NCBI GenBank assembly: GCA_025558095.1
Contig: JAIVFI010000015.1
Location: 248,001 to 312,000, forward strand
Reading direction: 5' to 3'
From: Hyaloraphidium curvatum
Taxonomy: Eukaryota > Monoblepharomycota > Hyaloraphidiomycetes > Hyaloraphidiales > Hyaloraphidiaceae
Length of the DNA: 64,000 bases
The notes under the pieces were generated by a model. That model searched no databases. It saw only the letters and a program-made list of their open reading frames with translations, and had not been told where the DNA came from. Position 1 is the stretch's first letter, and each line of letters begins with the position of its first letter. Of the stretch, positions 1-64,000 are shown one piece after another. Both the position numbers and the translations under genes were made by a program.

Positions 1-397
1 CGTCCCGGTGGACGACGACCGCGGAACCCAGGGCGCCCAGGGCGCGGCTGCACCATCCGTCGGGGCTGCCGTATCCGTCGTCCCCGTAGATCGCCTTGTG
101 GATCGGCCCGCACTCGAGGTACGGCGTTGAGGACGTCCCGGTCGCGGCGAGGCCGTCGCAGCAGGTCCGGTCTCCGGCGACGACACAGGCCTGGCTGTCG
201 ATGCTCATACAGGCCGAGTTGCCCCAGGGCGTGAGCTTAACCGGCAGCCATCCTCCGTTTGCCGCGATGCAGGTCCAGCCGGAGCCGGCAAAGACGGGCC
301 CGCCCGCCGGTGCCACGCACACGGGGCCGGCGGCGACGAGCGCGGCGGGTGCCACGCAGGCGGCGGCAACAGCAGCGAGCGCAGCAGGAAGCCGCAT
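1..397 (-). CDS. Secreted Cys-rich protein, C-terminus cut by window edge
   Basis: Reading leftwards from an ATG at 397 gives an uninterrupted frame of 132 codons that leaves the window at base 1. The first ~24 residues (MRLPAALAAVAAACVAPAAL...) form a typical cleavable signal peptide. The mature part is rich in Cys, Gly and Trp (for example GGWLPVKLTPWGNSACMSID and a CC pair), suggesting a disulfide-bonded extracellular protein. I recognise no family. Its style, short Cys-containing blocks after a signal peptide, resembles the C-terminal part of the large surface protein at 7615-15995, but there is no clear sequence match. Partial: the 3' end lies outside the window. Seen: frame and signal peptide. 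Inferred: secretion. Confidence 0.6.
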   Translation of the reverse strand, partial: MRLPAALAAVAAACVAPAALVAAGPVCVAPAGGPVFAGSGWTCIAANGGWLPVKLTPWGNSACMSIDSQACVVAGDRTCCDGLAATGTSSTPYLECGPIHKAIYGDDGYGSPDGWCSRALGALGSAVVVHRD

Positions 398-518
398 CGT
401 TCGAGTGGGCCGTTTGGATTTCGAAGGGGGATTCGCGGGTTTAAAAGCGCCCGCGTCCGCAGCCTCGCTCAGCCCGATCGACCGGCCGCACGCGTCGACT
501 CCAACGCGGACCGACGAA

Positions 519-1476
519 ATGGCGCTGCAGGAGTTCTTCACGGAGTGCTCGCGCGCTCTGGACGACAATGTAGCGGTCCCCGTGGCGCACGGGCCGTGGC
601 CGTTCCTGTTGCGGTCCTGACGCGTCCGCCCGCCGCAGAACGACCGGCGCGAGCGCATCATCAAGCAGTCGCGCGACGTGACGATCCTCAGCAAGCGCAT
701 GATCTTCCTGCTGCACCGGTGCGTTGCCGCCCCCCAATCCCCCGATTCGGTGTTGAGACGCGTCCGCCCCCAGCGCGACGCCGCAGACGCTGCCCGCCGT
801 GCTCGCCGAGGCCGCCGAGAAGCAGGCCGAGCTGCTCTCCCTCATCCGCGCGCTGCGCCCCGAGCTGACCGGCCAGCGGCTGTTCCGCCACCACCGCTCC
901 GTCGCGGGCGGCGTGGAGGAGTTCGTCGAGGCGGCAACCTTCCTGCGCTACGCCTCGCACGGCCGCGTGCCGTCCTTCGCTGAGATGCGCGCCGAGTTCG
1001 AGGCCGCAACGGGCATGCCGCTCGGCGCCGTGGACTACCTGACCGGCCTGGGCGACCTCACGGGGGAGCTCATGCGCGCGTGCCTCAACGCGGCGGCGAG
1101 GTCCGACGCGCAGGCGGCCGTGCGCGCGTGCGAGGCCGTGCGGGACATCGAGCGGGCGTATCCCGTCGCCGAATTGGCAGCGGCGGGGTGCCTGGGGGGG
1201 TACGGGGTGAGGAAAAAGGTGGACGAGATGCGGAACAGCGTGCGCAAGTGCGAGGCCGCGTGCGCGGCGCTGCGGCTGAGGGGGATGGAGAAGGTGCCCG
1301 GCAGGGTGATGGGGCTCGTCGAGGAGGAGGAGGAGGAGGGCGAGGCGGAGGTTCCGAGGCCGGCGAGCGCGCCGAGGGCGCGGGGAGGCTCGGCCGCACG
1401 GGGGCGCGGGCGGGGACGCGGGCGGGGAGACCGCGGGGACAATCCGGCTCCGATGGAGGACGTAGAGACAGGGTGA
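519..1476 (+). CDS. TSNAX: Translin-associated factor X (TRAX)
   Basis: Three exons (519-569, 639-718, 774-1476) give 277 aa. TRAX forms C3PO with translin, an RNase acting on passenger-strand and tRNA-derived RNAs. Family signatures are clear: the N-terminal helix RERIIKQSRDVTILSKRMIF followed by LLHR, then EEFVEAATF, then the block YLTGLGDLTGELMRACLN. The two Glu residues of EFVE and the Asp of DLTGEL correspond to the catalytic acidic residues of animal TRAX, so the nuclease site looks intact. The C-terminus carries a family-atypical tail: a poly-Glu run, then an Arg/Gly-rich RG repeat stretch (about residues 225-265), likely disordered and RNA-binding. Introns are 69 and 55 nt. No translin gene is in the window. 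Length is close to animal TRAX (about 290 aa). Confidence 0.9.
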
Positions 1477-1583
1477 ATTCAACGAAAAGCTGCCATCTGA
1501 GCTTTGAACTCTTCCTTTCCCCGGGTATCGCCTGCGAAGAAACCGGCAAAGTCCTGGCGCACCAAGCTCTGCGCCTCGGAGCC

Positions 1584-3719
1584 TCAGAGCCCCAGGTCGT
1601 CGTAGTCGCCATCTTCCCCGTCATTAGCCGCCCAGCCGTCCCCACCGTAGTCTTCTTCCACCACGTCTTCCTCCTCCGCCCTCCCCGCCCTCCTCCCCGG
1701 CCCCAGCCCGAGCAGCTCCAACACATCCGAATCGCACCAGCTCCTCTCCCCCTCCCTCGCCCTCTCCCGATCCCCGCACCATCCCCCCTCCTCTTCCCCC
1801 TCGGCCTCGACCCGGATCACCGGCATCGCCGGCAGCCTGTGGTCCGCGGGCTCCGCGAACGGCCTGTACCTTCCCGCCAAGTCCGCGTGCTCCACCTCGA
1901 CCGTCCCCCCCGCGCGCGTGGCAAAGTGCCACACGGGCCGCTCGCCGCCCGAGGGCAGGGCGACGGGGAGCAGCGCCCATTCCTCGCCCGTGATGCGGAG
2001 CGTGCGGCGTTCTGTGAAGGAGTCCGGGGGGAGGGCGGAGGCGGCGGCGGAGGTGATGACGGCGCCGTCGCTGTTGCGGATGAGCTCGAGCTCCTGGTAG
2101 ATGGAGGTGAGCCAGAGATAGCTGATGCGGGGGGTCCCGGGCTCGGGCTTGAGGCGGATCTGTGGGTCCCGAAGGTAACCTTTGAGGTGAGAAGTAGATC
2201 CCACCGAGAGCCGCGCGTCGACCCACCAGGTCACCCCTTCGCAGGAAATCGCTACCGAGCCACAGCCCCTTGTAGTGGTTCAGCTTTTCCATCTTGTCGA
2301 TCCACGCCCTCGCCTCCTCCGTCAGGTCGTCCACGCTCCCCGTGTGGTACCAAGCGTAGCACTCGCTCGGCCTCGCCCTCCCCGCCAGGTTGGCCGCCAT
2401 CGCCACCGCCCTCGTCAGCGCAGCGCGCGCGCTCAGCCTCGGTTCCGGCTCCGGCGCCGGGGGCTGGTGCTCCAGGTACGGCCGCAGCGGCGCCTCGGGG
2501 ACCGGGAACAGGTGGCCGTCCGTTGCGAGGGGGTGCACCTGGTACGAGTAGCGCGGGGCGCCGGCGTCCACGCGGGCGAAGCGCTGGATGATGCGGCACG
2601 GCCAGAGGGGAGTCGGATCGTCGGGCGACGACGAGGAGGAAGAAGCACTGGCGGCGGGCGCGGTGCCGTCGTGCGGGAGGATGCACCATTCGGCGCCCTT
2701 GGCGGTGCAGCTTCCCCCCTCGTCGGCCCCCTCGTCCGCGTCCGCGATCCGCATCCTCAGCCAGACAATCTCGCCCACCCGCCAGCGGGGCACCACGGAT
2801 TCTGCCGCGCGGCCGGGCTGGTAGTACTTGAGGTCGACCTTCTTCTCGTAATTCGAGTCCGGGTTGACGGGCAGCGCCGAGACAAGGGTCTGCTTCGAGG
2901 GGGCCAGACCTTTTTCCAGCTTCTTGAGGTACGGGCCGCAGTATTTGCAGGCGCAGTTGGCGTGGTCCAGGGTGGGATCGGTGTAGAGCCACACGAGATG
3001 GGGGAGGAACTCCTCGCAGGACCTGGCGTGCAGCCCGCGCATGAGCAGCTGCAATGGCACCGTTCCCGAGCAACCCACCGTATTCTCTGGTTCGACGGAT
3101 GCCCGAAAACGTAGGGATCGACGCGCATTTTCTCCTTGGACGTGCGAGCGGCGGGCGTCGAGTGGGTGAGGTCCTTATCCTTCTTGATGACGGGCACCGA
3201 GACGACCTGCGCGATCTTTATGCCAGCCCCCTTGGTGAAATGGTGCTGGAAGAGCGCATAGCCCTCGGGGAACGCCTGCAGCACCACCCTGTTCTTCGCG
3301 GCGGCGTCGTTGGCGGCCTTGGTGGAACCGAACAGCGCCGCGGCCAGCGCGGGGTTTTTTGCGGCCTCCTTGGTCAGCAAGCCGCCCAGACGCTCCAGCC
3401 AATTGGCGGCCAGCGGATCCGACGGCGGCAGCGGGCCGGCGTAGTAGTGGTATCCCGTTCCGGCGCCTCCCTCGACGGCGGCCGTGTTCTGGAGGTCCGT
3501 CGGCCAGTGCACGTCCGCGCCGTCGGAGCGCGGCGTCCTCGCGAGTTCCTTTGCCGGCCGCGTGTCGGTTGCCCTTTTGCGTGGCGTGGGGGCGGGGGAG
3601 ACGGAGGGCGCGGCCTTCTTGGGCTTCGCGCGCTGCGGCCGGCTCTTTCCCCTCTGCGGCGCATCCGACGCGTCCGACGCGTCCGCATCCGACTCGCGCG
3701 CGGCTTTGCGCTTCGGCAT
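1584..3719 (-). CDS. Clr2-like transcriptional silencing factor
   Basis: Three exons (3719-3079, 3022-2227, 2159-1584) give 670 aa; introns are 56 and 67 nt. In fission yeast Clr2 is part of the SHREC heterochromatin complex. The match rests on the N-terminal Clr2 block DPYVFGHPSNQRIR followed across intron 1 by SCEEFLPHLVWL and a CACKYC cysteine pair, and on the C-terminal block GLWLGSDFLRRGDLIRLK followed by the strand ISYLWLTSIY; both intron joins restore these family motifs. The N-terminal ~100 residues are basic and low in complexity (nuclear-localisation-like); the C-terminus is acidic. Start chosen at MPKRKAARE because upstream codons run into a T-rich, promoter-like stretch shared with the divergent gene at 3914. 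Function by homology; no other complex member is in the window. Confidence 0.75.
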
Positions 3720-3913
3720 CGCGGCAGCGGGCGCTTCGGCCGGCGGTTGCCGGGGTGAGGTGTCGATCGACCGGGCAGTTGAATTCAAGCAGCCTTGAAT
3801 AGCTTTTCCGTTTTTTTTCATGGAATCCGTCGCGACCTTAGCGAGCGAGACCCAGGCGAAAATTTGGAGATTCGCGCCGAACGGGATATCTTGCGCTCGT
3901 CTCCCGCGCCCCC
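3720..3913. promoter_or_regulatory. Divergent intergenic region, likely shared promoter
   Basis: This 194-bp spacer separates the starts of the Clr2-like gene (leftward) and the 961-aa gene (rightward). It holds a T-rich tract near 3803-3820, unlike the GC-rich surroundings. No clear TATA box was seen. A shared bidirectional promoter is inferred from layout only. Confidence 0.4.
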
Positions 3914-6799
3914 ATGGCGGAGGCCCCGTCGCTCTCGGCGCTGGCACCGACCGAGGCCCCGGTCATCGTCGACCGCGCGTCGCGGCTGGCCAGCGTGGGC
4001 ATCTCGGAGCCGCGCTACACCGATGCGCCCGCCTCCCTCGCCGAGGCCTTGGAGCCCGCGGCCGGGCAGCTCGGCCACCACTCGATCCCGCACGCGCTCG
4101 AGGACGTCGTCTTTGCCCCGGGCTTCGTGCCAATATGCCGCCAGACGCCCGAGGCCCGCGAGGCGTGGATCGCGGAGCACTGGACGCCGTTCCTCGCGAA
4201 GCTGGACGCCGAACTGGCCGAAGTGAAGCGCCGCTCCGCCGCCGGATATCGTCCGGAGGAGCGTATGCCGTCGCAGGACGACATGAGAGCCTTCACTGCA
4301 GCGTGCTACCGCCTGACCGCCGTCTGGTACGGCGTGCCCAATGTGTGCTGTGTGTACCAGTTCCTCATCGCCTGCTCCGAAACGGCGGGCATCGAGACGG
4401 TGTACCGGGTGGAGGACATTCCGCAGCGCCGCTCCGACGACGGCTTCATACTGGGCCTCGACGGGAAATCAAGGGCCGGCGCCTACGCCATCGCGGACAG
4501 GCTCTACGCGGACCTCCTGCAGCGCGGAACCATGGAGCAGCGCGCTGGGGCCAACGACATCGACACCACGCTGCTGCCCAACGTCGTCACGGCGACAAAG
4601 GCCAAGGTGCTCCTGGGCTCGCAGGTCGCCCGCAACTTCGTCGTCAAGTCGATCAAGTCGCTGCAGCGGACCATGCTGCGGCGGCTGGGCGCCGTGCTGG
4701 GCATGCCGACTGACGACGGCGCCGCTAGCTCGATCCTGTCGCTCGGGCCGGAGGAGCTGCGCGCGGTGCTGGCCGCGGTCACGGACGAAGAGCTGCACCG
4801 CGCCCAGATCCGGAGGGACAATGTTGTTTTCGCCGCCCTGATCCGCCGCGGGGCGCCGCTCGAGAACTGGGGACAGATGGATGCAGGGCTCCAGAAGCGC
4901 ATACAGCAGTACGTGGAGTTGGAGATCCTGGCCAATGCCGAGGAGGAGGAAGTCGCCGCGCGGACGTCTTCGGGCACGTCGTGGGGCACCCCCGCGCCCG
5001 CCTCACCAGAGGCCTCCCCGCAGGATGCAGCATCGCCCGATTCCGCGGATGCCGCGCACGGCGACAACGTGGCCGCCCCGACGGCACATCCGCCCGCGCA
5101 CCAGCTCCAAAAGCTGATTACGGGATGGGACCGACACTTCCCCGAGTCGGACGTCGTCGAGGACGCTGTGCAGGCCACGAGCCCGACCTCGTACGGTGGT
5201 CCCGGCCCGGCCGACGGGTCGCCGTCTGCCGCGACGGGATCCTCGTCGCACCTGCAGCTTCCCACCATCTCCTTCTCCTCCGAGGACGGCCGCAACACCA
5301 TCGGCTGGCCCGTGCCCAAGACGGAACCCGAATCACTCCCCGGCGAGCCCGGAACGACCGAGGAATCCTTTTCCAGCGACCACCGTCCCGCGGACGGCCG
5401 CGTTTCACCCTCCACCCCATCCACGCTGCTGCCGCGCGCCACGAGCACGCACGCCCGCTTCTCCCCCACCCTGGGTCCCCTCTTCTCTGAGTTCGTCGCA
5501 TGGGTGCACGAGTTTCCCGGCCGCTACTTCCACGACGACGAGGAAGAGCATCGGAGGCTTCTCATCCTGGGGATGTGGACCGATCAGCTCGCCGTGCTCC
5601 GCCGCAAGCTCGTGGAGAAGCTCACGCTATACCGGTACATCTCCTTGCACTGGTGGCGCGCGCACGACAGCTTCGTGGCCCTGGACGGCGGCGGAACGAG
5701 GGTCATCAGGCCAAAGGGGAGCCGGGAGCACTCGCGTTTCCGCAAGAACGCGTTCCCGTACGCCCGGCTGCACGGGATGGGGCTGCTCTCGGGGGGCATC
5801 GACTCGAGCCTGTTCCACGGGCAGACGCACCGGCAGAGCAGGATGCTCTACGAACTCGGGGCGTACCTTGATCCGGGCGCCAAGGCGCCCAACTGGTGGA
5901 ACACCGACATCGAGAAGATCGTCGTCGAGGCCATGCACGGCTCGCCGACCGAGACGCTGGACCGGCTGCTCCCGCGCGACGCGTACCTGAACGTGGGTCA
6001 GAACCCCAAGATCGGCTCGTCGATTGGCGCGACGCTGCACACCCACGTGACCGCGGGCTCCGTGCTCTCCTTCCCGGTCTACTGCCTCATCAACCGCCCC
6101 GCATTCTGCCCCGCCGTGGACGCCGAGGTTGACCTGGTGCAGGTCGGAAGCAGCGAGGACGCTTTCTTCGTCAAGCTGCATGTGGCCGCCGAGTCGGACC
6201 CCGTGACTTGCGGCGCGGTGGGGTTCCTCATCTCCCTGCGCCGGAAGCTGGTGGCGGTCGGCGGCAGGGAGGTGGATTTCGTGTGCCGCGCGCTGCCGAG
6301 CCCCGTCAGGGGCGGGCTGTATATGATCCTGATCGTACTCGGGGATCTGAGGGAAGACAAGGCTCTCGGGGCGTGCGTTAACAACCAGACAGGGGAGAAC
6401 ACGTTGTCGCCTGAGTTTCCCGTGACCAACTTTGACCTCTCGATCTCGGGCGGCGGGATTCTTGGTAAGCTTCGGGGTCGACGGGCGGTCCCGAAGATTT
6501 TTCTGACTTTCCCTGCACCAGTCAAGGCGGCGGAACGCTGGGAAGCGGCGCTTGAGGGCAGACCCGCACTGGATCGACTCTACGACTTTATGCGCTTCCC
6601 CGGGGCACGAAAGATCGTCGCAGAGGCGTGCCGCGAGGTCGGCTACACGGACCCCGCGAACGGGCGGAGCGAGAGCGCGGATCCGGGGGCGGAGGTTGCG
6701 GAAACGCTGGCGAAGCTGTCGAAGCTGGGCTGGGAGGCGGCGTCCGATGCGGGCACTGCCGCGAACGGCACAGCTCCCGGTGCTTCAGAAAGCAAATAG
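3914..6799 (+). CDS. Intronless 961-aa protein of unknown function
   Basis: One uninterrupted frame, unusual here because most neighbours carry several introns. I do not recognise a family. Residues ~1-345 look globular and helical; ~345-520 are Ser/Pro/Asp-rich and probably disordered; ~520-940 look globular again, with aromatic-rich segments (RYISLHWWRAHDSF), a beta-rich region around LSFPVYCLINRPAFCP and PVTCGAVGFLISLRRKLVAV, and a Gly-rich SISGGGILGKLRGRRAVPK. Around residues 625-631 stands LLSGGIDSSL, formally identical to the SGGxDS P-loop of ATP pyrophosphatases (asparagine or GMP synthetase type), but nothing else of that fold is evident, so I make no functional claim. The stop codon lies inside a short segment (AAATAGCATTCC) also present beyond the stop of the SNARE gene at 16357. 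Confidence 0.75.
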   Translation: MAEAPSLSALAPTEAPVIVDRASRLASVGISEPRYTDAPASLAEALEPAAGQLGHHSIPHALEDVVFAPGFVPICRQTPEAREAWIAEHWTPFLAKLDAELAEVKRRSAAGYRPEERMPSQDDMRAFTAACYRLTAVWYGVPNVCCVYQFLIACSETAGIETVYRVEDIPQRRSDDGFILGLDGKSRAGAYAIADRLYADLLQRGTMEQRAGANDIDTTLLPNVVTATKAKVLLGSQVARNFVVKSIKSLQRTMLRRLGAVLGMPTDDGAASSILSLGPEELRAVLAAVTDEELHRAQIRRDNVVFAALIRRGAPLENWGQMDAGLQKRIQQYVELEILANAEEEEVAARTSSGTSWGTPAPASPEASPQDAASPDSADAAHGDNVAAPTAHPPAHQLQKLITGWDRHFPESDVVEDAVQATSPTSYGGPGPADGSPSAATGSSSHLQLPTISFSSEDGRNTIGWPVPKTEPESLPGEPGTTEESFSSDHRPADGRVSPSTPSTLLPRATSTHARFSPTLGPLFSEFVAWVHEFPGRYFHDDEEEHRRLLILGMWTDQLAVLRRKLVEKLTLYRYISLHWWRAHDSFVALDGGGTRVIRPKGSREHSRFRKNAFPYARLHGMGLLSGGIDSSLFHGQTHRQSRMLYELGAYLDPGAKAPNWWNTDIEKIVVEAMHGSPTETLDRLLPRDAYLNVGQNPKIGSSIGATLHTHVTAGSVLSFPVYCLINRPAFCPAVDAEVDLVQVGSSEDAFFVKLHVAAESDPVTCGAVGFLISLRRKLVAVGGREVDFVCRALPSPVRGGLYMILIVLGDLREDKALGACVNNQTGENTLSPEFPVTNFDLSISGGGILGKLRGRRAVPKIFLTFPAPVKAAERWEAALEGRPALDRLYDFMRFPGARKIVAEACREVGYTDPANGRSESADPGAEVAETLAKLSKLGWEAASDAGTAANGTAPGASESK

Positions 6800-6946
6800 C
6801 ATTCCAGCGAGGCAACACGCCTTCGGATTGGCTCGACTATTCCTTCACCAATCCCCTTGACGCCTACACATCGATCTCGTCGTCCGTCACCAGGCTCATT
6901 GCCTTAAGCCGCTCCACGGACCCAGAGATGGCACAAGGTTCTCGCG
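6797..6946 (-). pseudogene. Broken copy of the 3' end of the SNAP-25/Sec9-type SNARE gene
   Basis: On the minus strand this stretch encodes AISGSVERLKAMSLVTDDEI followed by D, V and a stop. It matches AISGSVARLKAMSLVMNDEI in the second SNARE motif of the gene at 16357-17311. The copy continues into sequence beyond that gene's stop (AAATAGCATTCC, GGCAACACG), with internal deletions of roughly 57 and 23 bases that remove the rest of the SNARE motif. Upstream of AISGS the similarity stops. Same strand as the source gene, about 9.5 kb away on the other side of the large surface-protein gene. Only last-exon and 3'-flanking sequence is present, so a retrocopy and a DNA duplication cannot be told apart. 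Confidence 0.7.
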
Positions 6947-7614
6947 ATGGACTGGCCGTCTGTGCCCTGGCGATGACCGTTTTCATCGAGCCCCATGTGC
7001 CGAACCCACCGGAGGATCGGGTTGCAGGAAGCCTGCCTGCCAGGCCTCGATGTGCGCCGTCCTTTTTCCCGCCCATAACCCCCGACTGGTGCCCCTAGGT
7101 CGACGTCATTCCCGTCAGGGACCGACCGCGCCGACCAGGGCAGGGCGGGGCTGGAGAGTCGCCCCCTTGCCCCCGCCTTGGCCCCCGCTGCTCCGCGCAC
7201 CGCGATCCCTATTTTAATGCGCATGCCGAGCAATCCCAGCAGTGGTAATGTGCTGGGCCCGGCGCGGGGCCGTTTGGCCAGGGCATGCGTGTGCGGCGAG
7301 GCGGCGGAAAGGGTGCTTAGTCATTACATCTCGGCAATACCATGCCGCGGAGCGCGGCCCCCGCTGGATGCGTTCCCTCGGGCCGGTACAGCCGATTGAC
7401 AAGCACGCGGCCCGTATTCAGCCTGGTATGCACCCGAAGAGCACGGCGAAGCGGTTCAGGCGCCCCTGCCGACTGTCGGCCTGGCTTAACGGGCTGGGGT
7501 GCCGACAAGGATAGGGACCAAGGATCCCAAATCCGGCGCGTTGTCCTGAATCCACCAGCAACGCCGGCATATTCGGGCCTGAAGAATCCGCGATACCGCC
7601 CCACCGCATTTCCA
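6947..7614. other. Intergenic region upstream of the large surface-protein gene
   Basis: No supported gene seen on either strand. The sequence is GC-rich and carries short open frames without recognisable composition. It presumably contains the promoter and 5' leader of the gene starting at 7615. No convincing TATA box or other element was identified. Confidence 0.4.
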
Positions 7615-10600
7615 ATGGAGGCGGTCGCTCGCCCGGCGAAACCGCCGGAACGCGCCGCGCCTCACCGCACCGGGCGTCCGCGCCGGACGCCGTCCCTCAT
7701 CGGGGTCGCCGCCCTCCTGCTCCTCCTCTCCGCGACCATCGCGGTCGCCGGCGCTCAGCTCCAGACCTACGATCGCACCCCTGTTGCCCGCTCCTCCTCT
7801 TCATTCGTGCGGGGCGAAACCTGGTAAGCACGCTCGGTTCCCTGTGGCGTCACATCTGACTCGCCGCGGCCAGCTGCGCCGGGTGCTCGTACGACACAGG
7901 ATGCTGTTGCCCCAGGGTATATAAAATGCAACGTACCAAGACTGTCACTTCCACCTCTGTCACGACCCACCGGCGCACGCGTACCCATGTGAGAAAAGTC
8001 ACCACCATCGTCACCGTGACTGCGCGGCGCTTGTGGGGCCGCAGCGCACCAGTGGTCGTGCGCGAGACCAGAAGCTGGCCGGTCCCTCGAGAGGATGCCG
8101 GCAGGAACGCCACCGTTCCCCGACGGGTCGCCAGATCACAGCCCGAGCCATACACGCCCGACGAAGAACCCATCCGAGATCCCATCCAGACCTCGCACCA
8201 CCTCTTTGCCCGCCACCTCTGCCCTGTATGCCCCGCCGGGGTCGTGCCCGCCCGATCCGGGGCAGGAGGCAGCCCCTGCTGCCCGCGCACGACGATCTGG
8301 AGGACCTCGACCGCGGTCCGCAGGCGGACGACGACCGTATACACCACCAGGACGCGCAGAGTGACCACCACGAGCACTTTCACGAGCACAGTCGGGGCAG
8401 TGGGTTGCCGTTTCCGCGGGTGCCTCCGCTCGTGCCTAACGCGATCCCGGAAAGAAAAACGCGGTGCAGGGACAGGCGAGAGCAGTCCCTAGAAACGTTG
8501 TTGTGCACTGATCTGATTGATCCCTCGTCTCCACAGATCTGGTATGATGACGACAATGACGGCCTCTTCGACCCCACGCACGACCGCCCGATCGCCGGAC
8601 AGATCGTCTACGTCCTGCAGGTCGACGACGTCACCGGAAGCACTGTCATCGTCGCAACCGGGGTCACGGATGGCAACGGGCACTACGACATCGATGCGCC
8701 CCAGCTGCCCCCCAGGGTGCGCTGCCGCATCACGCTCAACGACCCGGCCAACAACCCTGTGGGGAACCCCATGGTGGGTGGCGATGCTGCGATGCTTCTT
8801 CTGCCTTGCTGATCTGATCTGGATCAAGACCAATTCCTCGGGCAGCTTCAACAATCTGGTCCCAATCCCGCCGTCAGCACAGCCTCCGCAGGTACGTTCC
8901 CCCGCGCGCACAGACGCGTCGTCTGACTGGTAATCCGCCACAGCTCACCGTCAGAAGTTTCGTCGATGCTTGTGCCGCGCGCAGGAGGGCGAGTGGCGCC
9001 GGAACCGTCACCATCGCGGGCGACGGCGCGCGCGCCCTCGCGACGGTCGTGCTCTCCTCGTCGGGCGCCAAAATCGCCGAAACGACCTCTGATGCTGGCG
9101 GATCGTGGAGATTTGTCATTTCCACGTCGAGCCTCCCCGGAGTGGGCGGCCAGACGCCGTTTGAAGTGCACCAGCTGGACCCGCACGGCCTGCCTTCACA
9201 ACCGGTGGCGGCCGGGTGAGTTCCGGGCGCGATTCCGGGGCGCTGCGACCTCTGCTGACGTGCGTTTCAGTGTCGCGACTTGCCCCGTGCGGACCACGAC
9301 GGGATCGGCCACGCGCACGCCGACGCCCGTGCCCGGAGGGAACGTTGGCGGCCGCGTTTACGTCGAGGAGACCGAAAAGCCGGGCGTACCCGGCGTCACC
9401 ATCCAAATAACTGGAATCGCTGCCAACGGAACCACCGTCAGCGTGACGACAATCACCGTGACGGATGGGAACTACACCTTCCTCAATCTGCCGCCCGGCA
9501 CGTACGCCATCACGGAGCTCGTGCCCAGTGGTTACATGCCTTCGCCGAACCACCCGGCGATCGTCATCGATCCGATCATCGTCACTATTGGTGGATCTTT
9601 AGGCGGAAACGACTTTGTTCTCGTGCGGGCGAGCACGACGTCGGCTAGCTCGGTGAGGGGATTGTTTGGGAGCGCGGAAACGGGCGCTGATTGGTCTTCA
9701 GACCGTCCTCTTGACGTCGACGGCCGCGCCGACCACGACAAGCCTGCCCTTGGGAGCCATCTCCGGCCGCGTCTTCGTCGACACGACAGGCCAGCCCGGG
9801 GTCGCCGGCGTCACCATCCAGCTCACGGGGACGGCGTCGAACGGCAGCGCCATCAGCTTGGCGACGGTCACCTTGGCGGACGGCAGCTACGCCTTCCCGG
9901 ACCTGCCCGACGGCACCTACACGGTCACCGAGATCGTACCGGACGGCTACTCGCCGTCGTCCAACTTCCCCAACAGCGTCATCACGCCCGTCGTTATCGC
10001 GGCTGGTGCATCGTCTGGCGGAAACGACTTCGGCCTCGTGCAAACCAGCAGCACTACGTACGCTACCTCGGTGAGCAGATTGACGGGAAGCGCGGGAACC
10101 TGGCGCTGAATTGTCCTGCAGACCGTTCTCTTGACCTCGACTGCCGCGCCGACGACGACGAGCCTTCCCGGAGGAACCATCTCCGGCCGCGTGTTCGTCG
10201 ACACGACAGGCCAGCCCGGGGTCGCCGGCGTCACCATCCAGCTCACGGGGACGGCGTCGAACGGCAGCGCCATCAGCTTGGCGACGGTCACCTTGGCGGA
10301 CGGCAGCTACGCCTTCCCGGACCTGCCCGACGGCACCTACACGGTCACCGAGATCGTACCGGACGGCTACTCGCCGTCGTCCAACTTCCCCAACAGCGTC
10401 ATCACGCCCGTCGTTATCGCGGCTGGTGCATCGTCTGGCGGAAACGACTTCGGCCTCGTGCAAACCAGCAGCACTACGTACGCTACCTCGGTGAGCAGAT
10501 TGACGGGAAGCGCGGGAACCTGGCGCTGAATTGTCCTGCAGACCGTTCTCTTGACCTCGACTGCCGCGCCGACGACGACGAGCCTTCCCGGAGGAACCAT

Positions 10601-13600
10601 CTCCGGCCGCGTGTTCGTCGACACGACAGGCCAGCCCGGGGTCGCCGGCGTCACCATCCAGCTCACGGGGACGGCGTCGAACGGCAGCGCCATCAGCTTG
10701 GCGACGGTCACCTTGGCGGACGGCAGCTACGCCTTCCCGGACCTGCCCGACGGCACCTACACGGTCACCGAGATCGTACCGGACGGCTACTCGCCGTCGT
10801 CCAACTTCCCCAACAGCGTCATCACGCCCGTCGTTATCGCGGCTGGTGCATCGTCTGGCGGAAACGACTTCGGCCTCGTGCAAACCAGCAGCACTACGTA
10901 CGCTACCTCGGTGAGCAGATTGACGGGAAGCGCGGGAACCTGGCGCTGAATTGTCCTGCAGACCGTTCTCTTGACCTCGACTGCCGCGCCGACGACGACG
11001 AGCCTTCCCGGAGGAACCATCTCCGGCCGCGTGTTCGTCGACACGACAGGCCAGCCCGGGGTCGCCGGCGTCACCATCCAGCTCACGGGGACGGCGTCGA
11101 ACGGCAGCGCCATCAGCTTGGCGACGGTCACCTTGGCGGACGGCAGCTACGCCTTCCCGGACCTGCCCGACGGCACCTACACGGTCACCGAGATCGTACC
11201 GGACGGCTACTCGCCGTCGTCCAACTTCCCCAACACCGTCATCACGCCCGTCGTTATCGCGGCTGGTGCATCGTCTGGCGGAAACGACTTCGGCCTCGTG
11301 CAAACCAGCAGCACTACGTATGCTACCTCGGTGAGCAGATTGACGGGAAGCGCGGGAACCTGGCGCTGAATTGTCCTGCAGACCGTTCTCTTGACCTCGA
11401 CTGCCGCGCCGACGACGACGAGCCTTCCCGGAGGAACCATCTCCGGCCGCGTGTTCGTCGACACGACAGGCCAGCCCGGGGTCGCCGGCGTCACCATCCA
11501 GCTCACGGGGACGGCGTCGAACGGCAGCGCCATCAGCTTGGCGACGGTCACCTTGGCGGACGGCAGCTACGCCTTCCCGGACCTGCCCGACGGCACCTAC
11601 ACGGTCACCGAGATCGTACCGGACGGCTACTCGCCGTCGTCCAACTTCCCCAACAGCGTCATCACGCCCGTCGTTATCGCGGCTGGTGCATCGTCTGGCG
11701 GAAACGACTTCGGCCTCGTGCAAACCAGCAGCACTACGTACGCTACCTCGGTGAGCAGATTGACGGGAAGCGCGGGAACCTGGCGCTGAATTGTCCTGCA
11801 GACCGTTCTCTTGACCTCGACTGCCGCGCCGACGACGACGAGCCTTCCCGGAGGAACCATCTCCGGCCGCGTGTTCGTCGACACGACAGGCCAGCCCGGG
11901 GTCGCCGGCGTCACCATCCAGCTCACGGGGACGGCGTCGAACGGCAGCGCCATCAGCTTGGCGACGGTCACCTTGGCGGACGGCAGCTACGCCTTCCCGG
12001 ACCTGCCCGACGGCACCTACACGGTCACCGAGATCGTACCGGACGGCTACTCGCCGTCGTCCAACTTCCCCAACAGCGTCATCACGCCCGTCGTTATCGC
12101 GGCTGGTGCATCGTCTGGCGGAAACGACTTCGGCCTCGTGCAAACCAGCAGCACTACGTACGCTACCTCGGTGAGCAGATTGACGGGAAGCGCGGGAACC
12201 TGGCGCTGAATTGTCCTGCAGACCGTTCTGTTGACCTCGACTGCCGCGCCGACGACGACGAGCCTTCCCGGAGGAACCATCTCCGGCCGCGTGTTCGTCG
12301 ACACGACAGGCCAGCCCGGGGTCGCCGGCGTCACCATCCAGCTCACGGGGACGGCGTCGAACGGCAGCGCCATCAGCTTGGCGACGGTCACCTTGGCGGA
12401 CGGCAGCTACGCCTTCCCGGACCTGCCCGACGGCACCTACACGGTCACCGAGATCGTACCGGACGGCTACTCGCCGTCGTCCAACTTCCCCAACACCGTC
12501 ATCACGCCCATCGTTATCGCGGCTGGTGCATCGTCTGGCGGAAACGACTTCGGCCTCGTGCAAACCAGCAGCACTACGTACGCTACCTCGGTGAGCAGAT
12601 TGACGGGAAGCGCGGGAACCTGGCGCTGAATTGTCCTGCAGACCGTTCTCTTGACCTCGACTGCCGCGCCGACGACGACGAGCCTACCCGGAGGAACCAT
12701 CTCCGGCCGCGTGTTCGTTGACACGACAGGCCAGCCCGGGGTCGCCGGCGTCACCATCCAGCTCACGGGGACGGCGTCGAACGGCAGCGCCATCAGCTTG
12801 GCGACGGTCACCTTGGCGGACGGCAGCTACGCCTTCCCGGACCTGCCCGACGGCACCTACACGGTCACCGAGATCGTACCGGACGGCTACTCGCCGTCGT
12901 CCAACTTCCCCAACAGCGTCATCACGCCCGTCGTTATCGCGGCTGGTGCATCGTCTGGCGGAAACGACTTCGGCCTCGTGCAAACCAGCAGCACTACGTA
13001 CGCTACCTCGGTGAGCAGATTGACGGGAAGCGCGGGAACCTGGCGCTGAATTGTCCTGCAGACCGTTCTCTTGACCTCGACTGCCGCGCCGACGACGACG
13101 AGCCTTCCCGGAGGAACCATCTCCGGCCGCGTGTTCGTCGACACGACAGGCCAGCCCGGGGTCGCCGGCGTCACCATCCAGCTCACGGGGACGGCGTCGA
13201 ACGGCAGCGCCATCAGCTTGGCGACGGTCACCTTGGCGGACGGCAGCTACGCCTTCCCGGACCTGCCCGACGGCACCTACACGGTCACCGAGATCGTACC
13301 GGACGGCTACTCGCCCTCGGCAAACTACCCTGAAACCATTATCACCCTGATCACCATCCCCGCGGGTGGCACTTCAAGCGGGAACGACTTTGGCCTCGCG
13401 GCGCCGAGCACTTCTTCGAGCACCGTCGCGGCGGCGCCTGCGACCTCCGAAACCAAGAGCCTGACAGCAACGACCTCGATGTCGCACAGCTTGACAGCCA
13501 CAGCTTCGGGGACGCTTAGCAGCAGCTCTTTGACGGCTACAGAGTCGCAGACGCCCAGCACCAGCTCTTTGACGGCAACCGCTTCGGCGACGCCCAGCAG

Positions 13601-15995
13601 CAGCTCGTTGACCGCTACGAAGTCGCGAACGCCAACTAGCAGCTCTTTGACTGCTACGAAGTCGCAGACGCCAAGCACCAGCTCTTTGACGGCAACCGCT
13701 TCGGCGACGCCCAGCAGCAGCTCGTTGACGGCCACGAAGTCGCGAACGCCAACTAGCAGCTCTTTGACTGCTACGAAGTCGCAGACGCCAAGCACCAGCT
13801 CTTTGACGGCAACCGCTTCGGCGACGCCCAGCAGCAGCTCGTTGACGGCCACGAAGTCGCAGACGCGAAGTACTACATTGCTGACGACCACTTTCAAGAC
13901 CGCTACATCCACCACCAAAGTTGGTCTACCTGGCGCAGCTCTGTCCAGGCACCTCTGATTGTTGCTTTGTAGGTCTGCAGCACTGTCACCCCGTCTCCCA
14001 GCCCGTCTGGGGGCAGCAATGCTTGGAGTGGCACGGTAACCACTCAGGCACCTGTTTCGAGCCCTGGCGTCTCTTTCCAAGCGAATACCGGCGGTGATGG
14101 ATGGGATGTCGCCGTTCACAATGATGGCAAGAGGGTGTTCAACGTTTTCCACGTCAGTATGGCGCTCCGTGCTCTGAATCCAGCTGACGCATTGCACTAC
14201 GCCGCACAGCACCATGTTGGCATGACGGTGGATTGCCACGTAAGTGCAGCGTTCTTGGCGACACTCTTGCGTCGGTTGCCGTCCTCTCACCTTTATATTT
14301 CCCTCTAGATCAAGAACACCGGCAATCCATGCAACGTCAACTATCCGTGGACCGGAACGGCAGACGTGCTGACGTCGAACCAACCCTACGTTTTGTTCGA
14401 CCCCTTGAACCCGAACCTAATGTACATTTGGGTGATCCTTTCGGAGCAGTCGGGAGCCGCGTCGGCGGCGGGGATCGTGGGGATCAATGTGGGCGGCGCC
14501 ACTGGAGCGGTACCAAGCATCTCGGGGATGTATCGCATGTCGCGCGATGGCTACGGGCCGACAAGTGGCGGCTTCCCCACAGGCAACCGTGGACCCACGG
14601 GAGGGGTCGTAATTGGCACGTGGCCGCTGAATTCTCTCTTGCGAATCCTAATGCCATTCCACAGGCACGCAGTTCTGGGCCATCAACCACGCGATTAACT
14701 TTGGTCTGGATGATGAAAGGAACGCGATGCTATGCTTCGACACTTATACCAAGGCGGCATGTGCTGGGCCTGCTTGGTACCCCGTTAAGTACCCCGCCAA
14801 CTGGGTGCATACCGGCGGTGTCATGGCGTGGCTCTTGGAAGCGGCGGGACGGATCTACGTCTACAATCCGGGGGAGATTTCCGGTTCATGGGCGAACGTG
14901 ATCACCTGCTTCGATCCCAACTCGCCTGGCACCAGTTACGAGTGCGGTGGAAATTGGCCGGTCACGGTCCCGATTGAGTAGGTTCATGCTTCCTCTTACG
15001 ACGCGGGGTTCTCAATGGCCTCGCAGTACCACAACCAACCTCGCCACGAAGTCGGCTTCGCTGTTCCAGTACCGGCCCGCTGCGGGAGGTCCCCAAGGCG
15101 TCTGCGTGGGCGGTGCTAAGCAGAAGGACGTTTCGGGAACAGCTGGCCGAATGCACTGTTGGCATTTTGATGGCACCAGCATTGGATGTGGGTTTCAACT
15201 GGAACTCGTGCTCTTCAGTTTGGCTGACACCTTCATTTGGAAGATCTCGCCGACGTCTTTGGCCTCATGAAAGAGAACGCAATCAGCGGCACCAACTTCG
15301 GCAACACCAAGTACATTCTTCCCGCCGACGATGGGGTGACATGCATCGACATGAACACCAATGCTTACTGCACCGGCTACCCGATCGCGGGTTTGGCGCC
15401 AGACAAGTCAACTTATGCGATCCGCGCGGAATCGCCGACGTGTTTCTGGGCCAATTCAGACAGCGGCGATATCTGGTCGGCCTCATGCCCGTGTTTGTTT
15501 TTCTTCGCGGTGCTTACCGCCGTCGCCTCCTGCTAGGAACTTCAATCCTGTTTCCAGGACCGCGGGCTGTGGGACAAAGTTGTACACCTACGGTGCGTTG
15601 GGTTGCGTGGGGCCAGCTGGCACGACAACCATTGATTGTCTGCTCGCCTACCTCCAGACACCTTCCACCCCGCCGATCTCCAGAAGCCCTGGTGCACGCA
15701 GAACATCACGAGCTGGAAATCTTGGACGCTTATCAAGGTCGGCTCCAGCCTGACCTACACCAGCGCGAACCTCGTCTTCTATGACAAGAACCTGGTCGCG
15801 ATCCCGCACCTTTCCTTCACCATAACGCCGTCGTCGCAAACGGCCGACTTCGGGACCTACCTGCCCGGGTCGCTGATCCCCGACGGCACGCTGCGCTTCG
15901 AAATCAAGTTCACCGGTCTGACCGGGTGCAACGGGTGTGCTATCCAGTATAAGGTGGCTTATGACTCGGAGCCACAAGTGTGCTGCGACCCGTAG
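7615..15995 (+). CDS. Giant putative cell-surface protein with a tandem array of Cna-B/SdrD-B-like domains
   Basis: My model has 22 exons and 2390 aa: 7615-7823, 7874-8399, 8537-8773, 8829-8891, 8944-9215, 9271-9652, 9702-10070, then 369-nt exons starting 10122, 10542, 10962, 11382, 11802, 12222 and 12642, then 13062-13919, 13973-14239, 14309-14608, 14673-14977, 15027-15187, 15244-15490, 15537-15592 and 15658-15995. Order of parts: signal or anchor segment (IGVAALLLLLSATIAVAGAQ), Cys-rich and Thr/Arg-rich region (CAGCSYDTGCCC; TTTVYTTRTRRVTTTSTFTS), an SdrD-B-like domain (IWYDDDNDGLFDPTHDRPIA), one diverged and nine near-identical Cna-B-like domains (ISGRVFVDTTGQPGVAGVTI ... DGTYTVTEIVPDGYSPSS), a Ser/Thr stalk of 13-aa repeats, then a Cys-rich C-terminal region with CFD and CIDMNTNAYC-type motifs ending CNGC...CCDP. 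Known family role: Cna-B domains form rigid stalks in bacterial adhesins. Inferred role: adhesin or wall protein. Joins at 8399/8537 and 15187/15244 are the least certain. No C-terminal membrane anchor was seen. Confidence 0.75.
9702..13430 (+). repeat. Tandem 420-bp exon-plus-intron repeat array (nine domain copies)
   Basis: Units repeat with an exact 420-bp period. Each holds a 369-nt exon (123 codons, phase 0 at both ends) and a 51-nt intron starting GTGAGCAG and ending CCTGCAG; the eight internal introns start at 10071, 10491, 10911, 11331, 11751, 12171, 12591 and 13011. Most units are identical by eye, with scattered single-base changes (AGC to ACC in the NSV codon near 11235 and 12495; G to A near 12511; C to G near 12230). 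The first copy (9702) differs in its first ~80 bp and the ninth diverges after about 13315. Such identity of introns as well as exons indicates recent unequal exchange or gene conversion. Confidence 0.95.
13478..13880 (+). repeat. 39-nt Ser/Thr-coding minisatellite with 117-nt higher-order period
   Basis: Inside the exon that begins at 13062, units of 13 codons such as SLTATKSQTPSTS, SLTATASATPSSS and SLTATKSRTPTSS follow each other; the three types recur as a 39-residue (117-nt) block. Ser/Thr density predicts an O-glycosylated, extended stalk between the Cna-B-like array and the Cys-rich C-terminal region. Repeats of this kind commonly vary in number. Confidence 0.9.
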
Positions 15996-16045
15996 TTTGA
16001 GCGGAGTTCGAGCACGATTCAGTGCTATTGGAACTCTGCGGCGGC

Positions 16046-16051
16046 AATAAA
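16046..16051 (+). terminator. AATAAA polyadenylation signal
   Basis: A canonical AATAAA hexamer lies about 50 bp after the stop codon of the surface-protein gene (15995), inside an AT-richer stretch, the expected place for 3'-end formation. The remaining ~300 bp to 16356 hold no gene that I can support. Confidence 0.55.
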
Positions 16052-16356
16052 ACTTGAACCTTGATCTCTACAAACTTAATGGGCGGAGCGATCGTCCTCC
16101 TAGCAGAGTCGCCTCGCGCGTGCCCGCGCTGGCAAGGCTTGGTACGTGGGAGTTTGTGGACCTCTCATCGGGCGCGTTGCCCGGGGCCTGCGCCTGCTTA
16201 ACGGCGCGGCCTCGTCCCCTTTGAGGTGCGCTGTTCCAGCGTACGCGGCCCAGCGGCGACTTCGACAGCTCCAAATGGTCCTCGGCCCGAAAGCCCCAGT
16301 CGCTGTCCGATTCACCGGCAAAAAAATAGCATTCCGCGCGGCAACACGTACAACGA

Positions 16357-17311
16357 CTACTTCTTCACCGGCCCGCCGATGATCCGCTCGAGCTTCACCT
16401 TGCTCGTGTCCACGCTCGACTTCACCGCATCCGCCTTGACGCCCATCCGCTCCAGCCGCTCGTTCTGGGAGTCGATCTCGTCGTTCATCACCAGGCTCAT
16501 CGCTTTCAGCCGCGCCACGGAGCCCGAGATGGCGCTCAAGTTCTGGTCGATCTCCTGGTTGATGGCCTTGTCGTCCATCTCGTAGGCGCTCTTTTTCCCC
16601 GTGGTCGCAGTCTTCAGGCGCGCGGCCTGGTTGTCCGCGCCCTGGTAGTGGTCCGTCATCGTGCCCATGGTGCCTTTGCGGCGGGCCTCCTGCTCCATGC
16701 GGTCCATCTCCTTCTTCGTCATGCCCGGAGTACCCGCGGCCGCCGAGAAGCCGGGCTTGTCCGTGGTGGTCACCACGGGCACGAAGAAGGCGGCCTGCAG
16801 CCGCGTCAGGTCGTTTGTGCGGGCCTCGGAGACCTTTGCGTGGCCGGCGGCGTCGTCCAGCCGGCGCTCGGTGCGGGCGAGTTGCTCTGAGTGGACGGGT
16901 GAGGGGCGGCCCGTGCCTCGTCCGGGCAATGTCCCCACCTCCCTGCGTCGAAAGCTTGCCGAGGTTTCCCGCGGCGAGCATCTCCGCCTCGGCGATGCGG
17001 TTCACGGAGCGGCGCGTCGACTCGAGGCTCGCCTGGTCGAGCCCGCGGCGCTCGGCGACCAGCGCATCGTACTGCTCCTGCTGCGACGCGTACGTGCGCG
17101 GCGCGGGCAGCGACGCCGCCGAACCCGCCGTCGGCGCGCGGTCGGGCGACTTGGCGGACGAGGCTGACGACGGTGCGGACTTCGACGGCGCCTTGGCCGT
17201 CGAGATGGGCTCGGGCGCCGGCGCCGGCTTGCTCGGCTTGAAGAGCTCCTCCCGCTGCGCCGCCTCGGCCTCCTTGTTGGGCTTTTTCTTGCCGAACCCG
17301 AGGAAGGACAT
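16357..17311 (-). CDS. SNAP-25/Sec9-type t-SNARE (Qbc)
   Basis: Two exons (17311-16939 and 16886-16357; 52-nt intron) give 300 aa. SNAP-25/Sec9 proteins supply two helices to the SNARE bundle that fuses secretory vesicles with the plasma membrane. The N-terminus (MSFLGFGKKKPNKEAEAAQR) and residues 20-75 are charged and Pro/Ala-rich. The first SNARE motif spans the exon join (SLESTRRSVNRIAEAEMLAA ... QLARTERRLDDA); the second ends the protein (DQNLSAISGSVARLKAMSLV and VKSSVDTSKVKLERII). No membrane anchor and no palmitoylated Cys cluster was seen in the linker, like fungal Sec9 rather than animal SNAP-25. A broken copy of the last-exon end sits at 6797-6946. A Sec2-type exchange factor of the same exocytic route is at 34054. 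Confidence 0.88.
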
Positions 17312-17454
17312 CGTGAATGCGAGGGAGTCGATGAAGGGAAAGACCCTTGAACTCCGCGCCAGCACGACGCCCCAAACAGTTCGCCTCGCCGAAGCACGAT
17401 GTGTATACGAAGGCTGCAGCACCAGGGAGCACATGCTCTGCACATCATTCGCTA

Positions 17455-18854
17455 TCACTTCGTCTCGACGGTCGGCGACACGAGCTCGATCTGCCCGGTG
17501 AAGCGCCTGAAGAACACCTCACTCCCGCTCAGTCTGTTTCCCGACCGAGCATCGCCCGATCCGGTGATCCACGGGTGCTTGAGCGCCTCCACCGCCGACG
17601 GCCTCCTCGCGGGATCCGGATCGAGCAGCCGCGAGACAAAGTCCTGCGCCTCGGGCGAGGCGCGTGGCGGCTCGAAGGTCGCGCTACGGATGCGGCGGAA
17701 CAGTTCCAAGAAGGATGGGGCCGTCGCGAAGGGTGTGCGGCCCTCGAGGAGCTCGTAAGCCATGCAGCCGACGGACCAGATGTCTACGTTGTGGCTGGGA
17801 GGAAAGATCAGGTCAGAGCTTGGTCGGGAGTCCCGCCCGCGGACGGAAATGCCTACGAATATGGCTGCCCGTTAACGATCTCCGGTGCCAGATACTGTCA
17901 GGATGCACGTTAGCGCGCGTTCCCGCCCGACTCGAGCTCCATCTGCTCACGAATGGCGTGCCGACGATGGTCGTGAGGGCAGAGTGCGCCAATGTGTAGT
18001 GTGAATGCTTCATTGCGCACGTTGGATCGTCGCAGGGCACAAAAGCCTCGCCAAAGTCAGCCACGCAAAGCGACTCGATATCGCCCGGCTTCCTGAGCAG
18101 CACGTTCGCAGGCTTGAGGTCCCGGTGGACGATCGAGTTGCGGTGCACGTAGGCCACAGCTTTGAGCAGGATCTCTACGGCCTTCCGGGCCTCGTCCTCG
18201 CCGAGGCGCCCTCCCTTGCCTTGCACGTAGCCGCTGAGCTCTCCTCCGGCGCAGAACTCGGTCACGATGTAGAGCTTGTCGGGCACTTCGAAGAACTCCA
18301 AGTACTCGCAGATAAACGGGTGGCCAGCGTGGGCCTGGATGCTGGCAAATGACAAAGAGTTAGTGCTCGAAGCCCATCGTCGTGTCTTTTGGATCCTACT
18401 GCAAGAACCGCCGCCGTATGTCCCGTTCCCGCTCCGGCGATTTCGGCGGTCGCACGATGGACTTGAGGGCGACCTGCTTGCGCGTTTCCACGGCCAGAGC
18501 GAGCTTCACGGCGCCCTCTGTCCCGGTTCCGAGCACCGCGATGTCGCGGTAGGCCTTCCGTCGTTCTCTGCCGAACCTGCACAGCATATCGAACTGCTCC
18601 TCTGTCGGGGACACGAAGAAACCAGGGGACGTGAGGGCCGACGGCGAAGGAAGCGAGCCGGTGGAAGAGACGATGGAGCTCGGAGTCGCCTGCTCGGGCC
18701 AGCTTCGGTTCGGCGTAGGCGCCGGTGAGGGAGAAGAGCTTGAGTCAGGGGACGCGAGGCCCCCGGACGCGCTGCGCGACGGTGGGGCCGGCTTCCCGGC
18801 ATCGAGAGGGTCCGGAGCGGCGGCGGCGCCGCGTCGTTTGAATATGTTGCGCAT
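17455..18854 (-). CDS. Serine/threonine protein kinase
   Basis: Four exons (18854-18400, 18341-17951, 17894-17857, 17794-17455) give 407 aa; introns 58, 56 and 62 nt, the first with a CTAAC branch site. A Ser/Pro-rich N-terminal ~85 residues precedes a complete kinase domain: Gly loop VLGTGTEGAVKLALA, catalytic Lys in VALKSI, HPFICEYLEFFE, HRDLKPANVLL (Asp at about residue 226), DFGEAF in the DFG position, then across two introns GTPFYLAPEIV and VDIWSVGCMAYELLEGRTPF, and RRPSAVEALKHPWI. All catalytic residues are present. The activation segment holds an unusual Cys-containing insert (CDDPTCAMKHSHYTLAH). Group is probably CAMK/AGC-like; I cannot name an ortholog or substrate. Confidence 0.88.
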
Positions 18855-19009
18855 CGCGACTCGAGGAAGCGGCCGCAACGAGGTAGGGAGTGCAGTGCTC
18901 CTCTCGACAGGACCCAATGGACCACGTGCTGTGCCGATGGCCTGATGACGAAACCCTCACCTCTACGGTCCAGAGCCACTCAGCCCTCGTCTCTTCACCG
19001 CCCCCGGGC
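18855..19009. other. Start-side spacer of the kinase gene
   Basis: About 155 bp between the kinase start codon (18854, leftward) and the retroelement-like relic. It presumably contains the kinase promoter. No distinct motif was seen. Confidence 0.3.
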
Positions 19010-19409
19010 ACGCTGTCGCGCAACAGGTGCTCGCAGCTCGGAAGGACTACGCCAACTTCATCTTCAACGCGAACTTTTCTCCCTTAATTGTTCTCGCCTT
19101 CGACTCCCTCGATGCTGCCTCGGCCCCTTCGCGCAGTTCTCCGCGGAGATGGGCCGGATCGCCCAGCCGGGCATCGTGGACCGGGCGGGCAAGCCCGTAG
19201 ACGTCGATGGCCTTTGCTCTCGTTTTGTTCGTCGCTTCCGCGAACGGATCGCGGTGGCCTGGGCCCGTGGTGTCGCAGCCCAGCTACAGAACTGGCTGCA
19301 GCAGTGCACTGCAGCTGCCACCGTTGCCGCGCCGGCCCCTGCGCGGGGTGCTTTCGGGCTTGATGTGGATGAGGCGCCTGGATGGCTAGCTCCTCATTAC
19401 AAACGATGA
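19010..19409 (+). mobile_element. Probable relic of a LINE-type retrotransposon ORF C-terminus
   Basis: Plus-strand frames encode AARKDYANFIFNANFSPLIV then LAFDSL, and after a frame change FAQFSAEMGRIAQP and FVRRFRERIAVAWARGVAAQ. The order (basic helix, xFVPFxxESFG-like block, then a helix like RLSVALQRGNA) resembles the extreme C-terminus of LINE reverse-transcriptase polyproteins. No start, no upstream reverse-transcriptase motif and no intact frame exist, so if correct this is a short dead fragment. The similarity is from pattern memory only; a small unrecognised spliced gene is the alternative. Confidence 0.3.
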
Positions 19410-19634
19410 CGAAAGGTGGCTCGTTCACTCTTTTCGTTCAAAGACTAACGATCCCCTTCCATTCCTTCTTTCCACCGCAGTACAAGCAGCAAGTTAAAAG
19501 GATATCAAATGCCGAAAACCAATACTACCGACTGATCCACCGGGATTACGAACGGAACCACGGAACCCGCACCGGGGGCACGCCCGCCCCCCACTCTCCC
19601 CGAAACCCCCACGCTCCCGCGCTTGAAGACCCGC

Positions 19635-21364
19635 TCAGAGGAACCTGTCCAGCCGCGCCGCAATCTGGCGCCCCCCGATCGTCAGCCCGTTGGCGACCTC
19701 AACCGCCCGCTCCGCGTCCTCGCGGGTCGTGAAGCGGACGGTGCCCAGGCCCTTGGAGCGGCCCGAGCTGTCAACCATGACGTCGGCGTGAGTGGGGAGG
19801 AGGTTGTGCGGGCGGAAGATGTCCTTGAGATCCTGCCACCTCGTCGTGAAGGGCAGCTGGATGGCGCGACATGTCAGGAGAGCTCGACGGCACCGCCAAG
19901 CAGAAACGCACGTTGCTGACAAAGATTGCAGTCCCCGATCCAGACTGGACGCCACCAATGCCGGCGGCACCGGGGAGAGGCGACCCAATGCCTGAAGAAA
20001 TCGATCGTCAGCGGCGAAACCCGCATCTTTGGCACACAAACGCACCTTTCTGACCGCCTCCGGCAAGCCTGTCTTCGCGCACCTCGATCACCCTCCCCTG
20101 GACCTCGGCCCCGTTCAGCATCTCGATGGCCTTCTGCGCCGCCTCGGGCGACACCATCACCACGGTCGCGTATCCCTTGGAGCGCACGCCGTCGGTGACG
20201 ACGTCGGCGCGGAGGACCTGGCCGGCCTGCCGGACCATGTCCTTGACGTTCTGCCAGGAGAAAGAGTAGGGAAGGTTGCCGATGTAGAGCTGGGTCTGTC
20301 GAATCGGTTAGATGTAGATCCTCGCGGGAGCAGCGGCAATTGACTCACCCCAGCCGCGGCCGGGCCCCCGGATCCGGACTGCGAGCCGCTGAAGCTGCCG
20401 CCGCCGCCGCCTGCACCTCCTCCTCCGCCGTATCCGCCTTCGTCCTGCATGCTGCGGTCCTCCCGCACTTCGAGCCGGCGGCCACTCCATTCATAGCCCG
20501 AGAACATGGCTGTCGCTGCGGTCAGCAATCCGCGGCAGAACATGAGCCACGCTCGAACCCACATATCGCGTTCCTTGCGTCCTCGATCGTCGCCATGGTC
20601 ACCACGCCGTATCCCTTGCTCCTCCCCTGGTAGTCCGTGGGGATGTCGGCGCGGACGATGTTGCCGGCCTGGCGGATGAGGTCCTTGAGGTCCTGCCATT
20701 GGACCGAGTACGGCAGGTTGCCGACATAGAGCGTGCGCTGCTGCATCGATGCCGAGTCCGAAGGGAGGCCGCCACCTGGGGTGAGAACGGATGGGTTTAG
20801 GACCGTTCTACCGCCAGAAATCACCGCCACGGAGCGCGGGAGCCGTGCCGTCAGTGTCCAATTGGCAAGGTCTCTCGTCAAAGCCGTGGCTCGGAGAGAT
20901 TCCCATTTCCTTGTTGGTCATCACCGGCACCGCACCCGCGCCACTTGCGCCGTCGAAACCCACCGCCACCGCCGTTGCTGAACGGCGAGCCGCCGCCCAG
21001 GCCGGCGTTGCGGTCCTCGCGGACCTGGAGCAGCCGGCCTTGGTACTCGTAGTCGTTCAGGACGTCGATGGCCCTCTGGGCCTCGGCCGGGGTGCTGAAG
21101 AGCACGGTCCCGTATCCCCTCGACTTGCCCATCTGGTTCGTCACCACGTCCGCGCGCTCGGGAGTGACTGTTGGCGCGACGCAGCAAAGGGACAGGTTGG
21201 CGGCAGCCCCGCACTTGGAAAACGCCGCCCACCTCCGGCAATCTCGCGAACCAGGTCCTTAAGCTCCCCCCAAGTGACAGAGAAGGGCAGCTGCGCGGGG
21301 GTCACGCCGTGCGGCGGTTGACAGGCGCGGGACCTACGTTTCCCACGTAGACCTGCCGCGCCAT
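19635..21364 (-). CDS. Four-RRM RNA-binding protein (Gbp2/Hrb1-like)
   Basis: Eight exons (21364-21338, 21290-21233, 21167-20964, 20775-20563, 20509-20349, 20295-20046, 19991-19912, 19856-19635) give 404 aa. Four RRMs follow each other: RNP2-like QVYVGNLPFS, TLYVGNLPYS, TQLYIGNLPYS and AIFVSNLPFT; RNP1-like KSRGYGTVLF, RSKGYGVVTM, RSKGYATVVM and RSKGLGTVRF. Linkers are Gly-rich. The best family guess is yeast Gbp2/Hrb1 (mRNA export and quality control) or hnRNP M/MYEF2-like, from the repeated WxDLKDLxR helix after RNP2. Introns are 47-65 nt except one of 188 nt (20776-20963) between RRM1 and RRM2, which might hide a small exon. The first and last RRM are each interrupted at the same place, directly after the Asn of YVGN/FVSN. 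Confidence 0.85.
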
Positions 21365-21689
21365 CGTCTCGCCCCGTCTGTCGTGCACCTAAATCGCTCT
21401 CTTTCGCACCGCGGCCCACGTGCGCCTCTTCGTGCCCGCTGCGGTGTGCGGCCGCGCCTTCAGGTTCCCCGTCCGCTGCGCTTTCACGCGACCGCTGCCG
21501 TCCCGGCGCGCCGCGCCGTCCGCCTCCGCCGCGCCTCGCTGCCGCGCCGATCTTCGCCGGCACCCCCCGCCGGCTCGCGTCGCCCGCGAGTGCGCTGTCC
21601 GTGGGGCACAAGTGTCTGGGTCTGGGCAGTTGGCCGGCGGCCGCACGCACGAGCTTTCCGGTTGCCCACTTCAGGTCCCCCTACCCCCG
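21365..21689. other. Divergent spacer between the RRM-protein and hotdog-thioesterase genes
   Basis: About 325 bp, extremely GC-rich, between the start codons of two divergent genes. Short open frames here are Arg/Ala-rich and look like chance frames. A shared promoter is inferred; no motif identified. Confidence 0.35.
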
Positions 21690-22246
21690 ATGAATCGCCT
21701 CGCTGTCGGCCTAAAAGGCATCGCTTCGCTCCGCGTGACGCCCGAAGTCACCGCTGCCCGTGTGGTACGCCCCCTTGGGCACCTGCGGAGCTTGATAGGG
21801 TGACTCCTTTGCGGTTCGCAGGCCTCGGGCGCGTTGGACGTGTTTGCTACGCCTCAGCTGATCGCACTCAGCGAGAAGGCGGCCTTTGACTGTACGCTAT
21901 TGCTGCTTTCTGAACGTGAGCCGGGGAGCATGCTAAGCTGGGCCGATCAGCGGTTCAGCCCCTCCTGGACTCGTCCGAGACCACCGTCGGCACCAATGTG
22001 ACGATCGTGGGTCAAATATTGGTCTTTGGGGAACGACTGTTCATTGAGAGATCCCGTCGGTGGTCGGTGCAGGACCACCTGGCCGCGACGCCTCTGGGAA
22101 TGAAGGTGCAGGCCGAAACGACCCTCTCGCGGATAGACAAGAAGTTCCTGCACTTCGACGTAGTGGTCAAGGATGAGGTGGACGTCATTGGTCGGGGAAC
22201 ACATTCCCGGTTCGTTCTTGGGACTTCAGAAGGAGCGGACTGCTGA
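21690..22246 (+). CDS. FlK-like hotdog-fold acyl-CoA thioesterase
   Basis: Four exons (21690-21764, 21822-21891, 21951-22006, 22073-22246) give 124 aa, close to the ~139 aa of Streptomyces cattleya FlK (fluoroacetyl-CoA thioesterase). The joins produce the family layout: FATPQLIALSEKAAF, carrying the Thr and Glu that correspond to the FlK Thr/Glu pair; TTVGTNVTIDHLAATPLG with the His; then the hotdog strands ending DEVDVIGRGTHSRFVL. All three catalytic-type residues are therefore present. The natural substrate is unknown; most FlK relatives are general short-chain thioesterases. Introns are 57, 59 and 66 nt and interrupt nearly every structural element. No targeting signal is evident. The family is mainly bacterial, so transfer with later intron gain is possible but unproven. 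Confidence 0.8.
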
Positions 22247-22363
22247 ACTCTCCATATTGACAGCGCGATCGTGAACGTTTCTAAATTCATGAAACGTGTA
22301 CAAGAAAAAGGATACAAAACCGCTTCTTGACTCGGGATTCCAAAGGCTGCGATTTGGCGTGCC

Positions 22364-23534
22364 CTACTCCGACTTGCGCTTCTTCCTCTTCCCGCCCTGG
22401 TCCTCCATCTGTCGCTCGAACTCCTGCACCATCTCCATCGCGTTCTCCAGGTTCTCGAGTGGCTCCCACGTGTCCTCGTCGGGGTCGTCGTACCCTTCCC
22501 CTGTGGAGAAAACGAATGAGGTGTTGCGATCCAAGGCTAGCGCTGCGACTCACATCGGACAAGGTACTCCACCTGCTTGCGCTTGCCGTTGGTCCTCTTG
22601 TCGAGGATCTTGCCGACGACGAAAACGTTTTCCTCCTCGCTTTCCTCTTCGCTTTCGTTCGCGCCCTCGGATTCGGATTCTCCGCAGTCTTGGGCCCCTT
22701 CCGCTGGACCTTCGCCCGCTGGCGCCCTCTTGCGCGGCCCCAAGCCCCGGCTCAGCTTGGCCTCCAGCTTCTCGCCGTGCAGCTTCTGCAGCACCTCGAT
22801 CGCACCGTTGAGCCCGAGCTTGTCCGCCATCGGTTTGAGCGGCCCCGTCGCGCGCTTGCCCTTTTTCCTGCGGCAGATGGAGCTGCGGCGCGTCAGCGAA
22901 CCCGCATTGCAGCCTTCTTTCCGGGCGCGCACAACACGTACCAGTTGCATATCCCGCGGCACACGGGGCATATCCAATCCCCCGTCTCGAGCGCCGCCTC
23001 AAAGTCCTCGCCGTACCGCCCCGCCAGGTCGCGGAAGCAGAGCATGATCCCGCAAAGCCCCCCGTGTTCCAAAATGTTGGTGCAGCTGACCTTGGGATCC
23101 AGCGTCTTTTGCCGGCACTGGTGGCACGAAGTCCCGTCGGCGTGGCCGTAGACCCGGCCGCCGACGGTGAAGATGCCGCCGCCGCTGCGCCGCCGCTTGC
23201 CCGGGGCGGAGCTCCCGCCCTCCTCTTCGCTGTCCTCCTCGTCGGGCAGTTTGTCCTCGGGGTTGATCCTGGGCGCCGCGATCCCGGCCACCCTGCTGCT
23301 CTTCCTCCGCTCTTGCGGTTCCTCCTCTTCATCGCGGGGCTCGCCCGACGCCTCGCGCTCCCGCTTCTTCCTCGGCTTGGCGGCCTTCTGCTCCCCCGCA
23401 TCGCGCTCGGCGGACTTGGGGGCGAGGTTCTCGCGCTCCGCGGAAAAGTTGAGGTCCGCGAGCATCTTCTTGTTTGCCGCGACGCGGGCGGCCCGGAGGG
23501 CCTCGTAGTCCGTGGGCCCCGCGGCGCCGAGCAT
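22364..23534 (-). CDS. CDCA7-type zinc-finger protein fused to a C-terminal chromodomain
   Basis: Three exons (23534-22942, 22882-22554, 22500-22364) give 352 aa. An acidic/basic disordered N-terminus (about 125 residues) leads to a zf-4CXXC_R1 domain: SCHQCRQKTLDPKVSCTN, GLCGIMLCFRDLAGRYGED, WICPVCRGICNCSICRRKKG and KRATGPLKPMA; intron 1 falls inside CNCS. This domain in animal CDCA7 targets the HELLS remodeller to special DNA and supports DNA methylation. After an acidic linker the C-terminus is a chromodomain: FVVGKILDKRTNGKRKQVEY, then LVRWEGYDDPDEDTWEPLEN across intron 2, with the aromatic cage residues in place. Chromodomains usually bind methyl-lysine on histone tails. The combination suggests a reader linking DNA and histone marks (inference). 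Confidence 0.85.
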
Positions 23535-23752
23535 GTTTGGGAGCGAGAGAGAAAGATTGGAGTAAGTCTGGGCCAGGAGGAAGCCCGACCGTGCGGCAAT
23601 TCGGTCGAGAGGGGGGGCGGAGCTGGCGCGGGCGTGGCCGCCTGATCAAATCATCACTACTGCTCGACTGAAGCTTCATATCAAGACTCGAATCTCTGCA
23701 ACCATGCAAGAGCATACAGCCGAACCGTGCGCCAGCGCATCCATCCATCCGC

Positions 23753-25876
23753 CTACTTGGCCGCCGCCTGCCCCCCTCCTGACCCCCTCCTCCCCTCTCC
23801 CTTCCCCTTGCCCGCCGCCCCCGCCGCGTCCTTCTTCTTGGGCCCCAGATACCGCAGCTCCACCCTCTCCACCTGCGCCTTGGCCTCCCCCTCCCCCATC
23901 TTCCTGTACACCAGGTACGCCACCGCCCCCGCCACGACCACCCCCGCCATCACGAACCCCGCGATCGCGCCGGCGCCGAGGCCGTCGGAACCGCCGCGGA
24001 CGGTGGCGACGGGCAGCGTCCCCGCCGCCGTGTTCTCCACCCCCACGACGGTGCCCCCCGGCGAGGAGGAGAACAGCGCGGCTGGCAGGTCCGCGGGCAC
24101 CGCGAGCGAGTACGCGGCCGAGAAGGACGCGTCGCCCTCCAGCCCCAGGTGGATGCTGGGCACCACCGCGCCGTGGTCCACCGCCACCTCGGGCGCCTCG
24201 CCGTCCCCCGGCGACGCCACCAGCTCGTCCCTGCTGAGCAGCCTCCTCGCGCGCCGGGTGTCGACGATCACGGCGTCGTAGTACACGCGGATGCGCACCG
24301 TGTGCTGCCACTGCAGCGTCTTGCCGAGGTCGGGGATGGCGATCATGCTGTCGGTCTTGTTGGGGCCGACGGTGGGGTAGTACGAGAGCTGCAGGGAGCA
24401 GTCGAGCCCACCGTTGGTCAGGGGGGCGGCGAAGGATGCCGACGCGCGGACCCCCTGCGCCGTGCGGACGCCCGAGGCGTACAGGGACCACTCGTACGAG
24501 TACCCGTGCTGCGAAGGGCCGGAGGGCAGCTGGCCGACCCAGAAGTCCCAGACGCGCACCTCGTGCATGCGCTGCTTGGCCGACGAGAACTTCATCCTGT
24601 GCACCACGGGCTCGCCGGTGCGGCGGTCGGCGCTCGTCGCCGCGAACGGCTCGATGATCTCGAGCGGGTTGACCACGTTGATGGCCGCGCAGAGGTCGAC
24701 CCCCGCGCCGACGGAAAAGTCCGTGTACCCTTCGGCCAGCAGCCCCATGTCCGGGTTGCAGGTATGCGGGCCGTAGCACGCCACGTCAAAGTCCAGCGAG
24801 AAGGTGCCTGCGGGGTCGCACTGCGCCGTCGTGTTGAAGGTGTACGCGAACTCGCCCGCCTGCGTGCACTGCGTGACCCCCTCGACGGGATTCTGCTCCG
24901 AATCGCACGACTGCGTCGAGAGCGCCTCGTCGGCGTCCACGGCCTGCGACTTGGCTTCCGCGGCCCAGCCTGCGGGGAGGGTGACCCCCGAGGAGTGCAC
25001 GGCGGGCTTGTAGGGGTAGTACGTCTTGATCGTGTAGGCGATGGTGAGCCTGGTCGTGGCGTCGGTGGGGCGGGAGTATCCGAAGTTGGTCACTGCGGGA
25101 GGGGGTCAAGGTACTGAGCAAGGGTGCGGCGATGGAGGACGCCCACCCTTGAAGGAGTTGGGGACAAAGGCGTCGAGCGAGTCCTTGGCAAAGGTGTACC
25201 GGATGGCCGTCACGGACGAGCTCGTGTGGCTCCCCTCGATGAGCCCGTCGACGTAGAAGTTGTCGGTCCATTCCGTGTGCACGTTGGCGGTGTAGGTCCA
25301 GTGGGTCACGTTGGACTCGGAGGTGTCCCAGTTGCAGTTGGACGCCAGCGTTGCCCACGACGCCGAGAGCGAGTGGCCCGTGGAGCAGTACGTTGCCGCC
25401 ACGCCGTCGCCGTCGACGGTTACCCCGGAAGGCACCCCCTGCGCGGCGCCGCCTGCCCCGTTCCACCCGGTGAGGATGAAGGGCGAGTATGACACCTTGC
25501 AGGCGGCGGCGACGGCGGTGCGCTGCGTCGAGTTGAGGGCCGCCGCGGCGTCCAGCCACATCTCCAGCCGGCGGACGACCTCGAGCGGCGGCGCGAGGAG
25601 GTCCTGCGAGACGAGCTTGGAGCGCGCGACGACGGAGAAGGTGCCCGTGCGCGGCGGCGACGGGTACTGCGCCACGGCGACCGTCGGGGCGGGGCCGGGG
25701 CCGAGGGCGAGGAGGGTGTACAGGTAGTAGTCGTTGCAGGTGGTGGCCAAGGCGGGGGCCGCCAGCGCCGCGAGGAGGAGGAGGAGGAGGGAGAGGGGGG
25801 CCCGGAGTGAGGCCGGGCAGGTCCGGAGGGGGCCGGGCCGCGCCCCGGGAGGCCGAGCGGAGTGGAGCGACGGCAT
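23753..25876 (-). CDS. Large type I membrane protein, unknown family
   Basis: Two exons (25876-25147 and 25092-23753; 54-nt intron) give 689 aa. The N-terminus has a strong signal peptide (LSLLLLLLAALAAPALATTC). A long, Cys-containing luminal or extracellular region with several N-glycosylation sequons (NVTH, NTT, NKT) follows. Near the C-terminus a single transmembrane helix (AGAIAGFVMAGVVVAGAVAY) is followed by a short basic tail with a Lys-rich GPKKKDAAGAAGKGKGEGRR. The paired-Cys blocks (CYGPHTCNPDMG; QSCDSEQNPVEGVTQC) suggest an independently folded ectodomain, but I do not recognise it. Topology is seen; any receptor or wall-sensor role would be guesswork. Confidence 0.8.
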
Positions 25877-26243
25877 AGTGCCGGTCGACTAGTTGAGTTC
25901 TGTGTCCTGGCAAATGACTCGAGCGGTCGGAAAGTGCCCTGGTCGTGTCGGCGACCCCCGAAAGTGTTTGCCTTCAAGGGACGCCGATGACGACACGACC
26001 CGGATCCCCTTTCCCATCCCCTGGCCCCTGCAGACGGGGGCGACGGCCAGCGGACTGCCGGCAGGAGATGCCAACGATGGCGATGGGCCGGGCCGGCCGG
26101 TGTTCGCGGGTGCCGCGCGAGGTCCGTGCCCGTTCGTCCCCGTTGAGAATGAGTAACTCTGCTTACGTCAGGATCCCCAACAAGGACGAAGGACGGGCGT
26201 CAGCCCCCTGAATCCTTCTCCCCACAAAGCACTCATACCCTCG
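25877..26243. other. Divergent spacer between two secretory-pathway genes
   Basis: About 367 bp between the starts of the type I membrane protein (leftward) and the Ser/Thr-rich protein (rightward). No gene or known motif seen; probably carries both promoters. Confidence 0.35.
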
Positions 26244-27737
26244 ATGCCCCTGGGACGCAGTACAACAAACATGAGGACACACAGCGAGCGGCGGTTGCCC
26301 GCGGCCGGCGGGCCCGTGCGCTCCGGACGGGACGGATTGGCGGGGCGCAGCCGGGCGGACCCGGGGCGGCCCCATGCGGCCGGGGAGCGGCGACCTCGGC
26401 CGCGGCAGCGGTGGACGGTGGCGGGGCGGCTGCTTGCGGCGGCGTGGGCGGCGCTGCTGGCGGGCGGGGCGGCGGCGCACCCGGTGCCCGTTGCCCCCCG
26501 CGCCCTGTGCGCGCTGGACGGCGACGCCGTGACCGGCGCGGGCTTCCGGCTTTCGTGGAACTCGACGGCGGGCACCGCGGCGTTCGCCCGCACCGCCGAG
26601 CTCGCGTGGACGCTCGAGGCGACGTTCTCGGCGCCCGCCCGCGTGTGGCTCGGCCCGCTCGACTCGCTCGACTGCGGCGCGGACGCCGCGGCGGTGCCGC
26701 TCGACGCGCCGCGCTGCGGCTTCGGCTACACGCTGCGGCTGCCGTGGGCGCGCGCGGCGGCGTGCGGCTGGGCGCGCCGCTCGTCCGACGCCCGCCTCGT
26801 CGAGTACGCAAACGCTCTCGGCCTGCTGGCGCTGCTGCCCGCGGGCGACGCGCTGTTCGAGCACCCCGCGGCCGCCATCGTGCCAAAGGCCGCCGCAGTG
26901 CCAGACGGGCTGCTGCGCGAGCTGGGCCCCGACGAGCTGGCAGGCTCACTCCTGCGTGCCGGTGCGGCCCGCAAGCGCATCTCCTCCTCGACCACCCGCA
27001 CAGCTTCCAGGACCGCTAGCACCCCCTCCGCATCCACCTCCTCCGCTTCCAGGAGCGCATCGCGGACCCGCTGGTCGTCCTCCTCCCGCCCCTCGCCCTC
27101 CCCGACGCACTCGCTCGGCGAGCTCGACCCGCCGCCGGACCCCGACGCCCCCTCCTCCACCGCCTCCTCCCCCTCCTCCTCCGCCATCCGTGCATCCAGC
27201 GCACCCTCCCAAGCGGGCACCCCCCGCCCGCTCGCCGCGCCCTCGCGCTCGCCCTCGCCCACCCCCGACGCCTCGACCTCCGCCACGCGCACCCGCCAGA
27301 CTGCCACCCTGAACCTGGCACCCCCGCGCACGACCACGACGGCCGCGGTGGCCGACGGCGACGGGGGCGACGAGCTGCTGCCCAACAACCGCATCCAGGC
27401 AACGCGGCTGGCGGTCCCCGGCAGGCAGACGAGCGAGGCACATTCCTCGACCGCGACGCCGACGAGCAGCTCCCTCACCCTCACGCAGTCGTCGACATCC
27501 CTCACTGCATCCCCGACAGCCACGACGACATCCGAGTCCCGAACGTCGACCTCCGCATCCGCCACCTCGACCGCTTCCCCCCCGGCGGACGCGGAGCTCG
27601 ACCCCCCTCCGGACCTCGAACAACACCCCACCCCGGACCCGCAACCCACCCCCTCCGACGGAGAGCCGTCGCCGACGGACGGCGTGCTCACCTCGGTGAC
27701 GGTGACGCCGCTGCGCACCGAAAACCCCGAGGCGTGA
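26244..27737 (+). CDS. Ser/Thr/Pro-rich secreted or wall protein, unknown
   Basis: A single open frame of 497 codons; an alternative start at 26271 gives 488 aa. A basic N-terminus precedes a hydrophobic segment (WTVAGRLLAAAWAALLAGGA, about residues 57-77) that can act as a signal anchor or late signal peptide. About 150 residues of Ala-rich, apparently folded sequence with several Cys (LCALDGD, LDSLDCGAD, DAPRCGFGYTL) come next. The last ~250 residues are low-complexity Ser/Thr/Pro (TSSSLTLTQSSTSLTASPT, DPPPDLEQHPTPDPQPTPS), typical of O-glycosylated stalks. An intron in the Ser-rich part cannot be excluded. No family recognised. Divergently paired with the membrane protein at 23753-25876. 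Confidence 0.6.
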   Translation: MPLGRSTTNMRTHSERRLPAAGGPVRSGRDGLAGRSRADPGRPHAAGERRPRPRQRWTVAGRLLAAAWAALLAGGAAAHPVPVAPRALCALDGDAVTGAGFRLSWNSTAGTAAFARTAELAWTLEATFSAPARVWLGPLDSLDCGADAAAVPLDAPRCGFGYTLRLPWARAAACGWARRSSDARLVEYANALGLLALLPAGDALFEHPAAAIVPKAAAVPDGLLRELGPDELAGSLLRAGAARKRISSSTTRTASRTASTPSASTSSASRSASRTRWSSSSRPSPSPTHSLGELDPPPDPDAPSSTASSPSSSAIRASSAPSQAGTPRPLAAPSRSPSPTPDASTSATRTRQTATLNLAPPRTTTTAAVADGDGGDELLPNNRIQATRLAVPGRQTSEAHSSTATPTSSSLTLTQSSTSLTASPTATTTSESRTSTSASATSTASPPADAELDPPPDLEQHPTPDPQPTPSDGEPSPTDGVLTSVTVTPLRTENPEA

Positions 27738-27934
27738 TGGGTGCTGGGGCCAACGTGTACGATACCACGCGGAAGCGGAAGGTGTAACTAGCTGTGACGA
27801 CTTGTGTCCTCTGAGTGACTGGAATGGATCTGCTGAACTCTTCTCTCTCCTTTTTTTTTCCATTGGTGATGACTGTTCTCTGCAAGCCCGACTGCCACCT
27901 CATCGCTCCGAACCTCCCCCACGCACCGCGAACC

Positions 27935-28230
27935 ATGCCGCACCTCCGCCCGCGCTTCCCCGCCCTCAAAAGTCTCCTCGCGCGCCGCTTCCAGCACAGC
28001 AACGGCGGCGGCGTCGACCCCGAGACCATCCGGCACCCCGTCAAGGAGAGGGCGGGTGGGTGTCCCCTCCCCCCTCCCGACTGGGTCCGGGCTGACGACC
28101 CGCGTCCGGATGGGAAGGCGGGTTCTACGTGGTGCCCGTGGCCACGGCCGCCGCGGCGTTCGCGGCGGCGTTCTACGCCGGGTACGCGACCGCCCCGAAG
28201 GACGGCGCGCAGGGGGAGATGAGCAAGTGA
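27935..28230 (+). CDS. Small single-span, probably mitochondrial protein
   Basis: Two exons (27935-28055 and 28118-28230; 62-nt intron) give 77 aa. The N-terminus (MPHLRPRFPALKSLLARRFQ) is Arg-rich and amphipathic, like a mitochondrial presequence. A hydrophobic segment, YVVPVATAAAAFAAAFYAGY, forms one membrane helix, followed by a short polar tail. The size and plan resemble small accessory subunits of respiratory complexes, but I cannot assign it. The intron join keeps the frame and restores the hydrophobic helix; the alternative is two unrelated small frames. Confidence 0.55.
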
Positions 28231-28840
28231 TCCGTCGGACGGGGGCGGGGCCGAGTCGCGCGCGGGATCCGGAAGGAGAGCGGCGGGGACGTTTGGGCGG
28301 CATGGCGGGGTCGGAGGGTCGGGAGGGGGGATGATCGGACGCGGGAGGAGCGGCGTCTTGGGACCGCGGGAGGGCGGATTTCTGGCCGTTTAGAGGCGGG
28401 AAATGTGTTTGCAGCAGATGTCATAAACGGGACTCCTTGGGTTTTTGATGGGCTTCGAGGGCCGCCGGGCCGGTTTGGGGGAGAGTCTCACGCTCTGCCG
28501 GCTTTCCATGCCAGGCGAAAATTGAAGTCCTCCCCGCCCCCACCCACGTCCACATGGTGGAAAATCACGGTCAACTCTACCCTCGGAAAACGACTGGAGA
28601 GGAATGGACGGATCGATTTGGCGGCGGGGGCCCGTTGCCGCGCGGAATACGGAGATCTGCGGGTCCGGGCCCCGGGTGTCGACCGTTGCAAGTTTAAAAA
28701 TTGGATTCTGATGGTTATTTCGACGGGTTCGCCAACGATTTGGGGCGAACGGGCTAGAGTCTCACGCTCTGGCCGGGACTTTCGGCATCGATCCCCGCAG
28801 GGGCAACGCGGGGGGCACTCAACACCTTCTCCCCGCCGCG
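28231..28840. other. Intergenic region upstream of RPB11 with a duplicated 16-mer
   Basis: No gene supported. Composition falls to mixed AT/GC in places. The 16-mer AGAGTCTCACGCTCTG occurs twice on the plus strand, at 28482-28497 and 28756-28771, 274 bp apart and in the same orientation, the second about 70 bp before the RPB11 start. This may be a promoter element or a small duplicated tract. Confidence 0.4.
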
Positions 28841-29465
28841 ATGAACGCCCCCGACCGCTTCGAGGCCTTCCGCGTTCCCGACGGCGAGCCAAAGTACCTC
28901 TTCCCCCCGCCGCCGCCCGCGCGCGCGGCCGTCTGACCCCGGAAACCCGCCCAAAGGGTGCGCTTCGTCAAGGACGGCAAGCTGCCCAACGCGGGCACCT
29001 TCGTCGTGAGGGCCGAGGACCACACCATCGGGAACCTGCTGAGGATGTGGGTTGCCCTCCGCGGCGGGCTACGGACGGGGAATGACGGTCCCCGTTCCCC
29101 TCCTTCCGACGACGTGCACCGCCTCGCGTTCCCCACCTCCCCGCACCGCCCCCAAAGGCAACTCCTCAAAAACTCCAAGGTGCTCTTCGTGGGCTACCGC
29201 GTCCCCCACCCCCTCGAACCCTACGTGGAGATCAAGCTCCAGACGACCGCCGAGGCCCAGCCGGCCGAGGTGTTCTCGCGGGAGCTGGAGGCGCTGATCA
29301 AGCTGGTGGGGGACGTGAGGAACAAGTTCGAGGTGGGTCTTGCGGTGTTGCGGTGGGTTGGAGAGGGGCTGACGAGGTTGGGGGTAGAACGAGGCGACGA
29401 GGTTCGGGATATCGGCGGCCGGGGCGGGGTACGGGAGGCCGGGGGAGTACGACGACGGGTTCTGA
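28841..29465 (+). CDS. RPB11: DNA-directed RNA polymerase II subunit RPB11
   Basis: Four exons (28841-28893, 28957-29046, 29158-29332, 29388-29465) give 131 aa; human and yeast orthologs have about 117-120. RPB11 pairs with RPB3 to form the alpha-like assembly platform of Pol II. The start MNAPDRFEAF is nearly universal. The core is unmistakable: NAGTFVVRAEDHTIGNLLRM, then QLLKNSKVLFVGYRVPHPLE and IKLQTT. The three introns (63, 111 and 55 nt) split conserved blocks and each join restores them. A C-terminal extension of about 15 residues (AAGAGYGRPGEYDDGF) is Gly-rich and not typical of the family. Confidence 0.95.
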
Positions 29466-30037
29466 GGCTGCGCAGCGGGTTGGAGGCGTTCGACGGTGCG
29501 GGCGATGGGCGTTGGGCCCCGGCGTTGCCCGCGTGGGCGTCGGCCAGTGCGTCGGTTCGTTTCGGAGGCCGGGAACGTACACGCGGGCAAGGTCGGAGGT
29601 CGTCGGACGCGGAGGGAACTTGGAGACCGTCGATACCCGGCGGAAGCGGGACGAACGGCCGGCGGAGCTCCCGGCACGGCACCGGGAGCGGCCGCACTCG
29701 GATCGACCAACGTGGCTGGCCAAAAAGGAGGAGGCAGGCGAGCAGCTATACCGCGAACTGTTCTATCAATGAAGTCTGTGTCCACATTGTTGATCAGTGT
29801 CAACACTCATAAGAAGGGCGTTTTCGGGACGCCTCGTCGGGGTCTGCCAGGTCCGAGCGTGCCTCCCGACTTGCCCCCGCCGCCCGCCGAATCACGCGCT
29901 CACGGCCCACGCCCCTGGTTGCCGACGTCTCGACGCGCCTACCCGCTCTCCCCTTGCTTCCGGACGCGCATCGCGCCTCCCCGGCCGCGATTGTTCCCAG
30001 CCTCCCCGCCTGCGCCGCCGGGACCCGAACGCCACCG
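29466..30037. other. Intergenic region between RPB11 and a small mitochondrial-type gene
   Basis: Roughly 570 bp without a supported gene. It would hold the RPB11 3' region and the promoter of the gene at 30038. Open frames on both strands are Arg/Pro-rich and look like by-products of the GC bias. Confidence 0.35.
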
Positions 30038-30437
30038 ATGTCTCTGGCGCGTCTCCCCCGCGTCCTGGCGCGGCAACGCGCCCATTTCGCCACTTCTGCG
30101 CTCCTGCGGAACGGCAAGGACGACAAGGGGCCGGAGAAGTTCGTGCCCGACACGAGCTTTGAAGTCCCGAAGACACAGAACCCGCTGGACCTCCTCGAGT
30201 GGGCTCTGCCGCGATACAGGACGTATCCGGTCTTCTCATCGCGTTTCTGTCTTTCTTCTCTTCCCTCTTCCGCCGGAAAGCCTGCACCCGTCCAAAATCA
30301 AGACGGCAAATACGATGAAGGAGCAGGAGATCATCAAGAAGCAGGAGGAGGTTACGCACATGTGGTGGAGAGAGGTAGAAAAGCTGGAAAAGGAGCTGGC
30401 TGAGGCGAAGAAGGAGGCGGCGGAGAAGAAGGAGTGA
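30038..30437 (+). CDS. Small coiled-coil protein with mitochondrial-type leader
   Basis: Two exons (30038-30222 and 30281-30437; 58-nt intron with a GTATCC donor) give 113 aa. The leader MSLARLPRVLARQRAHFATS is Arg-rich without acids, typical of matrix targeting. The C-terminal half is a charged helix, EQEIIKKQEEVTHMWWREVE, continuing KLEKELAEAKKEAAEKKE, likely a coiled coil. No family recognised; a small respiratory-complex or ATP-synthase accessory protein is one possibility. The donor chosen gives the family-neutral but frame-preserving join RYRT-LHPSK; GTCTTC a few bases later is an alternative. Confidence 0.55.
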
Positions 30438-30543
30438 TTGGGTGGGTTTGTTCCGTCTTCTACCCTTCGATGCTGACGTTACATAGTGCCGTCCTTTAAT
30501 CAACCGTGCTGAAGCGGGGCAATTGTATCTCTGTCTGCAAATG

Positions 30544-33500
30544 CTAGTCATGGTGTTGGCCCTCGACTTCGAACCCCTCGATGCGCGACACCGTGGTTCG
30601 GAACGATTCCTGGAGCGAACGCAGGTACGCGAGCAGCTCGTCCTCGGGCAGCGCGGAGGACTTGCGGGCCTGCACAAGCCGCTGGACCAGCTGGTAGCAG
30701 GCCTGCACCGAGACGGGTGAGCTCCTCGCATGCCCGCGAGGCGTCGGAACCACCCACGGCCTGCCTCTGCAGCTTCCTGGTGGCCTGAGACTTGGCCCTG
30801 GCCTCGTCGATCCGACGCTTGAGCTCGACCGCGATCTCGTTCGCCGTGGCGAGCACGTCTGCGGGCAGGCCGGTCGCCTCGGCGAGCCTCAATCCTGTGA
30901 ACCGTGCCACGGTTCAGCACGATTGGATCGGCGTGTCGGTGTTACTGACCGTAGTGCTGCTCGATCGTCGAGCCATCCTTGACGGTGTACAGGTACTTGT
31001 ATCCGGGAGGCCTCTTGTTCGCGGGCCGATCGTCGAGGGCCACGGAGAGGTGGAGGTTCACGACGTTCGGGTAGCTGTCGAGCAGGTGCGCGAGCTGGAT
31101 GAAGTGGGTGGCGAAAAAGACGAAGCTCTTGGAGCGGAGGAGCTCCTCGGATATGGCAAAGGAGATGCCGAGCCCGTCGTTGGTGGACGTGGCCCGGCCG
31201 AGCTCGTCGATAATGACGAGGGAGGTGTCGGTCGCGCTGCGCAGGATGTGCGCTATCTCGACCATCTCCGTGAGGTAGGTGGACGACTGGAGCTGCTCAA
31301 GGTCGTCGTCGTTGCAGGTCTTGGAGAAGATGGCGTCGGCGACTCGGAAGCTGCCATACTCTGCCGGCACGTAGCATCCAATCTGCGACATGACCTGCAG
31401 CAGCGCGATCATCTTCAGGTAGGTGCTCTTGCCGCTCGTGTTTGGCCCGGTGATGATCTGGAAGTTGTTGGCCGCGCTCGCGTAGCAGTCATTCGGGACC
31501 ATGGGATCGACCAGAACCTTCTCCTTGATCGGATGCCGCCCATTCTTGACGGCCTGCTCAATCAGAGTTAACGGGAGGTCATCTTGGGCCTCTCAAACCC
31601 ACCAAGGTATCCTGAGGGGCAAAGAATGCTTACAGGGACTCCCGGGTAGACGGCGGCTGTTCACTCACTGTGAACTCGGGTCGGACGCATTTCGAAACCA
31701 CACAGTATCCAGCAAATGCGGCAAGCATGTCGAGCAATGCGACCGAATCGGATGCCTTGTAGAGCACCGCAACGCGAGTCCTGATGTCGGCGAGGAGCTC
31801 CGACACGATGCGATCGCTCATGAGGTAGATCTCGGCCAAAGATTCGTTAATCCTGTGATAGCGAGTCAGCACAGACCCTGCAATTGGTCTCTCCCTGCAT
31901 TTGCACCTTTCGTTGAGCTTTTTCTGTTTGGCGTCGGCATGAAGGATCAGTTGCATGCCGAAAGCTGGCCATCAGCACACCCACAAGATCGAGCGTTGTA
32001 AAGTACGCCTGCTTCTTCCTCATCACAACGTTGATGAATGTCAAAGGAAGGTCATTCTGGGCAACGAGATCGCGGGGGCACGTGATTTGGAAACCCGTTG
32101 CCGGAGAAAAGTTGGGCTTCAAAGGCAGCTGGTACTGCTCGGCGTAGGTGTTCACGAGCTCGTACACATCGTTGGTGGTCTCCTTGTAGGTTTGGCGCGC
32201 CACTGCCGAGACGAAGCTGTCAAGCTTCGGCATGTTCTCGATTGCTCTGCCACGTCACCGTCGAGGAGACCGTTGAATCCAGCCTGGTCGGGTGCACGCG
32301 GATTCAAGCCAGCGCGCTGAGTGTCTTTGCGACCAAGTCACCTTGACTCCGTAGCATCTCTGGTTGCGCAACCCCAGCGGGCTCTTTTGAAACGTGATGT
32401 CCTCGTTAATCACTGCGAGAATGGCTTTAGCGGCAGATCGTGGCTAGGGCACAAGCGTTGCTTACCCTGCTCGATCTGAACCTCGATGTCTTTGAGCCTG
32501 GGGTCGCTGAGAACCTTGAACACGGCCTTGGCGAGCTCATTGCGGCAGCCCGAGATGGCCACGCGAACGACCTCGAGAGCCGTGAGCGCGTGCCGGAGAC
32601 CTATCACACAATTGATCGACTGCTCGGCGTGCTTTATCGAAGGCTTGGTCGGAACCTGGATGATCGCCGTGATGAGGTGATCGAGATCGAGGAATGACTT
32701 GAGGGCTGCGCTACAATCAGCACCAGGTGGAAACGAGAAGCGACCGATGCCCACAGCTTTGGATCGAGAAGAAAGTCTGTTCGTTGCCTATGAATTCCTG
32801 GACTGCATTCAGGCGGGCGTTGATCGTCGCCAGGTCCGTCGACGGCTGGAGGATGGTCATGCGAAGCAAACGGCGGCCCATCGGAGTCTGAGTCTTGTCG
32901 AGGGTTCCAAGCAGTGTGTGGCGGCTCTGTGGGTCCAACAAGTTGGTCACCAGCTCGAGAGAGCGGGCTGTCACTTGGTCGATCATCAGTGTGCCTGGAG
33001 CCAGCACGCCATGTTAGAACCGAGTCATGCTCCGCCGAGCGAGCTTCTCGCCTTCGACGACTGCCCACTTGAACTGTATCGAGTGCTCCACAAACTTGAC
33101 GCCCTGAGCTGCCTCGACGTACTGCAACAACGCTGAGCACGCTGCGAGGCAAAAGTACCTGGTCGCCGATCGTGAGAGGCGCGACGCGAGAGCGCAGACA
33201 CGAAACGTGCTTCGACTTCATGCCAAGAACGAGGTCTTGAATGTCGTCCTGCAGGCCGTACTGCTGGATGTACTGCAGACCTACCGCGCCCGTCAGATGT
33301 CGATTGTGAAGCGCGACGAAGGAAACGAGCTCACCAGCATCCGCGTTGAACGCTCTGCGGGCGATCGGCACCACCTCTACATCGAACTGATCCACGACGA
33401 GGCGCACGAGCTTCGATTTGGTCGGTTCGACGGTTGTTGCGCTCACAATGATCTGGCGACGCGCTGGGGCTGCAGTCCACGCGCAAAGCGGGCACGGCGA

Positions 33501-33893
33501 GCGTACCTCGACCGGGTCATACTGGAAAAGCTTGTACAATACTTTCGCGTACGTAGCAGAGTCCTGCAGCTGTGTCAGATAGCACGAAGCTGCGCCGCGT
33601 CAGAGATCGAAGTCCCCGCATCGTCGCCGCGGCCGGTTTCGCCTCTCACAGGTTCTCATGTCGACGGCGCACAGACCGATTTCGCCTTGAGAGCGGCCTT
33701 CTGCAAGGCACACGATGAAGAAGCCGCCTCCTGCGCTCGAGTGCTTGGAGCCCGTGCCCCTTGTCCCGCGCGACCGGCGTTTCGTCGACAAAAGGCTCTC
33801 CGACTGGCTCGGTGCCTGGCTCGGGGCGCGGCTCGGAGCCTCGCTGGCGGTGTCTGCCCGCGAGGGCGACTGCGAGGAGTCCGACCCGGCCAT
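30544..33893 (-). CDS. MSH4: Meiotic MutS homolog MSH4
   Basis: Fifteen exons give 847 aa: 33893-33650, 33589-33507, 33452-33335, 33280-33202, 33158-33052, 32994-32755, 32705-32466, 32412-32342, 32236-31985, 31923-31907, 31852-31669, 31611-31603, 31553-30950, 30894-30758, 30702-30544. MSH4 with MSH5 stabilises meiotic recombination intermediates and promotes crossovers. Orthology to MSH4 rather than other MutS proteins rests on the core LLDMLAAFAGYCVV, VRPEFT-DTL-AVKNGRHPI, and the ATPase (Walker A ITGPNTSGKSTYLK, Walker B LVIIDELGRATS, FFATHF). The N-terminus is Ser-rich. Exon 10 (17 nt) and exon 12 (9 nt) are required to keep conserved residues. Intron 5 (32995-33051) appears to be GC-AG. 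Start at 33893 chosen; an in-frame ATG at 33923 is possible. A meiotic gene implies a sexual cycle at some time in this lineage. Confidence 0.93.
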
Positions 33894-34053
33894 GGCCAGT
33901 CTCCAGGGCGATCGGATTCGCACTACCGGTTTGCAGTGCAGCAGCGGGCCCCCAACCTAACAGCCTCCCCAATTGCCAAACCCCGGAGCCCGGCCCGCTC
34001 CGACTACGATGGGCATGCTGTAGTGCATGTAGAGCTTCGAGAGCTTGCCGACG

Positions 34054-36281
34054 ATGGCCGCCGAAATTCCCGTAGGAGGGCAGGGGGTTGGGGCGGACCA
34101 GGCTGGTCCAAACTCTGCGAAGCCACCGAGCGGCATCTCGCCGGGCACGGCCAGTGGCGGCGAAACAGAGCTGCGAAGCGGCAAGGACGCGGACTCTGGG
34201 ATGCGTGCCGACGCTGCCGAGAAGGAATTGGCCGAGGCCAGGGCCGAGCTTCAGGTGCGTTGATTCCGTCCCCGACGTCGGCAGTGGTTGCTCACAGTGC
34301 GGTCAAGATGGAACGGGAAACAGCGGACTTGCAGCGCCGCATCGATCGGGAGACCATCGCACAGCAAGCTGCGGTCATCAACTCTCTGCGTGTGAAGCTG
34401 CACCGGCTGTTTTTCGGCGTCAAAGAAGCGTTGCAATTCCTCGGAGCTGCCGAAGGCCTGGCTGCGGACCTGAAGGGCTCTGCCGACCATGAGAGCCGTC
34501 ACAATGCCGGCAGTGTGGATGACAGCCAGCCGATCGTGTGCGAACGGACGGGCAGCACGCTCTCGTTCTCCGCGAGGGACCGACGGCGAAACATCGAGAT
34601 GCAGCTCACCGAGAGGGCTCGCTTGGCTTGCGTGCACCTCAGAAAGGCCGAGATGAACGTCGGAGATGTTTTTAAAGCGACGCAGGTCGAGCCGTTGGCA
34701 GGACCTGCCGAGGCGGATGCGAACGTCGGAGATCTCCCCCCGCTGCCATTGGATGTGGAAAGCGGGACCGACAACGTCCCACTGAGCTCACTGAAGGCCG
34801 ACAAGAGGCCCGAGCACACTCCACGATCGGATGCTTCCAGGACACCTGATGTGAAGATTGACCTGCAGTTCTCGCTGACGGGATCTAGTGAAGAAGGCGA
34901 TCTCGGCAACTCATCGTTTGCGACCCCGTCAGCTACACAAGTCAGGGACGATTGTGTGTCGTGCAAACGGCTGTCTTCGCAGCTGGAGCAGAACAAGGAC
35001 CTCGTTGCGACGTTGCGCACGGAGCTCCGCCGAGTGTGGGCTGGCCTTGCAGAGGAACGGGCCCACCGGGAGAAGGCGCAGATGTCCAAAGACATTCTCG
35101 AGCAGGAGCTCGAAGAATTGACTGCACAGCTGTTTGACCAGGCGAACCGCATGGTCGTGGAGGAGACACGTCTCCGCGTCGAACTGGAGACGGCAAACAG
35201 GGACCTAAACAACCAGATCCTGCGTTTGACACACGATCTGAAGGCGCGGGATGATATGCTAAGGAGTTTTAATCATCACGGCCATAATCACCATGGTCAA
35301 GGGGACGGAAGGAGGAGAGCACGGTCCTCGAAGTCGAGCCTGTCCGCAAGCCGGCCAGACCTTGCCGTTTCCGCGGCCGGAGCTCCAGCCAAGCGGGCAG
35401 TTTCGGTCTCGACGTCCTACCTGAGGGGCTCCAAAGACAACGTGTCGACTCCTGCCACCTCAGCACAATCGCTGGTCGAAGACATTGCGCCCGTAACGTT
35501 TGTCGACGCTGTTCTGCTTGCCGAATTCGCGGACCATCTTAAGGTCGCCAACTCTTTGCTTCCGTACAACCCGGTGGAGGCGCACTCGACAGCTTTCCTG
35601 AGGCGGTGCTTGGTTGAGGATGTCGAGCCGTGCCTCTTTTTCAGCTTTGGCAGCGGTCTCTCGGGAGGGAACTTGTGGAAGGTGGCATCCACCCTTGCCA
35701 CGGGGCTGAAGAAGCGCCTTCTGGAAACTGTTGTTGCCGGCAACTGCCATGTGCGCCCCACCTCCGAGGACGGCGCAGCGACGCAGTCGTCGTTGGTTCT
35801 CTCCAACAACAGTCTGCAAGTTGCTCAAAAGATCAAGGAGGCCATCACGGACGTGCAGCCCAACTTTGCCCCTCCTAGCACGCAGCAGAAATGCTGGCTT
35901 TGCTCAGGGATGCGGGAATGCGACCACCGTCTGTTCTTGCACCCTTCATCCAGCGCCTCCCAATCCCGGGAAGCCAACGGCGATGCCGAAGACGTTGCTT
36001 TGCCCGAGGGTGGGCAATTGATATGCCTTTGGTGCAAGGAGCGGATCAACGCGGTGCGCGCTTTCTATGAGTTCATGAGATCCTTGCAGATAGCCCCGAA
36101 TCCGGAGGCTAGCGAGCTGGAACTGTTTCGGCAGGCCATCACTTGTCGGCAGCAGATGGCGATCGCTCGGGTGGGAAGCATCAGCGGCGGTGCCCCGGGC
36201 GACGACGTTTCCCCAGGGCTGTGGTCACCTTGCCCCTGGTTTTCCGAACACTGGGAATCGAAGGCACGATTGGTCAGGTAG
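34054..36281 (+). CDS. SEC2: Sec2/Rabin8-type Rab guanine-nucleotide exchange factor
   Basis: Two exons (34054-34254 and 34308-36281; 53-nt intron) give 724 aa. Sec2 activates the exocytic Rab Sec4/Rab8 on secretory vesicles. The exchange coiled coil is visible at SKDILEQELEELTAQLFDQA followed by NRMVVEETRLRVELE, the hallmark of Sec2/Rabin. A second conserved region follows a disordered linker: FLRRCLVEDVEPCLFFSFGS, LLETVVAGNCHV and a C-x2-C-type segment QKCWLCSGMRECDHRLFLH, matching the C-terminal part of Sec2-like proteins. The N-terminal region is also coiled coil (KELAEARAELQMERETADLQ across the intron). Acts in the same route as the Sec9-type SNARE at 16357. The exact C-terminus is less certain because an intron near 36210 cannot be excluded. 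Confidence 0.82.
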
Positions 36282-36359
36282 CATCCCATCAATGTATAGC
36301 AATGTGTACATGTTCCACGTCATTCAATCAATCGAGATACTTCGGTGCCCCCACGCAAC

Positions 36360-36975
36360 TCAGTGCCTCGCCTTCAGCAGACCCAGCCGGGGAATATCGA
36401 TCTTGGGGCACCTGCAGGAGCGTCAGAGCTTCGTGGTGCATCAAGTTGCCCGGCGCCCGTACCGATTCTGGACAAAGAACACGCCATTCTCCTTCGCTTT
36501 GGCGGCCGCTTGCTCGTTCTGGACTCCGAGCTGCAACCAGACTTTCTTGGAACCCACAGCAATGGCCTCCTCGGTGACTACCAAGGCATCGGCGGAGTTC
36601 CGGAACACGTCGACCATCTTGCAGCGTCCATCAATTAGGGAACCAAGGCATAGTTTCTCGTCCGACCCACGTCCGGGACCACGGGAAGCTCCTTCAAGGT
36701 TGCATAGACTTTCGTGCCGTGGATCTCCTTTCCGGCCTCGGCGGGATTCACGGGATAGACGTCGTAACCTTGCCCCTGCAAGAAATGAAACACCTGCCGT
36801 CCACGAGGATAAGTTCGGCCGCCTGGCACGATAAGTTCGGCCGCCTGGCACAACCTTTCGCACTTACCTCATTGCTGGGCCGATCGGGCTTTGAGCTGGC
36901 TCCGACCACGGCAATGGTCTTCACGGAGCCAAAGAGCTCGCGGAGCTCCGCATCGGAAGGCGGTACGTATGACAT
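36360..36975 (-). CDS. CoA-binding (Rossmann) domain protein, YccU-like
   Basis: Four exons (36975-36868, 36793-36671, 36617-36463, 36411-36360) give 145 aa, the usual size for CoA_binding_2 proteins such as bacterial YccU. The nucleotide-binding start [18 protein letters not shown] has the GxSxxPxRPS motif; next come [25 protein letters not shown], a strand-helix with [18 protein letters not shown], and the end CPKIDIPRL. Family members fold like the CoA-binding domain of succinyl-CoA synthetase; their physiological role is unsettled. The first intron (74 nt) contains a perfect 22-bp tandem duplication. Start at MSYVPPSD chosen; the frame stays open upstream. Confidence 0.85.
36808..36851. 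repeat. 22-bp perfect tandem duplication inside an intron
   Basis: Two adjacent copies of a 22-bp unit beginning GATAAGTTCGGCCGCCTGG (36808-36829 and 36830-36851). They lie wholly within intron 1 of the CoA-binding gene. Without one copy the intron would be 52 nt, the modal length here, so the duplication looks recent. Confidence 0.9.
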
Positions 36976-37183
36976 CGAGAGTGTGTTGTGGGCGCAGGAC
37001 GCGGCGTCGATCTGGGCGTCGATCATCGAAGCTTCGCGAAGAGCCTGGCGCACACCTTCATTCCATCTGCATTTCGGGCCATCGTCTAACGAAAGGGCTA
37101 GCCGAGGATCTCTTTAGATCGGACGAAGCTCACGCGGCGGACATCAGTCCACGAGCGGTTCTCCGCTACATTCGGACGTTACA

Positions 37184-39440
37184 ATGGTGGGGAACCTGCA
37201 ACTTCCCCGGCAACCCAACACTAAACGCGGTCTTCGTACCGGTAACCCACCATTCTTGTGTCTTCCTCCGCCTTTCTGTGTCCTGCCAAGGCGGAGGAGC
37301 TCAAAGCGAAAGGGAACAAGGCCTTCGCGTCGGGCGACTACGATGGAGCCGTGAAGGCGTTCACCGAAGCCATCGCCGTGGATCCGAAGAACCATGTGCT
37401 CTACTCCAACAGGTAGCATTGCCATTTCTTGCTGATCGGGATCACCGTTTGCTTCTCGGCCTCCCCTCATTGCCTTTCCTCTCCAAAGGTCTGCGGCTTA
37501 CGCTAGCCTCCACGACTACGCCAAGGCTCTCGAGGACGCGCAGAAGACCGTGTCCTTGAAGCCGGACTGGGCGAAGGTGGGCACTGGCCTTCATCGTTGT
37601 TTGACGGCCAGCGACAAACTCTGATCTCTTTTGTCAGGGCTACTCCCGCCAAGGCGCCGCCCTTCACGGCCTGAAGCGATTCGACGAAGCTGAGAAGGCA
37701 TACCGCGAGGGGCTGAAAATCGAGCCGGAGAACGCTCAGCTGAAGAAGGGTCTCGAGGAAGTTGAGCGCAATGCTACTGGGGGCATGTTCGGTGGGTCTT
37801 CCGCCTTTCGCACTAGGTGGACGCTGCTCACTGCTCGTGGTCCTTCTGTAGAAGGACTTTTCGGTCCTGATCTGGTGGACAAGATTGCCAAGGACCCGAA
37901 GCTGGCCCCTTACCTTTCGCAGCCGGACTTTATGGCCAAAGTCAAGGCAGTCCAGGCCAACCCCAACCGCATCTCCGAATACCTGCAAGATCCTCGAATG
38001 ATGCAGCTCTTCTCGTCGCTGCTCGGGATCGGCAACATGGGCATGGGCGGTTTCGGAGGCAAGGACGGCGAAGCGATGGACATGGAGATGCCGGACTTTT
38101 CTGCATTTGCAAAGGAGCCGACGGCGAACGGCACCCACGCCAAAGCCGAAACGGGGACGAAGCCGGCCGCGTCCGCGGCATCCTCGTCTAAAATTGAGGA
38201 GGTCACCGAGGAGGAGGCTATGGAGGTGGAGGAGGTCAACGAGGAGGAGAAACAGAAGCGGGAAGCGCGCGCCGCGTCCGACAAGGAAAAGGAGATCGCC
38301 AACGGGCTCTACAAGAACAAGAAGTTCGACGAGGCGCTGGAGCACTACGAAAAGGCGCTCGAGCTGGATCCGTCTAACATCGCCGCTTTCTCCAACAAAT
38401 CGGCCGTGTACTTTGAGATGGGGAAGTATCAGGACGCGATCAAGACCTGCGAGGACGCGATCGAAGCGGGGAGGGAGCACCGTGCGGATTACACTCTGAT
38501 CGCAAAGTTGGGCCACCGAACTGGCGTTGCCTCGCAGGCGTTTGACGGTTGGATCTCTTCCGCAGGCTTTTCGGCAGGATGGGCAACGCCTATCTGAAGC
38601 TGGACGATCTCGACAATGCCATCAAGTTCTTCAACAAGTCCCTCACCGAGCACCGCACCCCCGACATCCTGACGAAGCTTCGCGACACCGAGAAGCTGAA
38701 AACGCAGCGCGCCAAGGATGCGTACCGGGACCCGGCCCTCGCGGAAGCTGCCCGCGAACGCGGCAACGACTTTTTCAAAAAGGGACAATGGCCCGATGCC
38801 GTGAAGGAGTACACGGAGGCGATCAAGCGCAACGAGGACGATCCCCGCAGCTGGTCCAACCGCGCTGCCTGCTACATCAAGCTGATGAGCATTCCGGAGG
38901 CGGAGAAGGACGTGGAGGAGGCGCTGAAGCGGGATCCCGAGTTTGTCAAGGCGTACATTCGGAAGGCCCAGTGCCAGATGGCCCGGCGCGACTTTGTCAA
39001 GGCCATGGAAACGCTCGAGGTTGCCCGCTCCAAGGACAAGGACGGCAAGAACAGCGTGGAGATTGGTCAGCAGGTGTGTGGCGCCGGCGCCAGACGCGCG
39101 GCGCACGACGCCCTGTCTCACATAGCTCTCTATAGGCGGCCAAGGCTCAGGGGATGCTGTACCAATCATCGATGGCCGCGCAGTCGGAAGGCAACAAGGA
39201 GGAAGTGCTCAAGAATGCCATGCAAGACCCGGAGGTCCAGCGCATCCTGTCGGATCCGGTGATGAGGCAGATTTTGAACCAGATGGAAACGGATCCCAAC
39301 TCGATCCAGGAGTACGTTGATCGTCGCTGACGGCACGTTTTGTAGACTCATGGTTCTTCGCACCCAGTCACATGAAAAACCCGCAGGTCTCAGCAAACAT
39401 CCGCAAGCTGATGCAGGTCGGAATCCTTCGAACCGCGTAG
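37184..39440 (+). CDS. STI1: Hsp70-Hsp90 organising co-chaperone Sti1/Hop
   Basis: Eight exons (37184-37186, 37291-37412, 37489-37576, 37638-37791, 37852-38506, 38566-39073, 39136-39311, 39368-39440) give 592 aa; yeast Sti1 has 589. It bridges Hsp70 and Hsp90 to pass clients. Visible order: TPR1 ([20 protein letters not shown]), a DP domain ([20 protein letters not shown]), an acidic linker, TPR2A ([20 protein letters not shown]), TPR2B ([20 protein letters not shown]) and DP2 ([20 protein letters not shown] ... [16 protein letters not shown]). Exon 1 contributes only the ATG, directly followed by a GTGGGG donor; the first amino acid after the 104-nt intron matches the family start. At 37852 two acceptors 3 nt apart are possible, adding or removing one Glu. 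Confidence 0.93.
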
Positions 39441-39589
39441 ATGAATGGTATCGTGTTGTACACTCAGGTCTGATGTCATCTGTCTGGAGGGAGAGAGGTT
39501 GGTCAACTCCTCCGTGAATGCTCAGGACCCGAGAAAGCCCTGCCCGAGAGCAATCCACACTCACCCATTCAGGTTCACGCCGGGTCGTT

Positions 39590-40760
39590 TTATCCGGCAG
39601 TTCCGCGCAACGCAGCGGGGTGGGTGAAGGTGGCAGGCCGCTGGCCGGTGGCGATGATGTGCAAGAACACTCGAATGAGGCACAGCGTCGCCGACCGATT
39701 CTTGTTGACTTCGAGCTTGTCCTTGAAGCCGTGCTTGTCCGAGCGGCCGGTACAGGACGGGCAGACCTTGTGCTCGACGTCGCCCTTGCGCAGAGGGTAC
39801 GCCTTGAGTTCCGAGAGGCACGTGGGGCACCGCTGCGACGTGTTGTGCTCGCCGAGCATCACCACCAGGAAGTGGCGCGAGAGCAGCTCGGCGATGCCGC
39901 CGCGGTACGGCATCTTCGACGACGAGCCCTGGCCAGCGCCGCAGAGAACCGGCGTCGCTGCATGCGGGGATCACGGGAGTATGAGACTCAAACGGGGCCC
40001 GAACGATGGGGCAAAGGTCCATCCCCAAGAATCTCGGCCGATCGGGACTCAAGTTATCGGGATCGCAGCAGTGCGAGGCAATTTCCTGGGTTCCCGTATG
40101 AGGTTTGTTAGTGGTCGCACGGAGCGCAGAGCTGGACCCTTGCGCGTCGAGCCGACAAGTCAAACCTCCCTTTTGAGCGGCGCTCCCCGGCGCATACCGC
40201 GCCCAAGGCTAGGCGGATCCCCGCCGGACGCAGCCCGCGTGGAAGGGAGTTCAAGAGGCACGCACAGGTTGCCTTCCACCGGCCGCCGCGGGCTCTCCGC
40301 GCGACCAGGACCCAGCATGGCGGCGCGGACCGGCGACGGCCAAGTAGACCACCACCATCCCGCCTCATCAACCTGCGGGGCCCCGCCATTCGATACGACC
40401 CCACGGTCTATCCCTTCCGCCGCCAACGCTGGGTCTTCCGCGACTTCACACGCGGACGCGAGCGACGTCTTCTCGGGATACAGTTACGCCCGCACGTGAG
40501 CCAGCACGCAGGCTGCGCACACGGCTCTTGATACCAACCAGGCCCAGTAGCACTTCCGGCAGGAAGCCAAGGGGCTTGCCCCTCACGCAACGCCTGAAAG
40601 GTCGCCTGCTGAGAATCGCACACGAGCCAACTCGGTGGCCACTCGTTTCTGATCGTTCGCACGAGATTCTGCATTTGCTGGTTGTTCAATTGGTTGACCG
40701 ATTGAGGCATGAACGATGGCGCGAGTGTCTCCCAGCTGCCTGGCAGGGACATCTCGAAAC
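39590..40760 (-). mobile_element. Degraded Fanzor (eukaryotic TnpB-like) nuclease gene
   Basis: The best part is the minus-strand stretch 39947-39590: LCGAGQGSSSKMPYRGG, LLSRHFLVVMLGEHNTSQRC, PTC ... VCPSC, EVNKNRSATLCLIRV and a TGQRPATF end. This is the RuvC-II Glu (ExxTS), zinc-ribbon and RuvC-III order of Fanzor/TnpB. The third RuvC acid (normally Asp in the NRDxNA motif) is Asn here. Further upstream, other frames carry NLVRTIRNEWPPSWLVCDSQ with RPRVKSRKTQRW (40752-40408), like a Fanzor N-terminal region, and GIDRGVVSNG (about 40420), like RuvC-I. Stops and frame changes separate the parts. TnpB/Fanzor proteins are RNA-guided DNA nucleases encoded by transposons. I see no terminal repeats. 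This looks like a dead copy, although unresolved introns are possible. Confidence 0.5.
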
Positions 40761-40945
40761 CTGCCGGCGCTGCTCACCACAAACCCGGTCGCTTCCGGCG
40801 AAGCAAGCCTCGCCCTTTGGGACGCCGCTTTCGTCGCCGCCCTCGCAGACCTCGGCTTCCGCGTCATTACCTTCGATCCCCGCGGGGCCGGCATGTCCTC
40901 GCACCCCGCAGGCCCGTACACGCTCGAGGAGATGGCAGCGGACTG
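40716..40945 (+). pseudogene. Truncated alpha/beta-hydrolase N-terminus
   Basis: The frame encodes TNPVASGEASLALWDAAFVA, ALADLGFRVITFDPRGAGMS and SHPAGPYTLEEMAADCAA, the first strands and helices of an alpha/beta-hydrolase (WDxxFxxxLAxxGFRVIxFDxRGxGxS). It then runs into G-homopolymer runs (about 40960-41000) and the convergent nuclease gene at 41005. No nucleophile elbow (GxSxG), acid or His follows, so the gene is cut to roughly its first 70 residues. Its start overlaps the distal end of the Fanzor-like remnant on the other strand, suggesting that rearrangement around a mobile element destroyed it. Confidence 0.5.
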
Positions 40946-41004
40946 CGCCGCTGGGGGAAAGAAGGGGGGGGAGAAAGGGGGGGGAAGAGGGGGGGGCGGG
41001 TACG

Positions 41005-42312
41005 TCATCTGTCTTCCACGGCAAACTCTGCCATGATTGGGATATGGTCCGACGGAAAGTCCTCGTTCGGGATGCCGTTGAGCACAACCTCAACAGGCGG
41101 GACCTCCAAAACCGAGGTTCGTGTGACGCGGTACGGCTTGTCGTCCTCGTTGTTCTCCCTGATGACAAAGATGTAGTCCAAGGTCCCCGAAAACAGGCAT
41201 GACGTGCTGTAGACCGGCTCGCCGCGCCAACCCTCGGCCTCATTCCACCGCGGATCTCTCGAGTGTCGCGGATCGTGGACCATGTAGTCCTGATAGGCCG
41301 ATTCTAAACGGAGGGGGAACGCCTCGAGCTTAGAGAGCAGCTCGTTGGGCGGAAGCGGGTTTGGAGGGTAGGCCGAGTCCTGTTCCGGCTCGTCTTCGGC
41401 CGGGTCGTTCACGCCGAGTACGCCAAACGCCGTAATGTGCGGTTCCAGCTCCCTGACCGCTTCCGCGCGCCGCTCGGGAGCGGAAAAGTCGCAGGTGCGC
41501 GTGAGGGCCCGGTACAACACCGACGAGGGAACCGTATTAAAATCCCCTGACAAAAGTGTCGTCCATTGCGTGTTCGGGTCCAAACTGTCTCTGAACGAAA
41601 GGACCTCCGACAGTAGCACGTAGGCCTGTCGTGCGCGTTCGTACTTAGCCGTCGGGCGCCAGAAGAGGTGCAGATTCGCCACGATGAGGCCCCAGTTTTC
41701 CACCGTCGTCGATCGGAGCGCTGCGATCTGCGCGATGTTGTGTGTGTTGGGCCGCACGGGCGTCGGATGCGTGAGCCGGTGGCCGTCAAATCTGACTTCC
41801 GCCTGCTTCTCTCTCGTGAACGAGTCCCGCTTCCAAGCGATGAGGAGTCCGTGGCCGCCTGCGTCCTCGCCGGAAGCCTGGCCGTTGGCGTAAACGTCCT
41901 TTTCCTCGTTGACCTTTGCCTTCAGGCTGTAGAACGTGTCGTACGCCTTGAGTCCCGGTCTCACGACCGACTCGAAGTTGTCCACCTCCTGCAACGCCAT
42001 GACCGTGGGGGCCCGTTCCTCGATCTCGGCAAGGATGCGATCGAAGCGGTACTTTTGGCGCAGACACGCAGGGTTCGCGAAAGGATACAGCTCCCTCCGA
42101 ACAAGGCATTGCGCCAGAATGTTGAAGCTCAGGAAGGAGAACGTCAAGGCAGGGGAACGCGTTGAGGGGCTCCGTGTGGGAATCAGCTTCCGAGGGAACA
42201 CGGGGATCTTCGGCTCCGGGGGCTTCGGCAAGGCTCGCGCCGCTGCCCTCTCGGAGCGGATCCGCTCGATCTCCTCCGGCGTCCGAGAGACGTTTCGCGA
42301 GCCCTTCCCCAT
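41005..42312 (-). CDS. Ngl2/Angel-type endonuclease-exonuclease-phosphatase (CCR4-related)
   Basis: A single exon of 435 aa from MGKGSRNVSRTPEEIERIRS; the frame is open upstream to 42426, but this start gives the basic leader expected of yeast Ngl2-type proteins. Fold motifs: LSFNILAQCLVRRELYP, the metal-binding Glu in VMALQEVDNFE, GHGLLIAWKRD, NLHLFWRP, GDFNTVPSS, LDYIFV and the terminal SDHIPIMAEF with the catalytic Asp-His pair. Relatives (Ngl2, Angel, CCR4) act on RNA 3' ends as deadenylases, rRNA trimming enzymes or 2',3'-cyclic phosphatases; which applies cannot be told. No leucine-rich repeat of true CCR4 is present. It converges with the truncated hydrolase. Confidence 0.85.
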   Translation of the reverse strand: MGKGSRNVSRTPEEIERIRSERAAARALPKPPEPKIPVFPRKLIPTRSPSTRSPALTFSFLSFNILAQCLVRRELYPFANPACLRQKYRFDRILAEIEERAPTVMALQEVDNFESVVRPGLKAYDTFYSLKAKVNEEKDVYANGQASGEDAGGHGLLIAWKRDSFTREKQAEVRFDGHRLTHPTPVRPNTHNIAQIAALRSTTVENWGLIVANLHLFWRPTAKYERARQAYVLLSEVLSFRDSLDPNTQWTTLLSGDFNTVPSSVLYRALTRTCDFSAPERRAEAVRELEPHITAFGVLGVNDPAEDEPEQDSAYPPNPLPPNELLSKLEAFPLRLESAYQDYMVHDPRHSRDPRWNEAEGWRGEPVYSTSCLFSGTLDYIFVIRENNEDDKPYRVTRTSVLEVPPVEVVLNGIPNEDFPSDHIPIMAEFAVEDR

Positions 42313-42673
42313 CCCAAACTTGGCCGTTCCACCCGCAGAGAGAAAGCTCCGATGCCGCGATGACGTCTCAAAAGGGATCGATGATCCGTGCGGTCTCGCA
42401 CGCGCTTCGCGACGACGAGTCACCAACGATTGAGCTGGTTCGAGGTCGATTTCGCAATATCGTCCCGTGCCAGATTCGTATCACTTGCTGGGATAGGCCC
42501 TCTTCGGCATCACGGGCTCTGACGGATTTGGGCCCACCTCCGCCGGCCATCACGAGGCATCGGGAGGAACGGCCCACCAGCACACCTTGCTCGCTGGTTC
42601 GCGGTGATATTGCAGCGCTGCCGCCGAAGGATTCTTGCTGGTTCACGGTCGTCAAACTGGTCGGCACCGCCCG
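42313..42673. other. Divergent spacer between nuclease and lipase genes
   Basis: About 360 bp between the start codons of the Ngl2-like and DDHD-like genes. Frames remain open by chance on both strands. No distinct motif seen; a shared promoter is likely from layout. Confidence 0.35.
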
Positions 42674-44329
42674 ATGTCCGACCAATCTCCGCCTACGCAA
42701 TCGCCGGGCTCTCCCCTCGGGTCCCTGAAGCCGGTGCCCGATGCCCTCGTCTTTCTCGTCCACGGGATGGGGCAGCAGAATAACCAGATCGAACAATACG
42801 GGAACTTCCACAACAACCTGAAGGACGTCAGGGAAAATGCCGTTTCGCGCCTCAAGGAGCTGTACCCGGACCGAGACCTCCGCGTCGACATCGTTGGAAT
42901 TGAGTGGCACTCATCGTTCCATGCTGGGGAGGGCGGCGTGGACCGGCGGATGGAGCTCGTCACGCTCCCAAACATTCCCAGCATCCGGCTGGTCATGAAC
43001 GGCTGGCTCAGCGACGTGTGCTATTACTATACCCCGGCCGGCGGCCAGATATCGGCGATTGTCGCGGGCCTCATCAACTCGCACTATCAAGAGTTCCGGG
43101 CCGAGCACCCTTCCTTCTCGGGGCCTGTCTGCATCATCGGACACTCTCTCGGCGGAGTGATTTGCTTCGATCTCCTCACGCATCACGGCCGCTGTTCGCC
43201 AGTTTCCTGCCCGGGACCGCCCAGTTTCTCCGTGGATGACGTGGACGTCGAGCACCCGTATGGCTCGCCAAACAGTCTGGCAGCTTGCCACCCGCACATC
43301 CACTCGCCCTTCTTGGACTTCACGCCGTCCTACTTCTTCACATTGGGCGCTCCGATCGGTGCCGTACACGTCCAGCGGAACGCCTCTTTCCGCCGCACCT
43401 TCAGGGACTTGCCGTGCCCGATGGTCAACATATTCCAGAGCCACGATCCATTCGGCTACCGAATCGAGCCCTTGCTGTCAGCCGAGTACGCAAAGGTTCC
43501 GCCGGTGACCCTGGAAGCAGCGAAGCCCGCACCTTCGCAGGAGCTCGTTCCCGCCGGGGGTGGCTCCTCCTTGCGCGATTTCCTCACGATCACTGTGAAG
43601 ATGCCCGATTTCCTGTCTGTATCTCTGCCGCGTTTGAGTTTCCCCCTTTCGGGGATGCAGGTTCCGAGCATCACGCTCCCAAGCTTCAGCTTGCCGTCCG
43701 GCGGAGGACGAACCAACGTGCACCTGGAAGTGGACTACCAGATCCAGGACGACAGTCCTGGCGAGACTGGGGACACCGGCAAAAGGAAGAGGGATAGCGG
43801 TGGCGACGAGAGCACAAGCGTTCCCGGGGACGTCGAAGCCGCGGATCCGTCGGCGGCAAAGAGGACCCGACGGAGTGTCGGGACGTCCAATTTCTCGGAA
43901 GAGGGCGTCTTTACTCGGATTGGAAGCTTCATGCGCAGCTCGTTTTCTTCGTTTTCGTCGTTCCGAGCCGTCGTCGTGTCTGGGTCGGAGGCCGCGGCTG
44001 CGGCCACGATCTCCCCTCTGTCTGAGGACCTGACGTCGATTCTGGTGGAGGCTGGCATTGATGCCAAGGCGGCAGTAGAGCCTTCTGTCGACGCAAGCGA
44101 GCCTGCTGCACAAATGGCACAGGCCGCTGAACCTGCCCCGGCGATCGAACCTCCTTCGCCACGGCTGGACTATACCTTCGTCGCACAACAGTCGTACCTT
44201 GATGCCTTCTCCGCCAACGAGTACCTGAAGGGGATTAAGGGACACTTCACGTACTGGCGGTCGAAAGAAGCGATGACTTTGATGATGCGGACTGTCGCCG
44301 GTCTCATCGACGGGCCATCGTGTACGTGA
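42674..44329 (+). CDS. DDHD-like phospholipase (PA-PLA1 family)
   Basis: One exon of 551 aa from MSDQSPPTQSPG. Early in the protein stands LVFLVHGMGQQNNQ (oxyanion-loop region). The lipase elbow GHSLGGVICFDLL has its Ser at about residue 157, and FFTLGAPIGAV follows. The last ~50 residues (LDYTFVAQQ, EYLKGIKGHFTYWRSKEAM) correspond to the end of a DDHD domain, which in animal DDHD1/2 and fungal relatives hydrolyses phosphatidic acid or other lipids; the His is kept but not all signature Asp are obvious. Between them lies a long disordered insert with KRKRDSGGDEST and Ser-rich tracts (about residues 275-460). The split of the domain by this insert is typical. Cytosolic or membrane-surface enzyme by family. 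Confidence 0.75.
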   Translation: MSDQSPPTQSPGSPLGSLKPVPDALVFLVHGMGQQNNQIEQYGNFHNNLKDVRENAVSRLKELYPDRDLRVDIVGIEWHSSFHAGEGGVDRRMELVTLPNIPSIRLVMNGWLSDVCYYYTPAGGQISAIVAGLINSHYQEFRAEHPSFSGPVCIIGHSLGGVICFDLLTHHGRCSPVSCPGPPSFSVDDVDVEHPYGSPNSLAACHPHIHSPFLDFTPSYFFTLGAPIGAVHVQRNASFRRTFRDLPCPMVNIFQSHDPFGYRIEPLLSAEYAKVPPVTLEAAKPAPSQELVPAGGGSSLRDFLTITVKMPDFLSVSLPRLSFPLSGMQVPSITLPSFSLPSGGGRTNVHLEVDYQIQDDSPGETGDTGKRKRDSGGDESTSVPGDVEAADPSAAKRTRRSVGTSNFSEEGVFTRIGSFMRSSFSSFSSFRAVVVSGSEAAAAATISPLSEDLTSILVEAGIDAKAAVEPSVDASEPAAQMAQAAEPAPAIEPPSPRLDYTFVAQQSYLDAFSANEYLKGIKGHFTYWRSKEAMTLMMRTVAGLIDGPSCT

Positions 44330-44358
44330 AGCCAGCTAACTTAGACAGGCCCTTTACA

Positions 44359-45736
44359 TCATTTGGGCCCCAGGCTAACGACGGCTTTCTGCGCCAGTGA
44401 CGCGACAGCCTGGTCGTCCATGCCCAGAAGATCCATGAGCACCTCTCGAGTGTGGGCTCCGAGATCGGGTCCCGCCCACGTCGTCCTCCCCGGTGTTCCC
44501 ATTAGCTTCGGCGTGTAAGCTGGCACCTTCAGAGGCGCTCCCAAAACCTGAACTTCCTCGAGCATGCCACGCGCCTTCACATGTGGATCCGCCACGATGT
44601 CCTTGACGTCGTAGATTGGACCCGCGGGAACCTCCGCCTTTTCCAAGGCCGCGAGCGCCTCCTCGACGGTCAGAGTTCGCGTCCAATCGTTGATGGCACC
44701 GTCGATCCGATCCTGGTGCTGCACACGCCCGGCGTTCGTGGCGCACTCTGGAGCATTCGCCAGATCAGCACGTCCCGCAGCAGACATCAGTCGCTTGTAT
44801 ATCGAATCCCCATTGCCTCCGATAACGACCATTCCGCCTTTGCATTGATAGACATCTAGAGTAGCGGGAATAGTTGGTACGGTGTCAACCCCCGACGAGG
44901 GCGCGACGTACTCGTAGGAACGATGCCCGTCACAGTCGTGCCGGAAGGCTCGCGGGTCTTGCCCAGCCTGTCGTACTCGGGAATGGCTCCCTCCATCACG
45001 TTCAGCATGGATTCGTAGAGCGCCACGTCGACGACCTGTCCTCCCGAACCCGGCTTCAACTTGTTTCTGGCCACCAACGCCAGGAGGATGCCGATCACGG
45101 CGTGCAAGCCGGCCACCGTGTCCCCAAGGCTGATGTTGGGGCGCACGGGCGGTTCGCCAGGGAAGCCGGTCACGTAACGGAATCCCGCCATCGCCTCGCA
45201 AACCGAAGCATATCCTGCTTTAGGAGCGTACGGTCCATTTTGCCCGTAACCCGAGACTGGACGAGAAGCTAATCAGCCGCCCGTTACCCAGCGTTGGCGC
45301 GAAACACACCCCGCGTGATCACCAAGCTAGGATTGGCCTGAAGCAAGTCGTCCGGCCCCATGCCCCACTTTTCGAGCGTCCCTGGTTTGAAGTTCTCGAT
45401 CAGCACATCGCTCTTGAGGGCCAGATTTCTGGCGATAGTCCGCCCTTCGGGCTTCCTCAAGTCCAGGGCAACACTCTTCTTGTTCCGGGCAAGACTCCGC
45501 CACCAAGGAGACACGCCGTCCTTGTCCAATCCCCGCCAGCCTCGAAGCGGATCGCCGCCTTGAGGAGGCTCCACTTTGATGACCTCTGCACCAAAGTATC
45601 CGAGCATCGATCCCGCAAAGGGTCCGGCGAGGAGCTGTCCGAGCTCGAGGACGCGGAGGCCTTCCAACGGAGGCGTCTTTGCCTCCGGGAGAGTTGCAAA
45701 CAGTCGTCTCGACGCGAAAGGGGCGCGCCGCATCAT
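44359..45736 (-). CDS. Class III CoA-transferase (SUGCT/CaiB-BaiF family), probably mitochondrial
   Basis: Three exons (45736-45310, 45256-44912, 44855-44359) give 422 aa. The leader MMRRAPFASRRLFATLPEAK looks mitochondrial. Motifs in order: GLRVLELGQLLAGPFAGSML, VIKVEPPQGGDPLRGWRG, RNKKSVALDL, VLIENFKPGTLEKWGMG, VSGYGQNGPYAPKAGYASVC (restored by intron 1), NISLGDTVAGLHAVIGILLA with the catalytic Asp, GTTVTGIVPTNVYQCKGGMV across intron 2, GGNGDSIYKRLM and VPAGPIYDVKDIVADPHVKA. The family moves CoA between carboxylic acids; human SUGCT uses succinyl-CoA and glutarate. Substrate unknown here. It ends only 29 bp from the convergent DDHD-like gene. Confidence 0.88.
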
Positions 45737-45860
45737 CTTGACGCGCTGTTTCCGGGAGCGAACGAGCTGCTACTTCGGCGGCGGCGCGTCTTCGATCACT
45801 CACACCTCCTCGGGTTCGGTTTCCCAGTCGGCAGACGCCCTCCCTCTTCAAAGGCCCATC

Positions 45861-46855
45861 ATGAGCAGGTCGCCGCGCGACGATGACGACCGGGACGGCG
45901 AGCGCGCGAACAAGCCCGAGATTGAGCGGAGAACCGCGGCCGAGAGCACGGACAAACCGGGCGGCCTGTCGTTCGTCGGCAAGGCGAAGAAGTTCACTGT
46001 CGAACGCGAAAAGGTAGAGAGGGAACATTTTCTCCATCTTTCGTTGCTTGACGCGGCCTCGTAGGTCTGCCCGTTCCTGCTGCGCACTTTCGTGCGGGAC
46101 GGCTCGTTTCACCGGATCGAGGGCTTCACCGAGCTGCCACCAAAGGAAGATGAGATCGATTTCCACACGTGGTGAGCAACTTTGCAGGTTTGCGACGCCG
46201 GAAGGTCGGTCCGACGCGTGTGCGCGACAGGAAGGACTGCACTTTGCGCGAACTCGCTTCCCTCATTGCCGAGACCCGACCTTCTGCGGCCACCCGGCAG
46301 GCCAAGATCAGCTTCAAGTTGCTGTACAAAGATACGCAGCGCGGACGCTACTCGTTCACCGACATTGGGAACGTCCTGAATGCGCGGACGACTCCCGACG
46401 ACAACAAAACTCTTTCGGACGTCAAGCTGCAGATCGGGGACCTGATGAGCATTGCAATCTTCTCTTCTGGCGACAGGCCGGCCGAAGGGCCCGGTGATCG
46501 GGGCATGGGGACCGGCCCGAGGGGCCCGAGGGACATGATCCAGTTCGGCGAGCGTGATCGTGACACGCGCCCGGTCGGCGGTGGCCGCATGGCCGGTCGC
46601 TTGGGAGGGGGACCCGGCACATTCGGCAACGGCCGGCCGCGGTTCGATGGGGACACGCAGGGGTTCCATCCGTATCGGGCTGGGCCGGGGGGAGTTGGGC
46701 CCGGCCCGCGGGGTTCGTTCGACGACAAAGGGCCTCGTGGCGGCGCGGGTCGCGACATGGGTCGAGAGCAGCAACCGCATCCTTGGGACGTTCGCCCGAG
46801 GGACTTTAGGGGTGGATTCGGTGGGGGAGGAGCTGGCTTCCGTTCGGATCGATGA
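45861..46855 (+). CDS. SAP18: SAP18-like subunit of Sin3/splicing-associated complexes
   Basis: Three exons (45861-46013, 46065-46171, 46231-46855) give 294 aa; animal SAP18 has ~153. The ubiquitin-like SAP18 core is clear: CPFLLRTFVRDGSFHRIEGF, then across intron 2 TWKDCTLRELASLI, FKLLYKDTQRGRYSFTDIG and KLQIGDLMSIAIF. SAP18 links to Sin3-HDAC repression and to the ASAP/exon-junction complex. The long C-terminal extension (about 145 residues) is Gly/Arg/Pro/Phe-rich (GRMAGRLGGGPGTFG; FRGGFGGGGAGFRSDR), an RGG-like disordered region absent from animal SAP18 that could bind RNA. The N-terminus is charged. Confidence 0.87.
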
Positions 46856-46926
46856 TCGGGCCACGTGTAGTGCATTGTACGGCATCAAGAATTGAAAAAG
46901 CAGCCACGTCTTCGGTGGAAGAACAA

Positions 46927-48578
46927 TCAAAACTCTAGCCGTGGTGCCTGTCGCGGTGCGAGCTTGCTGGCCTTGACCGCGATTTCGGCGACGGCGACGA
47001 TGCATGCCACGATAATCAGGTAAATGATGATCCAGGTGATTGATGACATTTTGGACGAAGACAGATGATCGTTCAGCAGATCCAGAAGATCGGCGATGAC
47101 TTCCGTCCTCTTGTTCAGGATGGTTGTCCGAGGGTTGATTTCGAGGTATGCTGAAAGCATAGTGGCGGTTAATCGGGCGACAGAGAGGAAGAGGGCGGCC
47201 GCCAGGCTCACTTCTCATGGCGCTGTACACCGGCTGGAGCTCCGGCTTGTCCCATAGGAAATCCGGATCGTCCAGAACGTTGCTGACGAGGTTCACACCC
47301 ATTCTCAGGTTGAACAACCGGCCCATGGTCATGACGACAGCTTCCCTCGACAGCCCGACCTCGCCGGTCTGGGCCATGGTCTCGGGGATGCCCTTTGTCG
47401 CGTCGATCGTCTCCTCCATGAGATTCTCGAACTGGTTCAGCTTCACCGACTGGGCAATGGCGTGAGAAATCACGAGCTTGTTGAGGGGATTGGTGGACTT
47501 GAGGGTGATGAGGTCGTTGAAGATGCGCGGTTGGTAAGGAGGGCTGGGATCGTACTGGAAGGAGAAGTCGTCGGTCTCCACATCGTCCTGCTTCAGAGGT
47601 TCGACGGAGCAAGGGAAGATGGTGGAGAGGATGCGCTGCTCATCGACCTCGCTGAAGTTCCAAAAGACCTGCGGGCACGGAAATCAGGGACGCCCGAAGC
47701 AAGGCACAAAGCAAGAAACGCACAACGCAGCCGTACTCAAAGAAAAAGATCTCGGAATCCTTCAACGAATCCTGCACATCGTCCTTGCCTGTCGGCGTCT
47801 GTGGACCATAGTCTCCTTCCTCGTAATCTTCCATCAGACCGCGCCGTTCGTCATCCGGATTGCGATCTTCCGTCGACAGGTCCTCGCCCGATGAAAGATA
47901 GTCAAAGATCATGCCCTGGCCGCGGCCCGTCGAGCGGGCATCGTACAGGTCGTGCAGCGTCTGAATCGACTGCCGGTCGTACTTGGCGTACAGGCACTCG
48001 TCGTACGAGACCCAGGACGCGACACTATGCCGCTGGGTGAGCAACGTCCGGAGGTCCTTCAAGTTGTACTCGTCCGCCGTGCAGAACCCGGTGACGCGGG
48101 GCAGGTCGCGCCGCTGCTGCCGCGTCATTCGCTCGGCCTCCGTCTTGGCTATCTCGGGCGGCAGCCACGGCACCACGACCTCGTTCTCGGAGGAAACAAA
48201 CACCTCGAGGCCCTCGGGATCGTGCACGCCCCGGGGCCCCACATCGTAGACGGGTTCGTCCGCATCGGGAAGCAGCACAAGCTTCGAGGCGATTTTGGTC
48301 GTCCGTTGTTGAGCTGGGGAAGGTTAAGGACCACTTCGGACGGGAGGACGCGTCATCAACGTACCTGGTTTGCCTCCGCCCGAAGGTTTCAGGGCCGATA
48401 TCACGTTGGGCGGCGCGATGGCCTGCTTCCGAGGGGGTGGGAAAGCGCGCGAGGAGGAAGCGCCGGAGCTCGTCCGCCGCATCGCATCGCCCTCGGGGTC
48501 CGGCGGGACCACGCCCTCGAAGACGTTGTCCTCCGATAACGCGCGCCGCCGCGTCTTTGGAGGCGCCGCGGAGGACAT
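46927..48578 (-). CDS. Rmd1/RMND1 family (DUF155) membrane protein
   Basis: Four exons (48578-48365, 48313-47724, 47668-47212, 47150-46927) give 494 aa. The family includes yeast Rmd1 (needed for meiotic division) and the mitochondrial translation factor RMND1. Motifs: EIFFFEYGCVVFWNFSEVDE (across intron 2), RIFNDLITLKS, NKLVISHAIAQSVKLNQFE, NLRMGVNLVSNVLDDPDFLW, then across intron 3 YLEINPRTTILNKRTEVIAD and a C-terminal membrane helix ITWIIIYLIIVACIVAVAEI. The N-terminal ~180 residues are poorly conserved, acidic and Ser-rich, as in Rmd1 rather than RMND1; no mitochondrial leader is evident. Introns are 51, 55 and 61 nt. Confidence 0.88.
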
Positions 48579-48772
48579 TTTGTGGGCGGGACGGATGCTC
48601 GCGGTGGACGATCGTCGCAAGTCAAGGCTGCGCCCAACTCACACCGTCCTTGCACGTTGAAGGTTGCGATCGGAGAGACGTTTCCTCGAAAAGATGAAAA
48701 GATTACGATATGATTGATACTGGCAAGACATAGAGAACATGCGGCGCAGACAGTCTACAGGGACGGGTGCCA

Positions 48773-49244
48773 TCACGCCTCCTTCTTCGGCGTGGGAACG
48801 AAACCATTGTCGATGCCATGATGCTGGCACCAGCCTCTGACCGAGTCCCGGAGCCTCTGCCGACCGAGCTCCGTTGGTTGCACCTCTGCAACGAGCTGTC
48901 GAGCGATCGAGATAACGAACACCTGGAGCTTAAACAAGAGGCCCCGAAATGGCACCAGCGGCATAAATACCTTGTCAAAGAGCTCCGGAGCCAGCAGCCA
49001 CAGCCCTATGAACTGTGTCGCCTTGGTGATGGGCGGCAGCCTCACGGGTTCAAGCGAGTCGAGTTTGCCAAAGTATTCCAAAGTCTTTGGTCCCGTTCCG
49101 AAGACGTCGTCGAGAGGATCATTCACTGTCAGCGATTTGGCTCTGAATTCTTCCGCAGAAAAGGCAGCGGTGCTGGAAGCTTCCGCTCAGGGACCACGGA
49201 GTTGCGCGCGGTCGGCCCTCTAACCTCTTGTATCGCGCCGCCAT
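48773..49244 (-). CDS. Small protein of unknown function, 139 aa
   Basis: My model uses a 20-nt first exon (49244-49225, MAARYK...) and a main exon 49172-48773, joined over a 52-nt intron of the locally typical length. The product has a polar start (STAAFSAEEFRAKSLTVNDP), then IGLWLLAPELFDKVFMPLVP and LQVFVISIARQLVAEVQ, which are hydrophobic and may associate with membranes, and ends FVPTPKKEA. I recognise no family. The long exon alone (from an internal ATG at 49126) would give 117 aa and is the conservative alternative. Divergent from the gene at 49436, with a ~190-bp shared spacer. Confidence 0.5.
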
Positions 49245-49435
49245 GGACAGGGCAGCCCGGGCGCCAAGAAACGGTCCACTACGAATCAGATAGAGAGTCA
49301 TCATGTACGGGAAGTGTAGGCAAGAGTTCACACCGCCCGTCTCGCCGCGCGATCAAACGCGATCGTTCCTTGGATCGTTCGCTGTAGTGCACGACCCCGC
49401 CCCTCGCGTCCCGAGACGCGTTTGAGGCCCCGAAA

Positions 49436-50489
49436 ATGGCCAATGCACCACCTGTCACGCGTCCTCCGGAGTCGGTCCTGAGCGATGAGCTCATCGACGC
49501 TGTTTACCGGGCAATCGGCCAGCATTACGCGACGTACCCCTTTCCTGGCAATGAGCGGGACCTCCGGAGCAAAGCTGCCGATGCTCTCTCCTTCCTCGAT
49601 GGCAGCCGAGGCGTGGACCCCAGCATGGCGACCCTCTGGCGCGACGTGGTCAAGGAGTTGCTGAAGGACGAGAAATCCGTCTCACCGAACGATCTCCCGT
49701 CGGCCCTCCGTTCCTTCGAACGATTGGAGCTGTTGAGGCGGCAGAAGTTCGAGGAGGACGAACGCCGTACCGTCGCCAGGATCCTTCGCAAGCTCCAGAA
49801 GGATGCCGAACAACACTCCAGCGACCCCGATCCCGCGATCCGAGCTGTGGAGGTGATCAAGGCGGTGGAAGCGGTGGACAAGCTGCACTTGAAGCTGGAG
49901 AGGCGCTGCGAACATGCGTTGCTGATTTCCCGCAAGCTCGTGAGTCGGTGGCCACGGCACGGCCTGCAGGCTTCTCATTTCTGGCCAACAGTGCATCACC
50001 ATTGCACTGAAGCGCGGGGCAACCGCTGCGCAGGCTCATGCGCTGATGAACGACCTGTATCCCTTGGACTCGGGGGGCAGACCGTCCGTCGCCATGGAAT
50101 TGCGCCACTTTGAGATCGACACCCGCGCTGACCTGGTCCGGTGGATCCCGAAGCTCCGCGGTGGCTTGGATGAGGCGGCAGAGAAGAAAGCTTCCCAGCT
50201 GTGGGTGCATCGACATCTGGTGTTCCATGGAGCACCTGCCGATCTTTCGAATAGGAGTTCTGCAGAAACTGAACAGGTGGTCATCGCCTTGGCTCCGGCC
50301 AGCCGCAGCTGGGCGTACGTTTCCGACAAGATTCGCAAGTACCTCAGGGATCTGGCCACCTTCTACGAGAAATTGGGACAGCTGCTGGAGCACGACTACG
50401 GCAAGGGCGGAAGCTACTTTGATTCAGCGCTGGTGCAGATTGCGAAGTTCGAGAACTTTGTCGAGGAAGCCATTGAAACCGAGGACTGA
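49436..50489 (+). CDS. Helical protein of unknown function, 333 aa
   Basis: Two exons (49436-49939 and 49992-50489; 52-nt intron). The product is predicted by eye to be almost entirely alpha-helical and charged (SALRSFERLELLRRQKFEED, AVEVIKAVEAVDKLHLKLER, IRKYLRDLATFYEKLGQLLE). No signal peptide, membrane segment or known motif was seen. The intron join CTC-TGC is in phase 0 and leads into ITIALKRGATAAQAHALMND, continuing the helix pattern. A role in protein-protein interaction is likely but unassigned. Confidence 0.6.
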
Positions 50490-50582
50490 CTGTAAAAGAG
50501 CTGGAACATTTGATCCTGACCCATTGCACATCTGCTGACTCTCACCACGCGATCCATTCCGAAAGTCCAACATTCCGCGTGA

Positions 50583-51534
50583 CTAAACCTGTTGATCCGC
50601 CGCCACGACCACCTTCGGATCATCCTTTGCTGCAACTTCCTCGGTATCCTCCCCCTTCTTTGCTGCAAGCTTCTCGGCTTGCTCGGCAGCCCACTCATCC
50701 GGATGCAGCCGCTTGAACCGAGCTTCCAGGATGAAGTACAGGGGGATGAAGAAGCCGGTGATCGGGAAGTACACTGCAGGACAACGAAACGACAATCAGC
50801 TGAAGACAGAGCATGAAGAAGTTTGGCGGCTCACCAAGATACAGCACGAACGTCGCTGATCGCCGGGTGTTCAGATTCTCGTCAACAGAAGCGGACAAAG
50901 CAAGAGCCCTCACCGATCTGGAAGTCGCTCAGCGCGATGGCTATGGCGCCAAACAGCGCGCCGGCCGCGTCCAGCGCACACATGCCCAAGCTCAGGCCCA
51001 CAACCCTCCCTCGTTTGTATGCCTCGTAGTACTGCGGGAGGAGACCCCCGACGCCGACAGCGACGGTGACGTAGGCGAAAAAGTCCAGGGAGACGCCGTT
51101 GGCCTGGGCGGCACGAAGGCCGAAGACCAGCGCGCACAATACAAGCATGTCGGCGGCGACCAGCCCGAGGGTGCGCAGAGAGGGTTGCAGGTATTTCCGG
51201 CCATAGTGGTCGTAGAACCAGTATTGGAAGAAGGACACCCAGAGGAAGAAGGAGAAGACGAGCGGTTGCGCGATGAGGGAAGGCGACAAGCGCATGACGA
51301 TGGCGTAGGTCGAGATGAGCACGCCGTTCAGAGACCAGATTAAAGTCAAGAGGACGCTGAGTCCGTCGGTGCTCTTGCTCCTGTAGTTCTTGAAAACCTT
51401 AAGGCCGCCAGATAAGGGGAATGACTTCTGCGGTTCGTGCGGCGGGTCCTCACCTGAGGAACGGGGACCAGCGCCCAGCACACGAGTCCGAGGGCGGCGA
51501 TAACCTCGCTGGCGACGTGCGTGGCGGCGGACAT
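50583..51534 (-). CDS. PQ-loop repeat membrane protein
   Basis: Four exons (51534-51454, 51397-50914, 50855-50835, 50773-50583) give 258 aa. The two PQ-loop motifs are ALVPVPQVFKNYRSKSTDGL (across intron 1) and VGGLLPQYYEAYKRGRVVGL, in a protein with about seven membrane helices. This is the plan of lysosomal/vacuolar cystine or cationic amino-acid exporters and of other SWEET-related carriers; substrate not assignable. Exon 3 is only 21 nt and supplies part of the last membrane helix (ATFVLYLVYFPITGFFIPLY). The C-terminal tail is charged (EWAAEQAEKLAAKKGEDTEE). Introns are 56, 58 and 61 nt. Confidence 0.82.
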
Positions 51535-51863
51535 GGTGGTGTTGTAAGTCGCGGCCCTGCGCGTGTCGGCTCCTTTTATGCGCGTGACGGCGGGTTTTGG
51601 CCGCACGTTCTGGACCATGTTTTGGAGATAGGGAACGTTCGGCAGATTTCCGAGCGCGTCAGCCGTCCCCTCGGGCGGCTACCGCGATAACGTGGAACCC
51701 GCAAGGAACTTCGCCGACTTCCGAAGGAATTTCCCTCTCTTTCCGTGGACGGACGGGCGAGCTTCAAAGGCCCAGGGGCCCCAGCGGGAAGCGTCAAACC
51801 CGCATTCCCCCGCCGCTCGTCTGCACCCCTACCCAGACCCCACCCGCAGCCCTCCGAACAACA

Positions 51864-52856
51864 ATGCTTCAGACATTCGGTGCGTGCCTTAGACTGTGCT
51901 TGTCGGTCGCGTCTTGACGGAGGCTCTTCCCAGAACCGCTCAACCCGTGCGAGCTCACGCCCGAGCAACTTGCCTCGTTCCGCCGCGACGGCTATGTAGT
52001 CCTCCCGGCCTGGTTCTCCCCCGCCGAAGTCGACATGCTGCGCTCCGAAGCCGCCAATGAGCTCGTCGTCGACCGTCCCGGCCGCGTGCTCGAACGCAGC
52101 GGGGCGGTGCGCAGCGTGTTTGCGTCGCACAGGCACTCCAACGTCTTTTCGCGGCTGGCGCGACTGCCGAGGCTCGCCATACCCGCCACGCAGCTGTTGG
52201 GCGAGAGGGAGCTCTACGTGCATCAATTCAAAGTTAACGCCAAGGTCGCGCTCGATGGTGACTGCTGGGAGTGGTACGTGGGCAGTACCTACTTTTCTCG
52301 CCTACCCTGACACTCGACTGCATCCCCCAGGCATCAAGACTCGCTCTTCTGGCTCAAGGAAGACGGGATGCCTACCTCCAACGTACTCAGCGCCGTCGTC
52401 TTCCTGAACGAAGTGACCGACTTTAACGGCCCGCTCCTCCTCATCCCCGGCTCGCACCGCCTCGGCGTCATCGACCGGGAGGTGGAGAGCAAGTACGCCG
52501 CGGACAGCGCCAGCGAAGCCTGGAAGTCCACGCTCACGGCGGACCTAAAGTACAAGGTCGACAGCGACGTGCTCAACGCGGCGCTGCGCGGGTCGCGGAT
52601 CGTGGCGGCAAAGGGCAAGCCAGGCTTCGTCGTCTTCTTCCACGGCAACACGCTCCATGCATCCGCGGGCAACCTCTCCACCGTCGACCGGCTCAGCGTC
52701 TTCGTCAGCTACAACCCGTGCAGCAACGCCCTGATGCCCCTGGCCAACCCGCGACCGACGTATATCGCGGAAAGGAACTTTGCGCCGATCAGGGTGCTCC
52801 CTCGCGACTCGCTCCTTCCCGATGAGGGATCACTGCGCGTGCCACCCAGGCTCTGA
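51864..52856 (+). CDS. PhyH-type Fe(II)/2-oxoglutarate dioxygenase
   Basis: Three exons (51864-51879, 51934-52273, 52331-52856) give 293 aa. The short first exon supplies MLQTF. The N-terminus LTPEQLASFRRDGYVVLPAW is the usual PhyH opening. The iron site is complete: His and Asp in WHQDSLFW, created across intron 2 (CWEW-HQD), and distal His in GNTLHASAGN; the Arg of STVDRLSVFVSYN should bind 2-oxoglutarate. VVFLNEVTDFNGPLLLIPGS is also diagnostic. The family hydroxylates small molecules such as phytanoyl-CoA; the pattern here is closer to the small-molecule (ectoine-hydroxylase-like) branch than to peroxisomal PHYH, and no targeting signal is seen. Substrate unknown. Confidence 0.87.
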
Positions 52857-53249
52857 GCACTTGATGCATCCGGCCGGCTATATCTTGGACGTCATCACCT
52901 CCCGGAGCTTCGCCTTTGGACGTTGGTCAGCACGGCGTGCGTGCTGCTGTCGTCAATGCTGCGGTAGACTATCGGTTCCGGGGCGCTCGCGCCGAAAAGC
53001 TCACCGCTGTGGAAATGTTCATTTGTAATTGTGTCAATTGATTCTCCACCGCGAGGTTGTCCGTCCATGCTCTATGACAATCCTTAAAGCGGTACTCCCG
53101 CGCCGGATTTGCGGGAAGGCCGTCTGGGCATCCTTCGAAGAAGAAGCGGGGATTTCGTTCGTTCGGGTCCAAGGGTCTGATTATTGAGTTCGCCGGACGT
53201 TTCCATGCAACGTTTCTATCTTTGTGGTGCGGTGAACCACTCAAACATC
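52857..53249. other. Intergenic region between PhyH and HIBADH-like genes
   Basis: About 390 bp, of mixed composition and more AT-rich than the flanks. No gene or repeat seen. Contains the 3' end of the PhyH gene and the promoter of the next gene on the same strand. Confidence 0.35.
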
Positions 53250-54378
53250 ATGTCAGACCGCCTGTCGAAGCTAGTAGCTGTCCGCACTGTGGCCTTTGTT
53301 GGCCTCGGCTCGAGTTCGTCGGCGCGACCGCCGCGATTGTTGCATGCTGACGCTCGTCATGCAGTGGGCAGGCCGATGGCCGAGAATCTCGCGGAAAAGC
53401 TACCCGCGGCGGTCTCGCTACTCGTGCTGGACGCGCTCCCGGCGGTCGTCGATGCGTTCCTCGCGTCTCCGCGGGTTGCCGCCGCCGGGCGGGTGAGGCG
53501 CGCCGCGTCGGCCGCGGACGTGGCACGCAGCGCGGACCTCGTGTTCACGGCCCTTCCAGGGCCGGCAGAGGCGTTGGACATGTACGCCACGTTCGCCGAG
53601 GCCATTGCGGACCTGGATTCGAAGCCGGTGTTCGTGGAGTTGGGCACCGTCGGCTCGTCCTGCGTAAAGCGGTGCAACGGCATGGTGGCCGGGGCCGGTG
53701 GCACCGTGGTCGACAGCCCCATGTCGGGCGGGATCGGCCGTGCGGCCGCAGGGACCCTGACATTCATGGTCGGCGTCGACGACTGCGCGGCAGCACCCTC
53801 CGACGTCGCCGCAACCACCCCGTTGCTGGACGCGCTCCGCCAGTTCCTGTCGCTCATCGGCACGACCATCTACCTCGTGGGAACAGTGGGAACAGCGCAG
53901 ACGGCCAAGCTTCTGAACAATGCCAACGAGTATTCGTCTTTGCTCGCGCTGAGCGAGACCTTGCTGGTCGGCAAGGCGCACGGGATCGACCCGAAGCTTC
54001 TGTCTGCCATCGTTAATGCCTCGACCGGGCAGACTTGGGTCTCTTCTAACTACAGCCCTGCACCGGGCATCACGGACGATGTTCCGAGCTCCAGAGGGTA
54101 CCAGCTTCCTGGGTTTCCGCTTTTTGGCGCCGTCAAGGTACGCCCCTTGAAGTCCGCTGTGCGCAGGACAGTCTCCAACGATCGTCTCTTCCCGTGGACA
54201 GGATCTAACCTTGGCCGTCAAGGCTGCTCAAGATGTGGGCATCTCGCCGGTGCTCGGATCGGTCGTGCTGGAGGCGAACAAGGCGGCATGCGAGGACGAT
54301 TCGCGTCGCCGGCTGGACTACACCGTCATCTACCAGGCGATCGCCCAGAAGTGGGGCGTGGATGTTTCGGCGCTGTAG
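53250..54378 (+). CDS. 3-Hydroxyisobutyrate dehydrogenase-like beta-hydroxyacid dehydrogenase
   Basis: Three exons (53250-53313, 53365-54137, 54202-54378) give 337 aa. The NAD-binding start VAFVGLGSMGRPMAENLAEK is formed across intron 1. The substrate loop DSPMSGGIGRAAAGTLTFMV, the catalytic Lys in QTAKLLNNANEYSSLLALSE and the C-terminal PGFPLFGAVKDLTLAVKAAQ (across intron 2) complete the signature. The family oxidises 3-hydroxyisobutyrate (valine breakdown) or related hydroxyacids. The N-terminus before the Rossmann fold is short (MSDRLSKLVAV) and not a strong mitochondrial leader, so localisation is open. All key residues are present. Confidence 0.87.
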
Positions 54379-54649
54379 CGGATCCGTTGTTGAGTAGAAA
54401 GATCGGAGTGTACGGCTCAAACCGGCGGCGAAGCAACGGGCCTTATGTGGACTTATTCGATGCAGTGCTGGCTTAGGTGGCGAAGTTAACTTCTCCAGGG
54501 AAGCGTTTTCATCCGATAACTGACGACTGTAGAAGCATCGTTGACGACCTCCGCACGTGATGGCCGGCGCGGATCCCAAAGGACCCGCCGGACCCGGCCC
54601 ATCGTTTCACTTGCTCATTCGCATCTGCCTCCAAATCCTCCGTCCTACG

Positions 54650-55741
54650 ATGGCCGCGATGCTCCGCGGCGCCGCGTTCTCCACCTGGGGCCTTTATGCT
54701 TTCACCGCCAGCGGTTACGCGCGGTCGGCGAAGCGGTACGTCGCTTCGGACCTTGCCGACATGTCCGGCAAGGCCGTCGTCGTCACGGGTGCCAATTCGG
54801 GGCTCGGCTATGCGGCGAGCGTTGCCTTTGCCAAGCTGAACGCGGACGTGCACATGGTCTGCCGATCCAAAGGCAAGGGCGACGAGGCGAGGGAAAAGAT
54901 CGTCAAGGAGACCGGCAACGAACGCGTGTACCTCCATCTGCTCGATTTGTCCTCCATCGCCTCGATCCGGCCCTTTGTCGAGAAGCTCGAGGCCCAGCTG
55001 GGTGGCAAGGGCGTCTCGGTGCTTTGCAACAACGCTGGCGTGCTCAACAACGAAAAGGTCGTGTGCAAGGAGGGGTTGGAGGAGAGCTACGCGACCAACC
55101 TCGTGGGCACGTTCCACCTGACCGAGCTCATGCTGCCGCTGTTGGAAAAGGCCAAGCCTGCCAGGGTGATCACCGTCTCTTCCGGAGGCGCGTACAACGC
55201 TAGGTGGGCGAGTTGATCCGCGCAATCAATGGGCAACGTCTCACAGGCTTCGTTCAGCCTTTCCAACCTCCTCACGAGCCCCGACAGCGCCAAGTGGGAC
55301 GGCGTCTTTGCCTACGCCAAGCAGAAGCGCGGCCAGATCGAGCTGACCAACAAATGGGCGGAGATCTACCCGTTCGAGAATTCCGGCATCCGCTTCTTCT
55401 CGTACCACCCCGGGTGGTCGAGCACTCCCGGGGTGGCGCGGAGCTTGCCGGCGATGGACAAGTCGATGGGCACGATGCTGCGGACCCAGGAGCAGGGCGC
55501 GGACACGATGGTGTGGCTCGCGGCGTTGCCGGAGTCCCTCCTCGCGGAGCGGGGCGTGAAGAATGGCTCCTTCTTTTTCGATCGGGCCGTCGCGGTTCAG
55601 CACATGACGTTCTCCGGAACCCAGGCCTCGCCAGAGGACGTGAAGAAGCTGTACGCGATGCTCCTGGCCGACACGGAGAAGCTTGTAGGCAAGGACAATG
55701 TGTCGTACGCGGAGGACTTGCGAAAGCGGATCGGAATCTGA
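54650..55741 (+). CDS. DHRS12-like short-chain dehydrogenase/reductase
   Basis: Two exons (54650-55203 and 55258-55741; 54-nt intron) give 345 aa; an in-frame ATG at 54560 would add 30. Motifs: VVVTGANSGLGYAASVAFAK (TGxxxGxG), VLCNNAGVLNN (NNAG), VITVSSGGAYN with the catalytic Ser, and AYAKQKRGQIELTNKWAEIY with the Tyr-x-x-x-Lys pair. The N-terminus (STWGLYAFTASGYARSAKRY) and the late HPGWSSTPGV are specific to the DHRS12 branch, which is uncharacterised biochemically. The product may be membrane-associated through its N-terminal hydrophobic part. The acceptor chosen (55257) keeps the frame and gives a typical intron length. Confidence 0.85.
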
Positions 55742-55888
55742 AGGGCATGTCATCTCGCGCTCCAGCCACGCTCCAGTGATGTCACTGCGTGTCATCTGAC
55801 GCTCTAGTCATGTCAATTTTTCAACTAGAATCACAGCAAAAGAATGTGTGCGACAGAAGGAAACGTCCGGTCCGGCCATGTGACCTCA

Positions 55889-57048
55889 TCACCGCAGAGA
55901 GCCCTCCACCGCGGCAGACCCGTCCGAACGACTCCCCTCGGTCGGGCTGGGATTCGATTCGGCGTTCGTGGATGCGCTTTCCGGGGTGGAGAGCTCCTGG
56001 GAGCGGCGGACGTACCGCTCGACTCCTTCCAGGCGCCTCGCAAGCGTCAGGTCTCGCAGGTTCGGAAGGTCCGCCGCGGCATTGATCCCTCCCGTGCTCG
56101 ATGCGCTTGCAGCGGGATAAACGGAAGTAGCGTCTCCGAACGCGATGAACGGCAGGTTCGTCGCCGCCGGCGTCGTCGGCTCCTGCGACAGCTCCCCGTC
56201 TTCCGACACGCCCAACTCCCTCCTCACGCGGGCGAGCGCGTCGAAAAGCCGTGCAATCTGCCCGAGAGATCTGTCCAGCTGTGCCGCTTGGTCCCGCAGG
56301 CGTCCGCTGAGCGGCGGGTCCTCCCCAGCTGCCTCCGCTTCCAAGCCCCGTCCGACAAAGGTGGTTCGCTCCGGAGCGTTCAGCTCGCCGCTCGGGAAGG
56401 ATCGTGGGCCGCGCAGGCCGTCCGTTGCAATCACGTTCTCCGCACTGCGGATCGTCGCCGACGCCGCCTCCCCCGACTGGCTCGCCCGCGCCAGTCTGTC
56501 AAACACCATGCGTTCCAGGGCCCGCGAGACCAGCTCCCGCCTCCGGCTGTGCGGCGGCGAAGCTTCCGGCTGAGTCGAGACGGTCGTCGTCTGCAGGCGG
56601 CGCAGCACGCGCAAGCGCCGGCGCTCCAGCTCGGGGTCCGCGAAGACGGTCGCCGTCGAGGGTGCCGGGGTGTCTGCGGTCGTGAGACTGCCGAGGAAGA
56701 CCTGGGGCGGCCGATCAGCGCATCCAATGGCCGAAACATGCGGGGGATTCCCACGGCGTCGAGGTCCGCGTCCCATGCGTCGGTGTTTGGGGACGCCGGC
56801 GCCGAGTCGTCGGGCCGCAGCGTGCCGAAGACGATTGGAGACGGCGCGGCCCGGGGCTGCGCGGCCGCGTTGTTCGTTGCGGCATTCGCGCGGTTCAGCA
56901 GACGCCGCATCGCAGGGCTGACGGCGGTGCCCCGGAGCGTAGCCTCGGGCCCCGAGTGCGCGGCGACCCCTGCTCCCCCAGTCTTGGGCTTCTTCCCGCG
57001 GTGTGCGCCGTCGGCGTCGTCGTCAAACACGGGCATCGGGTTCCCCAT
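55889..57048 (-). CDS. Protein of unknown function with long helices, 368 aa
   Basis: Two exons (57048-56755 and 56701-55889; 53-nt intron). The N-terminal ~95 residues are low-complexity (KKPKTGGAGVAAHSG) with a short conserved-looking AVSPAMRRLLNRANAATNN. After the join (DADLDA-VFLGSL) a helical region follows: ELERRRLRVLRRL, RRELVSRALERMVFDRLARA and QAAQLDRSLGQIARLFDALA, suggesting coiled coil. The C-terminus is Ser/Glu-rich. No family recognised. The intron is the only way seen to connect two long frames and has normal length and borders. Confidence 0.6.
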
Positions 57049-57660
57049 GGCCGCGGTCGCTGCCCCGGCGTGGGCTGGCAGTGTTTGGTCCCGGCGGTTA
57101 GGCCCAGCGGCGCTGCGGGCACCGGAGCCACTACTCCGCTCGCTCCGATCGAGTTCGCTCCGCAGCCTCCCTTGTTGGCGGGGCGCAGAATCTGCTATTG
57201 AGATGGATGGAAGCTACACAATGCTCAGCCTGGCCGGCCGGAGACCTATGTACACCTAGTTCTTCCTTGAAGGTCCGTCATCGGCCAGTTCGTCAAACAT
57301 GTTCAAACCGGTGACAATCAGCAGCGTCCTCTATTGTGGCTGCTGGATGACGTCAAAAATGGAAGATTTGGAGCATTCTGGCCCGCCGGTGCCACGGATG
57401 GATGTGCAACAGCCCCTGCCCTCACTCCCCGGGGTCTTCCTCTGTTTGCAGCTGGCTTTTAACCACGGATCAGCATTTCCAGCAAGGAGTATACAGCGTC
57501 AACGCATTTCTATGTCCCGTTTCTAATCATTCTGTTCTTTCGTGCGTGGTCTGTGAACGCAGATGGCCCACCTGGCCCACAGCCGCTCTTCGGCCGCGCT
57601 CTTTGAGTCAACCCTCTTGCCCCCGTCTCGTTCCCCCGGCCACCTGAACGCTCCGCCAGC
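57049..57660. other. Divergent spacer upstream of the PARP-zinc-finger gene
   Basis: About 610 bp with AT-richer stretches (57280-57550) unlike the coding flanks. Only short frames without family resemblance. Probably carries promoters for the genes on both sides. Confidence 0.35.
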
Positions 57661-58750
57661 ATGTCCGACGACGAAGCGCCCGTCGAGAAGTCGGAGACGA
57701 CCTACACCGTCGAGGCGCGTCCGCGGCGCGACCCCGCCCCCCGACGCGTCGCTAATCTTCGCACCGTAACAGTACGCCAAGAGCGGCCGCGCCGGCTGCA
57801 AGGGCCCCAAATCCTGCCCCAACAAGACGATCGAGGTGGGCTTCCGCGCTGCGCGGCCACGTTCGCGCCTGACCTAGCCGGGCGTGCTCGTGCCACCAAC
57901 CGCCGCTCCCGAGAACAGAAGGGCGTTCTCCGCTGGGGGAGCGTGACCGAGCGCGACGGACACCCGCAAACCTACTGGCGTCATTGGAGCTGCGTGACCA
58001 AGGCGGTTGGTGCGCCGCCCGACGCGTCGCCGGGCCGCCGCTGATGTCTCCCGGCGGGGCCAGATCCTCGACAAGGTGTCCTCGACCGATAAGCTGGCCG
58101 GATTCGACGACCTGAACGACGAGGACAAGGAGAAGATCAAGAAGGCCATCGAAACGAAGGAGAACCCCGACTTTGAGGACACGCACAGCAAAGCCAAGGC
58201 TGGCGGCGCCGCCGGTAGCGAGGATGAAGGCAAATCGTTCCCATCCAAGAAGCTCCAGCAACAGGCCGAAAAAGAGGCCAAAAAGAAGGAGAAGGAGGAG
58301 GCCAAGGCTCTCAAGGAAGCCGAAAAGGTGTGCGAGCTGTTATTGCGCGATCTGACGCCTCCTGACCACCGTTGTCCCGCTTTTGCACGCTGCTGCTTTT
58401 TCAGGAGGCGAAAAAGAAGGAGAAGGAGGACGCCAAAGCAGCCAAGGCCGCAGAAAAGGAGGCCAAGGCGGCCGAAAAGGTGGGATCGTCAGAGAGCGGG
58501 TTTTGTCCATGTTTCTGACCCCTGACATCCATTGACATCCCGGGCGCTCCAGGAGGCCAAAAAGAAGGAAAAGGAGGACGCAAAGGCCGCCAAAGCTGCG
58601 GAGAAGGAGGCCAAGGGCGGAAAGCGCAAGAAGGCCGACGGCGACGCTCCCGACTCGCCCAACAAGAGGGCGCGCGCTCCGAGGGCGGCTGCCGCCAAGA
58701 AGACGGTTGTCGAAGACGACGACGAGGAGGAGGACGAGCTGGACGAGTGA
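57661..58750 (+). CDS. PARP-type zinc-finger protein with Lys/Glu/Ala-rich tail
   Basis: Six exons (57661-57714, 57773-57835, 57919-58005, 58064-58327, 58405-58479, 58553-58750) give 246 aa. The zinc finger reads TTYTVEYAKSGRAGCKGPKS, KSCPNKTIE, LRWGSVTER and YWRHWSCVTK, i.e. the C...C...H-x2-C plan of PARP1 finger domains that bind DNA strand breaks; YxVEYAKSGRA is diagnostic. DKLAGFDDLNDEDKEKIKKA follows, also as in PARP fingers. No PARP catalytic domain is present. The rest is a basic/acidic helix built of repeated KKKEKEDAKAAKAAEKEA units, one per exon, then GGKRKKADGDAPDSPNKRAR and an acidic end. Intron 1 appears to be GC-AG. Likely a nuclear DNA-damage or chromatin protein (inference). 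Confidence 0.8.
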
Positions 58751-58887
58751 AGGAGCGTCGGCCGCAGGCGGCACGGCCCTCTGCCATGGCTGCTGATCTC
58801 TGTCATCTTACAAGCTTACATTTGGGGTTCAATAGGCGCTCTACTCCCCTGCCTCCTCCGGTCCCTGTCCCTTAACTCAGTCCGGCT

Positions 58888-60388
58888 TTACGCCAACTTC
58901 TTCTCTTTCTTCGGAACCAGCTGCAGCGTGCCGGTGCCGACCATGATCGCCGCCGCGATCGCCCCCAGTATGGAAAGCGTGATCGTCACGCTTTTCAGCG
59001 TGATCCCCGACCAAAGGATGACCCTCCAGAGCGCCGTGTACGAAAACACCACACAACATACGATGGACACCACGTCCACGAGCGTGGGTATCGCCGGTAC
59101 TTCCATCTTGTAAGGCTCCGCCGCGGCCTTTGCCGCCCCGGCCACCTCGGCAAGGTCCTTCACCACGGGTATCGCGTCCGGAAATTTCCCCTTCTGCGCA
59201 TAGTGCTCCATCATCAGGTCCTTCTCCATGAATCTGTCCCTCAGCCAGAGCGTGAACGCCTCATGGCGCATCTTCTCGGCCGGATCCGAGTCAAAGTCCC
59301 CGGGCGACCCGCCGGCGGGCGCCGCGCCCGCGGGCGGCTGCCACGCGTCCGAAATCCCGGGCACGTCCGCGACGTCGAACTTGCGCAGGTGCACGTCGAC
59401 CGTTTTCGGGCCCTCGCCCTCGAAAAAGACCTTGTCGATCGGATAGTCCTCCATCACCTGCCCGGTGCGGCCGCGAGGATAGGCCATAGTGAGGTCATAA
59501 AGGGCGCCGACCTTGAGCTGACGGAGGATGTAGAAGAGACCGGTCGATTTGGGGAGGATCACGTGCCGGTAGGGGTAAGAGAGGTCGATCTTCTTCGCGT
59601 AGGCCTTGGAGGCGGTGACTCCGGGCGGGTCGTTCACGGTTCCTGGGTCGATACCGTTAGCTGACGTGTCCAAAGTACGCCGGCAACGCTTGCCTTCGGG
59701 GAAAATGAGGAGCCAGCAAGGGATCCCGGTGTCCTCCTTGATCGTTCTCGTCGCCTTCTCGAGCACCAGCTTATCAAACGCCCACTTTCGCTTGAGCTGC
59801 GATGACAACGAACATCAGCAAACCAAAACAGCGGCTCGCCTCGACAGTCAACTCACGAAGATGAATTCAAAGAACCACCTGGAACACCACGAGAGGGAAT
59901 CGTCAATCGCCGAAGTCGAAAAAGTCCGACGGAACCCACATTCCCCATCCAAAGACCGGCAGGAATTTTAGGCTCTCCTTCAGGATGATCTTGAAGTCTC
60001 CGTGCTTCCCCTCTTGATGTGCCACGATCCAGAGATACCTTGCGCAAGCATCAGCTCCCCGTCACCACGCGGAGGGCGCGTCACAGGCTCACCACCAGTC
60101 CACGAGAGCCTGATGATTGGAAATCAGCACGTTCTTCGCGTCCCGCCGCGTCATCGCGTCCCAGGTCCCCCGCGAGTCGACCGAGAGACGTATCGTTGCG
60201 GGCGCGAACAGGCTCGTCAGGAGCACCATGAGCGCGCCAAAAATGGCCTCGGTGACGGACATCCATTCTCGGTAGTAGTGCCGCGAGAACGGCTGGAGGA
60301 GGAACAGCGCGGGGAACTGTATCACGTTGATGGCGATTGAGACGCCCGTCAAGAGGGACAGGAACGCGGCCATCCGGAGGAACCCCAT
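58888..60388 (-). CDS. Lysophospholipid acyltransferase (LCLAT/AGPAT type)
   Basis: Four exons (60388-60093, 60038-59940, 59878-59857, 59796-58888) give 441 aa. N-terminal membrane helices (MAAFLSLLTGVSIAINVIQF) lead to motif I NHQALVDWWYLW (NHx4D), then KESLKFLPVFGWGMWFFEFI and FLKRKWAFDK, motif III FPEGKR, and a C-terminal pair of helices (VVFSYTALWRVILWSGITLK; ITLSILGAIAAAIMVG). Enzymes of this branch acylate lysophosphatidic acid, lysocardiolipin or lyso-phosphatidylinositol in the ER. Exon 3 is only 22 nt and encodes WFFEFIF, a strongly conserved element, so its inclusion is well supported. Introns are 54, 61 and 60 nt. Confidence 0.87.
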
Positions 60389-60516
60389 CGCGCCGAGGCC
60401 GGATAGGGCGCAAGGTGGAAGGGGACGCTATGCGCGGAGGAGGCCGGCAGGGTCAAGTGATTTGGGAGACGAGCTCAACGTTTCCCGCAGGATCGGCACG
60501 TGACGATCGGGAAACT

Positions 60517-61976
60517 TCATTTCAAAGCAAACTTCGCGATAAGCTGCCGCAGATTCTCCGTGGTTGCGACAGTAGCATGCTCCACGTAGTCAGCCGCGTT
60601 GGTCTCCACAGACTCTGGAACGTAGAGGTAGTTGCACATCATCGTGTAGGAATTAATGACACCTTTCTCGGGAGTCGTGTCGGCGAGGAAGTTGATCTGG
60701 TGCAGGGCGGCGCCGTTGCGGAGATGGAAGTTGGCTGGATGGGCGGATCGAGCGTCAGCGCTTTCGGCTGAAAGTTTCGCGCCCGCCAGCTTCCACTGAC
60801 CGACGGGATCCAGTGCATGACGCCCCTTCTTCTCGCGCTTCAGATACTGCGCAGCGGCCCGCATCAACAATGGCCTCAGATCCTCCCTGGCTTCCCTGTC
60901 GTGCCAGCCCGGCTTGTGGAGGAGTTCCAGCAGGCCAGGGGTGGCCCCGAAAGAACCCGGTTTGGATGCCACCGCCCCTTCGAACCACTTGCGGAATCCC
61001 GGCATGGGGCTCAACGTGCAAAAGACGCCCAAGTTGGGCATCGTTCGCAAAAGTTCCCCCAGAACCATCTTTAGCAGGACCTGTCCAAGGTCCACACCAG
61101 TGAGCCCTTTCTGGGGCGATGTAATCGAGTAGAAGATGGCAGTTGATGCACCATCGGCGGAAGGTGCAGGATCCTCGAGCACACGCTGGATGCTGGTGGC
61201 AACCTCCTTCAGGAACGCCACCTCCACAAAAGCGAGCGGCTCGCCGGGCATGGCCCGCGAAAAGAGCGCAAAGACGGTCCGGCCGTTGCCCGCGGCTCCC
61301 ACGCGACGCCCCAGGTCCGCATCGTCCAGCATGGGATGCACTGCCTCATAACGCCGCAGCTTGTCCAACACCTCGGGCGGCGAGGTGGGTGTGACCCGCC
61401 CGAACTCGAGCAGCGGCAAAGCAAAGCACGCCCGGAAGTAGGTGCGCAGCGATTCCGAGATCGAGTTGAACTCGGCTGTCCGTGGATGGCTCCGCTTAAA
61501 GGACAGCAGCTGTGCTCTCATGTCGACCAGCAACTGAAGGCCGTCTGGAAGCGTGATTAACTGCGCGAAGATCCGGTCGTATCGCGGCTCCAGCTTCGCA
61601 TTCCCGGTCAGCCCGCGACAAACGGCAGCCTTCGGACATCTCCTACCTCGGCACGCAGCAGCGCATGGTTCCTGAAGCCCTTGTCCCAGTCCTTTAGGTG
61701 CTTGGTGACGCTCGCAACATCGGGCGCCTCATCGAACTCGGCCAAAGCATGGAAGAAATCGGACCGACCGGCGTCATCCAGCGAGTTGTAGAGCTCCCGC
61801 ACGGCCTTTGCCGCAGATCCTCCCATGACCTTTGCGTCAATGGCCGCCGTCAGCCTTTCCCGCGCCAGGCGAAGCGTCGGTGGCGGCGCTGCCCGGGTCG
61901 TGGCAATTTTCCGGGCCGCCAATCGCAGCATTCCGCGATGTAGTCGGCCAGAGCCGAAGGAGATAGCGGCCGCCAT
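60517..61976 (-). CDS. MLYCD: Malonyl-CoA decarboxylase
   Basis: Two exons (61976-61647 and 61593-60517; 53-nt intron) give 468 aa, near the 493 of human MLYCD. It converts malonyl-CoA to acetyl-CoA, relieving inhibition of fatty-acid import or detoxifying mitochondrial malonyl-CoA. Signatures: GLQLLVDMRAQLLSFKRSHP, PLAFVEVAFLKEVATSIQRV, FYSITSPQKGLTGVDLGQVL, FCTLSPMPGFRKWF (SP.P motif), and the catalytic His region FHLRNGAALHQINFLADTTP with GVINSYTMMCNYLYVP. The N-terminus (MLRLAARKIATTRAAPPPTL) is basic and presequence-like. No obvious peroxisomal C-terminal tripeptide (it ends FALK). Head-to-head with gatA, 92 bp apart. Confidence 0.93.
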
Positions 61977-62068
61977 GTCCACCCGCGCCAGACGCGAGTG
62001 ATGTTTGGAATAGCGCCTCGGACTCCTCTCGCAGCTCCATTCCCTTGTACGCGGGCGACACCGCTGCG
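61977..62068. promoter_or_regulatory. Bidirectional promoter of MLYCD and gatA
   Basis: Only 92 bp separate the start codons chosen for two divergent genes whose products both have mitochondrial-type leaders. Shared control is inferred from the layout; no motif was identified. Confidence 0.4.
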
Positions 62069-64000
62069 ATGCAATCCTCGTGGTCGCTCGTCGAGCTATT
62101 CGGGCGGCATGTCCGATTCCGCGGCTGCGTCGGCGTCGCGGCGCGGACTCCGCGGGACGCGCCCCGCCGCGCCCGGTCGTCGCTGACGCGTGCGGCGCGC
62201 GACGGCCCGTACTGGCAGTTCGATCAGGACTTGCTGGAGCCGATGACGATCGACCAAGTGAGCATTGGAAGCGGCTCGGGTCGGTGACGCGTCCTGATCG
62301 TCCGGAAGGCGGCCGCGGCGTACGGCAAGGGCTCCCTTTCTCCGACGACCGTGGTTCGCGCCACGCTGAACAGGATCCGCACCTACAACCCCTTGGTGCA
62401 CGCCATGACAAAGGTGCTGCCCGAGTTCGACGCCGCGATCCTGGCACGCGACTCGGAGGTGCGCTGGAAGGCCGGCAAGCCGATCCGCACCAAGGACGTC
62501 TCTCTGCCCTCGCTGGACGGGATCCCCATCGCCGTCAAGGACAACTTCAGCACCATGCAATTGGCTACTACGTGTGCGTCCGGAATGCTGAGGGATTACC
62601 GGGGTGCGATGGACGCGGCGGCGGTGGAGCTGCTCGAGGACGCTGGGGCGGTCATCATCGGAAAGACGAACATGGACGAGTTTGCAATGGGGTGGGCGGC
62701 GACTTAATCGGTGTTGCAGTCTCTGTTTTGACGCGTCAATGTCCCGACAGATCCATGGGCGTCCACTCCTTCTTCGGCCCGTGCATCAACCCCTTCAACG
62801 CTCACCCGCCTTCATCGTTGACGGAAGCCGGCTCGACGTCGGCGAAACGCGTTGCCGGTGGAAGCTCGTCGGGCAGTGCAGCTGCCGTCGCCGTCGGAAT
62901 GGCGTTTGCGTGGGTGTCCCACCTCATCAGCGACGTGTTTTGGAAGCTTACAGTGCCCCGCTTCAGCGCGCTGGGCTCCGACACTGGCGGCTCGGTCCGG
63001 CTTCCAGCCGCGTTTTGCGGGGTCTTTGGCTTCAAGCCGTCGTACGGCCGCATCTCGCGCTGGGGTCTCATAGCGTATGCCAACACGCTGGACACGGTTG
63101 GCATCCTCGCCAAGAGCGTCAGGGATTGCCGCACAGTCTACGGTAGGGACGAGCTTGCTTGCGTTGGTTGCGGAGTCTCACATGTGTTCGGGTTCGTGTG
63201 TTCGGGTTTGCAGACGTTCTTAACCGCTACGACCCCCGCGACCCCACGTCTTCTTACGTCCTGCACCACCTCCACGAGCCGCGGCGGCTCGCCTCTCCTT
63301 CCGATCCTTCGAAGCCGCTTGCGGGCGTCCGCATCGGCATCCCGCTCGAGTACCGCCCGCAGGAGCTGTCTCCCACCATGCTCCGACGGTGGTCGCGGGC
63401 GGCCTACGTGCTCGAGGACCTCGGCGCCGAGTGCGTCTCGGTCTCGCTGCCCCACACGAAACTGGCCCTACCCGCCTACTACGTGCTGGCACCGGCGGAG
63501 GCGAGCAGCAACCTCGCTCGGTTCGACGGGGTCCGGTACGGATACCGAAGCGAGCGGGGCGAAGGCTCGGTGTCTGGGGACGACCTGCCGCTGCAGAACA
63601 ACCTGCGACCCGCCGGCGCCATGTACGCCGACACCAGGACCGAAGGATTCGGCGAGGAGGTGAAGAGGCGGATCATGCTTGGCACATTCGTGCTGCGCGA
63701 AGAGTGGGTTTCCTTCGTTAGGCATGGTGCCCAGGCTGACTGTTGATGCCTGCCAGCGCGTACAACTCGTACTTTCTCCACGCCCAAAAGTACCGGCGCC
63801 TGGTGAAGAAGGACTTTGACGACGTCTTCCGTATGCCGAACCCTCTGGACGAGTCGCCGCAAACCCCTGCCGATTCGCCCAAGATCGACATCCTACTGAC
63901 GCCTGCGGCGGTTGGCACCGCCCCGATTCTCGAAGACGTGCGCTCCAGGCGCAATCCCGTCGAGGAGTACGTCAACGACGTCATGACGATACCCGCGAGC
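62069..64000 (+). CDS. gatA: Glutamyl-tRNA(Gln) amidotransferase subunit A, C-terminus cut by window edge
   Basis: Six exons so far (62069-62257, 62309-62691, 62751-62909, 62967-63142, 63214-63703, 63757-64000, open at the edge). GatA releases ammonia from glutamine for conversion of Glu-tRNA(Gln) to Gln-tRNA(Gln), in eukaryotes within mitochondria. The amidase triad is complete: Lys in [11 protein letters not shown], Ser in [13 protein letters not shown], Ser in [14 protein letters not shown]. Further blocks: [57 protein letters not shown] and [10 protein letters not shown]. The N-terminus from [20 protein letters not shown] is Arg-rich, fitting a presequence; an ATG at 62045 is an alternative start. 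Introns are 51, 59, 57, 71 and 53 nt. The stretch [17 protein letters not shown] before GGSSSG is longer than usual, and a missed intron there is possible. Confidence 0.9.

Follow-up and report, generated by a model that had tools for sequence, protein, structure and literature searches.

How does a fungal nuclear gene come to encode a row of bacterial-adhesin-type domains, each separated from the next by the same short intron? We addressed this question at a locus of Hyaloraphidium curvatum, within a window of 64,000 nucleotides (the whole stretch of DNA analysed). The reading we favour, with a probability of about 78%, is of an exported, modular surface protein whose domain array would have grown by unequal exchange between two diverged ancestral units, A and Z. 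The array, its chimeric ends, the coding constraint on its exons, its domain family and the paralogous arrays are features of the sequence itself. The host genome, 31.9 Mb in size, is fungal; its description as GC-rich and fungus-like, made from the letters alone, agrees with 96 Zn_clus and five Chitin_synth_1 matches and with a GC content of 59–72% in the window. A radial-spoke (flagellum) search of the genome gave no match, nor did its control.

Gene model and predicted protein

The array lies inside a gene model that was built by hand as a spliced open frame, with the C44 paralog as guide. Several intron borders outside the array (for example, 14609–14672 and 15476–15536) rest on this single paralog. 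The features outside the array are as follows.

7615..15995, + strand: whole predicted gene, 22 exons, 21 GT-AG introns, 2385 aa
7615..7823, + strand: exon 1, basic start followed by a hydrophobic stretch, LIGVAALLLLLSATIAVAG (Kyte-Doolittle 2.47)
7874..8399, + strand: exon 2, N-terminal region rich in Cys and in Arg/Thr, CCAGCSYDTGCCCP, with its counterpart conserved in C44
8537..8773, + strand: exon 3, degenerate segment resembling SdrD_B (the frame containing exon 3 matches SdrD_B with E 0.0039)
9271..9652, + strand: exon 6, diverged SdrD_B unit 0, immediately upstream of the array and its preceding intron (SdrD_B match at residues 469–529 of the N-terminal protein)
9653..9701, + strand: pre-array intron, 49 nt (not divisible by 3), a diverged homologue of the array introns
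13431..13919, + strand: Ser/Thr-rich stalk, sharing an exon with unit 9 and containing tandem repeats of 39 bp and 117 bp (13511–13870)
13973..15995, + strand: exons 16–22, C-terminal region of 552 aa, from a family that recurs elsewhere in the genome

Read from its N terminus, the protein would begin with a signal peptide or anchor and a Cys-rich part, continue through successive SdrD_B domains into a Ser/Thr stalk, and end in a C-terminal domain whose family is uncharacterised. The hydrophobic stretch of exon 1 is a candidate signal peptide or signal anchor, and the stalk is probably O-glycosylated. A profile search of the N-terminal protein found a second SdrD_B stretch besides the unit 0 match; unit 0, a tenth and diverged unit, aligns with an array unit at 50% amino acid identity. 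The C-terminal region had no Pfam family above cut-off (DUF2950 matched below threshold, E 0.0043) and no match in the PDB. The C terminus reads IKFTGLTGCNGCAIQYKVAYDSEPQVCCDP and lacks the LPXTG motif, hydrophobic stretch and basic tail of Gram-positive sortase-anchored adhesins; on the predicted last exon, it also has no GPI-like signal or hydrophobic end. Overall, the protein would be long, modular and exported, and its display at the cell surface is most likely.

A nine-unit array with identical introns

Tandem Repeats Finder reported a period of 420, 8.8 copies, 98% matches, 0% indels and a score of 7125 at 9632–13330. Direct comparison placed the unit starts at 9702, 10122, 10542, 10962, 11382, 11802, 12222, 12642, and 13062. 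Both analyses bear out the exact 420-bp period and the nine units at 9702–13430 of the original prediction. The array comprises the following.

9702..10070, + strand: unit 1 (exon 7), 369 nt, differing from the internal units at 11 positions, none of them beyond its first 72 nt
10071..10121, + strand: first array intron, 51 nt, GTGAG...CTGAA...CAG, with an in-frame TGA
10122..13010, + strand: units 2–8 (exons 8–14) and their introns, with 0–3 differences per 369 nt from the commonest unit
13062..13430, + strand: unit 9, with 45 differences, all within its last 115 nt

Identical copies of the first intron begin at 10491, 10911, 11331, 11751, 12171, 12591, and 13011 (the last spanning 13011–13061). 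Eight of the units are 369-nt exons as had been proposed for all nine; the ninth instead makes up the opening 369 nt of a longer, 858-nt exon (13062–13919). Likewise, the introns, previously described as near-identical, are identical letter for letter in all eight copies, and it is the pre-array intron that is a diverged, 49-nt homologue. The claim that exon and intron were amplified together and the units homogenised holds. These data support an array that is recent and of a kind whose length normally varies. With 369-nt units and phase-0 introns, gain or loss of a unit would be frame-neutral, leaving array length free to change, and judged from this one genome such change is likely ongoing.

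Domain identity and predicted fold

An array unit matches the SdrD_B profile (PF17210) with an E value of 3.2e-10 and a score of 40.6 bits (cut-off 29.7), far beyond chance. The structure prediction proposed for one 123-residue unit was carried out with AlphaFold2 and gave a transthyretin-like beta-sandwich of eight strand elements (pLDDT 86.2), from an alignment that included bacterial SdrD_B relatives and is thus biased toward the SdrD_B fold. The closest fold matches were SdrD (10ps, Z 13.3), UafA, and CnaB2, with Z at most 13.3. By profile and predicted fold, the unit is therefore an SdrD_B-type, transthyretin-like beta-sandwich. Since its 123 residues include no Lys (and no Cys), an isopeptide bond, which in Cna-B-type domains joins Lys to Asn with the help of a catalytic Glu or Asp, is impossible. 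The earlier label of Cna-B-like thus stands as regards a bacterial-adhesin-type, transthyretin-like domain, but not as a strict Cna-B domain. For one SdrD_B domain, a Lys-Glu-Asn triad has been predicted (PMC12617251).

The acidic loop DxNxxGxxDxGE after the first strand is absent from the array units, unit 0, and the C44 units, which have VDTTGQPG or similar, whereas the C2, C7, and C4 paralogs retain it (DANLNGVDDGE or similar). In SdrD, this loop binds calcium. As it is common but not universal in the SdrD_B family, the profile assignment stands.

The 51-nt segments as introns

Each 51-nt segment contains an in-frame TGA, and retention of the first would stop the protein at residue 698 of 2385. 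That these segments are instead translated linkers, with TGA read as Trp or read through and the array forming one continuous coding repeat as in bacteria, would fit a length divisible by 3 and the fact that, besides the single TGA, each 420-bp period is open (139-aa stop-to-stop frames). We consider this highly improbable. The homologous introns measure 49 nt before the array, 51 nt within it and 49 nt in C44, so translation would shift the frame, which indicates that they are non-coding. What these homologues have kept in common includes the splice-site and branch-like motifs, and the remainder of the gene requires introns of the same kind. Read-through of the TGA was rejected on the frame-breaking homologues and the kept splice motifs.

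Most of the 21 introns have a CTGAY- or CTRAN-like motif 10–20 nt before the 3′ end, as does an intron in a chitin synthase gene of this fungus. At this branch-like motif, the array introns read CTGAA in place of CTGAY, which might weaken their splicing. From the sequence, we infer that every array intron is spliced, with correct pairing of donor and acceptor. The flanking exons evolve as coding DNA, as shown by a dN/dS of ~0.2–0.35 between internal array units and C44 units.

Origin of the array

The end units reveal how the array could have formed. All 11 differences of unit 1 fall in its first 72 nt, and all 45 differences of unit 9 in its last 115 nt; were differences evenly spread, the chances would be 1.6e-8 and 1.6e-23, respectively. 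In its tail, unit 9 shares 82% identity with C44 unit 3 and 51% with C44 units 1 and 2, while internal unit tails are 78% identical to C44 units 1 and 2 and 60% to unit 3. The internal units are chimeras of the two end units. Confinement of the differences to the start of unit 1 and the end of unit 9 points to unequal exchange that broke within the exons. The ancestors would have been two diverged units, A and Z, with an intron between them. Crossover, or slippage and template switching, would have left the 5′ end of A in unit 1, the 3′ end of Z in unit 9, and Z-then-A chimeras in the units between. With breakpoints within exons, the short intron would have been copied passively and is best regarded as a passenger of the amplification. 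Because both parental end units are still readable, one genome is enough to reconstruct the exchange, and the locus shows a domain array shortly after amplification.

The original prediction took the repeat unit to be one exon plus its intron. The intron was indeed amplified alongside; this unit is one choice of register, though, as the end-unit differences locate the exchange inside exons. Nor does it extend to other genes of the genome, where the unit has an intron inside the domain or none at all. A second gene (C2) has three intron-bearing arrays of the SdrD_B family; intron-bearing arrays have periods of 781 bp (four copies with 0 differences), 432 bp (×4), and 465 bp (×2.9). A third gene (C7) has an intronless array of 372 bp × 10.

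Classical exon shuffling, in which recombination in introns copied a symmetric phase-0 exon module and placement of introns at domain borders was selected for, would account for array introns that lie between domains and are all in phase 0. It is rather unlikely, as the junctions, judged by the differences at either end of the array, fall within exons, and amplification does not track intron positions: the C2 unit has a phase-1 intron inside the domain and the C7 unit has none.

Near-identical repeats are difficult to assemble. In this assembly, a stretch of the C7 array gene is present a second time on contig C54, differing by one mismatch and a 30-nt repeat indel over 6 kb, so not all repeat lengths are certain, and the unit count of the array may be off by some. 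An assembly artefact or a wrong count is nevertheless very unlikely as the explanation: short reads collapse such repeats rather than expand them, contigs reach 1.3 Mb, and the unit-specific differences are ordered, at the 5′ end of unit 1, the 3′ end of unit 9 and as single nucleotides in units 4, 7, and 8.

Bacterial relatives

A donor search of bacterial and archaeal genomes found 22 loci scattered across many phyla. Plasmids gave one weak match (Eleftheria, 40%), phages gave two, both in Staphylococcus records, and viral contigs gave none. The bacterial relatives hold 4–13 units within a single open frame, as would be expected had the array been taken ready-made from a bacterium and its introns inserted afterwards. 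We regard this as extremely improbable. Internal array units are 98–100% identical to one another but at most 43% identical to aligned bacterial units, and in a tree they cluster with the C44 fungal units (support 99). Eight identical introns are also incompatible with eight separate insertions. The array is local and young, even if the domain as such may have come from bacteria. The tree, with few columns and long branches, resolves no donor, and the search proposed for the closest donor yielded no close bacterial donor that could be named.

Comparison with known systems

The original prediction considered such an array not described. Its mode of growth has precedents in LPA KIV-2, Tetrahymena LRR genes, and CNN00420; what is new is the domain, the host, and the recurrence. 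The human LPA KIV-2 unit has two exons and occurs in 1 to >40 copies (PMC6314250). Like the fungal array, this kringle IV-2 region of apolipoprotein(a) is an extracellular domain amplified in tandem as exon-plus-intron units (PMC6314250), but with a 5.6-kb unit, a 4-kb intron, another domain and an animal host; its copy-number polymorphism is demonstrated, whereas that of the fungal array would follow from its structure. Tetrahymena has ~1,500 genes with 90-bp LRR exons in one species, in arrays of equal exons with phase-2 introns ascribed to unequal crossing over and exon shuffling (PMC6564038). These differ in being from a ciliate, in the leucine-rich repeat, and in intron phase (0 here). 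Closest in host is Cryptococcus CNN00420, also fungal, whose intron-containing repeats, in the excerpted account, consist of exon ends plus a whole, identical intron, vary in number among strains and have splicing backed by ESTs (PMC2395259). That excerpt gives a ~107-nt repeat and names no domain, whereas here each unit is a whole beta-sandwich and the genome has three further intron-bearing arrays. The present array has a whole intron per unit, near-identical copies, and symmetric 369-nt phase-0 units. Growth by exon plus intron is thus known for such stalks, and the SdrD_B case in a fungus is apparently undescribed.

With SdrD_B of staphylococcal SdrD, SdrC, and relatives, the array shares the profile match, the predicted fold and a tandem row beside a low-complexity stalk, but it belongs to an intron-bearing fungal nuclear gene without an LPXTG-like C terminus. 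A 2025 survey of isopeptide-bonded domains, some SdrD_B included, took its matches in eukaryotes to be probable false positives or contaminants (PMC12617251). In this fungus, SdrD_B domains, though devoid of the isopeptide Lys, are firmly part of the nuclear genome and occur in genes that have introns and several paralogs.

FLO genes encode long extracellular proteins with a Ser/Thr-rich stalk and unstable intragenic tandem repeats. The predicted protein resembles such adhesins in length, stalk, and repeats, and differs in having no GPI-like C terminus, a folded bacterial-type domain as its repeat, and a spliced gene. Array length would determine how long the rigid portion of the stalk is, for which we infer a spacer role; if array length differs among isolates, the locus would be a domain-level counterpart of the yeast tandem-repeat adhesins. 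Finally, eight consecutive identical introns offer a natural test of pairing by the spliceosome. As all are in phase 0, any donor could join any later acceptor with the frame kept. It is conceivable, though on balance unlikely, that exon skipping lets one allele yield a ladder of stalk lengths and intron retention adds short secreted forms, over and above any length change in the DNA, and that several such loci make stalk length a fast-changing trait. If true, this would be a fungal surface trait built from a bacterial-type domain.

A probably spliced array of SdrD_B units in the window gene

The array was analyzed using TRF, which reported a period of 420 with 98% matches and no indels across 9632-13330, and was then split at splice sites into nine 369-nt units, the first at 9702 and then one every 420 nt. 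The original observation of a tandem array with a 420-bp period was borne out with small corrections: there are nine 369-nt units but not nine 369-nt exons, as unit 9 forms only the start of an 858-nt exon, the rest of which encodes a Ser/Thr-rich stalk, and the eight between-unit introns, first described as near-identical, are fully identical 51-mers. Units 2-8 each differ from the commonest unit by 0-3 nt. The intron preceding unit 1 is a 49-nt diverged homologue of the array introns, and 5' of it lies a tenth, diverged unit (exon 9271-9652).

Four lines of evidence, all drawn from genomic sequence, support reading the 51-nt segments as introns. The lengths of the homologous introns (49, 51, and 49 nt) rule out in-frame translation of all of them. 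Parts conserved in all of them include the donor GTGAG, a CTGA motif, and a CAG acceptor. Every 51-mer holds an in-frame TGA, and retaining the first intron would end the protein at residue 698. Similar introns (about 50 nt, CTGAY) occur elsewhere in the window gene, and a chitin synthase gene has them too, with the caution that the branch-like motif of the array introns is CTGAA.

The unit matches PF17210 SdrD_B at 40.6 bits (cut-off 29.7), and its nearest solved sequence is SdrD of Staphylococcus aureus (E 3.7e-12). AlphaFold2 predicts a beta-sandwich (pLDDT 86), for which the best folds include SdrD, UafA, and CnaB2, though this prediction is not independent because the input alignment contained bacterial relatives. 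With zero Lys and zero Cys, the unit can form neither an isopeptide bond nor a disulfide. An acidic loop retained in SdrD_B units on contigs C2, C7, and C4 is absent from the array unit. Comparison against the units of a paralog on contig C44 gave dN/dS of about 0.2-0.35, indicating protein-level constraint.

Related genes and growth of the array

Searching the genome assembly with the unit and with PF17210 identified further SdrD_B genes:

C44:64001-74000, close paralog sharing both terminal parts (N and C) of the window gene but carrying only three SdrD_B units
C2:1103001-1118000, - strand, SdrD_B gene with three intron-bearing arrays (432 bp x4; 781 bp x6; 465 bp x2.9, the last in the stalk)
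C7:14001-24000, ten 372-bp units, intronless, within one 1578-aa open frame

Two of the three C44 units lie within one long exon with Ser/Thr linkers, and this paralog resembles a pre-expansion state. Eleven positions distinguish unit 1 from the internal units, every one within its first 72 nt, and 45 distinguish unit 9, every one within its last 115 nt; were differences evenly spread, such clustering would have a chance of about 1.6e-8 and 1.6e-23, respectively. The unit 9 tail matches C44 unit 3 at 82% and C44 units 1 and 2 at 51%, whereas internal-unit tails match units 1 and 2 at 78% and unit 3 at 60%. Together, the end-confined differences and tail similarities argue for unequal exchange between two diverged ancestral units, A (5' end of unit 1) and Z (3' end of unit 9), that would have been separated by an intron. 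All later copies would then take their 5' side from Z and their 3' side from A, with junctions inside exons, within the stretch common to all nine units. Crossover, slippage, or template switching would each produce this pattern. A difference at position 275 is common to units 4, 7, and 9; duplication of a three-unit block (2-4 to 5-7) would explain its sharing by units 4 and 7, on thin evidence.

In the 432-bp and 781-bp arrays of C2, a phase-1 intron interrupts the domain within the Glu codon of the DDGE loop, and four consecutive copies of the 781-bp array show zero differences; introns of the 465-bp array were called from three-frame translation only. The in-domain site is also present on C34 and in the first C7 unit, and so predates the arrays; it is absent from the C7 array units. 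As units have been amplified with an intron between domains, inside the domain, or with none, the intron is best seen as carried along rather than as the cause. Separately, the 3' part of the C7 array gene recurs at C54:1-6000, on a contig of 20 kb; over 6 kb the two sequences differ by 1 mismatch and by about 30 nt in repeat length, so that C54 represents a second haplotype, a copy, or an assembly overlap. Several open frames in the assembly also carry two closely spaced Zn_clus matches (e.g., C35:28125-28361 and C26:525547-525858), a pairing that is, to our knowledge, unusual for fungal regulators.

Bacterial relatives span many phyla; they are about 36-53% identical to the fungal query and form intronless arrays that reach 13 units. 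In the tree, the units of the window array cluster with those of C44 (support 99), and no donor was resolved by this tree.

Intron-including coding repeats are known from LPA KIV-2 (PMC6314250), Tetrahymena LRR genes (PMC6564038), and, in fungi, Cryptococcus CNN00420, which shows strain polymorphism and has EST support (PMC2395259). The window array is a true, well-formed example of this already known mode of gene growth; what is unusual is the domain, the host, and the very clear traces of how growth happened. The literature searched contained no description of SdrD_B arrays in fungi, which is weak evidence of novelty. An SdrD_B domain is listed within a diatom chitinase set (PMC12028343), and a survey of isopeptide-bonded domains judged its own eukaryotic hits likely false positives or contamination (PMC12617251).

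The predicted protein

With the C44 paralog as guide, we wrote a complete spliced frame for the window gene of 22 exons (7615-15995; 2385 aa), with all introns GT-AG. From N- to C-terminus, the protein comprises:

basic stretch, then a strongly hydrophobic 19-mer
Cys-rich and Arg/Thr-rich parts
SdrD_B units, ten clear and one degenerate
tail-and-stalk segment, 174 residues, 103 of them Ser/Thr
C-terminal region, 552 residues

The C-terminal region matched no Pfam family above cut-off, and the protein end is neither GPI-like nor LPXTG-like. Relatives of this region form a multi-copy family (C18, C15:672314, C9, C30, and C46) with the motif GGDGWD...FHEDG...DCH, NAMLCFD; they often follow Ser/Thr-rich stretches, as in the relatives read (C18, C30, and C46). 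The predicted protein reads as exported and modular, and is probably displayed at the surface.

Intron 15476-15536 is missing from the C44 paralog, and the converse holds near the C44 stop codon (exon ends inferred), which would suggest that one paralog or the other recently gained or lost introns. Finally, a 62-nt fragment (6871-6932 vs 16472-16533) is 87% identical to part of a downstream - strand gene, which by eye we take to be SNAP-25-like, and lies on the opposite side of the array gene from it in the same orientation.
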